Positions 1 through 64,000 of a stretch of 64,000 nt of DNA are shown one piece after another. The stretch is from Desulfallas thermosapovorans DSM 6562 (GTDB taxonomy: Bacteria > Bacillota > Desulfotomaculia > Desulfotomaculales > Desulfallaceae), in the NCBI RefSeq assembly GCF_008124625.1, contig NZ_VNHM01000002.1:62001-126000 (forward strand). The letters are read 5' to 3'. How positions within the stretch are numbered: the first letter of the stretch is position 1; every line of letters starts with the position of its first letter. Made by a program: the position numbers and the translations under genes. The notes beneath the pieces are model-generated. The model saw only the letters and a list, made by a program, of their open reading frames with translations. It did no database searches and had not been told where the DNA came from.

Positions 1-1123
1 TGGTTGTAGTAGCGATACGAAATCTACGGATTTTTTGTCCGGCCCGGAAACAAATAATTCGGGTTTTGAACGGACAACTGAGGGGCAGCCTTCGGGAGAA
101 GTACTGTCCGGCCAATTAAAGGTTCATTTTCTTGATGTGGGCCAGGCTGATAGCATACTGGTGCAACTGCCCAACAACCAAAACATGCTTATCGATGCCG
201 GTGATAATGACGATGGTGATACAATAGTTGATTATCTAACCGGAGCCGGGGTTGAGAAAATTGATTACCTGGTGGGCACCCATCCCCATGCGGACCATAT
301 CGGCGGTATGGACACGGTAATAAAAAATTTTACCATCGGCCGGGTATACATGCCCCGGGTAACCACCACCACCAAAACGTTTGAAGATGTACTGGCAGCC
401 ATCGAGTACAAAGGATTAAATATCAACACTGCCAAAGCAGGGCTCAAGATAATTGATGATGGCAACCTGCAAGCGTTAATACTGGCCCCGCTTGGCACTG
501 AATACGAGGAGATGAACAATTACTCGGCTGTTATCAAGGTTACCTGGGGAGAGGTTAGTTTCCTTTTTACCGGTGACGCCGAGGAACAATCGGAAAGAGA
601 AATGCTGGCAAGCGGTGTTTCCTTGCAAGCCAACGTCCTTAAGGTGGGGCATCACGGCAGTCACTCGTCAACTTCAGCAGCTTTTTTGCAATCGGTGGAG
701 CCCCAATACGCGGTTATCTGTGTTGGTGCCGGTAATGATTACGGTCACCCGCACCGGGAAACTATGGCCAGGCTACAAGGAGTCAATGTGTTTAGGACCG
801 ATCTCGACGGCACGGTTGTTTTTGTTACAGATGGCCGGGAGATAAATGTAACCACCGGTAAAAACAAACCCGGTGCACCGGGACAAACAGGCGAGCCAGG
901 AGCCGCCGCCGAACCCATAAAAAGCGGCGCAGTTGCTCCAAATAACGAGCGTGTATATGTTGATGACGGCGGCCGTGGTCTGATTAAAGGAAATATAAAC
1001 AGCAAAGGGGAAAAAATATACCATATGCCGGACAGCCCCTATTACGACAGCGTTAAGCCGGAACGCTGGTTTAAAACAGAAAAAGAGGCTCTGGCCGCCG
1101 GCTTTCGACCTGTAAAGGGGTAG
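1..1123 (+). CDS. ComEC-like metallo-beta-lactamase lipoprotein (5' end outside window)
   Basis: Probable secreted, lipid-anchored metallo-beta-lactamase-fold hydrolase related to the C-terminal domain of the competence protein ComEC. The frame is open back to base 2 and reads Gly-Cys-Ser-Ser-Asp before the first internal start codon (TTG at 35). That Gly-Cys looks like the end of a lipobox, so the true start and signal peptide lie upstream of the window. The fold shows FLDVGQADSIL, the metal motif THPHADHIGG and GHHGSHSS. The last ~60 residues, beginning VYVDDGGRGLIKGNI and including YYDSVKPERWFKTEKEA, match a small C-terminal module (the 'sunset' domain) found on secreted nucleases and ComEC-like proteins. 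Substrate unknown; nuclease or phosphodiesterase activity is inference. Confidence 0.85.
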   Translation, partial: GCSSDTKSTDFLSGPETNNSGFERTTEGQPSGEVLSGQLKVHFLDVGQADSILVQLPNNQNMLIDAGDNDDGDTIVDYLTGAGVEKIDYLVGTHPHADHIGGMDTVIKNFTIGRVYMPRVTTTTKTFEDVLAAIEYKGLNINTAKAGLKIIDDGNLQALILAPLGTEYEEMNNYSAVIKVTWGEVSFLFTGDAEEQSEREMLASGVSLQANVLKVGHHGSHSSTSAAFLQSVEPQYAVICVGAGNDYGHPHRETMARLQGVNVFRTDLDGTVVFVTDGREINVTTGKNKPGAPGQTGEPGAAAEPIKSGAVAPNNERVYVDDGGRGLIKGNINSKGEKIYHMPDSPYYDSVKPERWFKTEKEALAAGFRPVKG

Positions 1124-1181
1124 CGTTTACTTTAACATAACTTCGGCAGCGGTCAGCCCCGTTGTACACTGGCTATGGTTC

Positions 1182-1215
1182 TTTTCACCTATGCGGGCAA
1201 ATGATATAATATCAT
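1182..1215 (+). promoter_or_regulatory. sigma-A-type promoter for lepA with overlapping palindrome
   Basis: A -35-like TTTTCA (1182-1187), a 17-base spacer and a perfect TATAAT (1205-1210) stand 40 bases before lepA. The -10 box lies inside a perfect 15-base palindrome, ATGATAT-A-ATATCAT (1201-1215), which could be an operator. Confidence 0.55.
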
Positions 1216-1249
1216 GAATTGACCTTTTTAAGGGGGAGAGGAATTACCG

Positions 1250-3064
1250 TTGGAAATAAGACAGGATCGGATTCGTAATTTTTGTATCATTGCCCATATT
1301 GATCATGGCAAATCCACTCTGGCGGACAGGCTGTTGGAATATACCGGTGCACTTTCTCAGCGTGAAATGTACGAGCAGGTGCTGGATAATATGGATTTGG
1401 AAAGGGAGCGGGGCATTACCATTAAACTACGGGCTGTACGCCTGATTTACCGGGCCCGGGACGGGGAGGAATATATCCTTAACCTTATTGATACTCCGGG
1501 ACACGTTGACTTTACCTATGAAGTATCCCGCAGCCTGGCTTCCTGCGAGGGGGCACTGTTGGTGGTGGATGCCGCCCAGGGTATCGAGGCCCAGACACTG
1601 GCCAACGTGTACCTGGCTATCGACCACGACCTGGAAGTGGTACCGGTGATCAATAAAATAGATTTGCCTGCGGCTGACCCTGAAAGGGTCAGAAACGAGA
1701 TAGAAGAAGTTATTGGTCTTGACGCTTCGGACGCTATACTGGCCTCGGCCAAGACCGGGCAAGGTATTGACGAAATCCTGGAAGCTATTGTAAATAAAAT
1801 TCCCCCGCCCCGGGGTGACTACAAAGCACCACTGCAGGCCTTGATTTTTGATTCTCACTATGATTCATATAAAGGGGTTATTGCCTACTTTCGGGTGATG
1901 GAAGGCCGGCTGGCAAAGGGCATGTGCATTAAAATGATGGCCACCGGGAAAGAATACGAAGTTAACGAGTTAGGGGTGTTCAAGCCCGGCCCCACCCCGG
2001 TTGATGAACTGCTGGCCGGTGAGGTGGGTTTTTTAGCCGCCAGCATAAAAAACGCCCGGGATTGCCGGGTGGGGGATACCATTACGGATGCCAACCGCCC
2101 CGCCGCTGCGCCCTTGCCGGGTTACCGCCAGATCAAGCCCATGGTCTATTGCGGGATGTACCCCGTCGAATCAAACGATTACAGTGATTTACGGGACGCC
2201 CTGGACAAGCTCAAGTTGAACGACGCCTCGCTTGTTTACGAAGCTGAAACTTCCGAAGCTTTGGGGTTTGGTTTCCGTTGCGGTTTTTTGGGCCTTCTGC
2301 ATATGGAGATTATCCAGGAGCGACTGGAGCGGGAGTACGGCCTGGGCCTCATTACCACCGCCCCCAGTGTGGTGTACCGGGTCAACACAACGGACGGCCA
2401 AACACAGGAAATAGACAACCCCAGCCTGATGCCGCCCGCGGGTAAAATAGCATCAGTGGAAGAACCCTTTGTGGCGGCCACCATCATGGTGCCCCAGGAA
2501 TTTGTGGGGGCGGTGATGGAGATAAGCCAGGAACGCCGGGGGGTCTACAAGGATATGGTGTATATGAGCCAGAACCGGGTCATGCTAAAATATGATTTGC
2601 CCCTGAGTGAAATTATTTTTGACTTTTTCGACCAGTTGAAATCCCGTACCCGGGGCTATGCCTCCCTGGATTACGACTGGGCGGGTTACCGTCCATCCAA
2701 ACTGGTTAAAATGGATATTTTGGTCAATGGAGAGCCCCTGGATGCTTTAAGCTTTATCGTGCACCAGGAAAAGGCTTACCAGCGTGGCCGGGCACTGGTG
2801 GAAAAACTGCGGGGGTTGATACCCCGCCACTTGTTTGAAATACCCATCCAGGCCGCCATCGGCAATAAAGTGGTGGCCCGGGAAACGGTGCGAGCTCGTC
2901 GCAAAGACGTGCTGGCCAAATGTTACGGGGGTGACATCACCCGTAAACGCAAGCTCTTGGAAAAACAAAAAGAAGGTAAAAAGCGGATGAAACAGGTGGG
3001 TAATGTGGAGATTCCCCAGGAAGCATTTATGGCGGTACTGAATATTGGTGAAGAAAAAAAGTAA
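1250..3064 (+). CDS. lepA: Elongation factor 4 (back-translocating GTPase LepA)
   Basis: Ribosome-associated translational GTPase that acts on stalled or mistranslocated elongation complexes. At 604 aa it has the normal family length. The N-terminal G domain shows G1 AHIDHGKST (about residues 15-23), G3 DTPGHVDF (~80) and G4 NKID (~134). The EF4-specific C-terminal part ends in a basic tail containing [15 protein letters not shown], as expected for LepA. It starts at TTG 1250 behind the GGGGGAGAGG site at 1231-1240. It leads a block with a small hypothetical gene and hemW, the usual order in this bacterial group. Confidence 0.97.
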
Positions 3065-3076
3065 AGGGTGACACAA

Positions 3077-3310
3077 ATGAGCTGCTACTTACGACATATG
3101 GGCGTTATCATGGAAAAGGCGGGCGTTACCCCTTCCAACAAAGAAGAGCGGCGCCGGGTGGACCGGGCGGTGCGGGAAATTATGCAACTGCCCGGGGCTA
3201 AATGCCCCGAAGTTTGGAAGGCGGTCAAAGAGCGCCTGCAGCATCCCGAGGGCGAGGCCGAACTGGTTGCCCGCCTGAAACAAAAAATCGGCCCATCAGG
3301 CGTTGCCTGA
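3077..3310 (+). CDS. Small conserved-context hypothetical protein between lepA and hemW
   Basis: Not recognised. A 77-aa charged, probably helical cytosolic protein without membrane segments. Two in-frame starts exist, GTG 3068 and ATG 3077. The ATG is preferred because AAAGGGTG (3063-3070) sits six bases before it, while the GTG overlaps that site. The gene begins 12 bases after the lepA stop, and hemW starts 14 bases after its stop, so it is almost certainly co-transcribed. The middle (PSNKEERRRVDRAVREIM) is lysine/arginine rich and could bind nucleic acid, but nothing directly shows this. Confidence 0.7.
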   Translation: MSCYLRHMGVIMEKAGVTPSNKEERRRVDRAVREIMQLPGAKCPEVWKAVKERLQHPEGEAELVARLKQKIGPSGVA

Positions 3311-3324
3311 CAGGGAAGTACCGG

Positions 3325-4524
3325 ATGGTTAAAACCAAGGATGTTTTAAAACCACTGTTTGGCCCGCCCACCGCGCTATATATTCATGTCCCCTTTTGCG
3401 TTCGCAAATGTCAATATTGCGACTTTGTTTCATATTCATATAACGAATCCAGTGCTCGCCGTTATATTACCGGCTTACGCCGGGAAATGGAACTGCTGGC
3501 TGGAGATAAGCATGAAAAACGGTGGCATTTGTCCACCGTTTTTATCGGTGGGGGCACCCCCACCTGTTTATCAACGGGTATGCTTTTGGAAATAATAAAT
3601 TTAATAGATGTGTATTTTATTGTATCACCGGAAACGGAGTTTACCGTTGAGGCCAATCCCGGTACGGTGGACACCGTCAAGCTTTCCGCCTTGCGCCGGG
3701 CAGGGGTCAACCGGCTCAGCCTGGGGGCCCAGGCCTGCTCCCGGGATATACTGGACACCCTAGGGCGTATACACACCCACGAACAAACATTGGATGCGGT
3801 ACGGTGGGCCAGGGAAGCGGGTTTCTCCAATATTAACCTGGATCTCATTTTCGGGGTGCCCGGCCAGACCCTCGACCAGTGGTATTACTGTCTGGAACAG
3901 GTGATAATATTGCAGCCCGAGCATGTATCCGCCTATGATTTGCAGTTGGAAGAGGGTACTCCTTTAAAGGAGCGGGTGGACAGCGGAATTTTGGTTCCCT
4001 GTACCGAAGAAACCAGCCTGGCTATGTACCGGGCGGCCATTGACATGTTAAATGCCGCCGGCCTCGGGCAATATGAGATATCAAACTTTGCCCGGCCCGG
4101 CCGGCAATGCCGCCACAACCTGGTTTACTGGCATAACCAGGACTATCTGGGGTTGGGGCCGGCGGCCCACTCCCGTATTGGCGGAAAACGGATGGCTAAC
4201 GAGGCCGGCCTGGCTGAATACATAGACAAGTTGGAAACCGGGCGTTTACCTGTGGCCTGGACTGAAGATATTACCCCGGAGAACGATATCTTTGAAACAA
4301 TTTTTTTGGGATTGCGTATGACCGGCGGTCTTGATTTGGAGCTTTTTGAGCAGCGGTTTGGCGTGCCTATTGATCATATCTACCCCGGCCTTACCGAATC
4401 ACTGGTAAACAAGGGTATGTTGGAGTTCCAGGGTAAACACCTGCGTTTAACTGCAGGTGGACTGGCGGTGGCCAATGCGGTAATGAGTGAGTTTGTCCCT
4501 GTGCTGAATATTCTTGACAAATGA
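3325..4524 (+). CDS. hemW: Radical SAM heme chaperone HemW / coproporphyrinogen oxidase-like protein
   Basis: Radical S-adenosylmethionine protein of the HemN/HemW family; HemW binds heme and delivers it to membrane enzymes. The 4Fe-4S motif CxxxCxxC is visible as CVRKCQYC at residues 25-32 after IHVPF. GGGTPT and the C-terminal HemN_C-like region (TIFLGLRMTGGLD-type segment) follow. Start ATG 3325 is chosen because AGGGAAG lies six bases upstream and the protein then begins as relatives do (399 aa); the longer open frame overlaps the preceding gene. The -35 box of the next promoter overlaps its last codons. Confidence 0.93.
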   Translation: MVKTKDVLKPLFGPPTALYIHVPFCVRKCQYCDFVSYSYNESSARRYITGLRREMELLAGDKHEKRWHLSTVFIGGGTPTCLSTGMLLEIINLIDVYFIVSPETEFTVEANPGTVDTVKLSALRRAGVNRLSLGAQACSRDILDTLGRIHTHEQTLDAVRWAREAGFSNINLDLIFGVPGQTLDQWYYCLEQVIILQPEHVSAYDLQLEEGTPLKERVDSGILVPCTEETSLAMYRAAIDMLNAAGLGQYEISNFARPGRQCRHNLVYWHNQDYLGLGPAAHSRIGGKRMANEAGLAEYIDKLETGRLPVAWTEDITPENDIFETIFLGLRMTGGLDLELFEQRFGVPIDHIYPGLTESLVNKGMLEFQGKHLRLTAGGLAVANAVMSEFVPVLNILDK

Positions 4525-4542
4525 AACCACTAGTGCTATGTT
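4514..4542 (+). promoter_or_regulatory. Heat-shock operon promoter (sigma-A, extended -10)
   Basis: TTGACA (4514-4519), 17-base spacer, TATGTT (4537-4542) with a TGC extension in front. It lies across the hemW stop codon, and the CIRCE operator begins 12 bases after the -10 box, at the expected transcription start. Confidence 0.85.
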
Positions 4543-4553
4543 TTTATTAGATG

Positions 4554-4580
4554 TTAGCACTCAATATGGGAGAGTGCTAA
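4554..4580 (+). promoter_or_regulatory. CIRCE operator (HrcA binding site)
   Basis: Perfect TTAGCACTC (4554-4562), nine-base spacer, GAGTGCTAA (4572-4580). This is the consensus inverted repeat bound by HrcA and it immediately precedes hrcA, so the operon is autoregulated and heat inducible. Confidence 0.98.
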
Positions 4581-4597
4581 CAAGGGAGGTGTGGCAA

Positions 4598-5644
4598 GTG
4601 ACCCTTGACGCCAGGAAAAAAAGTGTGCTCATGGCCATTGTGCAGGATTATATTGCCACAGCGGAACCGGTGGGCTCACGAACCATTGCACGAAAGTATA
4701 AACTGGGGGTGAGTCCGGCCACCATTCGCAATGAAATGGCCGATCTGGAGGAGATGGGGTATATTGAGCAACCCCATACTTCGGCTGGAAGGGTTCCTTC
4801 CGACCAGGGATACAGGTATTACGTGGATCATTTGATGAAACGCGAGGAATTCAATTTTGATGAGGCAAAACTATTGCTGAACGGTTACCTGACCAAGAAG
4901 CAGGAAGTTGGCCATGTGCTCAGGAGTGCCGGGCAATTATTATCGCAGATTACCAACTATGCCGGTGTGGTTATGTCCACCCACTTTGGCCGGGGCCGGT
5001 TCAAGCACATTCAGCTGGTTCATATGGGTGAGGGGCAGTCCATGGTGGTGGTGGTAACCGACTCCGGTGCTGTGCACCACCGGATTATTGATATACCGGA
5101 AAGTATTAGGGCTGCCGACCTGGAAACTATTTCCTCTGTATTGAATCATAAACTACAGGGCAAAACAATTGAAAACATCCGCCTTACACTTATTAAAGAG
5201 ATTTATTTTGAGCTGGCTAAACAAAAGCATATTCTAAACATGGCGATGGATGTAATCCAGGAGGGTTTGTCCCTCGAAACCGGGGAGAAAATATACCTGG
5301 GCAGTTTATTCAATATTTTAAACCAGCCCGAGTTCCATAGTATAGAAAAGGTAAAGGTGCTGCTGGGCTTGCTGGAAAATGAACATGAACTGGCCAATAT
5401 CATGTCCGATGTTTTTCAGGAAGAGGGCGTTACGGTACGTATTGGCGAGGAGATAATGGACGACCGGTTGAGGGATTACAGTTTGGTGATGGGCACATAT
5501 CGCATGAAAGGTAAACCGGTGGGGAGTATCGGCCTTTTGGGTCCCACCAGGATGGATTATGCCCGGGCGTTTGCTGTGGTGGAATATATGACGGAAAACC
5601 TTTCGCTGGTCATGGAAAGATTAATGCGCTGGCGAGGCAAATAA
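4598..5644 (+). CDS. hrcA: Heat-inducible transcription repressor HrcA
   Basis: Repressor of class I heat-shock genes; it binds CIRCE and is kept active by GroE chaperonins. 348 aa, normal length. The N-terminal winged helix shows SRTIARKYKLGVSPATIRNE and the following helix MADLEEMGYIEQPHTSAGR, both typical of HrcA; a GAF-like dimer domain follows. Start GTG 4598 is placed seven bases after AAGGGAGGT (4582-4590). The open frame extends upstream through the CIRCE element, but that part cannot be coding in a regulated message. First gene of hrcA-grpE-dnaK-dnaJ. Confidence 0.97.
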   Translation: MTLDARKKSVLMAIVQDYIATAEPVGSRTIARKYKLGVSPATIRNEMADLEEMGYIEQPHTSAGRVPSDQGYRYYVDHLMKREEFNFDEAKLLLNGYLTKKQEVGHVLRSAGQLLSQITNYAGVVMSTHFGRGRFKHIQLVHMGEGQSMVVVVTDSGAVHHRIIDIPESIRAADLETISSVLNHKLQGKTIENIRLTLIKEIYFELAKQKHILNMAMDVIQEGLSLETGEKIYLGSLFNILNQPEFHSIEKVKVLLGLLENEHELANIMSDVFQEEGVTVRIGEEIMDDRLRDYSLVMGTYRMKGKPVGSIGLLGPTRMDYARAFAVVEYMTENLSLVMERLMRWRGK

Positions 5645-5703
5645 TAAAACCACTATTAACATAAAGGACCGCTTTACTGTATGTAGTGGCAAGGAGTGAT
5701 TGC

Positions 5704-6411
5704 ATGGATAAAGTACACTGTGCCGCAGCCGGCAGAGAAACTGGCGGATGTGCGGACGTCAACTGTGGCGCGGTATCTGATAAAGACCTTTCGAATAATG
5801 ACTTGACTCAGGCGGATTGCCGGGCAGATAACACTGCTGAAGGTGCCGCCTCTGACAAAACCTCGCCTGAAAGCCGGATGGAAGGTGGGGCGGTGGATGA
5901 CCCGCCGATTGATTTGCCGGGTGGATCTACAGGTCAACCGGTGGATGTATCACAACTACAGGAGGAATTGGCCGCTCAAAAGGCCAGGGCCGAGGAATAT
6001 TATAACCGTTTGATACGTTTGCAGGCTGATTTTGATAATTATCGTAAACGTACGACCAGGGAAAGGGAAGAAGTCTTTAAGTATGCCTCGGCTTCGTTAT
6101 GTGAGGCGTTGCTGCCCGTGTTGGATAATTTTGAACTGGCCCTGGCCGCCAGGGAGGAGAACCCGGTCCAGGTGGCCGAGGGAGTGGCCATGATCTTCAG
6201 GCAACTGCAGGATGTGCTGCAAAAAGAGGGGCTTTCCCCTGTTGCCGCAGTGGGTGAACAATTTGATCCCACCCGGCATGAGGCAGTTATGCAGGAAATA
6301 ACCGATGAGTATGATGATAATACAGTAATAGAGGAATTTCGCCGGGGATACTTCCTGAAGGATAAATTACTGCGCCCGGCGATGGTAAAAGTAGCTAAAT
6401 CCGAAGGCTGA
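5704..6411 (+). CDS. grpE: Nucleotide exchange factor GrpE with cysteine-containing N-terminal extension
   Basis: Co-chaperone that releases ADP from DnaK. The conserved part starts near residue 80 with a coiled coil ([20 protein letters not shown]) followed by [11 protein letters not shown] and the beta domain ending [18 protein letters not shown] 5704 lies seven bases after AAGGAG. At 235 aa it is longer than usual: the first ~75 residues are acidic, low in hydrophobics and carry four cysteines (positions 6, 16, 21 and 39), which is unusual for the disordered GrpE N terminus. Co-transcribed with hrcA and dnaK. Confidence 0.95.
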
Positions 6412-6442
6412 TTTACAGCAAAACAATAGGAGGCGAACAAAT

Positions 6443-8311
6443 ATGGCTAAAGTACTGGGTATAGACCTGGGCACCACCAACTCCTGTATGGCTGTCATGG
6501 AGGGTGGCGAGGCAGTGGTTATCCCCAATGCTGAAGGCGGGCGTACCACCCCTTCGGTGGTGGGATTTTCAAAAACAGGCGAGCGGTTGGTGGGCCAGGT
6601 GGCTAAAAACCAGGCCGTCAGCAACCCCGACCGCACCATAAGCTCTATTAAGAGGCATATGGGCTCCAATTATACAGTAAATATAGATGGTAAAGATTAT
6701 ACCCCCCAGGAAATATCCGCTATGGTGTTGCAAAAAATGAAAGCGGACGCTGAAAGTTACCTGGGGGAAAAAGTAAGCCAGGCTGTTATTACCGTGCCGG
6801 CTTACTTTACCGACGCGCAGCGCCAGGCTACCAAAGATGCCGGTAAAATCGCCGGCCTTGAGGTGCTGCGGATTATCAATGAGCCTACGGCGGCTTCACT
6901 GGCCTACGGTTTGGATAAAGGTGACGAGCAAACCATCCTGGTATTTGACCTGGGCGGGGGCACCTTTGACGTGTCTATCCTGGAACTGGGCGACGGTGTG
7001 TTTGAGGTGAAAGCCACCAGTGGTAACAACCGGCTGGGTGGCGATGATTTTGACCAGCGCATTGTGGAATACTTGATCAGCGAATTTAAAAAGGAAACCG
7101 GTATAGATTTAAAGGGCGACCGGATGGCTATGCAGCGACTCAAGGACGCGGCGGAAAAGGCCAAGGTGGAACTGAGCGGCGTAATGTCCGCCAATATCAA
7201 CCTGCCCTTTATTACAGCCGATGCCAGCGGTCCCAAACACCTGGATATTAACCTTACCCGGGCCAAGTTCAATGAACTGACTGCGGATTTGGTGGAAAAG
7301 ACCATGGGACCAACCAGGCAAGCCATGAGCGATGCCGGTCTTAAACCCCAGGATATCGATAAGATACTGCTGGTGGGCGGGTCTACCCGTATACCGGCCG
7401 TTCAGGAAGCCATTAAAAAGTATCTTCAAAAAGAACCCCACAAAGGTATCAACCCGGACGAGTGTGTGGCCATTGGTGCGGCCATTCAGGGCGGTGTGCT
7501 GGCCGGTGAGGTAAAGGATGTGCTGCTGCTTGATGTTACACCGCTTTCACTGGGTATTGAAACCCTGGGTGGTGTGTTTACCAAGCTGATCGAGCGTAAC
7601 ACCACCATTCCCACATCCAAGAGCCAGATATTCTCCACCGCCGCCGACGGGCAAACAACAGTTGAAATCCACGTGCTGCAGGGTGAACGTTCCATGGCGG
7701 CGGATAACAAAACGCTGGGGCGTTTCCAACTGTCCGGCATACCGCCGGCACCCCGGGGTGTACCGCAAATAGAAGTTACCTTTGATATAGACGTCAACGG
7801 TATCGTCAATGTATCGGCCAAGGACAAAGGTACGGGCAAAAGCCAGAGCATTACCATTTCAGGCGGTTCGGGACTCAGTGATGAAGAGATTGACAAGATG
7901 GTCAAAGACGCCGAGAAAAATGCTGCGGAAGACGCGCGCCGCAAAGAGTTGGTGGAACTGCGCAACCAGGCCGACAGCCTGATCTACCAGGCCGAGAAAA
8001 CTATTAAAGACCTGGGTGATAAGGCCGATAAGGATAAAGTGGAACAGGTCAATCAGGCCTCGGAGAAGCTCAAGGAAGCCGCCAAGGGCGATGACATTGA
8101 CAAAATCAAGCAGGCCATTGAAGAATTGACCAAGCCGCTGTATGAGCTTTCCGCCGTACTGTATCAACAACAGCAACAGACCGGGGCCGGGCAGGCCGGC
8201 GATACCGGGGCGGGCTGTGGCGCTGGTGGTTGCGGGCAGGCGGCCGGAGACGACAAAGAGAACGTTGTGGACGCTGAGTACGAGGTTGATGGGGATAAAA
8301 AAGAAAAATAA
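6443..8311 (+). CDS. dnaK: Chaperone DnaK (Hsp70)
   Basis: ATP-dependent chaperone of the DnaK-DnaJ-GrpE cycle. The ATPase domain shows [10 protein letters not shown] at the start, [25 protein letters not shown] and [10 protein letters not shown]. The substrate-binding domain has [14 protein letters not shown] and the lid is helical. 622 aa, slightly long: the disordered tail after a run of five glutamines contains Gly-rich sequence with two cysteines (GAGCGAGGCG) before the usual acidic end. ATG 6443 follows AGGAGGCG. Part of the HrcA/CIRCE operon. Confidence 0.98.
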
Positions 8312-8452
8312 AGATATTGTTTGCAAATAAAGTAACAGGATTTGGCCGCAAGGCGTAGAATAGTATAAGTTCGTGTGGTTTAAAATAGATGCTGCGTGGG
8401 GGGCTGCTTTAAGCCCTCCCTGTGGTGTTTGAAGTATGAGGTGGTGGTTGCC

Positions 8453-9577
8453 GTGGCAAAACGGGATTACTATGAGGTACTGGGCGTTTCCCGGGACGCT
8501 TCACCGGATGAAATTAAAAAGGCTTTTCGCAAACTGGCCCGCCAGTATCACCCCGACGCCAATAAGGAAGACAAAAATGCTGCAGAAAAATTTAAGGAAA
8601 TTAACGAGGCTTACGAAGTATTAAGCAATCCCGAAAAGCGTGGGGCTTATGACCGTTTCGGGCATGCGGCCACAGACGGCCAGTTTAACGGTGGTTTTGG
8701 CGGTTTTGGCGGTGCCGACTTCGGGGGTATTGGTGATATATTTGATATGTTTTTCGGTGGTGGCGGGCGCCAGCGGCGGAATGGTCCCGAGCCGGGTGCC
8801 GACCTGCGGGTGGATATGGAGCTTACCTTTGAGGAAGCCGCCTTTGGTTTGGAAAAGGATGTTAAAATCCCCCGTACCGAGAATTGCAGTACCTGTGGCG
8901 GTAGTGGTGCGGCACCGGGCACCTCAAAGAGAAACTGTGACGTTTGTCATGGCACGGGGCAGATTCAGTATGCCCAAAGTACCCCCTTCGGGCGTATCGT
9001 ACAGTCCCGCACCTGTGACCGCTGTCGCGGTGCCGGGGTGATTATTGAAAAACCCTGCCCCACCTGCCGGGGATCCGGCCAGGTGAAACGCAGCAGAACG
9101 ATAAAGGTAAAAATCCCCGCCGGGGTTGATACCGGCTCCAGGTTGCGCCTGGCCGGTGAGGGGGAAATCGGTTTGCGAGGCGGGCCGCCGGGTGATTTGT
9201 TTGTATATATCTATGTTCAGCCCCATGCTGTTTTCAAGCGGGAAGGTAACCATGTCATTATTGACGCGGAAATCAATTTTGCCCAGGCAGCTTTAGGTGA
9301 TGAAATCAGCGTACCCACTTTGGAGGGCCAGGCTAAGCTGAAGGTGCCGGAGGGAACCCAGTCGGGTACGGTGCTGCGTATGCGAAATAAGGGCATTCCC
9401 GATGTACGGGGCTATGGTCGCGGGGATCAGCATGTGCGTATTAAAGTGGTTACACCCACCAGGCTAACCAGTAAGCAAAGGGAACTGCTCCGGGAATTCG
9501 GGCGCATTGAGGGTCAAAAATCCCGTGGCGCGGACAAGGGGTTTTTTGAAAAGGTAAAGGATGCCTTTACCGGTTAG
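8453..9577 (+). CDS. dnaJ: Chaperone DnaJ (Hsp40)
   Basis: Stimulates DnaK ATPase activity and hands over unfolded substrates. J domain with HPD at residues 33-35, Gly/Phe-rich linker ([13 protein letters not shown]), then four zinc-finger repeats [24 protein letters not shown] and CPTCRGSG, and the C-terminal peptide-binding domains. 374 aa, typical. The open frame runs further upstream, but GTG 8453 gives the standard start ([10 protein letters not shown]) and has a G-rich site (GAGGTGG, 8438-8444) about eight bases upstream. It lies 141 bases after dnaK. Confidence 0.96.
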
Positions 9578-9582
9578 TATCT

Positions 9583-9611
9583 GAAAACGGGTGCCCGGGT
9601 CCCGTTTAGCC
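9583..9611 (+). terminator. Possible weak terminator after dnaJ
   Basis: ACGGG and CCCGT arms with a G/C-rich loop follow the dnaJ stop, then TTTAGCC. The stem is short and the T run weak, so read-through into prmA is likely. Confidence 0.3.
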
Positions 9612-9680
9612 GCCTTTTAAACTGTAACCCTGGCACGGCAGTGGATAAAAATGTCGAGATGTGTCTATAAGTTTAACAAG

Positions 9681-9695
9681 TTGGGGTCTGACCCC
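9681..9695 (+). repeat. GGGGTC-T-GACCCC palindrome before prmA
   Basis: A perfect inverted repeat, 6-bp arms with a single central base (9683-9695), preceded by TT. Resembles short REP-like palindromes; it lies just before the prmA ribosome site. Confidence 0.5.
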
Positions 9696-9709
9696 GGGGG
9701 GTATTGGGT

Positions 9710-10651
9710 TTGACATGGTTGGAAATTGCAGTTACTGCCCCCGCTGAGTTGGTGGAGGTAGTGGCTAATGTTTTTAATGAAATTGGTTCGGGCGGGGTTG
9801 TTATAGAAGACCCCGCTTTAATTGTAGAACTTGTGACCAAAGGTAACGCTGAAACGGTGTCCCCTGCCCTGGAGTTGCCGCAAGGCGGGCAAACTACGGT
9901 GAAGGGGTATTTTTGTTGTGATTGCTCCCTGCCGGAACGGCTGGAGAGTTTATCCCGCAGGCTTACTAATTTGCCCGTGCGCTGGCGTACCAGGGAGGTT
10001 AGGGAGCAGGATTGGGCCACTGCCTGGCAGAAGTATTATAAACCGCTGCGGGTGGGTAAAAATATTGTAGTGAAGCCCTATTGGGAGGATTACTGCGCCC
10101 GGGTGGGGGAAATCATCATTGAACTGGACCCCGGTATGGCCTTTGGCTGCGGCACTCACGCCACCACCGCCATGTGCCTGGTTTTGCTTGAAGAATTTGC
10201 ACCGGGCTGCGCGGTGGTCTACGATGTGGGTACGGGATCAGGTATACTGGCCGTGGCGGCGGCACTGCTGGGTGCCCGGCAGGTGAGCGCTGTGGATATC
10301 GATGAAACAGCGGTGCGGGCGGCCCGGGAGAATGCCCGGCGCAATGGTGTGGCTGACCGGGTGTCGGTGGCCAGGGGCAACCTGTTGGATGACCTGGCGG
10401 CCGGGCAGGCCGATTTGGTAGTGGCCAACATCATTGCCGATGTCATTATCAGCCTGGCCCCGGCTGCGGCGGCGGCGCTCAAGCCCGGAGGCAGGTTAAT
10501 TGCTTCGGGGATCATCAATGAACGGGCCCGTGAAGTGCGCCGGGCGCTGGTCGCTGCCGGTCTTGAGCCCGTAAAAGAACTGACCGAAGGCGAATGGGTG
10601 GCCGTGGTTTACCGCAGCGGTGGCAATACCACCTCCGGTGCCGGGCATTGA
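9710..10651 (+). CDS. prmA: Ribosomal protein L11 methyltransferase PrmA
   Basis: SAM-dependent methyltransferase that trimethylates ribosomal protein L11. The SAM-binding motif VVYDVGTGSGILAVAA is in the middle, preceded by the family signature DPGMAFGCGTHATT; VVANIIADV is motif IV. 313 aa. Start is TTG 9710 or TTG 9704: the G run at 9695-9701 is better spaced from 9710, and no ATG is available. The last codons (GNTTSGAGH) fall in a repeat shared with the end of ybeY. It follows dnaJ, as in many Firmicutes. Confidence 0.95.
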   Translation: MTWLEIAVTAPAELVEVVANVFNEIGSGGVVIEDPALIVELVTKGNAETVSPALELPQGGQTTVKGYFCCDCSLPERLESLSRRLTNLPVRWRTREVREQDWATAWQKYYKPLRVGKNIVVKPYWEDYCARVGEIIIELDPGMAFGCGTHATTAMCLVLLEEFAPGCAVVYDVGTGSGILAVAAALLGARQVSAVDIDETAVRAARENARRNGVADRVSVARGNLLDDLAAGQADLVVANIIADVIISLAPAAAAALKPGGRLIASGIINERAREVRRALVAAGLEPVKELTEGEWVAVVYRSGGNTTSGAGH

Positions 10652-10730
10652 AAGGTTGAAAGTCTGAAAGAAATTCTTTCTTGGCGTCTTGTGCCCGGGA
10701 AAGGCATGCATATAAAGTTGAAAGGTTATA
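10622..10730 (+). repeat. Dispersed repeat, copy A (prmA 3' end and downstream)
   Basis: Same block order as at 26064-26168: Gly/Thr/Thr codons, GGTGCCGGG, stop, TTGAAAGTCTG, GGAAAGGCATGC, TTGAAAGGTT. Both copies supply the C-terminal residues of unrelated genes. Confidence 0.65.
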
Positions 10731-10826
10731 GTTGACAGGTTAACCGCGGACCTTAATGTATTTGTGCTGTTCTACAGCTGTGTTGGAATTAAATAAAGGT
10801 TAACCGTGGCAAGGTTGTGATAAATT

Positions 10827-11576
10827 ATGCCCAGGTTTTTTGTAACACCGGATCAAGTGCAGGGCAATAGCATCATCGTCACCGGGCCTGAAGCCCATCA
10901 TATCAAAAGGGTATTAAGGCTGGGGCCGGGGGATATAATTACTTTACTGGACGGGCGGGGTAATTTATATGAGAGCCGCATCGAATCCGTAGCGGGTGGG
11001 AGTGTAAACTGCCTGGTACTCCGCCGGGGACAGGCCGGCGGCGAACCCCCCCTGCGGGTGGTACTGGTGCAAGGATTGGCCAAGGGCGACCGGATGGATA
11101 CTGTCATTCAAAAGGGTACAGAACTGGGCGCGGCGGCTTTCTGGCCAGTATTCTGCAAGCGCAGTGTGGTGCGCCTGGATGACTCTAAAAAAGCAGTCCG
11201 CATGGAACGCTGGCAGCGCATTGCTGTCGGGGCTGCCCAACAATGCCGCCGGGCACTGGTGCCCGGGGTGGCCGAGCCGTTGGAGTGGTCTTGTGCCCTG
11301 GATAATATACCACCGGGTGCGCTGGTGCTGATTCCCTGGGAAGAGGAATGCGGCCTGACTTTAAAAGAGGTATTGCGCAGCCGGCCCAGGCCGGATGAGG
11401 TATATGTTTTGATTGGCCCCGAGGGCGGTCTGGAACAACAGGAAGTGGAAGCAGCCCGCCGGCGGGGGGGCATTCCCGTCACCCTGGGGCCGCGCATACT
11501 GCGCACCGAAACGGCCGGACCCGCCGCCTTGGCCATGATATTATATCACTGGGGTGATTTGGGGGGTAATCCTTGA
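10827..11576 (+). CDS. rsmE: 16S rRNA (uracil-1498-N3) methyltransferase RsmE
   Basis: Methylates U1498 of 16S rRNA. 249 aa with an N-terminal PUA-like domain (EAHHIKRVLRLGPGD) and a C-terminal SPOUT knot whose SAM-binding motifs IGPEGGLEQQE and LGPRILRTETAGPAAL are intact. ATG 10827. Its stop (11574-11576) is one base from the mtaB start, so the two are translationally linked. Confidence 0.95.
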   Translation: MPRFFVTPDQVQGNSIIVTGPEAHHIKRVLRLGPGDIITLLDGRGNLYESRIESVAGGSVNCLVLRRGQAGGEPPLRVVLVQGLAKGDRMDTVIQKGTELGAAAFWPVFCKRSVVRLDDSKKAVRMERWQRIAVGAAQQCRRALVPGVAEPLEWSCALDNIPPGALVLIPWEEECGLTLKEVLRSRPRPDEVYVLIGPEGGLEQQEVEAARRRGGIPVTLGPRILRTETAGPAALAMILYHWGDLGGNP

Positions 11577-11577
11577 C

Positions 11578-12942
11578 ATGGCGGAAAAGAAGGTGGCCCT
11601 GACTACCCTGGGCTGCAAGGTAAACCAGTATGAATCGGCGGCCCTGGAGGAATTATTCCGGCGGCGGGGGTACCAGGTGGTGGACTTTGACAGCCCGGCG
11701 GATGTTTACATAATCAATACCTGCACTGTGACCCACCTGGGCGACCGCAAGTCCAGACAGTTAATCCGGCGGGCCGGCCGAACCAACCCCGGGGCGGTAG
11801 TGGCGGTAACGGGTTGCTACGCCCAAACAGCTCCCGATGAGGTGCTGGAATTGGAGGGGGTCGATGTGGTGGTGGGGGCCGGGCGCCGGGCTGATATTGT
11901 GGACCTGGTGGAAAGCGCATCCAAAGGGCGTAAGGTAAAGGCGGTTGAGGATATTGCCGGGTGCCGGGAGTTCGAGGAACTGCCCGGCGAGTCTCACCAG
12001 GGCCGGGTAAGGGCTTACTTAAAAATTCAGGAGGGCTGCGAAAACTACTGCTCATATTGTATTATCCCCTATGCCCGGGGCCCCCTGCGCAGCCGGGCGC
12101 CGGAAAGTGTCCAGGCCGGAGTGCGCAGTCTGGTGAAACATGGCTTTAAGGAAGTGGTGCTTACCGGTATACATACCGGTGCCTATGGCCGGGGGACCGG
12201 CGGTGGTGTCGATTTAGTGCAATTGCTGGCCTCGCTGGCTAACGTGCCGGGTCTTGCCAGGCTGCGACTCAGTTCCCTGGAGCCAAACGATATTACGCCG
12301 GAATTATTGGACCTCGTGGCTTCCGGGCCGCCCTTTTGCCAGCATCTGCACATACCTTTGCAAAGCGGGGACGATTATATATTAAAGAAAATGAGGCGCC
12401 GTTATGACACCGGCTTTTTCCGTAGATTGCTGGCCCAGGTGCGTGATAAATTACCCGAAGTGGGTATCACCACCGATATTATGGTGGGCTTTCCCGGTGA
12501 AGAGGATGAACATTTCCGGCGGAGTTGTGCATTTGTTAAAGAAATGCAGTTTTCAGCGTTGCATGTGTTTAAATATTCACCCCGCCGGGGCACGCCTGCA
12601 GCGAACTTTCCCGGTCAGGTGGACCCCCGGGTCAAGGAGGAACGCAGCCGGGAATTAATTAATATCGGCCATGCACTGGCCCGCTCCTTTGCGGCCCGGT
12701 ATCTGGGTAAAACGGTGCCGGTGCTGGTGGAACAAGCCGTGCCCGGTTTCACAGCCCGTGAACACGCCGGGCCGTTATTGGACCGAACGGCGGGTGAACA
12801 CCGGGAAATATATGAAGGGTTGACTGAAAATTATGTGCGGGTTTTCTTTCCGGCCGGGGAAGAGTGGCGGGGACAACTGGCGGATATAAAGGTAACCGCA
12901 ATCAGTGGCACCGGGCTTAAGGGGAGAATAATTTATAAATAA
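11578..12942 (+). CDS. mtaB: tRNA t6A37 methylthiotransferase MtaB
   Basis: Radical SAM enzyme that converts t6A37 of tRNA to ms2t6A. The N-terminal UPF0004 domain holds three cluster cysteines (TLGCKVNQYES near residue 13, NTCTVT, VTGCYAQ). The radical SAM motif is CENYCSYC and a TRAM domain ends the protein. 454 aa; the motif spacing and TLGCKVNQ favour MtaB over MiaB or RimO. ATG 11578 is preferred over an upstream in-frame ATG inside rsmE because GGGGGGT precedes it and relatives start with MxxKKVAxxTLGCK. Confidence 0.93.
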   Translation: MAEKKVALTTLGCKVNQYESAALEELFRRRGYQVVDFDSPADVYIINTCTVTHLGDRKSRQLIRRAGRTNPGAVVAVTGCYAQTAPDEVLELEGVDVVVGAGRRADIVDLVESASKGRKVKAVEDIAGCREFEELPGESHQGRVRAYLKIQEGCENYCSYCIIPYARGPLRSRAPESVQAGVRSLVKHGFKEVVLTGIHTGAYGRGTGGGVDLVQLLASLANVPGLARLRLSSLEPNDITPELLDLVASGPPFCQHLHIPLQSGDDYILKKMRRRYDTGFFRRLLAQVRDKLPEVGITTDIMVGFPGEEDEHFRRSCAFVKEMQFSALHVFKYSPRRGTPAANFPGQVDPRVKEERSRELINIGHALARSFAARYLGKTVPVLVEQAVPGFTAREHAGPLLDRTAGEHREIYEGLTENYVRVFFPAGEEWRGQLADIKVTAISGTGLKGRIIYK

Positions 12943-13040
12943 GGTATAAATAAGGCAGGATTTAGAGATGCCGTGTTGAAATGTAATAACAAGTCTTAAG
13001 TCGCCGTGATGCTTCTTTTTTAGGGAGGAGGTGGAAGAAG

Positions 13041-13385
13041 GTGCAGGAATGTATTTTCTGTAAGATAATAAACAGGGAAATTCCGGCTGATATTGTGTAC
13101 GAGGACGACTGCATACTGGCGTTCAAGGACATTCAACCTGCCGCTCCTACCCACCTTTTGTTTATACCTAAAAAACATATTCCCACGTTTTTTGATCTAC
13201 AGCCCGAGGATAGCCATATTCTGGGTAAACTGCAATTAGCCGCCGCTAGCGTGGCCAAAGACATGGGACTTACCGAGCGGGGATTTAGGCTTGTTTCCAA
13301 CTGCATGAAGGATGCCGGTCAGCTGGTTTGGCATATTCATTATCATTTTTTGGCCGGCAGGACCCTTCAATGGCCGCCCGGGTAA
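13041..13385 (+). CDS. Histidine triad (HIT) family protein, HINT type
   Basis: Purine nucleotide phosphoramidase/hydrolase of the HINT branch. 114 aa. Begins CIFCKIINREIPADIVYED and carries the catalytic triad as HIHYHF near the C terminus, followed by LAGR. GTG 13041 is nine bases after GGAGGAGG. It stands alone between mtaB and the rpsU promoter. Physiological substrate not deducible. Confidence 0.93.
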   Translation: MQECIFCKIINREIPADIVYEDDCILAFKDIQPAAPTHLLFIPKKHIPTFFDLQPEDSHILGKLQLAAASVAKDMGLTERGFRLVSNCMKDAGQLVWHIHYHFLAGRTLQWPPG

Positions 13386-13414
13386 TTGACTACCCTAAAG
13401 GCATAATGTATAAT
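13386..13414 (+). promoter_or_regulatory. sigma-A promoter for rpsU
   Basis: TTGACT (13386-13391), 17-base spacer, TATAAT (13409-13414), beginning at the stop codon of the HIT gene; rpsU starts about 90 bases downstream. Confidence 0.85.
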
Positions 13415-13505
13415 GTTACGGTGTGGTAATTTTTATTTGGAGGTTGTATTTCAGCTTGATTTTAGTGCAAGTTTTACGGTTTAAGCGGAGGGGAGGGAAG
13501 AGTCA

Positions 13506-13697
13506 GTGGCAGAAGTCAGAGTAGGCAAAAATGAAACCCTGGACAGTGCCCTCCGGCGTTTTAAACGCACCTGTCAAAAGGCAGGGGTTCTCGCTGAAGC
13601 CAGAAAACACGAACATTACGAAAAGCCCAGCGTAAAAAGAAAGAAAAAGTCTGAAGCTGCTCGCAAGCGCAAGGCTAGATTTTCCAGATCGTTTTAA
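13506..13697 (+). CDS. rpsU: Small ribosomal subunit protein bS21
   Basis: 30S ribosomal protein S21, 63 aa. Recognised by [20 protein letters not shown] and the very basic C-terminal half ([17 protein letters not shown]). GTG 13506 is the start, after a G-rich leader (GGAGGGGAGGG). It has its own promoter upstream and a strong hairpin downstream, so it is probably monocistronic. Confidence 0.97.
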
Positions 13698-13745
13698 TTG
13701 AATATAATTAAAGACCTTTGCGCGGTCTTGAACAACAAAGGGATG

Positions 13746-13773
13746 TGCCCGGTGCTAACAGCGCCGGGCATTT
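13746..13773 (+). terminator. rho-independent terminator after rpsU
   Basis: TGCCCGGTGC / GCGCCGGGCA stem (13746-13755 and 13761-13770, one G-U pair), five-base loop, then TTTAAAAT. A second small hairpin, AAGACC/GGTCTT, lies just after the rpsU stop. Confidence 0.75.
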
Positions 13774-13873
13774 AAAATACCCGCGCATATAAAGGACAAT
13801 TGCATAAAATACGTATGACACCTGGCTTTTAGGGGTCCCATTCATTTTAATTAAGAAACGGGGGGTTTTTAAC

Positions 13874-14371
13874 GTGTCTCCGGAACTGGTTCCGTGGCTG
13901 GCGGTCTTGTCTTTATTGCTGGGCTTTTTGGCGCTGGTACTGGAAGTGTTTACCGCGGGTTTCGGGGTGGCCGGTCTGGCCGGAATTATCTTCATTGGCT
14001 GGGGTGTAATGCTGCTTAGTGTTGATGGTACCATTACCCTCAAAGCATTGGTGGTGGCCCTGGCGGTTGGTATACTGGTATTTGTGGCGGGCATTAAAGT
14101 AATGTCCAAATTTAATTTATGGCAGTGGTTTACTTTGGGTAACAGGCAGCGCAAAGAAGAGGGATACAGTGTGTCCAGACAGGAATTGGCGCGTTTTGCC
14201 GGTCAGGAAGGTGTTACCTTAACTCCGCTGCGCCCGTCCGGTGCCGCCCGGGTAAACGGGGAGCGCCTGGATGTGGTAAGTGAAGGGGGATTTATTCCGG
14301 CCGGGGCCAAGATAAAGGTGGTGCGTGTGGAAGGTATTCGTATCGTGGTGCGTTTGTGGGATCAATCATGA
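13874..14371 (+). CDS. NfeD-like membrane protein
   Basis: Partner of flotillin-like proteins in membrane microdomains. 165 aa with three hydrophobic helices (about residues 5-30, 32-52 and 58-78) and a C-terminal OB-fold domain (GQEGVTLTPLRPSGAARVNG) typical of NfeD. It is the short form without the N-terminal ClpP-like protease domain. GTG 13874 follows GGGGGG. floA is 132 bases downstream, the common nfeD-floA arrangement. Confidence 0.9.
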   Translation: MSPELVPWLAVLSLLLGFLALVLEVFTAGFGVAGLAGIIFIGWGVMLLSVDGTITLKALVVALAVGILVFVAGIKVMSKFNLWQWFTLGNRQRKEEGYSVSRQELARFAGQEGVTLTPLRPSGAARVNGERLDVVSEGGFIPAGAKIKVVRVEGIRIVVRLWDQS

Positions 14372-14503
14372 TTATATCAGTTCCCGACTGCCGGGGCCGC
14401 CGCCTGTGGCGGTTATGGAAAAAGTTTGGCGGGTAAAAATATACTATACGATAAACTCCCTGGCATAGGTATGTATGAATAATTAGTTTAGAGGAGGTAT
14501 TTA

Positions 14504-15508
14504 ATGTTTGCCGGTATTACTTTTTTAATTCTTGTGGTACTTATTATACTGGCGGTGGTGGTTTTATTCAGTTTTATTCCGGTGGGGCTGTGGATTTCCG
14601 CTTTGGCGGCCGGTGTGCGGGTGGGCATTGTCACCCTGATCGGGATGCGCTTGCGCCGGGTACCCCCGGCCGGTATAGTTAACCCGCTGATTAAGGCTTA
14701 CAAGGCCGGTCTGGATATAACGGTGGACCAGTTGGAAGCCCATTATCTGGCCGGCGGCAATGTGGACCGGGTGGTTGATGCACTGATCGCTTCGGAGCGG
14801 GCTAATATCAATTTGCTCTTTGAACGGGCCGCCGCCATTGACCTGGCGGGACGCAATGTGTTGGAAGCCGTGCAGATGAGTGTCAACCCCAAGGTTATCC
14901 AGACTCCCCTGGTATCGGCGGTGGCCAAGGACGGCATTGAAGTAAAGGTAATGGCCAGGGTGACGGTACGGGCCAATATCGACCGGCTGGTGGGCGGTGC
15001 CGGTGAGGAAACCGTTTTGGCCCGGGTGGGCGAAGGGGTGGTATCCACCGTGGGTTCCATGGAAAACCACAAAGAAGTGCTGGAAAACCCCGATTCTATT
15101 TCCCGTACGGTGCTGGAAAAAGGGCTTGATTCCGGTACTGCCTTTGAAATACTGTCCATTGACATAGCCGATGTTGATGTGGGCCGGAACATTGGTGCCA
15201 CACTGCAAATGGATCAGGCCGAGGCGGATAAAAACATCGCCCAGGCCAAAGCTGAAGAACGGCGTGCCATGGCCGTGGCCCGGGAGCAGGAAATGAGGGC
15301 TGCCGTGGAAGAAATGCGAGCTAAAGTGGTGGAGGCCGAGGCCGAGGTGCCCAGGGCTTTGGCTGATGCGCTGCGGCAGGGTAATTTGGGAGTTATGGAT
15401 TACTATAATATGCAGAATATACTGGCTGACACCGGTATGCGGCAAAATATATCCAAAATGGGCACGGGTGAAGATAAGGAAGAAGGGAACGGCTACCTTT
15501 CCAAATAG
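14504..15508 (+). CDS. floA: Flotillin-like protein FloA
   Basis: Scaffold of lipid microdomains, 334 aa. An N-terminal membrane hairpin (residues 3-45) is followed by an SPFH domain and a C-terminal helical region rich in Ala/Glu ([20 protein letters not shown]), which drives oligomerisation. The segment [20 protein letters not shown] is characteristic of FloA/YqfA. ATG 14504 follows GAGGAGGT. Pairs functionally with the NfeD protein upstream. Confidence 0.95.
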
Positions 15509-15558
15509 CGTTTGGAAATTGCCAGCATAATACCAAAGAAAATGGGGGGCATATAGCC

Positions 15559-16173
15559 GTGAGCACTACAATCATTATACTGATAATAGCATATCTTATA
15601 ATGAGCAGAATCATGGGCAAAAACAGAGGTAACCTACCCCGAAGGCCTGGCCGCCCGCCCCGGGGGGATATTGAACATACCGCTTCGGGCGACGCAATTT
15701 GTAGAAATGAGGGTGGTCCACTGCCCGGCCCATGGGATGCCCGCAGCGAGGACGGCCTCCTGCCCGGCCCATGGGATGCCCGCGGCGAGGACGGCCCTCT
15801 GCCCGGCCCATGGGATACCCGCGGCGAGGACGGCCCTCTACCCGGCCCGTGGAACAGGCCCCCCCGCAGCGGAAACGTTCCGTCGCCCGACAGCCCGTGG
15901 GAATGGGAAAGGCCGGTGGAATTGGAGGAACCGGTCTTTAACCGGAGGCAGCAACCTGCGGCAGCAGAAACAATAAAGGATACCGGTCCTGTTGACGATA
16001 CCGTTACCACCATACCACAAAAACCCACGGCAAACCGAATGTGGCGGCGTGCCGGTAATCCGCTGGCTACTGCAATACACAGCAAAAGAACCATTTTGGG
16101 GAGCATGATCCTCGGCGAAGTGCTAAACTCCCGTGGCGGTAGAAATAGACGCCATCGCGGTCTATTTCGATAA
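15559..16173 (+). CDS. Membrane-anchored protein with 13-residue tandem repeats, unknown function
   Basis: Not recognised. 204 aa: one N-terminal transmembrane helix (residues 3-17), a basic segment, then three and a half copies of a Pro/Trp/Asp-rich unit of the form LPGPWDARGEDGP (about residues 55-98), a second low-complexity stretch, and a compact C-terminal motif RTILGSMILGEVLNS followed by a basic end. The hydrophobic N terminus and ordered C-terminal motif make this frame more plausible than two other open frames across the repeat. GTG 15559 follows a GGGGGG run. It lies 50 bases after floA and may be co-transcribed with it. Confidence 0.65.
   Translation: MSTTIIILIIAYLIMSRIMGKNRGNLPRRPGRPPRGDIEHTASGDAICRNEGGPLPGPWDARSEDGLLPGPWDARGEDGPLPGPWDTRGEDGPLPGPWNRPPRSGNVPSPDSPWEWERPVELEEPVFNRRQQPAAAETIKDTGPVDDTVTTIPQKPTANRMWRRAGNPLATAIHSKRTILGSMILGEVLNSRGGRNRRHRGLFR
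15721..15854 (+). repeat. 39-bp tandem repeat, 3.4 copies
   Basis: Units at 15721-15759, 15760-15798 and 15799-15837 plus a partial copy to 15854, nearly identical and in frame (39 = 3 x 13). All three plus-strand frames stay open across it. Likely length-variable by slippage or recombination. Confidence 0.95.
16142..16168. terminator. Hairpin between convergent genes
   Basis: Perfect 9-bp arms GAAATAGAC / GTCTATTTC with a nine-base loop at the 3' end of the repeat-protein gene, eight bases from the end of the convergent CoA-transferase gene. No T tract on either side, so termination is uncertain. Confidence 0.4.
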
Positions 16174-16180
16174 AGAGAAT

Positions 16181-16993
16181 TCACTTGATTATTTTCTTGA
16201 TAAAATAACCTTCGGGATCAATTTCATCACGTACCAGCCTGATTTCCTCCCGGGAAGGCGGCTCAAACTGGTAAACATTGTCGTCAACCAGCAGATCAAA
16301 ACCGGTATTTTCCTGCACGCTTTGCACAGTTTCCCCGGGCATGGTGGCTAAAAGTTTCATGCGCCTTGTTTCATTATCAAACCCCAACACTGCCCGGGTG
16401 GTAATCACCCGGTATGGCCCCTTGCCCACCAGCCCGGCTCTTTTACGCGCACCGGGGCTGCCGTCCAAAAAGCCCGGGCTGGTCAAATAGCTCAACTTTT
16501 CCTTAAAACGTCTCTTCTCGTGCACCATGATGATAATAGTTCGCTCGCAGGAAGCGGCCATATCACTGGCACCGCCGCTGCCTGGCAAGCGTACTTTGGG
16601 GCTTTGGTAAAGCGCCGGGAAATCTCCGATCATGGTGGAGTTTAGATTGCCATAAACATCTATTTCAGCACCGCCGATAAAACCATAATCGCAAAAACCA
16701 CGCTGAGCCAGTTCAAAGGCTGAATTGAGCCCCTGCAAATACATGGCTTTGCTGGTGGTTCGTGAATCACCCACTGAAAGAGGCAGCCCCCTGGTCAAGC
16801 GCGGCCCCACCGCCCCGGCTTCAAACACCGGTATGATGCCCGGGGCATGGGTAAGCTGGGCCAGGGTTATGGCCACCATCGGCAGCCCGGTACCTGCAAA
16901 CACCACCTTGTTATTTTCCAGTAGGCGGGCTCCCGCCACAACGATCATTTCTTGGGGAGAAAAATCATCGGCATAAGTGTCAAGAATTTCCAT
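16181..16993 (-). CDS. CoA-transferase family I, subunit B (glutaconate CoA-transferase-like)
   Basis: Beta subunit of a heterodimeric CoA-transferase; by family it transfers CoA between acyl-CoA and a carboxylic acid via an enzyme glutamyl-CoA intermediate. 270 aa. VFEAGAVGP near residue 60 fits the catalytic glutamate region of GctB-type subunits; GFIGGAEIDVYGNLN and LPGSGGASDMA are family signatures. ATG 16993 is seven bases after GGGAGGTG; a GTG at 17002 overlaps the stop of the A subunit. Co-transcribed with it. Substrate is not deducible; short or aromatic acids are possible. Confidence 0.9.
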   Translation of the reverse strand: MEILDTYADDFSPQEMIVVAGARLLENNKVVFAGTGLPMVAITLAQLTHAPGIIPVFEAGAVGPRLTRGLPLSVGDSRTTSKAMYLQGLNSAFELAQRGFCDYGFIGGAEIDVYGNLNSTMIGDFPALYQSPKVRLPGSGGASDMAASCERTIIIMVHEKRRFKEKLSYLTSPGFLDGSPGARKRAGLVGKGPYRVITTRAVLGFDNETRRMKLLATMPGETVQSVQENTGFDLLVDDNVYQFEPPSREEIRLVRDEIDPEGYFIKKIIK

Positions 16994-16998
16994 GTTGT

Positions 16999-18069
16999 TC
17001 ACCTCCCGCTGCTTAGTTGTCTGTGGAGCATGGCCGGAGATTTTGCATTTGCGCCGTTATCCGATCGTGATACGCTGTGGATAAGGCGAAAGTCCCTAAT
17101 TTCAATTTGTTGAATGTGCTGCAGTTGTTTATAAGGTATCTTACTGAGAAATTCTGCTGTATTTTTAACCTCATAAATGTAGTGTGTATAATAATTTTCC
17201 AGTGGCTTTCGGTCACCTTTACGAAAGGCTTCTCCCGCTGCCTGCAGCTCTTTGATGTGTCTTTCGTCAAAATAATAATGACTATGACAGTTGCCGGGGT
17301 AAGCGCCGAAGGGTACTTCCACCACCGCGTCCACGGCAAAGAATGGTATATTCACCCGGTTGGGATCATTGATAATTCTTTCATGGTCCACTATCCGTTC
17401 GCAGGTTAATATGGTATAACCTGCAGCCATGGCTATCTCAGGACAAGTGAACAGCGGCCCTTTAATTTTACAGTTGCCGTAAATATCGGCTTCCTGTACG
17501 TGTATTACGGCCACATGGGGGTGTGCGGCGGGCAGTAAGGCTACCGGGTCGCCGGTGAAGGGACATTCCATTATTTTGGAACGGTTGGCCTGCATCACAT
17601 CACTGCCCAGCGGGCTACGGCAGGGGATAAAGGGGATACCCATGGCACCGGCTTTAAACCGGGCCGACATATTAAAATTGCTCCAATCTTCCAATTCTAC
17701 TTTACCGCTTTCGGCCAAATAACGAAACAGCGGTGATATGCCGAAAGATTCGTGAGCCCAATAGGCAAATTCCAACCGCTTAATTGAACACCGGGTTGGG
17801 TCAAGGGCCATGGCACCGGCCAGGTATTCCACGGCCAGCCCGGCGGATTGAAAAGAGAGGGTTAAATCTTTTTTCCCCTGTCTGATTATTTCATGAATTG
17901 CGGCTACGGGTTGACGGCTATTTACAAAACCGGCAATGCCAATGTTATAGCCGTCTTTGACAAAGATATCGATGGCCTCGGCCAATTCCATACGCTTGTC
18001 CCTTTTGGATTTATCCTTGTTGACAAGGATTTCCCTGGCTTCATCCGGCGTAAATCCAGTCCAGTACAT
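16999..18069 (-). CDS. CoA-transferase family I, subunit A (glutaconate CoA-transferase-like)
   Basis: Alpha subunit of the same enzyme, 356 aa. Shows the CoA-transferase fold with GFVNSRQPVAAIHEIIRQG, DWSNFNMSARFKAGAMG and HVQEADIYGNCKIKG. ATG 18069 follows CGGAGGATTTT; the open frame continues upstream through the promoter, but that part (VVQHNNSQTTED) is not family sequence. First gene of a two-gene minus-strand operon with its own promoter and an operator-like palindrome. Confidence 0.9.
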   Translation of the reverse strand: MYWTGFTPDEAREILVNKDKSKRDKRMELAEAIDIFVKDGYNIGIAGFVNSRQPVAAIHEIIRQGKKDLTLSFQSAGLAVEYLAGAMALDPTRCSIKRLEFAYWAHESFGISPLFRYLAESGKVELEDWSNFNMSARFKAGAMGIPFIPCRSPLGSDVMQANRSKIMECPFTGDPVALLPAAHPHVAVIHVQEADIYGNCKIKGPLFTCPEIAMAAGYTILTCERIVDHERIINDPNRVNIPFFAVDAVVEVPFGAYPGNCHSHYYFDERHIKELQAAGEAFRKGDRKPLENYYTHYIYEVKNTAEFLSKIPYKQLQHIQQIEIRDFRLIHSVSRSDNGANAKSPAMLHRQLSSGR

Positions 18070-18091
18070 AAAATCCTCCGTTGTTTGTGAA

Positions 18092-18115
18092 TTGTTATGT
18101 TGCACAACAATTATA
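18092..18115 (-). promoter_or_regulatory. -10 box and operator-like palindrome before the CoA-transferase genes
   Basis: On the minus strand TATAAT (18115-18110) is followed at once by TTGTTGTG-CAA-CATAACAA (18110-18092), an inverted repeat with one mismatch. No convincing -35 is visible, which would fit an activated or regulated promoter. The regulator is not in the window. Confidence 0.5.
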
Positions 18116-18164
18116 TCATAATGACTGAGTAGATTATTTTGAAAATAATAAAAATACAAAATAC

Positions 18165-18200
18165 ACGGCAATAAACCCTTGTTACAGGGTTTATTGCCGT
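18165..18200 (-). terminator. Terminator of the selD-yedF transcript
   Basis: Perfect 14-bp stem (ACGGCAATAAACCC with its complement) and eight-base loop, followed on the minus strand by T-rich sequence. It separates yedF from the CoA-transferase promoter. Confidence 0.85.
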
Positions 18201-18254
18201 TTCGGTGGGATATATTGCTTAAATAACCTTGAACAATATCGCTTTGCCCCGGTG

Positions 18255-18884
18255 TTAAGCGATGGTAATAGTTTTATACGGTCCTGTGAGCCAATTGTTT
18301 ATTTCGAACATATTGGATATGTTGCCCAGTAAAAGTTTATCTTTAATCCGGTAATATTCCAGACAGGTGCCGCAGGATAGCACGGCGGTGCCCGAGGCGT
18401 GTAGTTTTTCCAGTTGCTCCTGGACGGGGCTGCCCTCACAGGTTAAAAACACCCCGGTATTTAAAAATAACAACGCTGCCGGTGGCGGGGTCATGGCTGC
18501 CAGGGTGGTAAACAAGCTTTTTATCAGTACCTGCCCCAAATCCGGGGACCCCTGTCCCAGCGCGTTGGTGGTGATAAAATAAACCGGTCTGTCAGGGGAC
18601 GCATCCAAAGTGCGGGCGTTGTCCCCGGAGTGATTTGTAGCGGTTTGGCCTGTTGCGGGCGGGGCATCGCCACGGGTTATGGTCAAATAATATGCGCCGT
18701 CTTTTTGTTGTTCGCTCACCCGGCAGCCTGCGTTTTGGGCGAACAACATGACGTTTTGCCGGGCCACATCGTTGTCCACAATGGTGATGATGGTGCCGTC
18801 AGCTGTTTCCTCCAGAGCTTTTTTGGTGTTTATGACCGGGTTCGGACAGGCCAGTCCCCGGCAGTCCACTAATTTAGGGCTCAT
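18255..18884 (-). CDS. yedF: Selenium-metabolism sulfurtransferase-like protein YedF
   Basis: 209 aa. The N-terminal TusA/SirA-like domain has the persulfide motif CRGLACPNPV (Cys at about residue 8); a C-terminal DsrE-like domain carries VYFITTNALGQG and SCGTCLEYY. The two-domain form is typical of YedF, found next to selD in selenium-using bacteria; a role in handling selenium or sulfur for selenophosphate is inferred. ATG 18884 follows AAGGAGGC; the longer open frame upstream lacks homology. It lies 138 bases after selD on the same strand. Confidence 0.92.
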   Translation of the reverse strand: MSPKLVDCRGLACPNPVINTKKALEETADGTIITIVDNDVARQNVMLFAQNAGCRVSEQQKDGAYYLTITRGDAPPATGQTATNHSGDNARTLDASPDRPVYFITTNALGQGSPDLGQVLIKSLFTTLAAMTPPPAALLFLNTGVFLTCEGSPVQEQLEKLHASGTAVLSCGTCLEYYRIKDKLLLGNISNMFEINNWLTGPYKTITIA

Positions 18885-19022
18885 GCTATTGCCTCCTTGT
18901 GAGCTTGAACTGGTTTTAAATGGGCTGTTAGAAAAGTCCGTGCCAAATCCACTTATAATTTCTACGTTGGCTGGTTTTTGCGGTGCCCGCCAAAGCCTGC
19001 TTTTCAAACAAACTCTAAAGTA

Positions 19023-20084
19023 CTATAAAGGCCTATCAGGCAGTTTCATGACACTAATCAGTTTTTCCCCGGGCGGCACTACCCGGCCTATCACAGCCGC
19101 TGTTACGCCTCTTTCCACTAGCTCCGCCACCAGCCGGTTCGCTGCCGCTTCCTTTACGGCAATGAGCAATCCGCCCGAGGTTTGGGGATCAAAAAGTATC
19201 ATTTGTTCTTCCGGCCTCAGCGATGTGTCAAGGGCTATTTGATCACCCAGGTGGTTTTTATTGTCGTAGGCGCCTCCCGGTATAATACCCATGCGGGCCA
19301 TCGCCGTTGTTTCCGGCAGCAACGGCACGGCGGAAAAATAAATTTCGAGGCTTACTTTACTGGCCGCGGCCATTTCGGCGGCGTGTCCCAGCAGGCCAAA
19401 TCCGGTGATGTCGGTACAGGCGCTGGCGCGGTTGCGCCGCATGGCCATAGAAGCTTCGCTATTTAATGCGGACATGCATTGTACTGCCTTTTCCACGCTT
19501 GCGGTGGATATCAGGCCGGCTTTGATGGCGGTATTGATAATACCGGTGCCCAGGGGTTTGGTTAATACTAAACAATCTCCGGGCCGGGCGGTGGCGTTGG
19601 AAATAATACCCTCGGGTGCTGCCAGGCCGGTCACCGCCAGCCCGTATTTGGGTTCATCATCGCGGACCGTGTGTCCCCCGGCAATAATACCGCCCGCTTC
19701 CACCACTTTGTCGGCCCCGCCCTTTAAGATTTCCTCCAGTATGGCGGTGTGCAGGCAATCAGGAAAGCATACTATATTTAATGCCAAAAGCGGTTTGCCT
19801 CCCATGGCATAAATATCACTCAGGGCGTTGGCGGCGGCAATTTGGCCGAACAGATAGGGATCATCCACCATGGGGGTGAAGAAATCCACGGTTTGTATTA
19901 AGGCCTGGTGCTCATTCAGGCGGTATACCGCGGCGTCATCCGAAGTGTCAAGCCCCACCAAAAGACCCGGGTCACTGGATACGGGTAAGTGTCGCAGTAC
20001 CTGCGACAGGGTATGCGGCCCTATTTTAGCCGCTCACCCGGGTGTCTTGGCCAGGGCGGTAAGCTTTATCGCGTTATCAGACAT
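19023..20084 (-). CDS. selD: Selenide, water dikinase SelD (selenocysteine-containing)
   Basis: Makes selenophosphate from selenide and ATP for selenocysteine and selenouridine synthesis. The frame opens at ATG 20084 (AAAGGAGG upstream) and contains one in-frame TGA at 20036-20034, codon 17, in the context KTPG-U-AAKIGP. This is exactly where SelD has its catalytic Cys or Sec. With read-through the protein is 353 aa, the family length; without it the normal N terminus is lost. Downstream VGLDTSDDAAVY, AANALSDIYAMGG and GGHTVRDDEPKYG are conserved. A SECIS-like hairpin follows the TGA. Reading the TGA as stop would wrongly give a 312-aa fragment starting at 19961. Confidence 0.95.
19990..20033 (-). 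promoter_or_regulatory. SECIS element of selD
   Basis: After the UGA at 20036-20034, 25 bases lead to a perfect stem TGTCGCAG / CTGCGACA (20008-20001 and 19997-19990). The apical GCAGGTACTGC closely resembles the E. coli fdhF SECIS tip (GCAGGUCUGC). UGA to loop is about 32 bases, within the range known for bacterial SECIS. A smaller GCGGC/GCCGC helix starts directly after the UGA. Confidence 0.85.
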
Positions 20085-20358
20085 AGCCTGTGGGCCTCCT
20101 TTAATATAGCATGCCACCTAACGGGCATAAAATTAACATTATATTCACGGGGCATGTCAGTGGAATATTCTGTTCATATTTAATAAATCCTTTATGGAAA
20201 TGATAAAATAATTTTATAGAACGGGTATCAGCAAAAAAATATGCTTATTTTTAAGTGTGCAGGCTATAAAAAAAATAGTAAAGGTATACATTAAAGATAC
20301 AGGTTATGATAAAATTTGAAGGTAAATTAGTTTAACGATATATAAGGAGGAAATAACA

Positions 20359-20700
20359 TTGCAACCATTTGAAGTTATTATTTTCGGTTTAAATGCTCCC
20401 ACGCCCCATGTTGGCTGAGGCCCCAGGCCCTCCGCAGGTTGCGGATCAGAAAAGACCATGAAACAAGAGGCCGAGGAATTAGGCATTGCCTTAAAAGGGA
20501 GTTTTGGCGACGAAGTTAATGTGAAATTCGTGGATGTTTCCACCGAGGCAGTGAAGGATTATCCCAAAATCGAATCTATTTTACCCCGGGTGCGTTTGCC
20601 CCTTACGGTGATTAACGATGAACCTCGCTTCCACGGTGGCATATCTGCCGAAGTTATTTCGGATGCCTTGCGGGATATGCAGAAAAAACAGAACAATTAA
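20359..20700 (+). CDS. Thioredoxin-fold selenoprotein (YuzD-like), in-frame UGA
   Basis: A 113-aa reading frame is obtained only if TGA 20416-20418 (codon 20) is read as selenocysteine. TTG 20359 lies eight bases after ATAAGGAGG. The N terminus is a beta strand (FEVIIFGL), then VG-U-GPRPSAGCGSEKTM, giving a Sec-x7-Cys pair, then a helix, FVDVST and a probable cis-proline segment RLPLTVIND, an order typical of thioredoxin/YuzD-like proteins. A SECIS-like hairpin begins 12 bases after the TGA. It is divergent from selD. A redox or selenium-handling role is inference; without Sec decoding only an 80-aa piece from 20458 would be called. Confidence 0.85.
20419..20445 (+). promoter_or_regulatory. 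SECIS element of the thioredoxin-like selenoprotein
   Basis: Directly after the TGA, 12 bases lead to the perfect stem TCCGCA / TGCGGA (20431-20436 and 20440-20445) with loop GGT. The UGA-to-loop distance of 18 bases and the GCAGGTTGC tip match bacterial SECIS elements and the selD element of this window. Confidence 0.85.
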
Positions 20701-20756
20701 ATTAATAGCGTGCAGGTCAAATAATGGCATATTTAACCAGACAGCCGTTATTTTTC

Positions 20757-20797
20757 CCCTCCCCGCCGCATAAATTAGTGGCGAGGAGGGATTTTTT
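20757..20797 (+). promoter_or_regulatory. Hairpin covering the yqfC ribosome binding site (terminator-like)
   Basis: CCCTCCCCGCC (20757-20767) pairs with GGCGAGGAGGG (20780-20790), one mismatch, 12-base loop, then ATTTTTT and the ATG at 20798. The 3' arm is the ribosome binding site of yqfC. It can work as terminator of the upstream selenoprotein gene, as a translation block for yqfC, or both. Confidence 0.6.
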
Positions 20798-21082
20798 ATG
20801 GCCTGGAAGGACTTGAAAAACAAAGTTAAAAGACAATTTTCAGATTACCTGGAATTACCGGGGGATATTATGCTGGATTTGCCCAAAATCGTGTTAGTGG
20901 GTAACCTGCAGGTATTTATCGAAAATCATCGCGGTATTCAGGAATATAACCCCCACTTGGTGCGGGTGGTGGTCAGCGACAAAGTGATCGAGGTGACCGG
21001 TGAAAACTTGACCCTGCGCAATATTATGCCTGACGAAATATGCGTGGAGGGGCAAATAACCGGCCTTACTTTTCTAAGTTAG
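20798..21082 (+). CDS. yqfC: Sporulation protein YqfC
   Basis: 94-aa YabP/YqfC family protein; in Bacillus it is made in the mother cell under sigma-E. LELPGDIMLDLPKIVLVGNLQVFIENHRGI is the recognisable core (given here as LELPGDIMLDLPKI and the next strand). ATG 20798 is the first start after GAGGAGGG. It is followed 11 bases later by yqfD, the standard pair. Confidence 0.92.
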   Translation: MAWKDLKNKVKRQFSDYLELPGDIMLDLPKIVLVGNLQVFIENHRGIQEYNPHLVRVVVSDKVIEVTGENLTLRNIMPDEICVEGQITGLTFLS

Positions 21083-21093
21083 GGGGGTGGAGA

Positions 21094-22362
21094 ATGTTTT
21101 TCAAGCTGTTAAATTATTTAGACGGTTATGTAACTATTACCCTCCCCGAGGAATGCCTGGAAAAGTTCGTCAACCTGGCCACCACCCGGGGTATTTATCT
21201 CTGGGGAATCACAGGTGCCATCGGAGAACGGGTGGCGCTAAATGTACGGCGCAGGGATGTACAACCCTTGCGTCATGTGGCCCGTATGACACGCTGCCGG
21301 TTTCAAATTATGCACCGGTACGGTTTACCATTTTATGCCGGCAGGTTGCGTCGCCGCCGGGCGTTGGTGGGCGGGGCACTGTTTTTTGTCGTTGTACTGT
21401 ATGCACTATCTTCTTTTGTATGGTTTATTGACATAACAGGCAATAATGCAGTGGATGATGAAAAAATAGCCGGGGTTCTCCGCAAAGCCGGCCTGCATCG
21501 CGGGGTGCCCAGGTGGTCTTTGGATACGGCGAAACTGGAAAAGGCGGTTATGCAGCAGGTGGGCGGCCTGGCATGGGTAGGTGTGACTGTTGATGGGACA
21601 AGGGTGGTTGTTAAAGTGGTGGAAAAGGTATTACCACCCGATAACGGAGAACATCCCGTAGACCTGGTGGCCAAAAAGGACGGTCTCATTAAAGAAATAC
21701 TGGTACTTTCCGGTCACCCGCTGGTTCAGGAGGGGGACACAGTAACCGCCGGTCAGGTTTTAATTTCGGCGGCTATACCTCCCCCGGAAATTGATGAAGA
21801 AGATGAAAATAATGCTGATATGCCGGAAGAGGATGAGCAGCGGCCGCCGGTGCAGTATGTGCATGCCCGGGGTATTGTTCGGGCCCGGGTATGGTATGAT
21901 GACTATAAAGAAATCAAACTGGAGGAAAAGATAACCAGGCCCACCGGGCGGGAGATTACCAAACTTTGCATGAAAATCGGGGGCAAGGAAATAATTTTAA
22001 TGGGTCCCCGGCAAGTGCCCTATACTCATTATGCTGAACACGCCGAAGTTAAAAGGCTGCCCCAATGGAGGAATATTAATGTACCCGTCGAATTTATAAC
22101 GGTTAAATATGTAGAACAAGATATTTATATTAATAAAATAAGCCGGGCCGAGGCCCGTGACCTGGCCGGTGACCGGGCAATGGAGGAATTGCGTGGCAGG
22201 ATGCCCGGTAATGTTAAAATATTGCAAACAAAATTGCAGGAAGTGAAGACCGCCAGTGAAGAGGATATTGTCCGGGTTCGGCTCCAGGTGGAAACGCTGG
22301 AGGAAATAACTGTGGAAAAACCTCATCAACCGGGTGGAGGAGGCTCTGGTATTGACGGATAA
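21094..22362 (+). CDS. yqfD: Sporulation protein YqfD
   Basis: Mother-cell sporulation membrane protein, 422 aa. One transmembrane helix near residues 90-112 (ALVGGALFFVVVLYALSS) separates an N-terminal cytosolic part from a large outer region with VTVDGTRVVVKVVEK and an acidic insert (DEEDENNADMPEEDEQ). ATG 21094 follows GGGGGGTGGAG. Its 3' end overlaps the phoH start. Exact function unknown beyond the sporulation association. Confidence 0.92.
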   Translation: MFFKLLNYLDGYVTITLPEECLEKFVNLATTRGIYLWGITGAIGERVALNVRRRDVQPLRHVARMTRCRFQIMHRYGLPFYAGRLRRRRALVGGALFFVVVLYALSSFVWFIDITGNNAVDDEKIAGVLRKAGLHRGVPRWSLDTAKLEKAVMQQVGGLAWVGVTVDGTRVVVKVVEKVLPPDNGEHPVDLVAKKDGLIKEILVLSGHPLVQEGDTVTAGQVLISAAIPPPEIDEEDENNADMPEEDEQRPPVQYVHARGIVRARVWYDDYKEIKLEEKITRPTGREITKLCMKIGGKEIILMGPRQVPYTHYAEHAEVKRLPQWRNINVPVEFITVKYVEQDIYINKISRAEARDLAGDRAMEELRGRMPGNVKILQTKLQEVKTASEEDIVRVRLQVETLEEITVEKPHQPGGGGSGIDG

Positions 22363-23347
22363 TACAGGTGCACGGGTAACGGAAACCAGAATTATAATTG
22401 ATGATATTGGTGCTGCGGCAGAAATATTTGGCAAACATGATGAGAACTTGTCTTTGGTGGAAAACTCGATGGGGGTGAAAATGGTAGCCCGGGGTGAAGA
22501 GCTGGTCATCATGGGACAAAGTGAACAGGTGCAAAAAACAAGAAAAATAATTGAACAGTTACAGGAATATTACCAGGCCGGCAACCGGTTGACCAAACAC
22601 GAGATCAATTATGCCATTAAGTCGGTAAATTCCGGCCATGCCGGAGCGCTGACCGGACTGGCCAGGGATGTGGTACTGGTAACAGCCCGGGGTAAAAAAA
22701 TTAAACCAAAAACAATAGGCCAGCAGCAATATATCGAGAAGTTGCATAAACATGACGTGGTATTCGCCCTGGGACCCGCCGGTACGGGTAAAACATACCT
22801 GGCGGTGGTGATGGCGGTAAGGGAACTGCGCAACCGGGCTGTGAACAGAATAGTGCTGACCAGGCCGGCGGTGGAGGCGGGTGAGAAGCTCGGGTTTTTA
22901 CCCGGCGATCTGCAGGAAAAGGTGGATCCATACCTGCGGCCATTGTATGATAGCCTTTATGATGTGCTGGGTATTGAAAATACCCAAAAATACCTGGAGC
23001 GGCAGGTTATTGAAATCGCACCCCTGGCTTACATGCGGGGTAGGACGCTGGACGATTCTTTTGTTATTTTAGACGAGGCCCAAAATACCACCCCCGAACA
23101 AATGAAAATGTTTCTAACCCGGTTGGGGTTCGGCTCCCGGGCGGTGATTACCGGCGATGAAACCCAGGTGGACCTGCCCAGGGGACAACAATCGGGATTG
23201 GTGCACGCTCGTCAAGTGCTTGATGGTATCGAGGGGATAGCTTTTCATCATTTTACCGGTGAGGACATTGTCAGACATCCTTTGGTCCAGCGAATAGTCC
23301 AGGCTTATGAGGAAAAAGGTGCTTTGGCGGAAAGAACTGAGGTGTGA
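22352..23347 (+). CDS. phoH: PhoH family ATPase (PhoH-like, YbeZ)
   Basis: Cytosolic ATPase related to superfamily I helicases, linked to RNA and ribosome metabolism together with YbeY. About 331 aa. Walker A is GPAGTGKTYLA and Walker B is FVILDEAQNTT; the N terminus has a KH-like domain (LVIMGQSEQVQKTRKII). TTG 22352 is chosen because GGAGGAGG (22337-22344) is spaced correctly; GTG 22334 is the longer alternative. It overlaps the yqfD stop by 11 bases and precedes yqfF and ybeY. Confidence 0.93.
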   Translation: MTDNTGARVTETRIIIDDIGAAAEIFGKHDENLSLVENSMGVKMVARGEELVIMGQSEQVQKTRKIIEQLQEYYQAGNRLTKHEINYAIKSVNSGHAGALTGLARDVVLVTARGKKIKPKTIGQQQYIEKLHKHDVVFALGPAGTGKTYLAVVMAVRELRNRAVNRIVLTRPAVEAGEKLGFLPGDLQEKVDPYLRPLYDSLYDVLGIENTQKYLERQVIEIAPLAYMRGRTLDDSFVILDEAQNTTPEQMKMFLTRLGFGSRAVITGDETQVDLPRGQQSGLVHARQVLDGIEGIAFHHFTGEDIVRHPLVQRIVQAYEEKGALAERTEV

Positions 23348-23352
23348 TATAA

Positions 23353-25536
23353 ATGTTTTCTCTGGGTGCGGTAAGGGGAAAACTGGCGGATAGCTTAAAC
23401 CGGCTGGTCGGCAAGCGCAAAGTGCGCAGGGGGATGGCCGCTGGTTTGTTTTTTGTGTTGCTGACTTTACTTATTTCCGTGGAGTTTATGCCCCAAAGGG
23501 TTAACCTGGTGGTGGGACAGGTTTCGCCCACCAATGTTTTTGCCCCTCGCAGCGTGATCTTTCAAGACAAGGTAAAAACCGAGGAGGCCAAAAATTTAGC
23601 GGCCAACCAGGTGGAACAGCAATATATTACCGACCCGCGGGTAAGCGTGGATGTGCAACAGAACATTTCCACGCTGGTAAATACCATCGGTGAGATACAA
23701 ATGGATGCCGGGCTAGATGAAAGCGAAAAAATAGCCAGGCTGGAAGAGGAAATCCCCTTCAGCCTGCCCGGTGATGTTCTTACCACACTGGCCATCCCTG
23801 ATCCGGGAAGCCTGGAGCGGGTGAGAAACAGTCTGACCTCTATGATAGCCAGGGCTATGGAGGCAAGGGAGGGTATAACCCAGGAAAATATTAAAAATGT
23901 GGAAAACTACCTGGTGAGTGAGGTTAATAATTTACAGTTGAATAGCTCCTATAAAACGCTGGCGGCGGAAATGGTGAGCTATTACCTGCGCCCTAATAAA
24001 TTCTTTGACATCGATAAAACCCAGCGTTTGCAGCAGGCGGCCCGGGAGGCGGTACCCCCGGTGATGGTGACCATTAAGGAAAGGGAAAAGATTATCGGTG
24101 TGGGGGAGATAGTCACCGAGGAACATATTGCCAAGCTGGAGGCACTGGGTCTCTCCCGTCCCATTTTGCCGGTTTCCTCCATTTTGGGTTCGGCCTTGCT
24201 GGTGGCCCTGTTGATGTTGGTGGTTCTTTTTTACCTTTACCAGCAAAACAGGGAAATATATAATCATGCCGGCCATTTATATTTGATGGGTATCATTGTA
24301 ATTGGTGTGCTGGGCGTATCCAAGGCTATCATTGCCATTAACATCACCCAGTGGCCTGAATTCGGGGCTCTTTTGGCTTACGTCGCCCCCATTGCCACGG
24401 CGGGTATGCTCATCGCCATTCTATTGGATTCCCGTTTGGCCGTCCTGGTGGTGGCCATTATGAGTTTTTTACTGGCCATTATGACCGGTGGTCAGATCAG
24501 GTTCGCCGCGGTGGCCCTTATCGGCGGTTTTACCGGCGTTTACGGGGTGAGCAAGCTCAGCCAGCGGGGTGATATGGCCCGGGCCGGTTTTTATACCGGT
24601 GCGGCCAATGTGGCGGCTATTTTTACCATGGGATTGGTGGATGGCACACCCACTGGCCTATTGATTACCTCCAGCCTGGTACTGGGTACCGTCAACGGCA
24701 TACTATCCTCCATTTTGACCAACGGGGCCATACCCTATCTGGAAAGTGCCTTTGGTATTACCTCTTCCGTGCGCCTTTTAGAATTGTCCAACCCCGGCAA
24801 CCCGCTTTTGCGACGCCTGCAAATCGAGGCACCGGGCACCTATCATCATAGTTTGCTGGTGGGTAACCTGGCCGAGGCGGCAGCGGACGCGGTGGGGGGA
24901 GACACCCTTATGGTACGGGTGGCGGCCTATTATCACGATATCGGAAAAATAAAACGTCCCTATTTCTTTATTGAAAACCAGATGGGGGGGGAAAATCCCC
25001 ATGACAAAATAGCGCCCACTTTAAGCACCCTTATTTTGACTTCCCATGTCAAAGACGGGGTGGAACTGGCCCGGGAGCACAAATTGCCCCTGGGCATTAC
25101 TGAAATAATCGAACAGCACCATGGTAATAGTTTATGCAGTTTCTTTTACCACAAGGCGACGGAAAATAATAAAAATGAAAGCGTGTCCGAAGATGACTTC
25201 AGGTATGAAGGACCCAAGCCCCAAACCAAGGAAGCAGCCATTGTGATGCTTGCCGATGCGGTGGAGGCGGCGGTTCGTTCCATGCCAAACCGTACCCCCG
25301 GCCGGGTGGAGGGGATGGTGCGCAAAATAATCAAGGACAAGCTTATGGACGAGCAACTTGACGAATGTGACCTCACATTGAAGGACCTAAATATTATAGC
25401 CGGCGCATTTTTAAGGGTGCTGTCAGGAATATTTCATAACAGGATAGAATACCCGGATATGAGCAAGGAAATGGAAAGAAGGAATAGTAAACGCGCCGGT
25501 AATCGCAAACAATCTGCGGGAAAAGGTACCGGTTGA
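23353..25536 (+). CDS. pgpH: 7TM-HD phosphohydrolase, PgpH-type c-di-AMP phosphodiesterase (YqfF)
   Basis: Membrane HD-domain protein; relatives hydrolyse c-di-AMP. 727 aa: one N-terminal helix (28-47), an extracellular 7TMR-HDED domain (about 60-275), seven transmembrane helices (about 280-480) and a cytosolic HD domain. Metal ligands are seen as GTYHHSLLVGNLAE, YYHDIGKIKRP and EHHGNSL-type residues (IIEQHHGNSL). ATG 23353 is five bases after the phoH stop. It sits in the conserved phoH-yqfF-ybeY order. Confidence 0.93.
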   Translation: MFSLGAVRGKLADSLNRLVGKRKVRRGMAAGLFFVLLTLLISVEFMPQRVNLVVGQVSPTNVFAPRSVIFQDKVKTEEAKNLAANQVEQQYITDPRVSVDVQQNISTLVNTIGEIQMDAGLDESEKIARLEEEIPFSLPGDVLTTLAIPDPGSLERVRNSLTSMIARAMEAREGITQENIKNVENYLVSEVNNLQLNSSYKTLAAEMVSYYLRPNKFFDIDKTQRLQQAAREAVPPVMVTIKEREKIIGVGEIVTEEHIAKLEALGLSRPILPVSSILGSALLVALLMLVVLFYLYQQNREIYNHAGHLYLMGIIVIGVLGVSKAIIAINITQWPEFGALLAYVAPIATAGMLIAILLDSRLAVLVVAIMSFLLAIMTGGQIRFAAVALIGGFTGVYGVSKLSQRGDMARAGFYTGAANVAAIFTMGLVDGTPTGLLITSSLVLGTVNGILSSILTNGAIPYLESAFGITSSVRLLELSNPGNPLLRRLQIEAPGTYHHSLLVGNLAEAAADAVGGDTLMVRVAAYYHDIGKIKRPYFFIENQMGGENPHDKIAPTLSTLILTSHVKDGVELAREHKLPLGITEIIEQHHGNSLCSFFYHKATENNKNESVSEDDFRYEGPKPQTKEAAIVMLADAVEAAVRSMPNRTPGRVEGMVRKIIKDKLMDEQLDECDLTLKDLNIIAGAFLRVLSGIFHNRIEYPDMSKEMERRNSKRAGNRKQSAGKGTG

Positions 25537-25600
25537 TTAAGTTTTAAGTAGAGGTTGATATTTTTTACGGGTTACTGGGAATGGAAAGGAGAAAACTTAA

Positions 25601-26095
25601 GTGCCGGTATTAATAAACAATATACAGGAAAAGGTACCAGTTGGTCCTGACCTGGAGCAATTGCTCACCCGGGTGGTGGCTTGGGCCCTTGAGGAGCACG
25701 ACATACCTGAAAACGTCGAGGTGAGTCTGGTATTCGTGGATGATGATTATATTGCTGGTTTAAACCGGCAATACCGGGGCGTTGACGGTCCCACGGACGT
25801 GCTGAGCTTCGCCATGCTGGAAGGTCCCGCCATGCCCGGGGATGAAGACGAACCCATGCTGGGTGATGTGGTGATATCTTTGGAAACCGCCCGGCGCCAG
25901 GCCGCTGAATACGGTCATAGTTTTACCCGGGAGGTAGCCTACCTGACCGTACACGGTGTGTTGCACCTGCTGGGTTATGACCACGGGGACCGGCCCGGCA
26001 AACAAAAAATGCGCGTACAGGAGGAAAACATCCTGACCAAAGCGGGCCTTCCCGCATCCAATGGCACTACCACCCCCGGTGGTGCCGGGTGTTGA
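25601..26095 (+). CDS. ybeY: Endoribonuclease / rRNA maturation factor YbeY
   Basis: Zinc-dependent RNase needed for 16S rRNA 3'-end processing and ribosome quality control. 164 aa; metal motif HGVLHLLGYDH at residues 118-128, preceded by TDVLSFAM and LGDVVISLETA. GTG 25601 follows AAAGGAG. The last ten residues (NGTTTPGGAGC) come from a repeat shared with the end of prmA. Confidence 0.95.
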   Translation: MPVLINNIQEKVPVGPDLEQLLTRVVAWALEEHDIPENVEVSLVFVDDDYIAGLNRQYRGVDGPTDVLSFAMLEGPAMPGDEDEPMLGDVVISLETARRQAAEYGHSFTREVAYLTVHGVLHLLGYDHGDRPGKQKMRVQEENILTKAGLPASNGTTTPGGAGC

Positions 26096-26168
26096 AAGTC
26101 TGGAGGAAATATTTTTATATGTTTTGCGCCCTGGAAAGGCATGCCCATAAGCTTGAATGGTTGAAAGA
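26064..26168 (+). repeat. Dispersed repeat, copy B (ybeY 3' end and downstream)
   Basis: Shares with 10622-10730 the blocks GGYRYTACCACC, GGTGCCGGG, TTGAAAGTCTG, GGAAAGGCATGC and TTGAA-GGTT in the same order, covering the last codons of the gene and ~70 bases beyond. Confidence 0.65.
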
Positions 26169-26306
26169 TAACATGCCCGGCAAGGGGACTGAATTGCCGC
26201 CGCTTGAGGTGGGACTTGAACCAGGCGTTGAACGGTTAAAAGCCGGGCATTGAAGTTGACATTAGCTATGTTGTAAAAGAACTATTTTGTAAAGAGGTGA
26301 TGGCGG

Positions 26307-26657
26307 TTGTTCAGCCTGCTGCGCAGCTTTCGCTGGGCCATAAGCGGTATACTTTACGCTGTGAGTACCCAGCGTAATATGAAAATTCACCTGCTGGCAG
26401 CGCTAGTGGCAGCGGCCGCCGGTTTGTACTTGAAACTGCCACCGGGAGAGTTGGTGCTGCTTGCCGTAACGATATTTATGGTGCTGGCTGCGGAAATGTT
26501 CAATACAGCCCTGGAGGCGGTGGTGGATTTGGTGTCCCCCCGGCAACACCGGCTGGCCCGAATTGCTAAAGATGTGGCTGCCGGTGCTGTGTTGCTTACT
26601 GCATTAAATGCACTGGTAGTGGCTTATTTATTAATTTGGCCCCGTTTGCGGGTTTAA
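26307..26657 (+). CDS. dgkA: Undecaprenol / diacylglycerol kinase DgkA
   Basis: Small integral membrane kinase, in Firmicutes mostly phosphorylating undecaprenol for cell-wall synthesis. 116 aa, three transmembrane helices, signature AAEMFNTALEAVVDLVSP. TTG 26307 follows AGAGGTGAT (26293-26301); an ATG at 26300 is out of frame. cdd starts 15 bases downstream. Confidence 0.93.
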   Translation: MFSLLRSFRWAISGILYAVSTQRNMKIHLLAALVAAAAGLYLKLPPGELVLLAVTIFMVLAAEMFNTALEAVVDLVSPRQHRLARIAKDVAAGAVLLTALNALVVAYLLIWPRLRV

Positions 26658-26671
26658 GGAGAGGAGAGGGA

Positions 26672-27064
26672 ATGAAACCGGAACAATTGGTTGCCCTGGC
26701 TTTGGAAGCCCGGCAAAATGCCTACGTGCCTTATTCAAATTTTGCGGTGGGTGCGGCGCTTCTTACAACCGGTGGCAGGGTATATACCGGTTGCAACGTG
26801 GAAAACTCATCCTATGGTCTGACAGTCTGTGCGGAACGGGTAGCTCTATTTACTGCTGTAGCCAATGGAGAACGTAAATTTGCCGCGCTGGCGGTGGCCG
26901 CCGGCACCGAGGAATACTGCAGTCCGTGCGGGGCCTGCCGTCAGGTGCTGGCTGAGTTTGACACCGGTACCAGGGTATATCTGGCCAACCGGCATGGTGC
27001 ATACCGGGAAACAACTGTCGCGGAATTACTACCCTCGGCTTTTTCGCTGAGCACACGTATTTAA
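26672..27064 (+). CDS. cdd: Cytidine deaminase
   Basis: Deaminates cytidine and deoxycytidine in pyrimidine salvage. 130 aa, homotetrameric type. NVENSSYG, the zinc and catalytic motif CAERVAL and PCGACRQVLAEF are complete. ATG 26672 follows AGGAGAGGG; the frame open to 26636 overlaps dgkA and is not needed. It lies between dgkA and era, as in many Firmicutes. Confidence 0.96.
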   Translation: MKPEQLVALALEARQNAYVPYSNFAVGAALLTTGGRVYTGCNVENSSYGLTVCAERVALFTAVANGERKFAALAVAAGTEEYCSPCGACRQVLAEFDTGTRVYLANRHGAYRETTVAELLPSAFSLSTRI

Positions 27065-27116
27065 GTTGTGCCGGCAGTTTTATCCTCTATAACGAAAGGA
27101 ACGATAAAGGTTTACT

Positions 27117-28013
27117 ATGCCAGATCCAGTTTTCAAATCAGGTTTCGTAACCATTGTAGGGCGAACCAATGTGGGAAAATCCACTTTACTAAACAGCATG
27201 TTGGGTCAAAAAATAACCATCATGTCAGATAAGCCCCAGACAACCCGTCATAAAATACAATGCGTGCTTACCGGCCAGGATTACCAGATCGTATTTATTG
27301 ATACTCCCGGTATCCACAAGCCCAAGCACAAACTGGGTGAACATATGGTGGGGGTAGCCCTGAATACCCTGCGGGAAGTTGATGTGGTGCTGCTGCTGGT
27401 GGAAGCGGCCATGCCCGGCCCCGGGGACCGTTATATGCTGGAACAGCTTAAAAAAGTGACGGGTCCCGTGCTGCTGGCTATTAACAAAATAGACCTGGTT
27501 AAACCAGGCGATTTGGTGCCCATAATAGCAGCTTTTCAGCAAGCCGGTAATTTTGCCGAAATCGTCCCGGTATCGGCCCTTACCGGAGAAAACGTGTCGC
27601 GTCTTAAGCAGATAATTATTGATTATCTACCCGAAGGCCCCCAATACTACCCCGGTGATGTGGTGGTGGACCGGCCCGAACGGTTTATTATGGCCGAGCT
27701 GATCAGAGAAAAGGTATTGCATTTGACCAGCCAGGAAGTACCCCACTCGGTAGCGGTGGTGGTGGAGGAGGTGGAACAAAGAAACCAGGATATGGTGGCT
27801 GTACGGGCGGTTATATATACCGAACGGGAAAGTCAAAAGGGTATATTAATCGGCAAGGGTGGTCGCATGCTTAAAGAAGTGGGCCAGCGGGCTCGCCAGG
27901 AGATGGAGGCGCTTTTGGGCTCGCGAATTTTCCTGGAATTATGGGTCAAGGTAAAAAAAGACTGGCGTAACCGGGACATAGATATGCGTAATTTCGGTTT
28001 GCTGGAGGAATAA
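27117..28013 (+). CDS. era: GTPase Era
   Basis: Ribosome biogenesis GTPase that binds 16S rRNA near its 3' end. 298 aa. G1 GRTNVGKST (15-23), G3 DTPGIH, G4 NKID; the C-terminal KH domain has ILIGKGGRMLKEVGQRARQ. ATG 27117. Last gene of the yqfC-to-era block; the corA promoter starts a few bases after its stop. Confidence 0.97.
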   Translation: MPDPVFKSGFVTIVGRTNVGKSTLLNSMLGQKITIMSDKPQTTRHKIQCVLTGQDYQIVFIDTPGIHKPKHKLGEHMVGVALNTLREVDVVLLLVEAAMPGPGDRYMLEQLKKVTGPVLLAINKIDLVKPGDLVPIIAAFQQAGNFAEIVPVSALTGENVSRLKQIIIDYLPEGPQYYPGDVVVDRPERFIMAELIREKVLHLTSQEVPHSVAVVVEEVEQRNQDMVAVRAVIYTERESQKGILIGKGGRMLKEVGQRARQEMEALLGSRIFLELWVKVKKDWRNRDIDMRNFGLLEE

Positions 28014-28019
28014 AAGTTT

Positions 28020-28048
28020 TTGACAATTATCCATGTAAGTAATAAGAT
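28020..28048 (+). promoter_or_regulatory. Probable promoter of the corA leader
   Basis: TTGACA (28020-28025), 17-base spacer, TAAGAT (28043-28048), about 30 bases before the M-box. Confidence 0.5.
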
Positions 28049-28079
28049 ATACTTGGAATAATAATTAAATATTGTTCTT

Positions 28080-28230
28080 CGTTAGGTGAGGCTACTATGC
28101 AGACACAGGCCACTGCCCGGAAATGTCGAGAGACAGTAACGGGTTAGCAGGTATTACCGAATTAAGGTTTTACCTAATGTGGCTGAGATAAATTCTCTAG
28201 CTGTATAGAGCCAAAACTGCACGAGTGAAG
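28080..28230 (+). ncRNA. M-box (ykoK) magnesium riboswitch
   Basis: Matches the M-box consensus throughout: GTTAGGTGAGGCT at the start, CCACTGCCC, ATGTCGAGAGACAG, GGTATTACCG, AAGGTTTTACCTAA, GTGGCTGAGATAAATTC and the terminal CCAAAACTGCACGAG. It senses Mg2+ and precedes an intrinsic terminator and corA. Confidence 0.95.
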
Positions 28231-28249
28231 AAGGCGAATGTTTTTTATT

Positions 28250-28280
28250 GGTCTTCATATTTCTACTGAAGGCCTTTTAT
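28250..28280 (+). terminator. Riboswitch-controlled terminator before corA
   Basis: GGTCTTCA (28250-28257), nine-base loop, TGAAGGCC (28267-28274, one G-U pair), then TTTTAT. Expected to form when Mg2+ is bound. Confidence 0.8.
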
Positions 28281-28304
28281 ATTGCATTAAAAGGGGGTGC
28301 CTGC

Positions 28305-28433
28305 ATGGAAGAATCTCCTCACCGACGAAGTTTAGCTGTGCATACTAATACAGAACTGCATAACTTCCGTGGAGGTGACCCGGATGATCAAAACTTATTT
28401 TTACGATGCCACCCGGAAACGGTTAATCCATGA
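28305..28433 (+). CDS. Possible leader peptide overlapping the corA start
   Basis: A 42-codon frame, ATG 28305 six bases after AAGGGGGTG, runs over the corA start codon and ends 50 bases inside corA. The composition is polar (MEESPHRRSLAVHTNTELHN at the start) with no family resemblance. Its strong ribosome site and overlap suggest translational coupling or a regulatory leader, but it may be a chance frame. Confidence 0.35.
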   Translation: MEESPHRRSLAVHTNTELHNFRGGDPDDQNLFLRCHPETVNP

Positions 28434-29358
28434 TGTAGATTTAACGCAGAAAGATTTAATTCAACATGAAGATGATTTGCTTTGGGTGGACCTGTATGAC
28501 TTTTCAAACGGGCGTGAGCTGAATTACCTGGCGGATATTTTTGATTTTCATTACCTGGCTGTGGAGGACTGTTTGCAGCAGAGCCCCCGGGCCAAGGTGG
28601 ACGCTTATGATAAATACTATTTTTTCATGCTCCATGCCCTGCGCTATAAGGAAGACAGTGACGAGGAAATAACCCTTGAACAGCTCAATGTGTTTTTAAG
28701 TTCCAATTATGTGGTGACGGTGCATCGCAGAACGCTGCCCACCCTGGGGCGTATGGCCAGGGAGTGCCTGTCCAACCGGACCAAGTATATGGAACAAGGT
28801 TCCGACATGTTTTTATACTACATCCTGGACGGTATTACCGATGAATATTTCCCCATCCTTGACCGCATCGACCAGCGGGTTGACGAGTTGGAGGATCAAC
28901 TGTACGAGCAGGCCAGTAAGGAGATTACCGAGGAGTTCCTGGCCCTGAAAAGGACTATCCTGTCCATGCGCAGAGCTATTTTACCGCAAAAGAGGATGTT
29001 TTCCGGTAGTAACGGCCAGTTTGTATTCCAGATCTCCAAAGAAAGCGAACCTTACTACCTGGATTTGGTGGACCATATTGAGCGCATCATCGATTCCATC
29101 GACAGCTTTAGGGATTTACTGGACGGTGCCCTGGAGACATACTACTCCATCATCAGTGCCCGGACCAACGAATCCATTCGTGTACTAGCCGTGATATCTT
29201 TTATTTTCATGCCCTTGACCTTTGTTACCGGCTTTTTCGGCATGAATGTACCGTTACCCGAACAGAACAGCCCCTGGTCCACCGTTGCCATTGCCGCGGG
29301 ACTTTTGGGGGTGACGGCTTGGATGTTTATGGTGTTCAAGATGAAAAAATGGATTTAG
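28384..29358 (+). CDS. corA: Magnesium/cobalt transporter CorA
   Basis: Pentameric Mg2+ channel. 324 aa: a large cytosolic N-terminal domain, a long stalk helix and two C-terminal transmembrane helices. The ion-filter motif GMN is in GFFGMNVPLPEQNSP. ATG 28384 follows GGAGGTGA; GTG 28369 is an unlikely earlier start. Expression is probably set by the M-box and terminator upstream. Confidence 0.95.
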   Translation: MIKTYFYDATRKRLIHDVDLTQKDLIQHEDDLLWVDLYDFSNGRELNYLADIFDFHYLAVEDCLQQSPRAKVDAYDKYYFFMLHALRYKEDSDEEITLEQLNVFLSSNYVVTVHRRTLPTLGRMARECLSNRTKYMEQGSDMFLYYILDGITDEYFPILDRIDQRVDELEDQLYEQASKEITEEFLALKRTILSMRRAILPQKRMFSGSNGQFVFQISKESEPYYLDLVDHIERIIDSIDSFRDLLDGALETYYSIISARTNESIRVLAVISFIFMPLTFVTGFFGMNVPLPEQNSPWSTVAIAAGLLGVTAWMFMVFKMKKWI

Positions 29359-29562
29359 GGATCAAAGGACGGAATTGTTTAAATACACGGTTGCTCCAAT
29401 GGCACGCGGTATTTTAACAAGCCCGTCTTTTTTATGCACGTGCTGGACATTTACAGTTCCTCCTCATTTTTATTTTCATTGACGGTTAACTGTACATTGT
29501 GGACATTTTATTGTCATATTGACATGATATAATTTAGGAGTATCTGTGGCTGGGAGGATATA

Positions 29563-30321
29563 ATGAAGCTTTACAAAGTACTGGCGGTGGTGCTCAATTC
29601 GCGGCAAATGCGTGACGCTCACCGCATTTTAACCCTTTTCTCCAAAGAGCGGGGCAAAATCAAGGTGGTGGCCCACGGAGTGGCCAAACCCACCAGCCGC
29701 AAGCGGGGGGCGGTGCAGCCCTTTTCGGTAACTGATTTTTTACTGCGGCGGGGGCGGGAGTTGGACAGTATCAGCCAGTGCGAGGGACGGGAATTTTTTC
29801 CCGGGCTAGTGGCGGATCTGGATAAAATGCTTTATGCCGGCCATGTTGCTGAACTGGTGGATGCCCTTACTATGGACGGAGATCCCCACGGGGATGTTTT
29901 TGTGCACATTGTTAAAACCCTGCGGGAACTGGATAAAACAGCCGACCCGGAATTGGTGGCGCGGTGGTTTGAAATGCAATTAATGGCCATGTTGGGTTAT
30001 TTGCCGGGTTTAAGCAGTTGTGTCAATTGTGGTGGACAGGTGAACGGCCCCATAGCCCGGTTCAGTGCCCGGGCCGGTGGCCTGGTTTGTTCCCGCTGTG
30101 CCGGCAGTGCCGGGGGAATATCCTGTAATAGGGGCACAGTGGCGGTAATGCAAACGTTATTAAACTGGGATATAAATAAGATTAACAGGTTACGCGTGTC
30201 GCAGTCATGCCGGTTCCAAATGCGCGCTATCATGCGGGAATATTTACAGTGGCACATGGAAAAACTGTCCCGGTCACTACAGTTTATGGATAAACTGAAT
30301 AGTTTTAAGCCCGGTGTATAA
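29563..30321 (+). CDS. recO: DNA repair protein RecO
   Basis: Recombination mediator of the RecFOR pathway, annealing DNA and loading RecA. 252 aa: N-terminal OB fold (VLNSRQMRDAHRILTLFSKERG) and a C-terminal helical domain with a zinc site, CVNCGG and CSRC. ATG 29563. TATAAT at 29528-29533 lies just upstream, overlapped by a TGTCA-TAT-TGACA inverted repeat. In related bacteria recO also lies close to era and glyQS. Confidence 0.95.
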   Translation: MKLYKVLAVVLNSRQMRDAHRILTLFSKERGKIKVVAHGVAKPTSRKRGAVQPFSVTDFLLRRGRELDSISQCEGREFFPGLVADLDKMLYAGHVAELVDALTMDGDPHGDVFVHIVKTLRELDKTADPELVARWFEMQLMAMLGYLPGLSSCVNCGGQVNGPIARFSARAGGLVCSRCAGSAGGISCNRGTVAVMQTLLNWDINKINRLRVSQSCRFQMRAIMREYLQWHMEKLSRSLQFMDKLNSFKPGV

Positions 30322-30408
30322 AGAAGCTGCTTAAAAGGTTAAATTAATCAAAACACGATATGTTTATCCATAAGATATCCAAAATTATGATTTAAGGGGG
30401 AACCGTGC

Positions 30409-30894
30409 ATGAACAGCGATCTGGAAAAAATCGATTTAATCAGATCCAGAACCGGGGTTACCTACCGGGAAGCCAAAAAGGCCCTTGATGATGCCGGGGG
30501 TGACGTGGTTGAGGCGTTAATCAATTTGGAAGAGTCTGAGCGGTCATGCTCCGGGGGTACAGGCCAGGACGAGTTTACCGAAAAGGTACAGGGCCGTGCC
30601 CAGGATATCCTGGAGCATGTTAAATCAATGCTGCAACGGGGTCAGGACACCAGAATCAAGGTTAAGCAAGGCGAGCGCACTGTTTTTGAAATGCCGGCCA
30701 CAATGGGCGCACTGGGCGTGCTGGCCGCCCTGGCCAGCAGTGAATTGGCCATACTGGGGGCACTGGGCACGGCCACCGCAATGGCCAAAAAATACACCCT
30801 GGAGATAGAGCACCGGTCCAAAAAGGGGGAAGGGCAATCTGAACAGCCTGCCACCGGCGAAACCTTTACCTATAAAAACCCACCGGTACAGTAA
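30409..30894 (+). CDS. UBA/TS-N and DUF4342 domain protein
   Basis: 161 aa. The N-terminal UBA-like helix bundle resembles that of EF-Ts (RSRTGVTYREAKKALDDAGG). A DUF4342 domain follows, with a short hydrophobic stretch (MGALGVLAALASSELAILGA, ~100-120) and a polar tail. Function unknown; the UBA/TS-N part suggests binding to a partner protein or peptide. ATG 30409 follows AAGGGGGAA. It precedes the glyQS leader. Confidence 0.85.
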   Translation: MNSDLEKIDLIRSRTGVTYREAKKALDDAGGDVVEALINLEESERSCSGGTGQDEFTEKVQGRAQDILEHVKSMLQRGQDTRIKVKQGERTVFEMPATMGALGVLAALASSELAILGALGTATAMAKKYTLEIEHRSKKGEGQSEQPATGETFTYKNPPVQ

Positions 30895-30942
30895 TCTAAT
30901 ATAATTGACTTTAATGACAAGATTTGATAAATTTATTTTGAC

Positions 30943-31078
30943 CTGAATAACTTGGCGCCCTGAAGGACTGGTATTCCAACCTTACAAAGGACGTATGGTA
31001 AGAAATACCGGCGCAAATCTCCCGCCTCTATAAGCGGGAAGCAAAGGCCAACATTTGCAGTTTTAAATTCAGTGGAGT
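30943..31078 (+). other. Structured intergenic element of unknown identity
   Basis: The ends are inverted (CTGAAT near 30944, ATTCAG near 31070). Inside are nested helices GCGCC/GGCGC with GGTATT/AATACC, an inner CTTAC/GTAAG hairpin, and TCCCGC-CTCTATAA-GCGGGA. The last hairpin recalls right ends of IS200/IS605-type elements, but no transposase or TnpB is present. Could be a small element remnant or a leader RNA domain. Confidence 0.4.
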
Positions 31079-31127
31079 TAAAGCATCTTCACCTGAATTA
31101 AACTTGCTTCAAAAATAATTAAAGTTT

Positions 31128-31340
31128 GGCGATGAGGGAAAGAGTAGCTAATGTGTTGCCCTGCAGAGAGCCGGTGGGTGGTGTGAACCGGTGGCATGCC
31201 TTGGTGAAAGGGGCTCCCGAGCCGCAGGAGGAAAGCCGGTGTTTTGGGCCGGTGAGTAAAGCCTGCCCACAAAGAGTGGGCCGTTCCTTATTGGGGCGGT
31301 CAATCAGGGTGGAACCACGGGAAATGCCTCCCGTCCCTGG
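31128..31340 (+). ncRNA. T-box riboswitch of glyQS (glycine)
   Basis: Begins GATGAGGGAAAGAGTAG; stem I includes AGAGAGCCGGTGG and GTGTGAACCGGT, followed by GGC at 31193-31195 as likely glycine specifier. The T-box sequence AGGGTGGAACCACGG (31306-31320) is perfect apart from normal variation and can pair with CCCGTCCCT in the antiterminator. Uncharged tRNA-Gly should switch on glyQS. Confidence 0.93.
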
Positions 31341-31364
31341 CTTTATGCCGGGCCGGGGGGTTTT
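31328..31364 (+). terminator. T-box-controlled terminator before glyQ
   Basis: CCTCCCGTCCCTGGC folds over TTTAT onto GCCGGGCCGGGGGG, followed by TTTTC. Its 5' arm is shared with the antiterminator. Confidence 0.85.
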
Positions 31365-31391
31365 CATATTTATATGGGAGGTTGGTTAGAT

Positions 31392-32270
31392 TTGAATTTC
31401 CAGGAATTGATACTGGCGCTGAATGCCTTTTGGGCCAAACAAAATTGTATTATTCAGCAGCCCTATGATGTGGAAAAGGGAGCCGGTACCATGAACCCCG
31501 CTACTTTTTTGCGGGCGCTGGGACCCGAGCCCTGGCGGGTGGCCTATGTGGAGCCCTCACGACGGCCTACGGACGGCCGGTACGGGGAAAACCCCAACCG
31601 GCTGCAGCACTATTACCAGTACCAGGTCATCTTGAAACCCTCGCCGGACAATGTGGTGGATATTTATTTGGAGAGCTTACAGGCCATCGGTATTGACCCG
31701 CGCAAACACGACGTTCGTTTCGTGGAGGATAACTGGGAATCGCCCACCCTGGGTGCCTGGGGTCTGGGCTGGGAAGTCTGGCTGGACGGCATGGAAATTA
31801 CCCAGTTCACTTACTTTCAGCAGTGCGGCGGTATTGATTGCCGGCCGGTAAGCGCCGAAATCACTTACGGTCTGGAGCGTCTGGCCATGTATATACAGGA
31901 AAAGGATAACGTTTATGATATCCAGTGGGTGGATGGCGTCAGCTATGGTGACGTGCATCACCGCGGTGAAGTGGAACATTCTCACTATAACTTTGAGGAA
32001 GCGGATACAGCCATGCTGTTCAAACTGTTTGATATGTACGAGCGCGAGGCCCGGCGGGTGGCGGACAAAGGGTTGGTACTGCCGGCCTATGATTATGTTT
32101 TAAAGTGCTCACACAGCTTTAATCTGCTGGATGCCCGGGGCGCCATCAGTGTTACCGAGCGCACCGGTTTTATCCACCGGGTACGCAACCTGGCCCGGAC
32201 CTGTGCGCAAAAATATGTGGAGCAGCGGGAAGCCATGGGATATCCCCTGTTGAGGAAGGAGGGTGCCTGA
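31392..32270 (+). CDS. glyQ: Glycine--tRNA ligase alpha subunit
   Basis: Catalytic subunit of heterotetrameric glycyl-tRNA synthetase. 292 aa; [18 protein letters not shown] at the start, [37 protein letters not shown] and [10 protein letters not shown] are family signatures. TTG 31392 lies nine bases after GGGAGGT and gives the usual start; ATG 31374 is an alternative without a clear ribosome site. Controlled by the T-box upstream. Confidence 0.97.
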
Positions 32271-32271
32271 T

Positions 32272-34365
32272 ATGGCCAAGGACTTTGTATTGGAAATAGG
32301 TGTGGAGGAACTGCCGGCCCGGTTTTTAGAACCGGCCCTGACTCAATTGCAAAAACTAACCGAACAATCTTTGCAGGAGCACCGGCTGGCTTATGAGGAA
32401 ATTATCACCTGCGGCACCCCCCGCCGCATTACCGTCTTTGTACGGAAAGTGGCGGAAACCCAGCAATCTTTGCTGCAAGAGGTTAAAGGCCCGGCGGTGA
32501 AGGTGGCCTTTAATGCTGATGGGGAGCCCACCCGGGCTGCCCTTGGCTTTGCCAAAAGCAACGGTGTCAAGGTGGAAGATCTGGTGCGCAGATCGGTGGG
32601 CCCGGTGGACTATGTTTTTGCCGTCAAGCAGGAGGCCGGCCGGCCTGCCGCTGCCGTGCTAAAGGAGTTGGCCCCGGAACTAATCACAGGGCTGCATTTC
32701 CCCAAACCCATGCGCTGGGGCGACCTGGACATGCGCTTTGCCCGCCCCATCCGCTGGCTGCTTTGTCTTTTGGGCGGTGATGTGCTGCCCTTCACTATGG
32801 CTGGTTTGCAAGCCGATCGTTATACTTACGGCCATCGTTTCCTGAGCAGCGGTAAGCTGGTTGTTGATGAGGCCGGCGCTTACTTTGATGTAATGCGTAA
32901 AGCGAATGTAATTGTTGATCTGGCCGAACGCCGGGAAATCATTCGCCGGCAGGTAACTGAAGCTGCAGCCCGGGAAGGCGGGCAGGCGGAAATTGATCCC
33001 GACTTGTTGGATGAGGTTACTAATATTGTGGAATATCCCACTGCCCTGTGCGGTAGTTTTGATAAAGAATATTTGCAAATGCCCGGGGAAGTATTAATTA
33101 CCCCCATGCGGGAACACCAGCGTTATTTTCCGGTGCGCGATGAGGGTGGTAACCTGCTGCCCCGGTTCATTGCCGTGGGTAACGGCGGTACCGATCAGGA
33201 AAGCATCAATATTATCCGAGCCGGTAATGAGAAGGTGCTGCGAGCCCGCCTTTCCGATGCCGCCTTTTTCTGGCAGGAAGATTTGAAAACAAATCTGGCG
33301 GATCGGGTGGAAGGACTGCAAAAGGTGGTGTTTCAAGAAAGCCTGGGTACGGTTTACGAAAAGGTGCAGCGCATTACCGCCCTGGCCGATTTGCTGGCCG
33401 CTCGTTTGGGCGCAAGTCTTGAAGAGCAGGGGGACACCACCCGGGCCGCCTATTTGGCCAAAGCAGATCTGTTAACCAACATGGTTTACGAGTTTCCGGA
33501 GTTGCAGGGGATTATGGGACGGGAGTACGCCCTGCGTCAAGGTGAACCGCAAAGGGTGGCCAGGGCGATATATGAACATTACCTGCCCCGCTTTGCAGGC
33601 GATGAGTTGCCTGAAACATTACCGGGCCGGGTATTGAGCATTGCCGATAAGGCCGACACCATAGTGGGTTGCTTTGGTGTGGGTATTATGCCCACCGGAT
33701 CCCAGGATCCCTACGCCCTGCGGCGCCAGGCTCTGGGAATATGCCATATTATATTGGATGGCGGTTTGGTACTGTCCCTGCGGGAGATTATTGCCCGGGC
33801 GTACAGCGGCTACACCGGCCGGGTGCACATGAAACTGACGCTGGAGCAGGTTACCGGAGAGTTGGAAGAATTTTTCCGGCAGCGCCTGCGTGGTTTATTT
33901 ATCGACAGGGGATTGCCCTATGATACGGTTGATGCTGTTTTGGCCGCCGGTATAGATGATTTGGCGGGAACCTGGCTGCGGGGCCAGGCCCTGGAAGAAT
34001 TTCGCACGGACCCGGCCTTTGACGCCTTGCTCACTGCCTTTACCAGGGCATATAACCTGGCCAGGAAAGCGGCCCATGACCGGGTGGACCCGGCACTGTT
34101 TGATTCAGCCGCCGAGCGGGAACTTTACCAGGCTTTTCAATCAGTATCCGCCACCGCCACCACCAGAATGAACGACCGGGCGTACGGCGCCGCCCTTTCC
34201 ACCATTGCTCGGCTCCAAGAACCGGTGGACCGCTTTTTTAATGATGTAATGGTGATGGTGGATGATGAACGGATCAGGGATAACCGCCTGGCGCTATTGA
34301 AAAAAATCGCGGCATTTATTGGTAGTATGGCAGACTTGAGTAAAATGGTAACATCAAATAAATAA
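32272..34365 (+). CDS. glyS: Glycine--tRNA ligase beta subunit
   Basis: tRNA-binding subunit of glycyl-tRNA synthetase, 697 aa, normal length. Signatures include LEIGVEELPARFLEPAL, CGTPRRI, HFPKPMRWG, VITPMREHQRYFPV-type sequence and DAAFFWQEDLK; a DALR-like anticodon-binding end follows. ATG 32272 is one base after the glyQ stop with AAGGAGGG in the glyQ end, so the two are translationally coupled. Confidence 0.97.
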   Translation: MAKDFVLEIGVEELPARFLEPALTQLQKLTEQSLQEHRLAYEEIITCGTPRRITVFVRKVAETQQSLLQEVKGPAVKVAFNADGEPTRAALGFAKSNGVKVEDLVRRSVGPVDYVFAVKQEAGRPAAAVLKELAPELITGLHFPKPMRWGDLDMRFARPIRWLLCLLGGDVLPFTMAGLQADRYTYGHRFLSSGKLVVDEAGAYFDVMRKANVIVDLAERREIIRRQVTEAAAREGGQAEIDPDLLDEVTNIVEYPTALCGSFDKEYLQMPGEVLITPMREHQRYFPVRDEGGNLLPRFIAVGNGGTDQESINIIRAGNEKVLRARLSDAAFFWQEDLKTNLADRVEGLQKVVFQESLGTVYEKVQRITALADLLAARLGASLEEQGDTTRAAYLAKADLLTNMVYEFPELQGIMGREYALRQGEPQRVARAIYEHYLPRFAGDELPETLPGRVLSIADKADTIVGCFGVGIMPTGSQDPYALRRQALGICHIILDGGLVLSLREIIARAYSGYTGRVHMKLTLEQVTGELEEFFRQRLRGLFIDRGLPYDTVDAVLAAGIDDLAGTWLRGQALEEFRTDPAFDALLTAFTRAYNLARKAAHDRVDPALFDSAAERELYQAFQSVSATATTRMNDRAYGAALSTIARLQEPVDRFFNDVMVMVDDERIRDNRLALLKKIAAFIGSMADLSKMVTSNK

Positions 34366-34504
34366 AATCATTGAAATATGATAAAAGCTTAACAAAAAAA
34401 TAATATACTTATTAAGAGGAAATTCCATCTGAATATATAATATATATTATTTATAAGAGCCAAGGTTAATAGTATGGCATATTTGCTCTGCAAGGGGCGA
34501 TGAT

Positions 34505-35146
34505 ATGGAGCTAAGCAAAAGGCAGGAAACTATTCTTGAAATAGTTAAGAAGGAAGGGCCTATCACCGGTGAACAAATAGCCGAGCGGCTGAGACTTACC
34601 AGAGCCACGCTGCGACCCGACATGGCCATTTTAACCATGTCGGGCATGCTGGAAGCCCGCCCCCGGGTAGGCTATTTTTACAGCGGCAAAAAACCCGGGC
34701 AGGAGCTGGCTGAAAAACTGCACCAAATAACCATCAATGATATCAAATCGGTACCGGTGGTGGTTTCCGAGCAGTGCACGGTTTATGATGCTGTTGTCAC
34801 CATGTTCATAGAAGATGTGGGCACCATGTTTGTTGTACGTGAAGGTGGCCTTCTGGAAGGGGTAATTTCCCGCAAAGATTTGCTCAAAACCACCCTGGGC
34901 GGGCAGGATATACACAAATTGCCTGTAGGGGTAATAATGACCAGAATGCCCAATGTTGTTTATGTGGAGTCAGACGCTTCAGTTTTGGAGGCTGCCCGTA
35001 AATTAATCACCCATGAAGTGGATGCCTTACCGGTGGTGCGCCAGGTTAAAGGAAAGGACGACCACAAGGATCTGGAAGTGGTGGGGCGGTTCAGCAAAAC
35101 CAATGTCACCAGGCTGTTTGTTGAATTGGGCGAAGGTGCTTACTAA
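34505..35146 (+). CDS. ccpN: CcpN-type transcriptional repressor (HTH plus two CBS domains)
   Basis: 213 aa. The N-terminal winged helix (ITGEQIAERLRLTRATLRPD) is followed by paired CBS domains (from ~residue 80), which bind adenine nucleotides. In Bacillus, CcpN represses gluconeogenic genes and responds to ATP/ADP; here it leads the operon with pdrP and pyruvate phosphate dikinase, so it probably senses energy charge and controls the PEP-pyruvate node. ATG 34505. An AT-rich palindrome (34437-34450) over a TATAAT lies upstream and may be autoregulatory. Confidence 0.88.
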   Translation: MELSKRQETILEIVKKEGPITGEQIAERLRLTRATLRPDMAILTMSGMLEARPRVGYFYSGKKPGQELAEKLHQITINDIKSVPVVVSEQCTVYDAVVTMFIEDVGTMFVVREGGLLEGVISRKDLLKTTLGGQDIHKLPVGVIMTRMPNVVYVESDASVLEAARKLITHEVDALPVVRQVKGKDDHKDLEVVGRFSKTNVTRLFVELGEGAY

Positions 35147-35159
35147 GGAGGCGGTATCC

Positions 35160-35996
35160 ATATCCACGGAAAATAATAAACCAAGACCGGTAATATATAT
35201 CATATCGGATTCCATTGGTGAAACGGCTGAATTGGTGGCCAAGGCGGCAGCCAGCCAGTTTGACGGCAGCGAGGTGGAGATCCGCCGGGTTCCCTACGTT
35301 AATGAAGCATCGGAAATTCCGGAAATTGTGGAGGAAGCCGGTCAGTTTAATAGTATGATCGCCTATACACTGGTACTGCCGGAGCTCCGGGAGACTCTTG
35401 TGGCGGAAGCAAAAAAACACCAGATCCTAACGGTGGATATCATGAGCCCCATGTTGGAAGCCCTAACCAGGCTGAAAGGCTCCCCGCCCAGGTTGGAACC
35501 GGGTTTGGTGCGCAAAATGGACCGGGAGTACTTTCGTAAAGTGGAGGCCATTGAGTTTGCCGTTAAATATGACGATGGTAAGGATCCCCGCGGTATCCTG
35601 CGGGCGGATCTGGTGGTTATCGGAGTGAGCCGCGCTTCCAAGACACCATTGTGCATGTATCTGGCCCATAAACGTATCAAGGCCGCCAATGTGCCGCTGG
35701 TACCGGAAGTGGCTCCGCCCGAGGAAATTTTCAGCCTGGCTCGGCACAAGGTGATTGGCCTGAAAATCAGTCCCAGGCAGCTTAATGAAATCAGGCGGGA
35801 GCGGTTAAAATCGCTGGGTCTTACTTCCAATGCCGATTATGCCAGCATGGAACGCATTTTAAAAGAATTGGAATACGCAGAAATGATAATGAAAAAAATT
35901 GGTTGCCCAATAATTGATGTAACTAATAAAGCCGTTGAAGAAACCGCCAGCCGCGTGCTGGAAATATACTACAGGGGGGAAAGGCATGGTAGTTAA
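35160..35996 (+). CDS. yqfL: Pyruvate, phosphate dikinase regulatory protein (PDRP / PpsR family)
   Basis: Bifunctional serine/threonine kinase and phosphorylase that inactivates and reactivates PpdK by ADP-dependent phosphorylation next to its catalytic His. Core motifs are PVIYIISDSIGETAELVAKA and the P-loop-like GVSRASKTPLCMYLA. The start is unclear: AAGGAGG (35145-35151) is spaced eight bases from ATA 35160, giving STENNKPRPVIYI, the place where relatives start. The nearest accepted start, GTG 35136, overlaps ccpN by 11 bases and lacks a good ribosome site. From ATA the protein is 278 aa, from GTG 286 aa. Confidence 0.85.
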   Translation: MSTENNKPRPVIYIISDSIGETAELVAKAAASQFDGSEVEIRRVPYVNEASEIPEIVEEAGQFNSMIAYTLVLPELRETLVAEAKKHQILTVDIMSPMLEALTRLKGSPPRLEPGLVRKMDREYFRKVEAIEFAVKYDDGKDPRGILRADLVVIGVSRASKTPLCMYLAHKRIKAANVPLVPEVAPPEEIFSLARHKVIGLKISPRQLNEIRRERLKSLGLTSNADYASMERILKELEYAEMIMKKIGCPIIDVTNKAVEETASRVLEIYYRGERHGS

Positions 35997-38643
35997 CAAA
36001 TGGGTTTATACATTTGAAGAAGGAAGGGCTGATATGAAGGATCTGCTGGGTGGTAAAGGTGCCAACCTGGCGGAAATGACCAGTATAGGATTACCGGTTC
36101 CTCCTGGCATTATAATCACCACCGATGCTTGTAACCAGTTTTATGTAGAGAACAGGCAATTCCCACCCGGCATGGAAGAGCAAGTGCGGGAAAAGATAAA
36201 AACACTGGAGGAGAAAACCGGTAAACGCTTTGGCGATCCGGACAATCCTTTGCTGGTCAGCGTGCGTTCCGGTGCACCCATTTCCATGCCCGGTATGATG
36301 GATACTGTGTTGAACCTGGGTTTAAACGATGAAACAGTCAAGGGACTGGCCAGGGCCGCCGGGGATGACCGGTTTGCCATGGACTGCTACCGCCGCTTTT
36401 TAAATATGTTCGGCGATGTAGTGCTGGGTATTGAGCATGATAAATTTGAACACATCCTGGAAAGGCAAAAGGATTTGACCAATGTCCAATTTGATAATCA
36501 ACTGACTGCCGAACAATGGCAGGTGGTGGTGGAAGAATATAAGAAGCTTATTGAACGGGAAACCGGCAGCCCGTTTCCCCAGGAACCCATGGAACAGCTG
36601 TTTAAGTCCATTTATGCCGTGTTTAATTCATGGAATAACGAGCGGGCCATTGTTTACCGTAAAGTGAATAAAATACCGGACAGCCTGGGCACTGCTGTGA
36701 ACGTCCAGGTGATGGTGTTCGGTAACCTGGGCGATGACTGTGGTACCGGCGTGGCCTTTACCCGCAACCCGTCCACCGGCGTTAATGAATTGTACGGCGA
36801 GTATCTAATTAATGCCCAGGGTGAGGATGTGGTGGCCGGTATCCGTACCCCGCAGCCCATTGCCACTTTGAAGGATACCATGCCCGGTGTATACAAACAA
36901 TTTGCTGAAACCTGCACACTACTGGAAAAACATTACCGCAACATGCAGGATATCGAGTTTACCATTGAACGGGGCAAGTTGTGGATGCTGCAGACCCGTA
37001 ATGGCAAGCGTACCGCCCAAGCCGCCATCAAAATTGCGGTGGATATGGTAAACGAGGGTCTGATTAATAAGGAAGAGGCAATCATGCGAGTGGAACCGGC
37101 CCACCTGGATCACCTGCTGCACCGGCGCATCGACCCCAATGCCAAGCTACAGGTAATTGCCAAAGGTCTTCCGGCTTCCCCCGGTGCCGCCAGCGGCCAG
37201 GTGGTGTTTGATGCCGATGAGGCCGAGAAACTTGGCCTGGACGGGCAAAAGGTGGTTTTGGTGCGCACTGAAACTACACCGGATGATATTCATGGTATTG
37301 TGCAGGCCCAGGGTATCCTTACTTCCCGGGGCGGTATGACCAGCCACGCTGCAGTGGTGGCCCGGGGTATGGGTAAACCCTGTGTGTGCGGCTGTGAAGC
37401 TATTCGTATCGATTATGCCAAAGAAGAGTTTGTAGTTGGCGGGGTAACCGTTAAAAAAGGCGATATCGTTTCCATAGACGGGGCTACAGGTCAGGTCATG
37501 CTGGGCGAGGTGCCCATGATTGATCCCGAGCTCAGCGATGAATTTCAGCAACTGCTTACCTGGGCGGATGAAATCCGGTCTTTGGGCGTGCGGGCCAACG
37601 CCGACACACCTGCAGACGCTGCCAAAGCCAGGGGATTCGGTGCCGAGGGTATCGGTTTGGTTCGCACCGAGCATATGTTTATGGCCCAGGATCGCCTGCC
37701 CATAGTGCAACAGATGATTCTGGCCTCGGATGTCGAGCAGATGAATAATGCCCTTGTTCAATTGCTGCCTATGCAGGAAGAGGATTTCTATGGTATTCTG
37801 AAGGCCATGGAAAGCTTGCCGGTAACCATCCGGTTGCTGGACCCGCCGTTGCATGAGTTTTTACCCAATGCTGAGGACTTGATGGTGGAAATCACCACTT
37901 TGCGGCTGACCGGAGGCAGTGCCGACGAAATCAGGCAAAAGGAAGAACTGCTCAAGAAAGTGCGCGCGCTGTCTGAATTCAACCCCATGCTGGGACACCG
38001 GGGCTGCCGCCTGGGTATCACCTTCCCGGCCGTTTACGCCATGCAGGCCAGGGCTATTTTCCAAGCCGTGGCGCGGCTGGTACGGGAAGGCTATAAGGTA
38101 ATTCCGGAAGTGGAAATACCACTGGTGATTGATGTTAACGAACTTTCCTTCCTGCGCCAGGTGGTTGAGAAGACGGCCACCGATGTAATGAAGGAGACAG
38201 GTGTGCAGTTTGAATACACCGTGGGTACCATGATCGAAGTGCCCCGGGCGGCGCTTTTGGCCGACGAGGTGGCCGGTGCGGCTGATTTCTTCTCCTTTGG
38301 TACCAACGATTTGACCCAAACCGCATTGGGTTTCTCCCGTGATGACGCCGAGGGTAAGTTCCTGCAGCATTATGTGGAGAAGAAAATATTGAAGGATAAT
38401 CCCTTTATGGTGCTGGATCGCAGCGGGGTGGGTAAATTAATGCAAACCGCGGTGCAGCTGGGTCGTAGTGTGAAACCCGATTTGTTGATAGGTATCTGCG
38501 GTGAGCATGGTGGCGAGCCCTCATCCATTGAATTCTGTCATATTACCGGCTTAAACTATGTAAGCTGCTCACCCTTCAGAGTGCCCATTGCCCGGTTGGC
38601 TGCCGCCCAGGCTGCTGTTAAAAATAAAGACCAATCTAAGTAA
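35986..38643 (+). CDS. ppdK: Pyruvate, phosphate dikinase
   Basis: Interconverts pyruvate, ATP and phosphate with PEP, AMP and pyrophosphate. 885 aa. ATP-grasp N-terminal domain (GGKGANLAEMTSIGLPVPPG, SVRSGAPISMPGMMDTVLNL), central phosphohistidine domain with TSRGGMTSHAAVVARG (catalytic His, with the regulatory Thr two residues before it), and a PEP-binding C-terminal TIM barrel (SFGTNDLTQTALGFSRDD, GICGEHGG). ATG 35986 follows AGGGGGGAAAGG and overlaps the end of the regulator gene. Confidence 0.98.
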   Translation: MVVNKWVYTFEEGRADMKDLLGGKGANLAEMTSIGLPVPPGIIITTDACNQFYVENRQFPPGMEEQVREKIKTLEEKTGKRFGDPDNPLLVSVRSGAPISMPGMMDTVLNLGLNDETVKGLARAAGDDRFAMDCYRRFLNMFGDVVLGIEHDKFEHILERQKDLTNVQFDNQLTAEQWQVVVEEYKKLIERETGSPFPQEPMEQLFKSIYAVFNSWNNERAIVYRKVNKIPDSLGTAVNVQVMVFGNLGDDCGTGVAFTRNPSTGVNELYGEYLINAQGEDVVAGIRTPQPIATLKDTMPGVYKQFAETCTLLEKHYRNMQDIEFTIERGKLWMLQTRNGKRTAQAAIKIAVDMVNEGLINKEEAIMRVEPAHLDHLLHRRIDPNAKLQVIAKGLPASPGAASGQVVFDADEAEKLGLDGQKVVLVRTETTPDDIHGIVQAQGILTSRGGMTSHAAVVARGMGKPCVCGCEAIRIDYAKEEFVVGGVTVKKGDIVSIDGATGQVMLGEVPMIDPELSDEFQQLLTWADEIRSLGVRANADTPADAAKARGFGAEGIGLVRTEHMFMAQDRLPIVQQMILASDVEQMNNALVQLLPMQEEDFYGILKAMESLPVTIRLLDPPLHEFLPNAEDLMVEITTLRLTGGSADEIRQKEELLKKVRALSEFNPMLGHRGCRLGITFPAVYAMQARAIFQAVARLVREGYKVIPEVEIPLVIDVNELSFLRQVVEKTATDVMKETGVQFEYTVGTMIEVPRAALLADEVAGAADFFSFGTNDLTQTALGFSRDDAEGKFLQHYVEKKILKDNPFMVLDRSGVGKLMQTAVQLGRSVKPDLLIGICGEHGGEPSSIEFCHITGLNYVSCSPFRVPIARLAAAQAAVKNKDQSK

Positions 38644-38661
38644 GGCTTAAATAAAAATTTT

Positions 38662-38712
38662 AACCAGGGTTCTGTCACCTGATGGGATTATGACGCGGTA
38701 CCCTGGTTTTTT
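38662..38712 (+). terminator. Terminator after ppdK
   Basis: AACCAGGG (38662-38669) and CCCTGGTT (38701-38708) enclose a 31-base loop and are followed by TTTTAT. Closes the ccpN-yqfL-ppdK operon. Confidence 0.8.
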
Positions 38713-38855
38713 ATTTAAGCTTAGCAGAAGGCCGTTGGCCTTTTAAATGGTCAATATTAAATATTTGTTAACTAAGAGGAATATGGGAAAAAATATAGAA
38801 GTACAAAAAATCCAGGGCATCGACACAACCCTTTGTTGGACAGGCAGGTGATACA

Positions 38856-39428
38856 GTGCGGCAGTTGCGACTTTTTTGGGCCGTTAATTTACCGGAGGAT
38901 ATAAAAGCCGGGCTGGCTGCATTGCAGTCCGATTTACGTACCGCCCCGGTTAATGTTAAATGGGTTGAAAAGCATAACCTGCATTTAACCGTGAAATTTT
39001 TGGGTGATGTTGAAGATGCCCGGATTGATGAAATTGTCCGAGTGGTGGATGAAGCCGTGCACGGAACGGGTGGTTTTGAATTGCAGTTGAGCGGGCTTGG
39101 CTTTTTTCCGGGGCCGCGCCGCCCCCGGGTTATCTGGGTAGGCGTGCATGGTGAAGTGCAAAAGTTCCACCGCCTATACCGGCGGGTGGAGGAGTGTATG
39201 ACCGCGCTGGGCTGGGCTGATGGTCAAAATTTTGCGCCCCATTTAACTCTGGGGCGATTACGCTCTCCCCAGGGCAGTGATTTGCTGGTGCGCAGGGCAC
39301 GGGAAATTGGCGATGACCGGGGGAATATCGGCGGGTTGGCGGTATCCAGCATTGATTTAATGAAAAGCCGGCTCACCAGTAGAGGCCCGGTGTATCAATT
39401 ATTGGCTTCGGTACGGTTGACCCCTTGA
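38856..39428 (+). CDS. thpR: RNA 2',3'-cyclic phosphodiesterase ThpR
   Basis: 2H phosphoesterase family (LigT), 190 aa. Both catalytic motifs are present: HLTVKF near residue 43 and HLTLGR near residue 129. LFWAVNLPEDI and FFPGPRRPRVIWVG are typical. GTG 38856 follows GGCAGGTGA. It stands alone after the ppdK terminator. The cellular RNA substrate is not known from sequence. Confidence 0.93.
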   Translation: MRQLRLFWAVNLPEDIKAGLAALQSDLRTAPVNVKWVEKHNLHLTVKFLGDVEDARIDEIVRVVDEAVHGTGGFELQLSGLGFFPGPRRPRVIWVGVHGEVQKFHRLYRRVEECMTALGWADGQNFAPHLTLGRLRSPQGSDLLVRRAREIGDDRGNIGGLAVSSIDLMKSRLTSRGPVYQLLASVRLTP

Positions 39429-39547
39429 TATAAAGCATAAATCATGGTTTTGGGCATAAATTTTATAAATTCGTGCTTAAATCTTAGATGAGATGTTAAG
39501 TAGTTGGGCCAACTTAAACACTGGTTATTGAAGAAAGAGGGAGTTCT

Positions 39548-40162
39548 ATGTATATAGTTGCAATTAATGGAAGTCCCAACGCCAAAGGTAATACAGCACT
39601 GATGCTTCGGGTGGCATTGGAAGAGATAACGGCTGCAGGCGGTGAAGGGCATTTTATGCAGGTATCCGACTTAATGACCAAGTCCAAGGTGCCCTATTGC
39701 GTGGCCTGTTCCAATCCTTGTGAAGGTAATTGCTTCCGTAACACGGCGCTGGAGGAAGCTTATAATTTGCTGCGCCGTTGTGACGGTATCATTATGGGCA
39801 GCCCGGTGTATTTCTGTACTGTTTCAGCACCGCTGAAGGCCTTTTGGGATAAAACACGTTTTTTACGCAAGGACAAGGCGCTGCTTAATGTGGTGGGCGG
39901 TGCGCTGGCGGTGGGTGCCAGCCGTTTTGGCGGGCAGGAAACTACTCTGCGGTCTATGCAGGATATGATGTTTTGTCAGGGTATGACTGTGGTGGGGGAC
40001 GGCTTTATTGATTATGATTCCGGGCACCTGGGTGCCTGTGCCCAGCGTCCGGTCGAAGATGACCGTGATGGGTTAATACGCACCCGTATCCTGGCGCGGC
40101 GGGTGTTGGAGGTGGCCCAGGCTACCGCTGGCCTGCGTGCCCACCGTACCCAGGGGAAATAA
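39548..40162 (+). CDS. Flavodoxin-like NAD(P)H-dependent oxidoreductase (iron-sulfur flavoprotein type)
   Basis: FMN-binding reductase fold, 204 aa. The phosphate-binding loop is NGSPNAKGNTALML at the N terminus and GSPVYFCTVSAPLKAFWDKT is the second FMN loop. Cysteines at YCVACSNPCEGNC may bind a 4Fe-4S cluster, as in archaeal Isf-type flavoproteins. ATG 39548 follows AGAGGGAG. A second gene of the same family lies at 58304. Partner and substrate unknown. Confidence 0.85.
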   Translation: MYIVAINGSPNAKGNTALMLRVALEEITAAGGEGHFMQVSDLMTKSKVPYCVACSNPCEGNCFRNTALEEAYNLLRRCDGIIMGSPVYFCTVSAPLKAFWDKTRFLRKDKALLNVVGGALAVGASRFGGQETTLRSMQDMMFCQGMTVVGDGFIDYDSGHLGACAQRPVEDDRDGLIRTRILARRVLEVAQATAGLRAHRTQGK

Positions 40163-40175
40163 TAGTATTGCCTGT

Positions 40176-40214
40176 TTACCCCCGCTGGTCGCTTGTCAGG
40201 CTTGTCGGGGGTAA
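40176..40214 (+). other. Hairpin in the dgt leader
   Basis: TTACCCCC (40176-40183) and GGGGGTAA (40207-40214) form an 8-bp stem between the flavoprotein gene and dgt. No T tract follows closely; it may be a weak terminator or a leader structure. Confidence 0.35.
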
Positions 40215-40270
40215 CTTATCTTACTTGTGGATTACCCGTTTAAATCTATTTTTCAAGGGGTGGGGTACAG

Positions 40271-41332
40271 GTGGACATTCGCCAGTACACCGAAGCAATG
40301 GAAGAAAAAGTTTTATCTCCCTTTGCAGTGTGCAGCGCACGCTCGGTTGGTCGCCGTCATCCTGAAGAGCCGTGCCGGATCAGAACGGCATTCCAGCGTG
40401 ACCGGGATAGAATTATCCATTCCAAAGCGTTCCGTCGCCTCAAACATAAAACCCAGGTATTTATCATTCCCGAGGGCGATCATTATCGTACCAGACTTAC
40501 CCACACCCTGGAGGTGGCTCAGATAGCCCGCACCGTAGCCCGGGCCCTGCGCCTTAACGAGGATCTCACCGAGGCTATAGCGCTGGGGCATGATCTGGGG
40601 CATACTCCCTTTGGCCATGCGGGAGAAAACGCTCTCAATGAAGTCATGCCGGGTGGATTTAAACATAACCGGCAGAGCCTGCGGGTGGTGGAAGAACTGG
40701 AGGGTGGGACGGGGCTTAACCTTACCTGGGAAGTTTGCGACGGTATTCTGCACCACACCGGGCCGGTGCGCCCGTCCACTCTGGAAGGCCAGGTAGTTAG
40801 CATAGCTGACCGGGTGGCCTACATAAACCATGATATTGACGATGCTATCCGGGGCGGAATCTTAAAAGTACGGGACTTGCCCGCTATTTGTTTGGAAATA
40901 CTGGGCTTTGAGCACCGGACGCGCATTAATACCATGGTCACGGATGTTATTATAAACAGCCGGGATAGGCCGGTTATTGCCATGAGCAGTGAGGTGCAGC
41001 AGGCGACCGACAAATTAAGACAATTTCTCTTTGACCATGTTTATATAGATTCCGAAGCCAAGGGTGAAGAGGACAAGGCACGGCATGTGCTGCAATACCT
41101 TTATACTTACTGGGTTAAGTATTCCCAGTATTTACCTGCAGAACACCGGACCAGGTCCCGCATCGTAGGCGTGGAGCGGGCGGTTTGCGATTATATAGCG
41201 GGCATGACGGACCGTTACGCCATTACCCAGTTTAAACAGTTGTTTATTCCCCGGTCTTTCGCCATTCCCGGGGGCAGTTTCACCAGGCAGGGTGGAACAG
41301 CAGACAAAAAAATGTCGAACCCGGAAGGATAA
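40271..41332 (+). CDS. dgt: dGTPase-like HD phosphohydrolase
   Basis: Deoxyguanosinetriphosphate triphosphohydrolase-like, cytosolic, 353 aa. FQRDRDRIIHSKAFRRLKHKTQVF is the N-terminal signature; HD metal motifs are RLTHTLEVAQIA and GHDLGHTPFGHAGE. GTG 40271 follows AAGGGGTGG. It directly precedes dnaG and sigA, the order seen in many clostridia (dgt-dnaG-sigA). Confidence 0.93.
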   Translation: MDIRQYTEAMEEKVLSPFAVCSARSVGRRHPEEPCRIRTAFQRDRDRIIHSKAFRRLKHKTQVFIIPEGDHYRTRLTHTLEVAQIARTVARALRLNEDLTEAIALGHDLGHTPFGHAGENALNEVMPGGFKHNRQSLRVVEELEGGTGLNLTWEVCDGILHHTGPVRPSTLEGQVVSIADRVAYINHDIDDAIRGGILKVRDLPAICLEILGFEHRTRINTMVTDVIINSRDRPVIAMSSEVQQATDKLRQFLFDHVYIDSEAKGEEDKARHVLQYLYTYWVKYSQYLPAEHRTRSRIVGVERAVCDYIAGMTDRYAITQFKQLFIPRSFAIPGGSFTRQGGTADKKMSNPEG

Positions 41333-41423
41333 TTTATAGTGACAGCGAATAAATGTTAAACGACCAATATGATTTGCGTTTTGGAAAGTTTGCCAAACAG
41401 CGGTCAGTTGGAAGGTGATATCC

Positions 41424-43229
41424 ATGGGCGGGTTTATTCCCGAAGAGATAGTGGAGAATATTCGGCAGCGGGCTGATATCATACAGATAATATCCGAGTA
41501 TGTAACGCTGCAGAAAAAAGGTCGCAACTATGTAGGCCACTGTCCATTTCACCGGGAAAACGATCCGTCATTTACAGTTACGCCCGATAAACAAATATTT
41601 TATTGTTTTGGTTGCAATGCGGGCGGTAATGTTTTTAAATTCATCATGCTGCAGCATAATTTATCCTTTCCCGAGGCGGTTAAAATGTTGGGGGAAAGGG
41701 TGGGTGTGGCGGTCCCCGACGGTTACAGCCCCAGGGTTCGGGAGCGCCTGCGCCGGGAGGAAAAAGCCTGGAAGATAAACGCCCTGGCTGGAGAATTCTT
41801 TCAGTCTATACTGCAGCGGCATCCCGAAGCGGCCGTGGCCAGGGAATATTTGAGGGGCAGGGGTATTTCACCGGACATGATCGGAAACTTCGGCTTGGGT
41901 TATGCGCTTCCGTCATGGGACGCTCTGCTGAAGTTTATGCAGAGTAAGGGTATTAGCATACCCGAGTTGCTGGAGGTTGGTCTGGCGGTTAGCGGTGAAC
42001 GTAAAGTGTATGACCGGTTCAGGGGTCGCTTGATGTTTCCCATCAGTGATGTCCGGGGGCGGGTGGTCGGTTTTGGCGGGCGGGTGCTGGGGGATGGATT
42101 GCCCAAGTATCTGAATACCGCGGAAACGGATTACTTCAGTAAAGGTAAGATACTGTACGGTCTGGATCGCGCCCGGCAGGCCATTCGTGAAGCGGGATAC
42201 GTTATCATCACCGAAGGTTATATGGATACCATAGCCGCTCACCAATTTGGTATGGCCAATACGGTGGCATCACTGGGCACCAGTATGACCAGAGAACACG
42301 GGCGTTTGTTGATGAATTATACCAGGGAAGTAATTATTGCCTACGATGCTGATGCTGCGGGAATGGCGGCGGCAGTACGGGGACTTGATATATTGCAGGA
42401 GTTGGGGTGCCGGGTAAGAGTATTAACTTTGCCCGAAGGCAAGGACCCGGACGAATTTTTACGCACCCGGGGCCTCGACCAGTGGAAACAGCAGGTTGAA
42501 AAGGCCACACCGCTGGTGGAGTTTAAACTCCAAAGGGCCATGGCCAGGTATCAGGGGGGTTCTGTGGCCAAGGATGCCGTGCTGGAGGAGGTTTTACCCG
42601 CTTTGGCAGCTATACCCGGAGAACTGGAAAAGAACGAAGCGATCAGGTTGGTGGCGGCCAAACTGTTTACCGGTTACCATGTTGTGGTGGAAAAACTCCA
42701 AAAATTTACCAATAACAATCGAAAAAATGCAGTAAAACCGGATAAAATTGCTAATAATAAGCATAATATAAGTAATATTAAATTTAACGGTGATTTTGGT
42801 AAAAGGGCCGAGTACGGGTTAATAAGGTTAATCCTGGAAGATGAGAAATTGATTGATACCGTTGCCGGTGTATTGCCGGGCAACTTTTTTCAGGATGATT
42901 TTTGCCGCGAGGTTTATGACAAAATTTTAGACACATATAAACAGCCTGTTTCTTATACATTATCTGTTGTGTTTGATTACATGGAAGAGGAGTATCAACA
43001 AAGGTTGAGTGCTATGTTAATGGAACCGGTTCCCGGCGAAAATACGGAGTTGCTTTTACACGGCTATATTACTGCTATAAAAAAAAGACAACTGCAGGAT
43101 AAGAGCCGGCAATTGCAGGATGCCCTGGCCGTTGCGGAAAAAACCGGGGATCGCGATGAAATGGTACGCCTTTTGCAAGAGATAGGTTCTATTAATCAAA
43201 CCCTGAAGGGAGGGGAAATGTTGCAATGA
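41424..43229 (+). CDS. dnaG: DNA primase DnaG
   Basis: Makes RNA primers at the replication fork. 601 aa. CHC2 zinc finger [11 protein letters not shown]...YCFGCNAGG (about residues 37-65), Toprim core [18 protein letters not shown] and AYDADAAG, then a C-terminal DnaB-binding domain. The linker near residues 430-460 is Asn/Lys-rich and AT-rich in DNA, unlike the rest. ATG 41424 is preferred; GTG 41415 lies inside the ribosome site. Overlaps sigA by four bases. Confidence 0.97.
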
Positions 43230-44344
43230 GCAAGGAAGACTCCAATAAAAAACAGGTTTTAAAAAATGTCAAGGAATTAATTGAAAAGGGCAAAAAGCGG
43301 GGAGTCTTGACTTATCACGAGGTCATGGACAGTTTACAGGGTATAGACCTTACTCCCGAGCAAATTGACGATGTATACGAGAAATTGTCCGCCATGGGTA
43401 TCGAAGTGGTGCCTGACGCTCAGGATATCGAGACCATCAACGCTTCCCCCATTGAAGAAGATGATAACGACTCCGGCGACGACGTGGAGGTTGACCTAAC
43501 TGTTCCGGAGGGCGTTGGCATAGATGATCCCGTGCGCATGTACTTAAAGGAAATCGGACGGGTACCCCTTTTGACACCGGAAAAGGAAGTTGAACTGGCC
43601 AAGCGTATGGAACAGGGTGACGAAGAAGCCAAACGCCTGCTGGCCGAGGCAAACCTGCGCCTGGTGGTTAGCATTGCCAAGCGCTATGTAGGCCGGGGCA
43701 TGTTGTTTTTGGACCTTATACAGGAGGGCAACTTAGGTCTCATTAAGGCCGTGGAAAAGTTTGATTTCCGCAAGGGCTTTAAATTCAGTACCTATGCCAC
43801 CTGGTGGATCAGGCAGGCCATTACCAGAGCCATAGCCGATCAGGCCCGGACTATTCGCATTCCGGTGCATATGGTGGAAACCATCAATAAATTAATAAGG
43901 GTGAGCAGGCAACTCCTGCAGGAGTTGGGCCGCGAGCCGCTGCCCGAGGAAATTGCCAAAGAAATGGGTATTTCCGAGGAAAAGGTACGTGAAATACTGA
44001 AGATTGCCCAGGAGCCTGTATCGCTGGAAACTCCCATTGGTGAAGAGGAAGATTCCCACCTGGGTGATTTCATTGAAGATCACGATGCCCGGGCACCGGC
44101 CGAGGAGGCTTCCTTTACTTTGCTCCGGGAACAATTGGATGATGTTCTAACTACACTGACCGACCGGGAGCAGAAGGTGCTGCGCCTGCGCTTCGGGCTG
44201 GATGATGGCCGGGCGCGAACCCTTGAGGAAGTGGGCCAGAAATTCGGTGTCACCCGGGAGAGGATCAGGCAGATTGAGGCCAAGACCCTCAGAAAACTAC
44301 GCCATCCCAGCCGTAGTAAAAAGTTAAAGGATTACTTGGATTAG
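43226..44344 (+). CDS. sigA: RNA polymerase primary sigma factor SigA (RpoD)
   Basis: Housekeeping sigma factor, 372 aa. Region 1.1-like N terminus, region 1.2 [16 protein letters not shown], region 2 with [17 protein letters not shown] and [18 protein letters not shown], and region 4 [23 protein letters not shown] 43226 overlaps the dnaG stop (ATGA), giving tight coupling. Its target sites (TTGACA/TATAAT) are visible across the window. Confidence 0.98.
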
Positions 44345-44368
44345 TTAAAATTTACTTGATAAATACTA

Positions 44369-44397
44369 TTGACCGAGGGGTAGGTTTATTGTATAAT
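44369..44397 (+). promoter_or_regulatory. sigma-A promoter of the tRNA cluster
   Basis: TTGACC (44369-44374), 17-base spacer, TATAAT (44392-44397); the first tRNA begins 15 bases downstream. Confidence 0.9.
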
Positions 44398-44411
44398 AAC
44401 TGCTGTAGCGT

Positions 44412-44486
44412 TCCTCGATAGCTCAACGGTAGAGCATCCGGCTGTTAACCGGAGGGTTGCTGGTTCGAATCCAGCTCGGGGAGCCA
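44412..44486 (+). tRNA. tRNA-Asn (GTT)
   Basis: Acceptor TCCTCGA/TCGGGGA, D arm AGCTCAACGGTAGAGC, anticodon GTT in CTGTTAACC, T arm GGTTCGAATCC, encoded CCA. Confidence 0.96.
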
Positions 44487-44494
44487 ATCCCTCC

Positions 44495-44569
44495 GGGCCC
44501 ATAGCTCAACGGTAGAGCATCCGGCTCATAACCGGCTGGTTCTAGGTTCGAATCCTAGTGGGCCCACCA
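44495..44569 (+). tRNA. tRNA with CAT anticodon (Met, or Ile2)
   Basis: Acceptor GGGCCCA/TGGGCCC, anticodon CAT in CTCATAA, T arm GGTTCGAATCC, encoded CCA. The paired first base excludes initiator tRNA. Elongator Met and lysidine-modified Ile2 cannot be told apart safely by eye. Confidence 0.9.
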
Positions 44570-44588
44570 CTAATTCAAGGATCATAAC

Positions 44589-44664
44589 GGCCCCATGGTC
44601 AAGAGGCCTAAGACACCGCCCTTTCACGGCGGTAACCCGGGTTCGAATCCCGGTGGGGTCACCA
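44589..44664 (+). tRNA. tRNA-Glu (TTC)
   Basis: Acceptor GGCCCCA/TGGGGTC, anticodon TTC in CTTTCAC, T arm GGTTCGAATCC, encoded CCA. Confidence 0.96.
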
Positions 44665-44667
44665 CAA

Positions 44668-44743
<76 letters not shown>

Positions 44744-44754
44744 GTAAAAACCGG

Positions 44755-44777
44755 TGCCGGAGGACACATCTCCGGCA
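44755..44777 (+). other. Hairpin between the two tRNA-Val genes
   Basis: TGCCGGAG / CTCCGGCA with a seven-base loop, without a T run. Similar in sequence to the terminator at 44890, so possibly a decayed terminator or processing signal. Confidence 0.5.
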
Positions 44778-44798
44778 TTATAATTGAATAACAAGCGA

Positions 44799-44874
44799 GG
44801 GAGCATAGCTCAGCTGGGAGAGCGCCTGCCTTACAAGCAGGATGTCAGCGGTTCAAGCCCGTTTGCTCCCACCA
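44799..44874 (+). tRNA. tRNA-Val (TAC), second copy
   Basis: Acceptor GGGAGCA/TGCTCCC, anticodon arm identical to the first tRNA-Val, anticodon TAC, encoded CCA; acceptor and T stem differ from the first copy. Confidence 0.93.
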
Positions 44875-44889
44875 GGAAATCAGCAGTAG

Positions 44890-44921
44890 CACCGGAGTCA
44901 ATCTCCGGTGTTATCTCTTTT
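44890..44921 (+). terminator. Terminator of the tRNA cluster
   Basis: CACCGGAG (44890-44897), five-base loop, CTCCGGTG (44903-44910), then TTATCTCTTTTTT. Confidence 0.85.
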
Positions 44922-45060
44922 TTGAGATCTTATTTATCCTTAAAATCATAAATTGACTTTTAATATAACATAAAATGATATATTTTATTATATCTGGAAG
45001 GATATTCATTAATCTGTCAAGAAAATGTTAAATTATTGATAATAAAAGGAGGGGATGATT

Positions 45061-46179
45061 TTGGGTTCCAGGCTTTTCACGGTGGCAAGGATCAAAAACT
45101 GCTTGCTGAAAAACAGGATAACCATGGCGCCTATGTTTACCGGCTACGGCAATGCGGACGGTACCATAAGCCCGGCTATCCTGGAACATTACAAAGAAAT
45201 GGGCGCAAGCGGGGTTGGCCTGGTCGTGGTGGAAAACATGATTGTAGACGGTCAGCGTTCCCGATTTGGAAGGCTTATGGCCATCGACAGCGACGAATCC
45301 ATACCTGAGCTATCACGTTTAGCCGGCGTGATTAAAGAAGGTGGAGCGGCGGCGTTTTGCCAGATCAATCATGGTGGGCGGTTCGCCATGGTGCCGAACC
45401 CAATTGCACCGTCGCCAGTTCCTGCGTTCGGCGGCCCGGCACCTGAGGAAATGAACATAGAAATGATCGAATCAGTGATACAAAAATACGTTGATGCTGC
45501 TATGCGCGCAAAGCAAGCAGGATTTGACGGGGTGGAAATTCACGGGGCTACCGGTTATCTACCGGCGCAGTTTCTTTCCCCGCGAACCAACATGCGTAAC
45601 GACCAGTACGGCGGAAGTCTGGAGAATCGCATGCGTTTCGGACTTCAGCTTGTGCACAGGGTACAGCAGGCACTCGGCTCGGATTACCCGGTGGGTTACA
45701 GGTTTATGGCCGACGAATGGTTGCCCGGCGGTTTGCATTTGGATGAAGCCAAAATATACGCAAAAGAACTGGATAAACTTGGCGTTGCTTATCTTTCCGT
45801 GACCGCCGGTACTTATGAGTCCATGTTCTTACCGGATAAGGTTACCCTATCCATGCAAGAAAACTACATGGCTGATCTGGCCGGCTCCATCAAGGAAGTT
45901 GTCGGAACCACGATAATAGCCGCCGGCCGTATAGCTACCCCGGAGGCTGCGGAACAGATACTGGCGTCCAACCAGGCCGATCTGGTGGGGCTGGCCAGGG
46001 TCCTGTTTGCAGACCCCTCTTGGCCTCAAAAGGCTGCAGAAGGGAAAAACGAGGAGATTAAACGGTGCAGGACCGAATGCGATACATGTATCAAGCTTGT
46101 TATGCAACAGAAACCGGTAATCTGCGCTGCCTGGGACAATGCGCGTAAAAATAAGTTCAAAGAATTATTAATCATTTAG
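45061..46179 (+). CDS. Old Yellow Enzyme family NADH:flavin oxidoreductase
   Basis: FMN-dependent TIM-barrel reductase, 372 aa. NRITMAPMFTGYGNADG, QINHGGRFA, GFDGVEIHGATGYLPAQFLSP and RTNMRNDQYGGSLENRMRF are intact, and AAGRIATPEAAEQIL binds FMN phosphate. The C terminus holds CRTECDTC and a later Cys (KPVIC), a spacing reminiscent of the 4Fe-4S site of dienoyl-CoA-reductase-type members, but the second FAD/NAD domain of those enzymes is absent. TTG 45061 is eight bases after AAAGGAGG; ATG 45055 is closer than usual. Substrate unknown, probably an enone or enoate. Confidence 0.9.
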   Translation: MGSRLFTVARIKNCLLKNRITMAPMFTGYGNADGTISPAILEHYKEMGASGVGLVVVENMIVDGQRSRFGRLMAIDSDESIPELSRLAGVIKEGGAAAFCQINHGGRFAMVPNPIAPSPVPAFGGPAPEEMNIEMIESVIQKYVDAAMRAKQAGFDGVEIHGATGYLPAQFLSPRTNMRNDQYGGSLENRMRFGLQLVHRVQQALGSDYPVGYRFMADEWLPGGLHLDEAKIYAKELDKLGVAYLSVTAGTYESMFLPDKVTLSMQENYMADLAGSIKEVVGTTIIAAGRIATPEAAEQILASNQADLVGLARVLFADPSWPQKAAEGKNEEIKRCRTECDTCIKLVMQQKPVICAAWDNARKNKFKELLII

Positions 46180-46191
46180 GGAGTATATTAT

Positions 46192-47286
46192 ATGTTCCAT
46201 AAGGGTATCGCTAGCCTAGTTTTTAATAAACAAGTACGGGCTGTAATTGAACCTATTTTAAACTCCGCCAATATAGGTATTATTATCATTGATGCCAAGG
46301 GAAATTTAGTTTACGTGAATCGTATCTGCGAGGAAATATTTCATGTTAGATCCGAAGATATCAGTGGAATTCACTATAACGAAGTTTTTGCCCAAATCCC
46401 CCCGGGAGAACGTTACACCCTGATTACCCTGGAAACCGGCCAGGAGTTTGAAAACATTGGTTCCGAAAAAGCCCGTTTTAATAACCTTTATATAACCACA
46501 GATACCATGCTGTTGAGGGATGAACAGGGTAATACGATAGGCGCGGTAGGTATTTTTAAAAACATTACACCCATTTATGAGTTTCATAAGCGGCTCAGTG
46601 AATCAAGTAAGCTTTCCATGCTGGGTAACGTGGCAGCAGGCATGGCCCATGAAATTCTAAACCCCCTAACTACCAGCAGGGGACTGGTACAAATCCTGAA
46701 CCAAAAAGCCGGGGATAATAACCTACCTACAGAAAAGGTCAAGGAATACACAGATATTATTTTAAAAGAGTTGGATTCAATCCACAATTTAGTAAAAAGA
46801 TTTACTCATATGTCAAAATCTAAAGCCCTGGATATGAAACCAGTGAATTTAGACCAGTTAGTCCATATGTCTGTTTCGCTGGTGGCCGACCAACTAAAGG
46901 AAAAAAGAATACAGGTGGTATCAAAACTACAGGCTGGTGCGATAATCCTGGGAGACATGATCTCGCTTAAACTGGCGCTGCTACAGATATTAGATAACTC
47001 CTTAGAGTTCTTACCCTGCGGTGCAATGATCAATATTACCACCGAGTTGTCCGGAAATGAGGCTCTGCTCATTGTGTCCGACAACGGGCCTGGGATTCAA
47101 CATGATATTTTGGATAATGTTTTTACGCCCTTCTTTACAACCAGGGAAGAAAAAACAGGGTTGGGACTTACTATAGCGCAGCGTATTATCCACACCCACA
47201 AAGGCCTTATCAGGGCTGAAAGCGAGCCCGGTAAAGGGGCTAATTTTATTATCACGCTGCCGCTGGTAAAATCATTTCTGCTATGA
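46192..47286 (+). CDS. PAS-domain sensor histidine kinase (orphan)
   Basis: Cytosolic kinase, 364 aa, no transmembrane segment. PAS domain (about residues 15-130: NIGIIIIDAKGNLVYVNRIC), HisKA with NVAAGMAHEILNPLTTSRG (phospho-His), and HATPase with N box ILDNSLEFL, G1 DNGPGI and G2 TGLGLTIAQRI. The layout resembles sporulation kinases that feed Spo0F, and no response regulator lies beside it; that assignment is inference. ATG 46192 is 12 bases after the preceding stop. Confidence 0.9.
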   Translation: MFHKGIASLVFNKQVRAVIEPILNSANIGIIIIDAKGNLVYVNRICEEIFHVRSEDISGIHYNEVFAQIPPGERYTLITLETGQEFENIGSEKARFNNLYITTDTMLLRDEQGNTIGAVGIFKNITPIYEFHKRLSESSKLSMLGNVAAGMAHEILNPLTTSRGLVQILNQKAGDNNLPTEKVKEYTDIILKELDSIHNLVKRFTHMSKSKALDMKPVNLDQLVHMSVSLVADQLKEKRIQVVSKLQAGAIILGDMISLKLALLQILDNSLEFLPCGAMINITTELSGNEALLIVSDNGPGIQHDILDNVFTPFFTTREEKTGLGLTIAQRIIHTHKGLIRAESEPGKGANFIITLPLVKSFLL

Positions 47287-47616
47287 CTTCTGTATCTGAG
47301 CCATTGTCAACATTCTCTCTTTCTTTCTTACCTCTTTTTAGCCCCATCAACTAGAAGGGTAAGATAATGCAGGGGTGCTGGCAATGGTTTTTTCCAGTTT
47401 TATGTTCTGTTTTTTTACTTCCAAAGTGCTCATTTTAATTTTGCCATAAACGGCCTGGGAAGCACGGCGAATTCAGGTGTAATGTCATATTTCAATTATT
47501 AGTATACATTTCAAACAACGGTAAATAATATTAAAAAGTTTGTTTAAAAACAGGCTATGGTGCCAGGTGCAGATATAATAGGTGGATCTCACACAGGTGT
47601 TAAGGGAGAATAAATT
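47287..47616. other. 330-base intergenic region
   Basis: No gene recognised. It holds, at 47527-47570, a copy of an AT-rich block (TTAAAAAGTTT...) followed by GGCTATGGTGCCAGGTG that recurs at 53355-53400. A clear promoter or terminator was not found. Confidence 0.5.
47527..47570 (+). repeat. AT-rich block plus GGTGCCAGGTG repeat, first copy
   Basis: ATATTAAAAAGTTTG... then GGCTATGGTGCCAGGTG, before the small membrane-protein gene; matches 53355-53400. Confidence 0.7.
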
Positions 47617-48237
47617 ATGGGTAAAGACATCATTTTGATTGGTGCGATAATTGGTATTCTTGCGGACATTCTAAAATTATCTGTTAATTACATTTCATAT
47701 CTACTGAATTATACCAACGTTGTCTTTTGGCAGATTACAGCTTCACGATTTCTCGAACGTGATGATCTGCAACAACCAATATCGTACATAATTGGAGGAG
47801 TGGCAGATTTAACGGTTTCAGCTACTTTAGGAGTTCTTTTTGTAGGTTTAATCAGCTTGACCGGTACAAAACACATTTGGATTAAAGGAATCGGGTTTGG
47901 TTTATTTATATGGGTAAACCTCTTTGGTACTTTATTGGGCCAATCTGTACAAGCAAAGCTGCCTCAAGAACCCTTAGGCATTATGGTGACGATAATTGCG
48001 CATTTTGCTTTTGGTTTAGGTCTGGCTTTTTTTACCCAGCGGCTTCATAAAATTGAAGAAGAAACGATTCGTAGTAAAGAAACTAACAATCATTTTGCCC
48101 CTATTCCGGCACGAAAACTATTACATACTGAGGAAAAGGAACCTGTTATGGAGATTAATAACACAAGAAGTGATAGGAAGCCGTTTAAATTTCGTAATTT
48201 GTTTAAAATATTCGGGTTGATCAAAGGGAATAGATAG
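47617..48237 (+). CDS. Small membrane protein of unknown function
   Basis: Not recognised by name. 206 aa with four predicted transmembrane helices (about residues 3-28, 55-82, 88-110 and 122-142) and a polar basic C-terminal tail (RSDRKPFKFRNLFKIFGLIK). ATG 47617 follows AAGGGAG. The DNA is more AT-rich than the flanking genes, and the neighbours are unrelated signalling genes, so it may be an accessory gene. No transporter motif is visible. Confidence 0.75.
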   Translation: MGKDIILIGAIIGILADILKLSVNYISYLLNYTNVVFWQITASRFLERDDLQQPISYIIGGVADLTVSATLGVLFVGLISLTGTKHIWIKGIGFGLFIWVNLFGTLLGQSVQAKLPQEPLGIMVTIIAHFAFGLGLAFFTQRLHKIEEETIRSKETNNHFAPIPARKLLHTEEKEPVMEINNTRSDRKPFKFRNLFKIFGLIKGNR

Positions 48238-48558
48238 ATGTGTTTTGGGAATTTGCAACAGCTACTATTTGCGAGCTCGGTTAATTTAAAATTTTTAGAT
48301 CTTTTTTGAGGATCTTTCTTAAAGGAAAAAAGATATTTAGTAGCAATGGCGAATATATCCACCAGGGATAAAGCAGCGTTTACTCTTGTATGCAATTTAT
48401 TTGCCGAAGTTGCTGTATGTACTGAACTGCCGCTGTCCTAAAGCTCCTTGGCTTTTTGGTAAGATTGGGTCTAAAAAATATAAAATATTTGCAATAAGGG
48501 CTTATAATATTATATTTAATATAATATAATAATAAGAAGCGGGGAGTGATGCAAAAGA
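48238..48558. other. 321-base intergenic region
   Basis: AT-rich, no gene recognised. AGATC...GATCTTTCTT near 48297-48322 could be a weak terminator for the membrane-protein gene. A TATAAT near 48501 stands before the chemoreceptor gene but lacks a matching -35. Confidence 0.4.
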
Positions 48559-49836
48559 ATGAAAATATCCTTTTTTAAAAAATGTAATGACCAGGATATC
48601 ATATTATTATTACGTGCCATGGCCAAATCCACTGCCTTTTCCATGTTTTCCAATGCTTATAATGAACTAACTGCTTATAAAACTGAAAACCGTATTAAAA
48701 ATATAAGCATTGAGTTGGACGCGCTATCGGCGGCGGCGCAACAAATGTCTGCATCTATAGAAGAAATCACCGCTTCGGCCCAGTATGCCAGCGGTGTGCA
48801 GCATGAAGTGGAAAAGGAAGTGGGCTCCGGCAAAGAGGTGCTGGAAAGCGCCCTGCGGGAGCTTGAACATGCCAATGCCAATATTGGTGAATTGGTGGGG
48901 GTCATTAAAGAACTGAACCACCGGGTGAACCGTATCGGAGAAATAGTTGAGGTGATCAATGAAATCACTTCACAGACCCATTTGCTCGCTTTAAATGCGT
49001 CTATCGAAGCCGCCCGGGCTGGCGAGGCCGGCCGTGGTTTTGCTGTGGTGGCCGGAGAAATACGTAAATTGGCGGAACAGACCAAACAGTCCGCCGGCCA
49101 AATAAAAGAAAACGTTACCCTGGTAACTGAGGGGATGAATACTACCCTTAAAGTATTGGACAATAGTGTAAATGCAGTTAAAAACGGTATTCAATCAGCT
49201 ATGAAATTAGCTTCACCTTTTAACAGTATTGAAGAGAGTGTAAAGTCCATGACGGAAATACTAAGCCAGCTGAGCAATGCCACCGATGAACAAAGCTCGG
49301 TTACCCAGGAAATCGCCGCTGAAACAGAAACCATTGCTGAAAATACCAAGTTTGCCGATGAGGTGGCCAGCGATGCTAAAGAACATGGTGAACTATCCCT
49401 GCGGGTTACCAGTGATGTATGGAAAGCCATTGAGCACCGCCGGGATTTTCAGGCTATCGGATTGGCGGCTTTCCTGGCGGAACGGATTATTGACCATGCC
49501 AATTGGATAAACCTGGTGGTTAAGACTATCAGAGGGGAAATAGCCGGGGATAATACACTGGCGGATCACCACAACTGCCGTTTAGGTCGCTGGTACTACG
49601 GCGATGGTAAAGACGTAATCAAAGGCTATAGCGAGGCACTTCAGCGTTCCTTTGCCGCCATCGAAGAACCCCATCGCCTGGTACACCAGCATGGCATTGC
49701 GGCAGTCAAACATCATCATGAAGGCAATAGTAATGAGGCTTTTCGCCATGTGATCAGCCTTACCAATGCATCGAAACAGATAATTGGTATATTTATGCAA
49801 ATGATGGATGAAATCAACAAAGAGCAGGTGGCTTGA
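48559..49836 (+). CDS. Soluble methyl-accepting chemotaxis protein with C-terminal CZB domain
   Basis: Cytosolic chemoreceptor, 425 aa, no membrane helix. The signalling hairpin tip is [42 protein letters not shown] (seen here as two adjacent motifs around residues 135-175). The C terminus is a chemoreceptor zinc-binding domain: [20 protein letters not shown] and two later His ([17 protein letters not shown]) give the H/C/H/H zinc site. CZB domains sense zinc or oxidants such as HOCl. No che genes are near. ATG 48559 follows GGGGAGTGA. Confidence 0.92.
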
Positions 49837-50158
49837 TCTCGCCACACATGATTAACATTAATTAATGGTTTATTAATCAAAAATTTACCACCTGTAGGTT
49901 ATACATGATAACCGGGCTATTAACGTCCGGTTGTTTGCATCTAACCCGAAGAATTCAGGGTTGCTTATTTAAAGGAGTTTTTGCCCTTTATGCGAATATA
50001 TTGCATTACCCTCTTTTTATTCCCTTGAGTTTATTTTCCGAATAAGAATGTTCTCCATTCTGCTTTTCTTTGCGGTAGTGCAATGCAGGATAGATATCTT
50101 ATACTCAATATCTTTCACCGGGTCTTGAAGTCAATCATAATCGAAAGGTGTTGGTGAT
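49837..50158. other. 322-base intergenic region
   Basis: No gene recognised. AACCGG (49910-49915) and CCGGTT (49927-49932) with GTTTGC after it may be a weak terminator of the chemoreceptor gene. The region is AT-rich with short inverted repeats (ATTAATTAAT). Confidence 0.4.
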
Positions 50159-51724
50159 GTGCCCCTTTACATCCAAAATCGTTGGATAGCAGTAATACTC
50201 CTTTTATCGGCATTACTATGCTTATGGGTGGGAAGGGTTTACTTGGTTCTTGAGCCGGACATATTTTTAACCGCCCATATGATTTTGGAATTTGCCAGTA
50301 TTGTGGCGGCCATGCTGGTTTGTATTTTTTGCTGGTATGATTATCTTTACCAGTGGCAGAGGAAAATGCTGGTTATTGCTCTGACATTTTTAATATTTGG
50401 CGTTTTTGATTTCGTACATACTTTGTCTTATGTTTCTATGCCCGACTTTATTACTCCCAATACCGCCAACAAGGCCTCAACTTACTGGGTGATCGCCAGG
50501 ATGGTGCAGGGACTGGGTATTCTAGCGGCTGTCTTTTTGCCCAACCAGGTAATCCGCATAAAAAAACCGCTGGTAATTATGGCCCTGGCTTTACTTGCTT
50601 CCGGGATGGTGACCTGGTTGGTGGCGGTCAAATTGGCCCATTTGCCCATCATGTACGACCCTCATGCCATGCGGCAAACACCCTTAAAATTAGCCTTGGA
50701 ATGCGTAATTATAGTATTTTACCTGCTGGCGGCTTTTAAAATATACACCACCCGGTCAAATGATATAAGAGATGTCTACCTGTTTTACGCGCTGCTCGTT
50801 GGTATAATGGGCGAGCTGGCCTTTGTTACTTACACAAATGTTTATGATCTTTATAACCTTATGGGACATTTTTTCAAAATAATCTCTTTTAGTTTGATAT
50901 TAAAGGGTCTGTTTGATGAATCTATTGGCGAGTTATATAAAACCAATGCCGAACTGGTCCGCCAAAGCGGTGAACTTGCTGAAGCCAACCGCCTTTTAAA
51001 GGAGTCCGAACAATTTAAAGATTTTTTTCTGGCTAATACCAATCACGAGTTGCGTTCACCTCTAACCGCCATTATTGCCTTTACCGAACTTTTATCCGAT
51101 AAGGAAACCGGTCCTTTAAATCCTCTGCAACGAGATTATTTAAATGAAATAAGTGATAGTAGCCACGACTTGCTGAACAGGGTGAATGAAATAGCCGAAT
51201 TATCCCGTATAAAGGCCGGGAAATTGGTTTTAAATCTGGAAAAGGTGAATTTAGAAGAAGTAATCACGGGTGTGGCGCGGCGTTTAAAACCGCAGTTTGA
51301 AAATAAAGGGGTGGATTTGAAACTAAGCATAGCTGCTGATTTACCGGCTGTTAGGGCTGATCACGGGCGGTTGGGACAAATATTGACCAACTTAATGGGT
51401 AATGCCATTAAATTTACCGCTCCCGGGGGATGGGTGCGGGTTAATGCAGCTTTGCAACCGGAAGATTCCAAAATTAGTGTAAGTGTTGCTGACAATGGTA
51501 TTGGTATTGATCTTGAAGAACAAGTCGCCGTTTTTAAAATGTTTTACCAGGTTGATGGCACCAGTTCCCGAAAATATGGTGGTACCGGCATCGGGCTCAC
51601 ACTGGTAAAAAACCTGGTGGAAATGCATGGTGGAACCATAACTTTACAAAGCAATGTTGGCAGGGGGAGTTTGTTTACTTTTACCATTCCGTTATATAAT
51701 GACGAATCAAAAGCTGCAAATTAA
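50159..51724 (+). CDS. Membrane histidine kinase with MASE3-type sensor
   Basis: 521 aa. The N-terminal ~240 residues form about seven transmembrane helices with the MASE3-like segment FGVFDFVHTLSYVSMPDF. A short coiled coil leads into HisKA (NTNHELRSPLTAIIAFTELL, phospho-His) and HATPase (NLMGNAIKFTAPGG, DNGIGIDLE, GGTGIGLTLVKNL). GTG 50159 follows GAAAGGTGTTGGTGAT. The response regulator gene 75 bases downstream is its likely partner. The signal is unknown; MASE3 domains are integral membrane sensors. Confidence 0.9.
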   Translation: MPLYIQNRWIAVILLLSALLCLWVGRVYLVLEPDIFLTAHMILEFASIVAAMLVCIFCWYDYLYQWQRKMLVIALTFLIFGVFDFVHTLSYVSMPDFITPNTANKASTYWVIARMVQGLGILAAVFLPNQVIRIKKPLVIMALALLASGMVTWLVAVKLAHLPIMYDPHAMRQTPLKLALECVIIVFYLLAAFKIYTTRSNDIRDVYLFYALLVGIMGELAFVTYTNVYDLYNLMGHFFKIISFSLILKGLFDESIGELYKTNAELVRQSGELAEANRLLKESEQFKDFFLANTNHELRSPLTAIIAFTELLSDKETGPLNPLQRDYLNEISDSSHDLLNRVNEIAELSRIKAGKLVLNLEKVNLEEVITGVARRLKPQFENKGVDLKLSIAADLPAVRADHGRLGQILTNLMGNAIKFTAPGGWVRVNAALQPEDSKISVSVADNGIGIDLEEQVAVFKMFYQVDGTSSRKYGGTGIGLTLVKNLVEMHGGTITLQSNVGRGSLFTFTIPLYNDESKAAN

Positions 51725-51799
51725 TTTATTGATAATTGTGTTAAAATTTTACATACATTTTGGGCCTTAGGGAGGAGGCGCTTGTAAGGAGGCGAAAAT

Positions 51800-52483
51800 T
51801 TGCGCTATAAGATAATGGCCGTGGATGATGACCCCAAGGTGTTGAAAATATTGCGACATTCTTTGCTCAGGGAGGGTTTTGAAGTTATTTGTGCTGCCAG
51901 CGGCTTTGAAGCATTGCAGTCGGCCCGGGAAAAACAACCCGATCTCATTGTACTGGATTTAATGATGCCCGGTATGGATGGCTTTGAAACTTTGCAAAAA
52001 TTAAAGGAATTTACCGATGCGCCGGTGATTATTTTATCTGCCCGTGGTGATGAAGTGGACAGGGTGGTGGGTTTTCGCCTGGGAGTAGATGATTACCAGG
52101 TTAAACCCTTTAGTCCCGTGGAACTGGCGCTGCGTATCAAGGCGGTACTGAGGCGCAGCGTTGCTGCTGCCAAACACAAAGCAAAGGTGCTCAAGTATGG
52201 TAAATTGGTTATTGATTATGATCAAAGGTTGGTGCAAATTGAAGACCGGTCAATTAGCCTGACGCCCAAGGAATTTGAACTGCTGTGGCTGATGGCCTCC
52301 CACCCCAACCAGGTATTTATCAAGCCGCACCTTCTTAAATGTATCTGGGACAATACCTACCCGGGGGACGACAACACTGTTAATGTGCACATTCGTAGAT
52401 TGCGGGGAAAAATTGAAAGTGATCCATCAAATCCGGTATATATAAAAACAGTATGGGGTACGGGATACAAATTTACCGGTTGA
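51800..52483 (+). CDS. OmpR-family response regulator
   Basis: 227 aa. The receiver domain has DDD at the acidic pocket, phospho-acceptor Asp in LIVLDLMMPGMDG and the Lys in YQVKPF; the C-terminal winged helix is of OmpR/PhoB type (LTPKEFELLWLMASHPNQVF, VNVHIRRLRGKIE). TTG 51800 lies seven bases after AAGGAGG. Pairs with the MASE3 kinase upstream. Targets unknown; the SOD-like gene downstream is a candidate by position. Confidence 0.93.
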   Translation: MRYKIMAVDDDPKVLKILRHSLLREGFEVICAASGFEALQSAREKQPDLIVLDLMMPGMDGFETLQKLKEFTDAPVIILSARGDEVDRVVGFRLGVDDYQVKPFSPVELALRIKAVLRRSVAAAKHKAKVLKYGKLVIDYDQRLVQIEDRSISLTPKEFELLWLMASHPNQVFIKPHLLKCIWDNTYPGDDNTVNVHIRRLRGKIESDPSNPVYIKTVWGTGYKFTG

Positions 52484-52618
52484 TATCCTGACACCTTCAA
52501 TAAGCATAATTATCGAACAACGATATATATTTGTAATGATTTTTTAATAATTAATTAAATAACGTTTAATTATTATTTGTTATTATGGGATGGAAACAAG
52601 TCTTGGGGGTAAATATAC

Positions 52619-53245
52619 TTGGTGAATGAAAAACTGGGCAGCCCTGTCAGTGATACAAAGCGTGGTCCAATATCCGCTGAACAACTAGAGCACCATTACA
52701 ACGCCCACTTTAATGCTTACCGGTTCAGACTGCGGGAAATAAGGGCCCGGTTGCTCAAAGCTGATACATCATACAACGTTTTGGCATTTAATATGTTGCG
52801 GGTACTGAAAAAAGAAGAAGCACAGGTCATGAACTCCGTTGTGCTGCATAATAACTATTTTGCTTCCCTGGGAGCGGGGCAAACTCAACCTTCTCCGGGA
52901 CTTGTCAATATGATGATCCGGGATTTCGGTTCACTGGAGGAATGGTTGGAACAATTCATAGCTTTGGGTTTGGGTTCCCGGGGTTGGGTAATGCTTGTAT
53001 TTGACCTGTGTGAAGGGAAGTTGTCAAACTATATTGCTGATGATAACGCCGAAGCGATTTGGCTGACCTTCCCCCTGTTGGTCCTGGATATTTACGAGCA
53101 TGCCTTTCAAATGGATTATAAATCGGACAAAAAGGAATATATTACCAGATTTGTTAATAACATCGACTGGGGTAATGTAAATTATAACTTTGACACAGCC
53201 GGGGAGATATATAAAATAGTGGCTGTTTGGAAGGAAAAGGTATAG
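52619..53245 (+). CDS. Superoxide dismutase (Fe/Mn) family-like protein, atypical
   Basis: 208 aa with the Fe/Mn SOD fold. The four metal ligands can be aligned: His in LEHHYNAHFNAY, His in VVLHNNYF, and Asp and His in LDIYEHAFQMDY. Residues that tune the active site differ: the Gln of Fe-SOD (AAQ before the second ligand) is replaced by SVV, and the usual GSGWxWL is GSRGWVML. Metal binding is therefore likely, but SOD activity is uncertain. GTG 52619. A strong terminator follows. Confidence 0.8.
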   Translation: MVNEKLGSPVSDTKRGPISAEQLEHHYNAHFNAYRFRLREIRARLLKADTSYNVLAFNMLRVLKKEEAQVMNSVVLHNNYFASLGAGQTQPSPGLVNMMIRDFGSLEEWLEQFIALGLGSRGWVMLVFDLCEGKLSNYIADDNAEAIWLTFPLLVLDIYEHAFQMDYKSDKKEYITRFVNNIDWGNVNYNFDTAGEIYKIVAVWKEKV

Positions 53246-53272
53246 TGTTAGATCTTGTTTATTGGTGCTTAG

Positions 53273-53303
53273 CCGCCCGGTAAAAAGCCGGGTGGTTTTT
53301 TTT
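53273..53303 (+). terminator. Strong terminator after the SOD-like gene
   Basis: CCGCCCGG (53273-53280), seven-base loop, CCGGGTGG (53288-53295), then seven T. Confidence 0.93.
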
Positions 53304-53354
53304 GAATATAACCCGGGTTGTTAGAAAATATAAATAAGCAGGCTGGATATAATA

Positions 53355-53400
53355 AATTATTAAAAAGTTTATTCAAAAAGTGGGCTTTGGTGCCAGGTGT
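53355..53400 (+). repeat. AT-rich block plus GGTGCCAGGTG repeat, second copy
   Basis: ATTATTAAAAAGTTT... then GGCTTTGGTGCCAGGTG, nearly identical to 47527-47570. Here CAGGTG also pairs with CACCTG downstream to form a hairpin. Confidence 0.7.
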
Positions 53401-53529
53401 TGAAAGGCACCTGCGTTAACATTGCAAGGACCAGCTATAGTAAAGATTATAAATAGATTTTGCGCTTGCTTTTCGAACAATCTCTTAAAGCTTCCCCCGG
53501 TTGGGTAACCCAAATCAATATTAGGAGGG

Positions 53530-54243
53530 GTGGTTATTAATCCGTATATTGAAATACCGCTGCGGGCGCTTTTTTCCTTTATCTTCCTTTTAGTATTTGC
53601 CCGGATGAATGGTCGGGAGCAAATTTCCCAACTTACCTATTTTGAATATGTGGTGGGTATTACCATCGGGTCCATAGCTGCCACTTTAACCACCACGCCC
53701 ATGGATCCATTTTTGCCTGGATTGCTGGGGATGGCTGTTTGGGCGATCTTACCCTATCTAACGGGCATTTTGGTGTTAAAATCGGTACCCGCACGTAAAA
53801 TCATCGAGGGTGAGCCGGTGGTTGTAATTCAAAACGGTAAAATTGATGAAGAAGCTTTGGCCAGGCAGAGGCTTAACTTGGATGATCTGATGTTAATGCT
53901 CCGGGAAAAAGACATTTTCAATATCGGTGATGTCGAAAATGCCGTATTTGAAACTAACGGTGACCTTACAGTACAAAGAAAAAGCCAGTTGAACCCGGTT
54001 ACTCCGGCAGATTTAAACATCGGCACTTCGTACCAGGGACTGCCCACCACTGTGGTTCAGGATGGGGTATTAATTGAAAACAGGTTGAAAGAAATTAGCC
54101 TCAGTAAAGACTGGATTGTAAAAAAACTACAGGGGGAGCATGGTGTAACGGACATTAGCCAGGTTAGCATTGCCCAACTGGACACCAGCGGTAATTTGTA
54201 CGTTGATTTAATAAACGCTAATCCTGAAAACAAACCGCACTAA
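53530..54243 (+). CDS. YetF-family (DUF421) membrane protein
   Basis: 237 aa. Three N-terminal transmembrane helices (about 10-27, 38-58 and 62-85) with FARMNGREQISQLTYFEYVVG and IGSIAATLTTTPMDPF, then two small cytosolic YetF domains (IQNGKIDEEALARQRLNLDDLM). GTG 53530 follows AGGAGGG. First gene of a spore-linked cluster with DUF1657 and SpoVA genes; YetF-type proteins are found in the spore inner membrane. Exact role unknown. Confidence 0.9.
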   Translation: MVINPYIEIPLRALFSFIFLLVFARMNGREQISQLTYFEYVVGITIGSIAATLTTTPMDPFLPGLLGMAVWAILPYLTGILVLKSVPARKIIEGEPVVVIQNGKIDEEALARQRLNLDDLMLMLREKDIFNIGDVENAVFETNGDLTVQRKSQLNPVTPADLNIGTSYQGLPTTVVQDGVLIENRLKEISLSKDWIVKKLQGEHGVTDISQVSIAQLDTSGNLYVDLINANPENKPH

Positions 54244-54346
54244 TAAGCCGTATTATATTGGTTTTCAAATGTTTTCCGGATATAAATGTCAGTTTATGGG
54301 CAACATTAAATTGTGAAAAACAAATTATTAAAGGGAGGTACCCCGG

Positions 54347-54553
54347 ATGACAGTTGGCACCCAGGTCAAACAAACCCTGGCCAGCCTGAAAAGCGCCCAG
54401 GCCAGTCTGGAGATGTTTGCCATGCAGACCCAGAACCAGCAGGCTAAGGATCTTTATACCAAAGCGGCCCAACAGACCCAGGCCATTGTGGATAGCCTGG
54501 AACCCAGAATAAACGAAATTGAGCAGCAGGAGCCCCAATATAAAGGATTTTAG
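54347..54553 (+). CDS. DUF1657 protein, first copy
   Basis: 68-aa helical protein (MTVGTQVKQTLASLKSAQAS at the start) ending EQQEPQYKGF. DUF1657 proteins occur almost only in spore formers beside spoVA genes. ATG 54347 follows AAGGGAGG. A terminator hairpin follows directly. 55-60% like the second copy by eye. Confidence 0.9.
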   Translation: MTVGTQVKQTLASLKSAQASLEMFAMQTQNQQAKDLYTKAAQQTQAIVDSLEPRINEIEQQEPQYKGF

Positions 54554-54560
54554 AGTGAAG

Positions 54561-54583
54561 CCGGATCATTTGATCCGGTTTTT
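54561..54583 (+). terminator. Terminator after the first DUF1657 gene
   Basis: CCGGATC / GATCCGG with a four-base loop, then five T. Confidence 0.85.
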
Positions 54584-54613
54584 CCATCTGTCTGTCATCT
54601 ATATTTAGCCCGG

Positions 54614-54642
54614 GTATAAAAACGCCACTATTATGCAAAATA
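54614..54642 (+). promoter_or_regulatory. Possible sigma-G promoter before the second DUF1657 gene
   Basis: GTATA (54614-54618), 17 bases, CAAAATA (54636-54642), close to the forespore sigma-G pattern (GHATR, CATWMTA) and 21 bases before the start codon. Pattern match only. Confidence 0.4.
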
Positions 54643-54663
54643 AGCATACAGGGGGTGATATTT

Positions 54664-54870
54664 ATGACCGTAAGCAGTCAGGTTAAGCAAACAATTGCCA
54701 GCCTGAAGGGCACCAGGGCCACTTTGGAAAGTTTCGCCTCCATTGAATCAAACCAGCAGGCTAAACAAGTACTGCAAAAAAATATAGTACGACTGGAAGG
54801 GGTTATTAAGGATCTGGAAAACAGGTTGGGTGTTTTGGAATTTGAGGAACCACAGTACAAAGGCTTTTAA
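54664..54870 (+). CDS. DUF1657 protein, second copy
   Basis: 68 aa, starts MTVSSQVKQTIASLKGTRAT and ends EFEEPQYKGF like the first copy. ATG 54664 follows GGGGGTGAT. It stands just before the 2Duf gene, as in spoVA2mob operons. Confidence 0.9.
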   Translation: MTVSSQVKQTIASLKGTRATLESFASIESNQQAKQVLQKNIVRLEGVIKDLENRLGVLEFEEPQYKGF

Positions 54871-54918
54871 AGATTTTAAGGGTGTATTTATAAAAAATTA
54901 TCATAAGGAGTTAACAGC

Positions 54919-55779
54919 ATGGTCGTTTGGTGGGAGGTTTTACTGCGCTCCGCCGGCTTATTCATAATAACTTTGTTTTTAACTCGTTTAATCGGCAAAA
55001 GACAAACGTCCCGGCTGACTTTTTTTGATTTAATCACCGCCATTGTCATTGGTGGAATTGTTGCCGCCACGTCTCTAAACCTGGTACCGAACCCGGTGCA
55101 CGGTGTGTTGGCCCTGCTGGTATGGACTGTACTGCCGGCCTTGATATACTTGCTGGCAATAAAATATAAAACGGTGAGGGATATTGTTCAGGGTAAAGAA
55201 ACGGTACTTATTAACCACGGTAAAGTATTGGAAGATAAATTAATGGAAGCCCGGTTTACTCCCGAGGATTTATTGAGCCAGCTGAGGAAAAAGAATGCCT
55301 TTAAAGTGGCCGATGTGGAATTTGCCGTGCTGGAACCCACCGGTGAAGTCAGCGTGCTGCTTAGAAAAGATCAACAGCCCGTTACCCCCAAAACCGCCGG
55401 TCTTGCTGTGGGCATGGAAAGTGTACCGCAAACCGTTATCATGGATGGTGTTATCATGGATGAGCCCCTCACCGCTGCGGGACTGAACAGAAATTGGCTG
55501 CACACCGAGTTGGAGAAGGCGGGCGTGGCCCCGGAAAATGTATTTATCGGACAGGTGGACTCCACCGGCCAGCTTTACCTGGATTTGTTTGACGATGCTA
55601 TCCAACTGCCCAAGCCGAAAACCAAAGAGCTTGCCTGGGCCACCCTGAAAAAATGCCAGGCGGATTGTGAGTTATATGCTTTAGGCACCAAAGACAAGCC
55701 GGCTAAAGAGATGTATACCAATTCAGCGGCAGTACTGGCTGATGTCGTACATGAGTTGGAACCTTTGCTAAAAAGATAG
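54919..55779 (+). CDS. 2Duf protein: YetF (DUF421) fused to DUF1657
   Basis: 286 aa. Three transmembrane helices and YetF domains (LTRLIGKRQTSRLTFFDLIT, VLINHGKVLEDKLMEARFTP), then a C-terminal ~50 residues (ATLKKCQADCELYALGTKDK onward, ending VVHELEPLLKR) that align with the two DUF1657 proteins upstream. In Bacillus the same fusion, 2Duf, is carried by spoVA2mob operons and raises spore wet-heat resistance. ATG 54919 follows AAGGAG. A role in the spore inner membrane is inferred from family. Confidence 0.9.
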   Translation: MVVWWEVLLRSAGLFIITLFLTRLIGKRQTSRLTFFDLITAIVIGGIVAATSLNLVPNPVHGVLALLVWTVLPALIYLLAIKYKTVRDIVQGKETVLINHGKVLEDKLMEARFTPEDLLSQLRKKNAFKVADVEFAVLEPTGEVSVLLRKDQQPVTPKTAGLAVGMESVPQTVIMDGVIMDEPLTAAGLNRNWLHTELEKAGVAPENVFIGQVDSTGQLYLDLFDDAIQLPKPKTKELAWATLKKCQADCELYALGTKDKPAKEMYTNSAAVLADVVHELEPLLKR

Positions 55780-55806
55780 TATTGGTTGCATTGGGGGTGC
55801 ATGGCT

Positions 55807-56286
55807 ATGTCCAACAAGCAGAAAAAGAAAATGACCTCAGTACAGCAGGAATACCAGTCTTTGGCCAAAGCCAGGGAACCCGGGAGACCGGTTTTAAAAA
55901 ATATGGTAAGGGCATTTATAGCGGGCGGTATAATATGTATCATTGCCCAGGGGGTTTCGGACTTTTTCCTGTGGAACTTTGATTTTACCGAAAAAACAGT
56001 GGGTAACCCCACTGTAGCAGTGATGATATTACTATCGGTAATATTGACATCACTGGGTATATATGATCATATCGCCCAGTGGGCGGGGGCCGGGACGGCG
56101 GTACCTGTGACGGGTTTTGCCAATTCCATGGCTTCGGCGGCCATTGAACACCGTAGCGAAGGATTTGTACTGGGAGTAGGGGGAAAAATGTTCAAGCTGG
56201 CCGGTTCAGTAATTGTTTTTGGTGTTTTTGCCGCCTTCGTTATTGCCCTGGTCAGAACAATATTGTCCATGTTGGGAGGAGCCTGA
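55807..56286 (+). CDS. spoVAC: Stage V sporulation protein AC
   Basis: Inner-membrane component of the SpoVA channel for dipicolinic acid; SpoVAC is reported to act as a mechanosensitive channel in germination. 159 aa, with helices about 40-60, 70-90 and 125-150, and GAGTAVPVTGFANSMASAAIEHRSEG as signature (two adjacent motifs). ATG 55807 is seven bases after GGGGGTG; ATG 55801 is too close to it. Confidence 0.95.
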   Translation: MSNKQKKKMTSVQQEYQSLAKAREPGRPVLKNMVRAFIAGGIICIIAQGVSDFFLWNFDFTEKTVGNPTVAVMILLSVILTSLGIYDHIAQWAGAGTAVPVTGFANSMASAAIEHRSEGFVLGVGGKMFKLAGSVIVFGVFAAFVIALVRTILSMLGGA

Positions 56287-56290
56287 ATAT

Positions 56291-57304
56291 ATGCAGCGCG
56301 GTCACCAGACCTGGGTGTTTGAGAACCAGCCTGCTATCCTGTCTACGGCTACCGTGGTGGGGCCTTTTGAGGCCAGGGGGCCTTTGGCCGGTGATTTTGA
56401 TATTTTGCACGGCGACCTGTGGCTGGGGCAGGATAGTTACGAAAAGGCACAAAAGAAAATGCTGGAAGAAGCTTGTGAAAAAGCTATTGAAAAGGCTGGA
56501 TTGCAAAAACAGGATATTCAGTTTTTTCTGGCCGGGGATTTGCTGAATCAAATTATCTCCAGTAGTTTTGCCGCCCGGACAATGGCGATGCCTTTTATCG
56601 GGCTATACGGCGCCTGTTCAACCTCTATGGAGAGCCTGGCTTTGGGTGCATTGATTGTTAACAGCAAGGCAGGTAATAATGTGCTATGCGGTACAGTAAG
56701 TCACAATGCGGCGGTGGAAAAACAATTCCGCTATCCCAATGAATACGGTGCCCAGAAACCTCCCACAGCCCAGTGGACAGCCACGGCAGCCGGGGTTGCA
56801 CTACTGGCGGCCGAAGGGGAAGGTCCCAGGGTTGATTGTGCAACCATCGGTAGAATAGTGGATATGGGGATCAGCGATCCGTATAACATGGGTGCTGCCA
56901 TGGCCCCGGCGGCAGTAGATACCATTACCGCCCACATCAGGGATTTGCGCATTGACCCCCGGGAATATGATCTTATTGCCACCGGCGACCTGGGGCGGGT
57001 GGGATATGAAATTGCCGGTGATTTACTAAAAAAACATAACATTGATATACCCGCCGATATATTTACAGACTGCGGTCTGTTAATTTACGGCCCCGAGCAG
57101 CAACCCGAGGTTTTGGCCGGTGGCAGTGGATGTGGCTGTTCCGCCGCCGTTACTTACGGGCATATATTGAACCGGATGAAAAGAGGAGAACTGGGCAAGG
57201 TATTGATTGTAGCCACCGGTGCCCTTTTGTCTCCGTTATCCTACCAGCAGAAGGAAAGCATTCCCTGTATAGCACATGCCGTTTCCATTGTATCCGGCCA
57301 TTAA
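56291..57304 (+). CDS. spoVAD: Stage V sporulation protein AD
   Basis: Soluble thiolase-fold SpoVA component that binds dipicolinic acid. 337 aa; GHQTWVFENQPAIL, GLYGACSTSMESLALGA, CGTVSHNAAVEKQFRYP-type segment and the C-terminal GGSGCGCSAAV are characteristic. ATG 56291 follows GGGAGGAG. It starts four bases after spoVAC. Confidence 0.96.
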   Translation: MQRGHQTWVFENQPAILSTATVVGPFEARGPLAGDFDILHGDLWLGQDSYEKAQKKMLEEACEKAIEKAGLQKQDIQFFLAGDLLNQIISSSFAARTMAMPFIGLYGACSTSMESLALGALIVNSKAGNNVLCGTVSHNAAVEKQFRYPNEYGAQKPPTAQWTATAAGVALLAAEGEGPRVDCATIGRIVDMGISDPYNMGAAMAPAAVDTITAHIRDLRIDPREYDLIATGDLGRVGYEIAGDLLKKHNIDIPADIFTDCGLLIYGPEQQPEVLAGGSGCGCSAAVTYGHILNRMKRGELGKVLIVATGALLSPLSYQQKESIPCIAHAVSIVSGH

Positions 57305-57319
57305 GGGGAGGTGGGTTTT

Positions 57320-57673
57320 TTGGAAACATATTTTTGGGCTTTTGTTGTGGGTGGCCTTATTTGTGTGGTGGGGCAGTTGTTAATGGATGTTGGTAGACTT
57401 ACTCCGGCCCATACCATCAGCAGTATGGTGGTGGCTGGTGCTGTTCTGGCAGGTTTGGATCTCTACCAGCCGCTGATTGATTTTGCCGGTGCCGGGGCTA
57501 CCGTACCCATTACCAGTTTTGGCAACTCACTGGTTAGCGGGGCGCTGGCCGAAGCTGAACAGACGGGGCTGGTGGGTATTATTACAGGTATTTTTGAAGT
57601 AACCAGCGCGGGTATATCGGCGGCCATTATTTTCGGCTTCATGGCGGCATTGCTGGTGAGACCCAAGGGGTGA
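57320..57673 (+). CDS. spoVAE: Stage V sporulation protein AE (SpoVAEb)
   Basis: Small membrane SpoVA component, 117 aa. Three to four helices with VGQLLMDVGRLTPAHTISSM, GAGATVPITSFGNSLVSGAL and an end resembling SpoVAC. TTG 57320 lies about eight bases after AGGGGAGG; GTG 57311 overlaps that site. Third gene of spoVAC-spoVAD-spoVAE. Confidence 0.94.
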   Translation: METYFWAFVVGGLICVVGQLLMDVGRLTPAHTISSMVVAGAVLAGLDLYQPLIDFAGAGATVPITSFGNSLVSGALAEAEQTGLVGIITGIFEVTSAGISAAIIFGFMAALLVRPKG

Positions 57674-57772
57674 TAAACATAAAAGGGCCGGGGATATAAT
57701 TACTTGAATAACGCAGGTGGATAGTAGAAAGGGATGGCATAAGACTGACAAGGTGATAAGAAGGGTGACCAA

Positions 57773-58243
57773 ATGAATAAGCTGACAAAAGCTGCTACTT
57801 TATTTTCAATGATATGGATCATAGCTATATGCTTGGTAACTGGTTGTGTCACAGTTGAAACCCCCCAGAGAAAGCCGCAACCGCAAACAGGTCAGGTTGA
57901 AGGACAGGCCTATATTAATAATGAGTTAAAGGAGCAAGTGGAAAAGACCGCCGGTACGGTGCAGGGTGTGAAAGAGAGCACGGCCCTGGTGATGAATGAC
58001 CAGATAGCCGTAGCTGTAAAGGTTACCGGTTTTGATCGCTTGCATTTAAAGGGTATCAGGCAGGATTTACACAGCCGGGTCAAGGGCATAGCCCCGGAGT
58101 ATGATGTACATGTAACCACTGATAAAAAGCTTTTTGCCCAGCTACAGAAATTGGCCGGGGAAATAAAAAACACGCCGCAAGGTAACTTGCCGGCGCAGGT
58201 TAAAGATAAATTCAATGTTATTATTGAAGACATGAATGGCTAA
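57773..58243 (+). CDS. YhcN/YlaJ-family sporulation lipoprotein
   Basis: 156 aa. N-terminal signal peptide with lipobox LVTGC (Cys near residue 25), then a compact YhcN/YlaJ domain (VKESTALVMNDQIAVAVKVTGFDRLH region). Members are spore inner-membrane lipoproteins and regular companions of spoVA2mob operons. ATG 57773 follows AAGGGTGA. It closes the operon. Confidence 0.9.
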   Translation: MNKLTKAATLFSMIWIIAICLVTGCVTVETPQRKPQPQTGQVEGQAYINNELKEQVEKTAGTVQGVKESTALVMNDQIAVAVKVTGFDRLHLKGIRQDLHSRVKGIAPEYDVHVTTDKKLFAQLQKLAGEIKNTPQGNLPAQVKDKFNVIIEDMNG

Positions 58244-58303
58244 TAAAACACGGCCGGCGGTCCCATTTATCAATGCAAAGCCGCTGGCAATCAAGCAGGA
58301 CCC

Positions 58304-58930
58304 TTATTTACTAGACAAGGATTTAATTAATTCCACCATATTTCGGCCCAGCTGCCGTGCAGCCAGCATGGTGGCTTCGTCTTCTTCCACGCTTTTACGC
58401 CAGACCACTTTCCCATCTTTAAAGTCTGCCAGCAAAGATCCGGCTACACCGGCTGATACAATGGGGGCGTTTTGGGCCCGGGCATCCACCACCAGTAATC
58501 CCTGGGCGGTAAGAAAATATTCCATAATACGCAGTGCCGCTTCCTGGCCGCCATTGCGCAGTCCCGCGTTGGTAACGGCGGCGCCCACCTTTCCGGCCAA
58601 CATATTTTGGGTCATATGCATATAGCGGGAGCGATCCATCAGATTTTTCATCAGTGTAGTTACGTTGGACCAGTATACCGGCGAGCCCAGGACAATACCG
58701 TCTGCGGCCAGCATTTTTTCTCCGATAATGGCCATGTCGTCATCGGTGATGGAACACTGGGCCCGGCCCAGGCACTTATTGCAGGATAGACAAAGCTTGA
58801 TATTATAATCCGATAGCTCCAGCAGTTCAGTGGTGGCGCCCAGGGCGGCCGCCTCGCCCAGCACGGCATTTAATAGGGCGGCGGTGTTTTTCCCTTTGCG
58901 GTGACTTCCGTTAATGCCAATAATGTTCAT
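58304..58930 (-). CDS. Iron-sulfur flavoprotein, flavodoxin-like NAD(P)H reductase
   Basis: 208 aa. FMN loop NGSHRKGKNTAALL, then LCLSCNKCLGRAQC, a Cys-rich stretch fitting a 4Fe-4S site of Isf-type flavoproteins, and GSPVYWSNVTTLMKNLMDRS. ATG 58930 follows AAGGGGGAAT. Minus strand, convergent with the spoVA operon. Same family as the gene at 39548. The electron partner is unknown. Confidence 0.88.
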   Translation of the reverse strand: MNIIGINGSHRKGKNTAALLNAVLGEAAALGATTELLELSDYNIKLCLSCNKCLGRAQCSITDDDMAIIGEKMLAADGIVLGSPVYWSNVTTLMKNLMDRSRYMHMTQNMLAGKVGAAVTNAGLRNGGQEAALRIMEYFLTAQGLLVVDARAQNAPIVSAGVAGSLLADFKDGKVVWRKSVEEDEATMLAARQLGRNMVELIKSLSSK

Positions 58931-59010
58931 AGATCAATTCCCCCTTGTGTGTTTATTGCGACTTTTCAAAATTATTATATCATATTAATAAGCACCTGGG
59001 GTCGGGAAAA

Positions 59011-59036
59011 GCAAAAACGCCCCGTGACCGGGGCGC
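59011..59036 (-). terminator. Terminator of the ger operon
   Basis: CGCCCCG / CGGGGCG with a four-base loop, followed on the minus strand by TTTTTGC. Lies after the last gene of the germination operon. Confidence 0.85.
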
Positions 59037-59188
59037 TGATTAGGGAGTATTAAAAAGGGTAATTAGGAGAAGGGATTGTTAACACTTATGTTTATATTTT
59101 ACCCAAAATATAAACAATTTCAGTCAAATACCTGACAATTTTGCATAAAAATCTAATATGATGCCTTTATCGGTCGGAAATTAAACAA

Positions 59189-59407
59189 CTATTTTTGCAA
59201 CCACTGGACCAACGGTTTAAAGATTATTTCGATATATGCATTGGGGTTGGGGATGGTCATGCCCAGCGCTTGTGGTATGCTAAGGGCCATGCCGAATACC
59301 AAAAGCACAGAAAAGGCAGTTAACTCGCGCCACATTTTTTTGCGCACCAGGCCCGGCACTTCCAGACCTGTGATAATAAAGAAAGCTAGCATCAATAAGA
59401 AGACCAT
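59189..59407 (-). CDS. Small membrane protein at the end of the ger operon
   Basis: 72 aa with two hydrophobic helices (residues 1-15 and 28-50). ATG 59407 follows GGAGGAAGAAA. The longer open frame overlaps gerC antisense to nothing known and lacks homology. Small two-helix proteins are common partners of GerA-type receptors (GerD/subunit D-like), so a role in receptor assembly is possible. Confidence 0.7.
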   Translation of the reverse strand: MVFLLMLAFFIITGLEVPGLVRKKMWRELTAFSVLLVFGMALSIPQALGMTIPNPNAYIEIIFKPLVQWLQK

Positions 59408-59429
59408 TTTCTTCCTCCGGTTTTTCCTT

Positions 59430-60659
59430 TTATTCTTTAGAAATTCTGTTGGTGACCAGGCCGGTGCGCCGGATAGTTGCCTCTGCTTTAATATTGATGC
59501 CAGCATTGACAAATGCCTCATTCCAATTGCCTTCCAGCGCCGGCCAGGCATCTTTATATTTTCTATGAAAGGCCTCCCCGAAGCCAAATATGTCTACTCC
59601 GTAATCGTACTTGGCCTTTTCTATGACGGACCGGGCGCAGGCTTCAATAATGCGAGCCGTGCTTTTTTCTATGGCGGCAAAAATTTGCTCATCGGTCAAT
59701 TCCTCCGTGGATTGCTGTTCCCAAAGAGCTCCGTTCAGGTCCATGTGCACGTCAAACCAAATGTCTTGACCGTCATAAAAGGGCTCCACCCGGGTGTTAC
59801 CCCGGGTAATATCAATAGATATTTTTTTATCCGGTTCGACGGGTGATGGCACGGTAATTTCCCCGACGGTTATTTGGTCCAAAAGCCACAGCAGACCTCT
59901 GGTTTCATGAACATTCAGCCAGCCCACCAGCCGATCATCATCAAATACCGCCGTGCCGGTAAGGGTGGCTTCGGCATGAATTTTATATCTTTCTTGCCCG
60001 TTGATTTCGGCCTCCGGGATATTTTCGGCCATCTCGGGTCCCTGGGGTGTACCGGACGGGGTTAGTTCTATACGGGGAAGTACCGGGTTTGTGCCTTTGC
60101 TGGCCAGCATCATGCTTAAGTCCTTCAACATAACCGACATACCCGCACCTGCCCGGATCATGCGCCCGGCGGATTGAGCCGAGGTGTTTTCCAGTTGTGA
60201 ATGGCTGTTTAAAACATCCCGGGCCTGCCCTCTGGCCACCATGACCCAGATGGTTTCCCGGCTGAATGGGGAGCGGGAAAAGAAGTTTATGGCTTTGCGT
60301 ATACCTTCTTTAGCCAACTGCTCTCCTATAACAAGTATCACGGTATGGCCCCAGTAAATATGACGGGAAACCTTGGTTTCCAGGTACCTGATGGCATCCA
60401 TGACTGTTTCACCCTCCTGGGAAAGCACCCAGACATTGTTTTGTTGCCCTCCCCCACCGGGCTGTTGGCCGCCCTGGGCGCTGCCAAAGGCGTTGGGTCT
60501 GGCTATTTGTATCGTAAGCACGATATTACCCTGGGGAGTACTGTCCAAACCCGCGGCCAGTACTATGGCCAGTTCACTTAATTCTTTGCGGTTCCAGCAG
60601 CCCACCAGGGGAAGAATGAGGCTTATTGTCAACAGCAGGCAGAGAGCTTTTTTAATCAA
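59430..60659 (-). CDS. Spore germination lipoprotein, Ger(x)C family
   Basis: C subunit of a GerA-type germinant receptor. 409 aa; signal peptide with lipobox LVGCW (Cys near residue 21), followed by RKELSELAIVLAAGLD and the three-domain GerC fold. TTG 60659 overlaps the stop of the B subunit and is preceded by GGGAGGAAAC. Anchored to the outer side of the spore inner membrane. Confidence 0.95.
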   Translation of the reverse strand: MIKKALCLLLTISLILPLVGCWNRKELSELAIVLAAGLDSTPQGNIVLTIQIARPNAFGSAQGGQQPGGGGQQNNVWVLSQEGETVMDAIRYLETKVSRHIYWGHTVILVIGEQLAKEGIRKAINFFSRSPFSRETIWVMVARGQARDVLNSHSQLENTSAQSAGRMIRAGAGMSVMLKDLSMMLASKGTNPVLPRIELTPSGTPQGPEMAENIPEAEINGQERYKIHAEATLTGTAVFDDDRLVGWLNVHETRGLLWLLDQITVGEITVPSPVEPDKKISIDITRGNTRVEPFYDGQDIWFDVHMDLNGALWEQQSTEELTDEQIFAAIEKSTARIIEACARSVIEKAKYDYGVDIFGFGEAFHRKYKDAWPALEGNWNEAFVNAGINIKAEATIRRTGLVTNRISKE

Positions 60660-61765
60660 CTTTTGTTTCCTCCCTGTTTTCTAAGCAGTGCGATGGTCAG
60701 CAGGAGCACCGGTATACCCAATTCAAATGTTATCAGTGCATATGGTGGCCAGATGTAGGCAATGAAATGACTTATCTCCAGTATATTATCGGCCATTGCC
60801 ATGGAAAGGGCCGCCAGTATCACCCCCACGGGCAGCACCAGGGGGCGGTAATCTTTAAGGGCCAGCCACTGCGCGGACCCCAGCACGATAACATAATAAA
60901 AAATTGATATTTTGAGCAGTCCCCCGGTTACCCAGATGGTCATAACCAGTGGTTCCGGGCGGTCAATAAAGTTGGCTATGTTAATTACCCGGGCGGTATT
61001 TAACACGGGGAAGTTCATATTGGCGATGTTGGGTCCAAACACGGCTATGCTGGCCACCGTCAGCAGGGTAAAAAACAGCCCCACCAGGGGTATGGTAATT
61101 ATAGCGATGCGCGGTGCTTGTCCGGTTCGGGTCAAAAAAGGAATCAACATGGCAAAGGTGCTGATCTCCCCCATCCAGGCCAAGGGAGCGACGGCACCCC
61201 GGAAAATATCCACCGCACCCGTTTCAAATGCCGGCAGGAACCTTTCGATGCGCATTTCCGGCAGGGCTAGTAAAAATATTAATACGACTGAAATTAATAT
61301 CAGCGGTAAAAAAATTTGATTTACCCGGACCAGAACTTCGAGGCCTTTCTTAACGGTGTAAGCAGCCAGGGCTGCCCCAATGATGTTAATAGCGATCAAA
61401 GGGGTTTCGGGTAGGAATACATCAACCAGAAAGTTGCCATATTCCCTGATCATCACCGCGCAGATTTGGATAAACCACAACAAGTATAACAGGCCAATAA
61501 GCTTACCGGGCCATTTACCCAGTATGTCACCGGTGTATTCCACCAGCGTTTTTTGGGGGAATAAAGTGCCCAGTTTGACAGTAACCAGGGCAATGGGCAA
61601 TGCCAGCAGTGTAGCCAGCAGCATGGACAGCCAGGCGTCCTGCCGGGCATGGGTGGCGGCAATGGCCGGGGCACCGAGCATGGCCGTGGCGATGATCATG
61701 GTGATATTCAGCAACACAGCCTGTCCGCCGCTGATTCGGTCTCTCTCCAGCAACTGTTTCACCAC
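60656..61765 (-). CDS. Spore germination permease-like protein, GerAB family
   Basis: B subunit of the germinant receptor, amino acid/polyamine permease fold. 369 aa with about ten transmembrane helices; RISGGQAVLLNITMIIATAMLG at the start is typical and the B subunit is thought to bind the germinant. Start is GTG 61765 or the next codon, GTG 61762. The A-subunit stop adjoins it directly. Confidence 0.94.
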   Translation of the reverse strand: MVKQLLERDRISGGQAVLLNITMIIATAMLGAPAIAATHARQDAWLSMLLATLLALPIALVTVKLGTLFPQKTLVEYTGDILGKWPGKLIGLLYLLWFIQICAVMIREYGNFLVDVFLPETPLIAINIIGAALAAYTVKKGLEVLVRVNQIFLPLILISVVLIFLLALPEMRIERFLPAFETGAVDIFRGAVAPLAWMGEISTFAMLIPFLTRTGQAPRIAIITIPLVGLFFTLLTVASIAVFGPNIANMNFPVLNTARVINIANFIDRPEPLVMTIWVTGGLLKISIFYYVIVLGSAQWLALKDYRPLVLPVGVILAALSMAMADNILEISHFIAYIWPPYALITFELGIPVLLLTIALLRKQGGNKS

Positions 61766-63397
61766 CTATTCATTGTTAGGCTGCGGAGAGGGTGATTTCA
61801 TACCCGGTGCCTCCCGCCGCGGGTTGTTTTGCCCGGTGAAATACGGGCGTTTATTCATGGCCCACCAGGGTACCCGTATTGCCGTGTCTTTTAAATTTTC
61901 TGCGATGATGGGACCCAGCGGTGCCAGGTAGGGAACCCCGAAAGAACGCAAACTGGCCATGTGTACCACTATGACAATGATACCTGCTACTAAGCCGAAC
62001 AATCCAAAGGAGGCGCCCAGAAACATCAGAGGAAACCTTAACAGCCTGAAAGTGATACTACTGCTGTAATATACTGTGAACGAGGCCATGGCCGTCAATG
62101 CCACAACAATAATGGTGGCCCCGGCCACCAAACCCGCCTGTACCGCGGCTTGGCCGATAATCAGCGCGGCGACGAGACTTACTGCTTGTCCCACGTCCCG
62201 GGGCAGGCGGATGCCGGCTTCCCGGATAATTTCAAAGGCTAATTCCATTATTAACGCCTCCGCGAATACCGGGAAGGGTACCGCTTCCCGCTGGGCTGCG
62301 ATACTTAATAGCAGCGGCGTGGGCAGCATTTCATGGTGAAATGAAACAATGGCAATATAAAAGGAGGGCAGGGTCAAAGCGATCAGCAGGCAAAATATGC
62401 GCAGCATCCGCACACCGGACATGAAAAATGAACGTTCATAATAGTCCTCCGGCGTTTGGATGGTTTCAATAAATAAGTAAGGTGCCACCAGCACCACCGG
62501 CGTGCCGTCCACCATAATGGCCACCCGGCCCTCCAATAAATGGGCGGCAACCCGGTCAGGGCGGTCGGTGTGGGCCAGGGTGGGAAATACCGAGTAGGGG
62601 TGATCCTGGATCAGTTCTTCTATATAACCTGATTCCAGTACCGCGTCGATTTTAATGCCCGCCAGTCGCTTTTTTACCTCCTGTACCAATTCTTGTTTTG
62701 CGATTCCCTTGAGATATATAACGGCGATATCGGTTTTGGTTACTTCCCCCAACTGCAATGTTTCAATTTTTAAATTGGGGTTTTTAATTTTACGCCTCAG
62801 CATAGACGTATTGGTGCGCAGTGTCTCCACAAATGACTCCCGGGGTCCCCGTATCACTGTTTCAGTTTTGGATTCCCCAATGGAACGGGCCGCCCATGCC
62901 CTGCTGCCTATGATCAGTGCCCTGGCGTGGCCGTCCACCAGTAACACACAGTCTCCGGATAAAATCGCATTAATTAATTCTTCAGGCTGCTGTGTTTCCT
63001 GTATCTGGTGCGCGCAAAGGCCGCGCATTTTAATATAGTGCCAGGCATTTTCTTTGGTAATGGCCGTTTTATTGGTGGCCACAGGTACCTCCAGGGATAG
63101 CGCCCGCATAATTTGATCGCTGACCAGATTTTTATCGGTCAAGCCGTCAATATAAATTAATGCAAGCTTTATTTGCTCCCGCTGGGCAAATAAAAACTCA
63201 CGCATAACTATGTCGTCGCAGTTGCTGAAAATCTCTTTTAAATTGCGCAGATTATCTTCTATACCGGTACTTAAAGTCAGACCCGGGTAACCCTGGCCGG
63301 AATTGCCGGGCCGGCTATTCTGATGGCCTGGCTGGCCCGGTTTTTTGGCCGCGTTCAAACGGCGGGGTCGCCGGATTTTGCTAAAAAAAGCCGCCAT
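61766..63397 (-). CDS. Spore germination protein, GerAA family
   Basis: A subunit of the germinant receptor, 543 aa. Hydrophilic N-terminal domain (DDIVMREFLFAQREQIKLAL, YIEELIQDHPYSVFPTLAHT with TDRPD) and five or six C-terminal membrane helices; EGRVAIMVDGTPVVLVAPYLF and PFPVFAEALIMELAFEIIRE are signatures. ATG 63397 is seven bases after AAGGAG. First gene of the minus-strand gerA-gerB-gerC-small-ORF operon. The germinant cannot be predicted. Confidence 0.96.
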   Translation of the reverse strand: MAAFFSKIRRPRRLNAAKKPGQPGHQNSRPGNSGQGYPGLTLSTGIEDNLRNLKEIFSNCDDIVMREFLFAQREQIKLALIYIDGLTDKNLVSDQIMRALSLEVPVATNKTAITKENAWHYIKMRGLCAHQIQETQQPEELINAILSGDCVLLVDGHARALIIGSRAWAARSIGESKTETVIRGPRESFVETLRTNTSMLRRKIKNPNLKIETLQLGEVTKTDIAVIYLKGIAKQELVQEVKKRLAGIKIDAVLESGYIEELIQDHPYSVFPTLAHTDRPDRVAAHLLEGRVAIMVDGTPVVLVAPYLFIETIQTPEDYYERSFFMSGVRMLRIFCLLIALTLPSFYIAIVSFHHEMLPTPLLLSIAAQREAVPFPVFAEALIMELAFEIIREAGIRLPRDVGQAVSLVAALIIGQAAVQAGLVAGATIIVVALTAMASFTVYYSSSITFRLLRFPLMFLGASFGLFGLVAGIIVIVVHMASLRSFGVPYLAPLGPIIAENLKDTAIRVPWWAMNKRPYFTGQNNPRREAPGMKSPSPQPNNE

Positions 63398-63650
63398 AGT
63401 AAAACTCCTTGTATACATTGTTTAACCACTTCCCAGCGGGGATTTATGGTTTTAGCATGCCTATCTGCCGGTGGTTGTTGAATAGAACCGGTAACCTTAT
63501 TGTGTGCAGTTATTGGCTTAACTATGAATTTTTTTCAAAGATTGCCACCGTTATATCACAGCCGGCATATCATAGATGGATGGCTAACACAGCAAAATAA
63601 AACAGAACTTATATTTATGAATGTTTTGGGAAAGATTGTCTTAGGTGCTG

Positions 63651-64000
63651 ATGATGAAAATAAAAGACTTTATAAAAATTATCGGTAAAAGCGGCATGGA
63701 CGTAAAAAAAACCACTAACCAGCTGGTGGGTGGTTTACTGGCCGGGGATAAAAAAAAGCGTCCTCCGGTACTCTGGCTGGGCACAAATACCTGTGCCGGG
63801 GACAGTATATCCTTTTTAAACTCTTTGGATCCCGGTTACCGGGCTATGATCACGAATTTGATAGACTTCCGCTACAACCACTTTGTCATGACTGCCGAAG
63901 GGGATATGAGCACGGGCGTGCTGGAGGACACCCTGGCCAAACATGCCGGTGAGTATTTATTGATTGTGGAAGGCACGGTGCCGACCCGTTCCGGCGGCCT
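63651..64000 (+). CDS. [NiFe]-hydrogenase small subunit (3' end outside window)
   Basis: The first ~116 codons are open to the window edge. After a ~38-residue polar N terminus comes PPVLWLGTNTCAGDSISFLN, the proximal-cluster region of hydrogenase small subunits, then VEGTVPTRSGG. The motif has Cys-x-Gly-Asp instead of Cys-x-Gly-Cys, a Cys-poor variant known in principle from HupS-like small subunits (CSGN). The N terminus lacks a twin-arginine pair and hydrophobic core, so the enzyme may stay in the cytosol. ATG 63651 (or 63654) follows TTAGGTGC. Divergent from the ger operon. Confidence 0.85.
   Translation, partial: MMKIKDFIKIIGKSGMDVKKTTNQLVGGLLAGDKKKRPPVLWLGTNTCAGDSISFLNSLDPGYRAMITNLIDFRYNHFVMTAEGDMSTGVLEDTLAKHAGEYLLIVEGTVPTRSGG

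Follow-up and report, generated by a model that had tools for sequence, protein, structure and literature searches.

A predicted thioredoxin-fold selenoprotein encoded beside selD in Desulfallas thermosapovorans, with relatives near arsenic-resistance genes

At one locus of the 64,000-nt stretch of Desulfallas thermosapovorans DSM 6562 DNA analysed here (contig NZ_VNHM01000002.1, positions 62,001 to 126,000; hereafter the window), the standard ORF list offers only an 80-residue frame, 20458–20700, opened by an ATG at 20458. The locus raises the question of whether this is the whole gene or the end of a longer one in which an internal TGA is read as selenocysteine (Sec), and, if the latter, what the longer product may do. 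The first-pass annotation had described a TTG start with a good ribosome site, a continuous frame broken solely by one TGA, and a gene of which standard callers would report the last 80 residues. The sequence agrees on each point: the TTG at 20359 is preceded by AAGGAGG, and the frame runs to a TAA at 20698–20700 with the TGA as its single interruption. The protein would read MQPFEVIIFGLNAPTPHVGUGPRPSAGCGSEKT...LPLTVINDEPRFHGG... (Table 1). The Cys said to follow the Sec by seven residues needs a small correction, as seven residues lie between the two and Cys28 is therefore eight positions after Sec20.

Table 1. Features at and around the locus, in window coordinates
Feature	Position	Strand	Remarks
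yedF (TIGR03527)	18255..18884	-	selenium-metabolism sulfurtransferase-like protein
selD	19023..20084	-	divergent neighbour, itself a selenoprotein gene (TGA 20036-20034)
Shine-Dalgarno, AGGAGG-type	20343..20352	+	from sequence; AGGAGG-type site ahead of the aligned start in most homologues
Predicted Trx-fold selenoprotein gene, TTG start	20359..20700	+	113 residues plus TAA
In-frame TGA, putative Sec20	20416..20418	+	invariant Sec/Cys column of the family
Bacterial SECIS-like hairpin, TCCGCA-GGT-TGCGGA	20431..20445	+	published bSECIS limits; family shuffle test; covariation
TGC, Cys28	20440..20442	+	nearly invariant partner Cys; also within the SECIS 3' arm
Pro81 codon	20599..20601	+	invariant Pro ahead of strand 3, where a Trx fold is expected to have its cis-Pro
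yqfC (sporulation)	20798..21082	+	conserved downstream neighbour; functional link not supposed

Homologues were found in 31 of 60 related genomes, with the frame kept and conserved sequence continuing through the TGA. Most of the full-length homologues carry a single in-frame TGA, located at the Sec20 site, and the others have Cys in that column (e.g. L023, L026 and L052). In a 42-sequence alignment the invariant columns are F9, P14, Sec/Cys20, P81, P89 and G93. A phylum-wide profile search placed the family in 69 of 399 Bacillota genomes, with Sec and Cys forms mixed, and on a tree of 97 members parsimony counts 17 changes between Sec and Cys, of which branches with good support force at least 11. 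The TGA is thus in frame, conserved as coding sequence on both flanks and replaced by Cys in homologues, which is the pattern by which a UGA-encoded selenoprotein is recognised, and homologues with Cys or UGA at the site are what the first-pass annotation had named as support. Its contrary outcome, homologues beginning at 20458 with nothing conserved upstream, is not what the alignment contains, since the upstream residues are conserved. The same observations weigh on the alternative that the TGA is a true stop and the gene either a pseudogene or the 80-residue ORF, for which an ATG is indeed available. That ATG encodes the internal M of a KTM motif, conservation and Sec/Cys exchange extend upstream of the TGA, and strand 1 of the fold would be absent from the shorter product; we regard a true stop as very improbable. 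A search of viral contigs found no relatives.

The perfect SECIS-like hairpin proposed in the first-pass annotation is present, starting 12 bases past the TGA, with 6 bp and a GGT loop that lies 18 nt after the TGA, and it falls within the limits of the published bacterial model (loop of 3–9 nt, G in the first two loop positions, spacing of 16–37; PMC13188914). Because its stem overlies the codons for SAGCG, it was tested against synonymous-codon shuffles. Taken alone, the window hairpin is not beyond chance, being present in about 28–34% of the shuffles, as the SAGCG codons often yield a hairpin. Across the family it is far beyond chance: under the published loop and spacing limits and a minimum, set by us, of 5 paired positions, at least 3 of them G-C, 51 of 69 Sec members have a hairpin where the shuffles predict 14.2, and 2 of 32 Cys members have one where they predict 4.4, while an earlier version of the test, devised once hairpins had been seen, gave 36 of 53 against 14.0, these rows being related rather than independent and their simulated P values indicative rather than exact. 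Among 15 aligned sequences the 5-bp stem is paired in 100% of cells, and double-sided changes occur at three of the five pairs (e.g. TCCGC/GCGGA to TCCAC/GTGGA, and GGCTGC/GCAGCC). Total folding energy in the window is ordinary (z -0.03 against synonymous shuffles) and does not clearly separate Sec from Cys members (P 0.07), and it was for this lack of discrimination that the hairpin-specific test was used instead. An Rfam search of the locus returned no match.

A host without selA, selB and selC had been named as a finding that would count against a selenoprotein. In the host, selA and selB are adjacent to each other, tRNA-Sec (selC) lies about 18 kb off, and selD is inside the window. Among the 399 Bacillota genomes, selA scores over the cut-off in 63 of the 69 that have the family, compared with 193 of the 330 that do not (Fisher p 2e-8). 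The six family genomes below that cut-off include G227, where selA is split across two contigs, and G380, which has a TGA form and no selA match; G380 was considered as a counter-example to the machinery requirement and dropped, because its selB passes the cut-off and selA is therefore probably missing from the assembly. Four more (G271, G286, G438 and G440) are under both the selA and the selB cut-offs, and their members have no TGA. TGA forms are confined to genomes with Sec machinery. The conserved in-frame TGA, the Sec/Cys exchange, the compensatory changes in the SECIS stem, the full Sec machinery of the host and this confinement together lead us to conclude, on sequence evidence, that the window gene is almost certainly a genuine selenoprotein gene with its UGA decoded as Sec, and that standard annotation truncates it at the internal UGA.

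The AlphaFold model built from the 42-row alignment (pLDDT 83) has thioredoxin (Trx) topology, b-a-b-a-b-b-a, with the invariant Pro81 ahead of strand 3, in agreement with Foldseek and the alignment. On this modelling the window protein very probably adopts a Trx fold, as the first-pass annotation had read from the order of elements; its probable cis-Pro is Pro81, for which the cis geometry itself is an expectation. In the model, confidence is very low over residues 18–28, including Sec20 and Cys28, which fits a mobile loop. The protein departs from a classical thioredoxin in having no CxxC or UxxC at the start of helix 1, and its U-x7-C pair sits on an extended loop. These features bear in both directions on the idea of a general redox selenoprotein, whose Sec20–Cys28 selenenylsulfide would reduce disulfides, peroxides or targets of the Trx system: the Trx fold, Pro81 and the paired chalcogen residues suit it, whereas CxxC-type spacing at helix 1 is not reproduced by a Sec and a Cys that stand eight positions from each other in a loop of predicted disorder.

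For the wider family, arsenic resistance is the most informative genomic setting, and it lies beyond the single-locus view taken earlier. In a sample of 85 other members (80 fetched regions plus L035), ACR3, ArsA or ArsD is found within 4 kb of 25, by hand count from the table, or of 35 when ArsP-type permeases are included; chance would give one or two such members, on a rough estimate that puts about six of these genes in a 3 Mb genome. The arsenic gene is often next on the same strand, 2–60 nt away. Canonical ArsD stands alongside a family member in five loci, indicating that the family member is not simply ArsD. Neither arsenic nor selenium neighbours were recognised around 43 of the 85, and the arsenic label is scattered across the tree (17 changes), which suggests that the association has been gained or lost many times. 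If the proteins were general reductants, the arsenic and selenium contexts would reflect a demand for thiol reductants at those places, and it fits that MTH895/ArsE-type thioredoxins adjoin some members and that some 'other' members have a thioredoxin-reductase-like gene nearby. The frequency of arsenic operons among members weighs against it, as do the extra vicinal Cys residues of many members (GCCCG, CSCGG), which resemble those of metalloid binders. We consider general redox activity a serious rival, if an unlikely one.

Several loci of the wider family have features of their own. Six arsenic clusters (L102, L119, L164, L166, L167 and L174) contain GcvH-like lipoyl and lipoamide-dehydrogenase-like genes, in places with lipoate-ligase-like, OsmC-like and DGC-domain genes, which suggests a lipoyl-linked arsenic system. 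The member in L035 (1402-1737, minus strand) contains a pair of adjacent TGA codons (AGCSUUGPPKAAGC), with a 6–7 bp SECIS-like hairpin after them, and is possibly a double-Sec protein. Two Sec-containing subgroups (L140, L143, L145, L146, L149 and L157; L151, L155, L159 and L161) have long perfect SECIS-like hairpins, of up to 13 bp, in conserved non-arsenic settings, with neighbours that by eye are queuosine-type genes, and 5-oxoprolinase-type and two-component genes.

The divergent position beside selD and yedF, already remarked on in the first-pass annotation, is conserved in 13 genomes of two families (f1 and f18), some of these loci being too short to display every neighbour gene. The selD-linked members form one clade (support 100/96). 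The window selD, whose start the ORF caller places at 19961, has a perfect 8-bp hairpin (TGTCGCAG-GTA-CTGCGACA) 25 nt past its own TGA. The opposite flank, yqfC-yqfD-phoH, is conserved as well in the selD-linked loci. Among the congeners, G001 (L058/L185) and G004 (L186) keep only broken remnants of the selD-adjacent gene, a frameshifted pseudogene included, and in G002 (L183) and G003 (L182) no trace of it was found between selD and yqfC. All four retain an intact Sec-type selD and yedF and have paralogues elsewhere in the genome, so that the gene is not essential for selenium use or selenoprotein synthesis. In two other congeners, G005 and G006, there is a second selD of Sec type at another genomic location.

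As the selD adjacency is limited to one clade and the other flank is conserved too, it could be no more than inherited gene order, with the window copy an arsenic protein like its paralogues in arsenic operons; the loss of the gene where selD was kept is in line with this. Set against it are the recognised neighbours at the orthologous loci, which are selD-yedF and yqfC-yqfD-phoH and not arsenic genes, the maintenance of the adjacency across two families, and the separate occurrence of yedF near four further members outside the selD-linked clade. An arsenic protein with a passively inherited position is possible, though we find it doubtful.

On balance, and with modest confidence, we favour a Trx-fold selenoprotein that carries a metalloid on the mobile loop bearing Sec20 and Cys28, with reduced selenium as the leading candidate in the selD-linked clade. 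The Sec/Cys (or Cys/Cys) pair would reversibly bind or reduce a soft metalloid and hand it to a partner, by analogy with ArsD, which uses vicinal Cys residues to carry As(III) to ArsA. Members in arsenic operons would serve arsenite efflux or methylation, and the copy in the selD-linked clade would be specialised, its most likely task being to handle reduced selenium close to SelD and YedF, with a selenol that may give higher affinity and reactivity. What the settings share is metalloid chemistry together with a soft-ligand loop on a Trx fold, as in ArsD, and from this we infer that the family is probably linked to metalloid handling; selenium as the substrate of the selD-linked clade is put forward tentatively. 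Counting against this interpretation are the conserved opposite flank, the loss of the gene in four congeners, the 43 members around which neither arsenic nor selenium genes were recognised, and the weak ArsD likeness of the window's own subfamily. The role suggested in the first-pass annotation, a redox partner in selenium delivery or an antioxidant, is plausible. A more specific version, in which an ArsD-like selenoprotein carrier acts as a dedicated selenium chaperone, passing reduced selenium on to SelD or receiving it from YedF, appears to us a good deal less likely.

Should the favoured explanation hold, it would bring in a selenoprotein family that seems to be missing from the catalogues and of which some genomes have several members, tie Sec to arsenic-resistance operons and supply a concrete candidate for the route of selenium to SelD in vivo, which is incompletely elucidated (PMC13188914). 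Of the 119 families of prokaryotic selenoproteins tabulated in the 2026 catalogue (PMC13188914), none is entered as DUF1462- or ArsD-related, entries without a model having been compared by table description, and the 2022 selenoprotein list (PMC9312934) has no such entry either; the new selenium genes of PMC5322559 include no Trx-like candidate. Literature searches, with subscription papers outside their coverage, returned no paper joining a selenoprotein with YuzD, none of use on arsenic operons, selenocysteine and ArsD, and nothing relevant on DUF1462 and selenium.

Small Trx-fold selenoproteins are already represented by SaoT (NF040730), HUIPC (NF047660) and Sec.1/Sec.2 (PF13192). The window protein differs from the Trx-like selenoproteins of PMC13188914 in the motif and placement of its Sec, and also from what PMC5330540 describes, where the Trx domain is extended at its 5' side and the Sec/Cys residue sits in that extension. 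No Pfam or NCBIfam family matches it over its cut-off, and NCBIfam gives no match up to E 1. VcpD, an ArsD-related vicinal cysteine protein (NF047871), matches 12 of 42 close members weakly (best E 8.8e-6); it was rejected as the family's identity, since the genome matches cover just the first half and reach 17–20 bits where the cut-off is 90, and the window protein is unmatched.

DUF1462/YuzD (PF07315) is a distant relative. The S. aureus DUF1462 protein 1xg8 is the best Foldseek match, with a modest score, and the best PDB match by profile (profile A2, E 7.6e-5); in profile searches DUF1462 matches 7 of 26 wide-family members. The PF07315 cut-off is passed by some distant members, among them proteins with CSSU or GGU, and one of those passing also reaches 25.2 with ArsD, for which the cut-off is 27. 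The window protein shares with DUF1462 the Trx-like fold, a chalcogen pair (Cys pair in DUF1462) after strand 1 and a similar strand 3 bearing the conserved Pro; it differs in not matching PF07315, in its longer loop (U-x7-C versus CxxC) and in its Sec, which canonical YuzD does not have. Its similarity to DUF1462, with no match over any cut-off, places it as a DUF1462-related Trx-fold protein outside current family borders. Two members, in L193 and L191, are over the Pfam DUF1462 cut-off and have an in-frame TGA (CSSU; CRSGGU), so that Sec may occur in DUF1462 proper too.

With ArsD (PF06953, NF033727) the window protein shares a small Trx fold in which strand 1 leads into a mobile loop bearing Cys, followed by CG. 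The ArsD structures 3ktb, 3kgk and 3mwh are also among the Foldseek matches, with modest scores, and the likeness extends to the arsenic-operon context of the paralogues and to the wide-family profile (hhalign 74%, E 2.7e-5), while for the window's own subfamily it is weak (hhalign 5.5%). The window protein matches neither PF06953 nor NF033727 and does not have the vicinal Cys-Cys plus third Cys; its ligand residues are differently spaced, with a single U in place of the vicinal pair. It is ArsD-like in architecture, yet not an ArsD.
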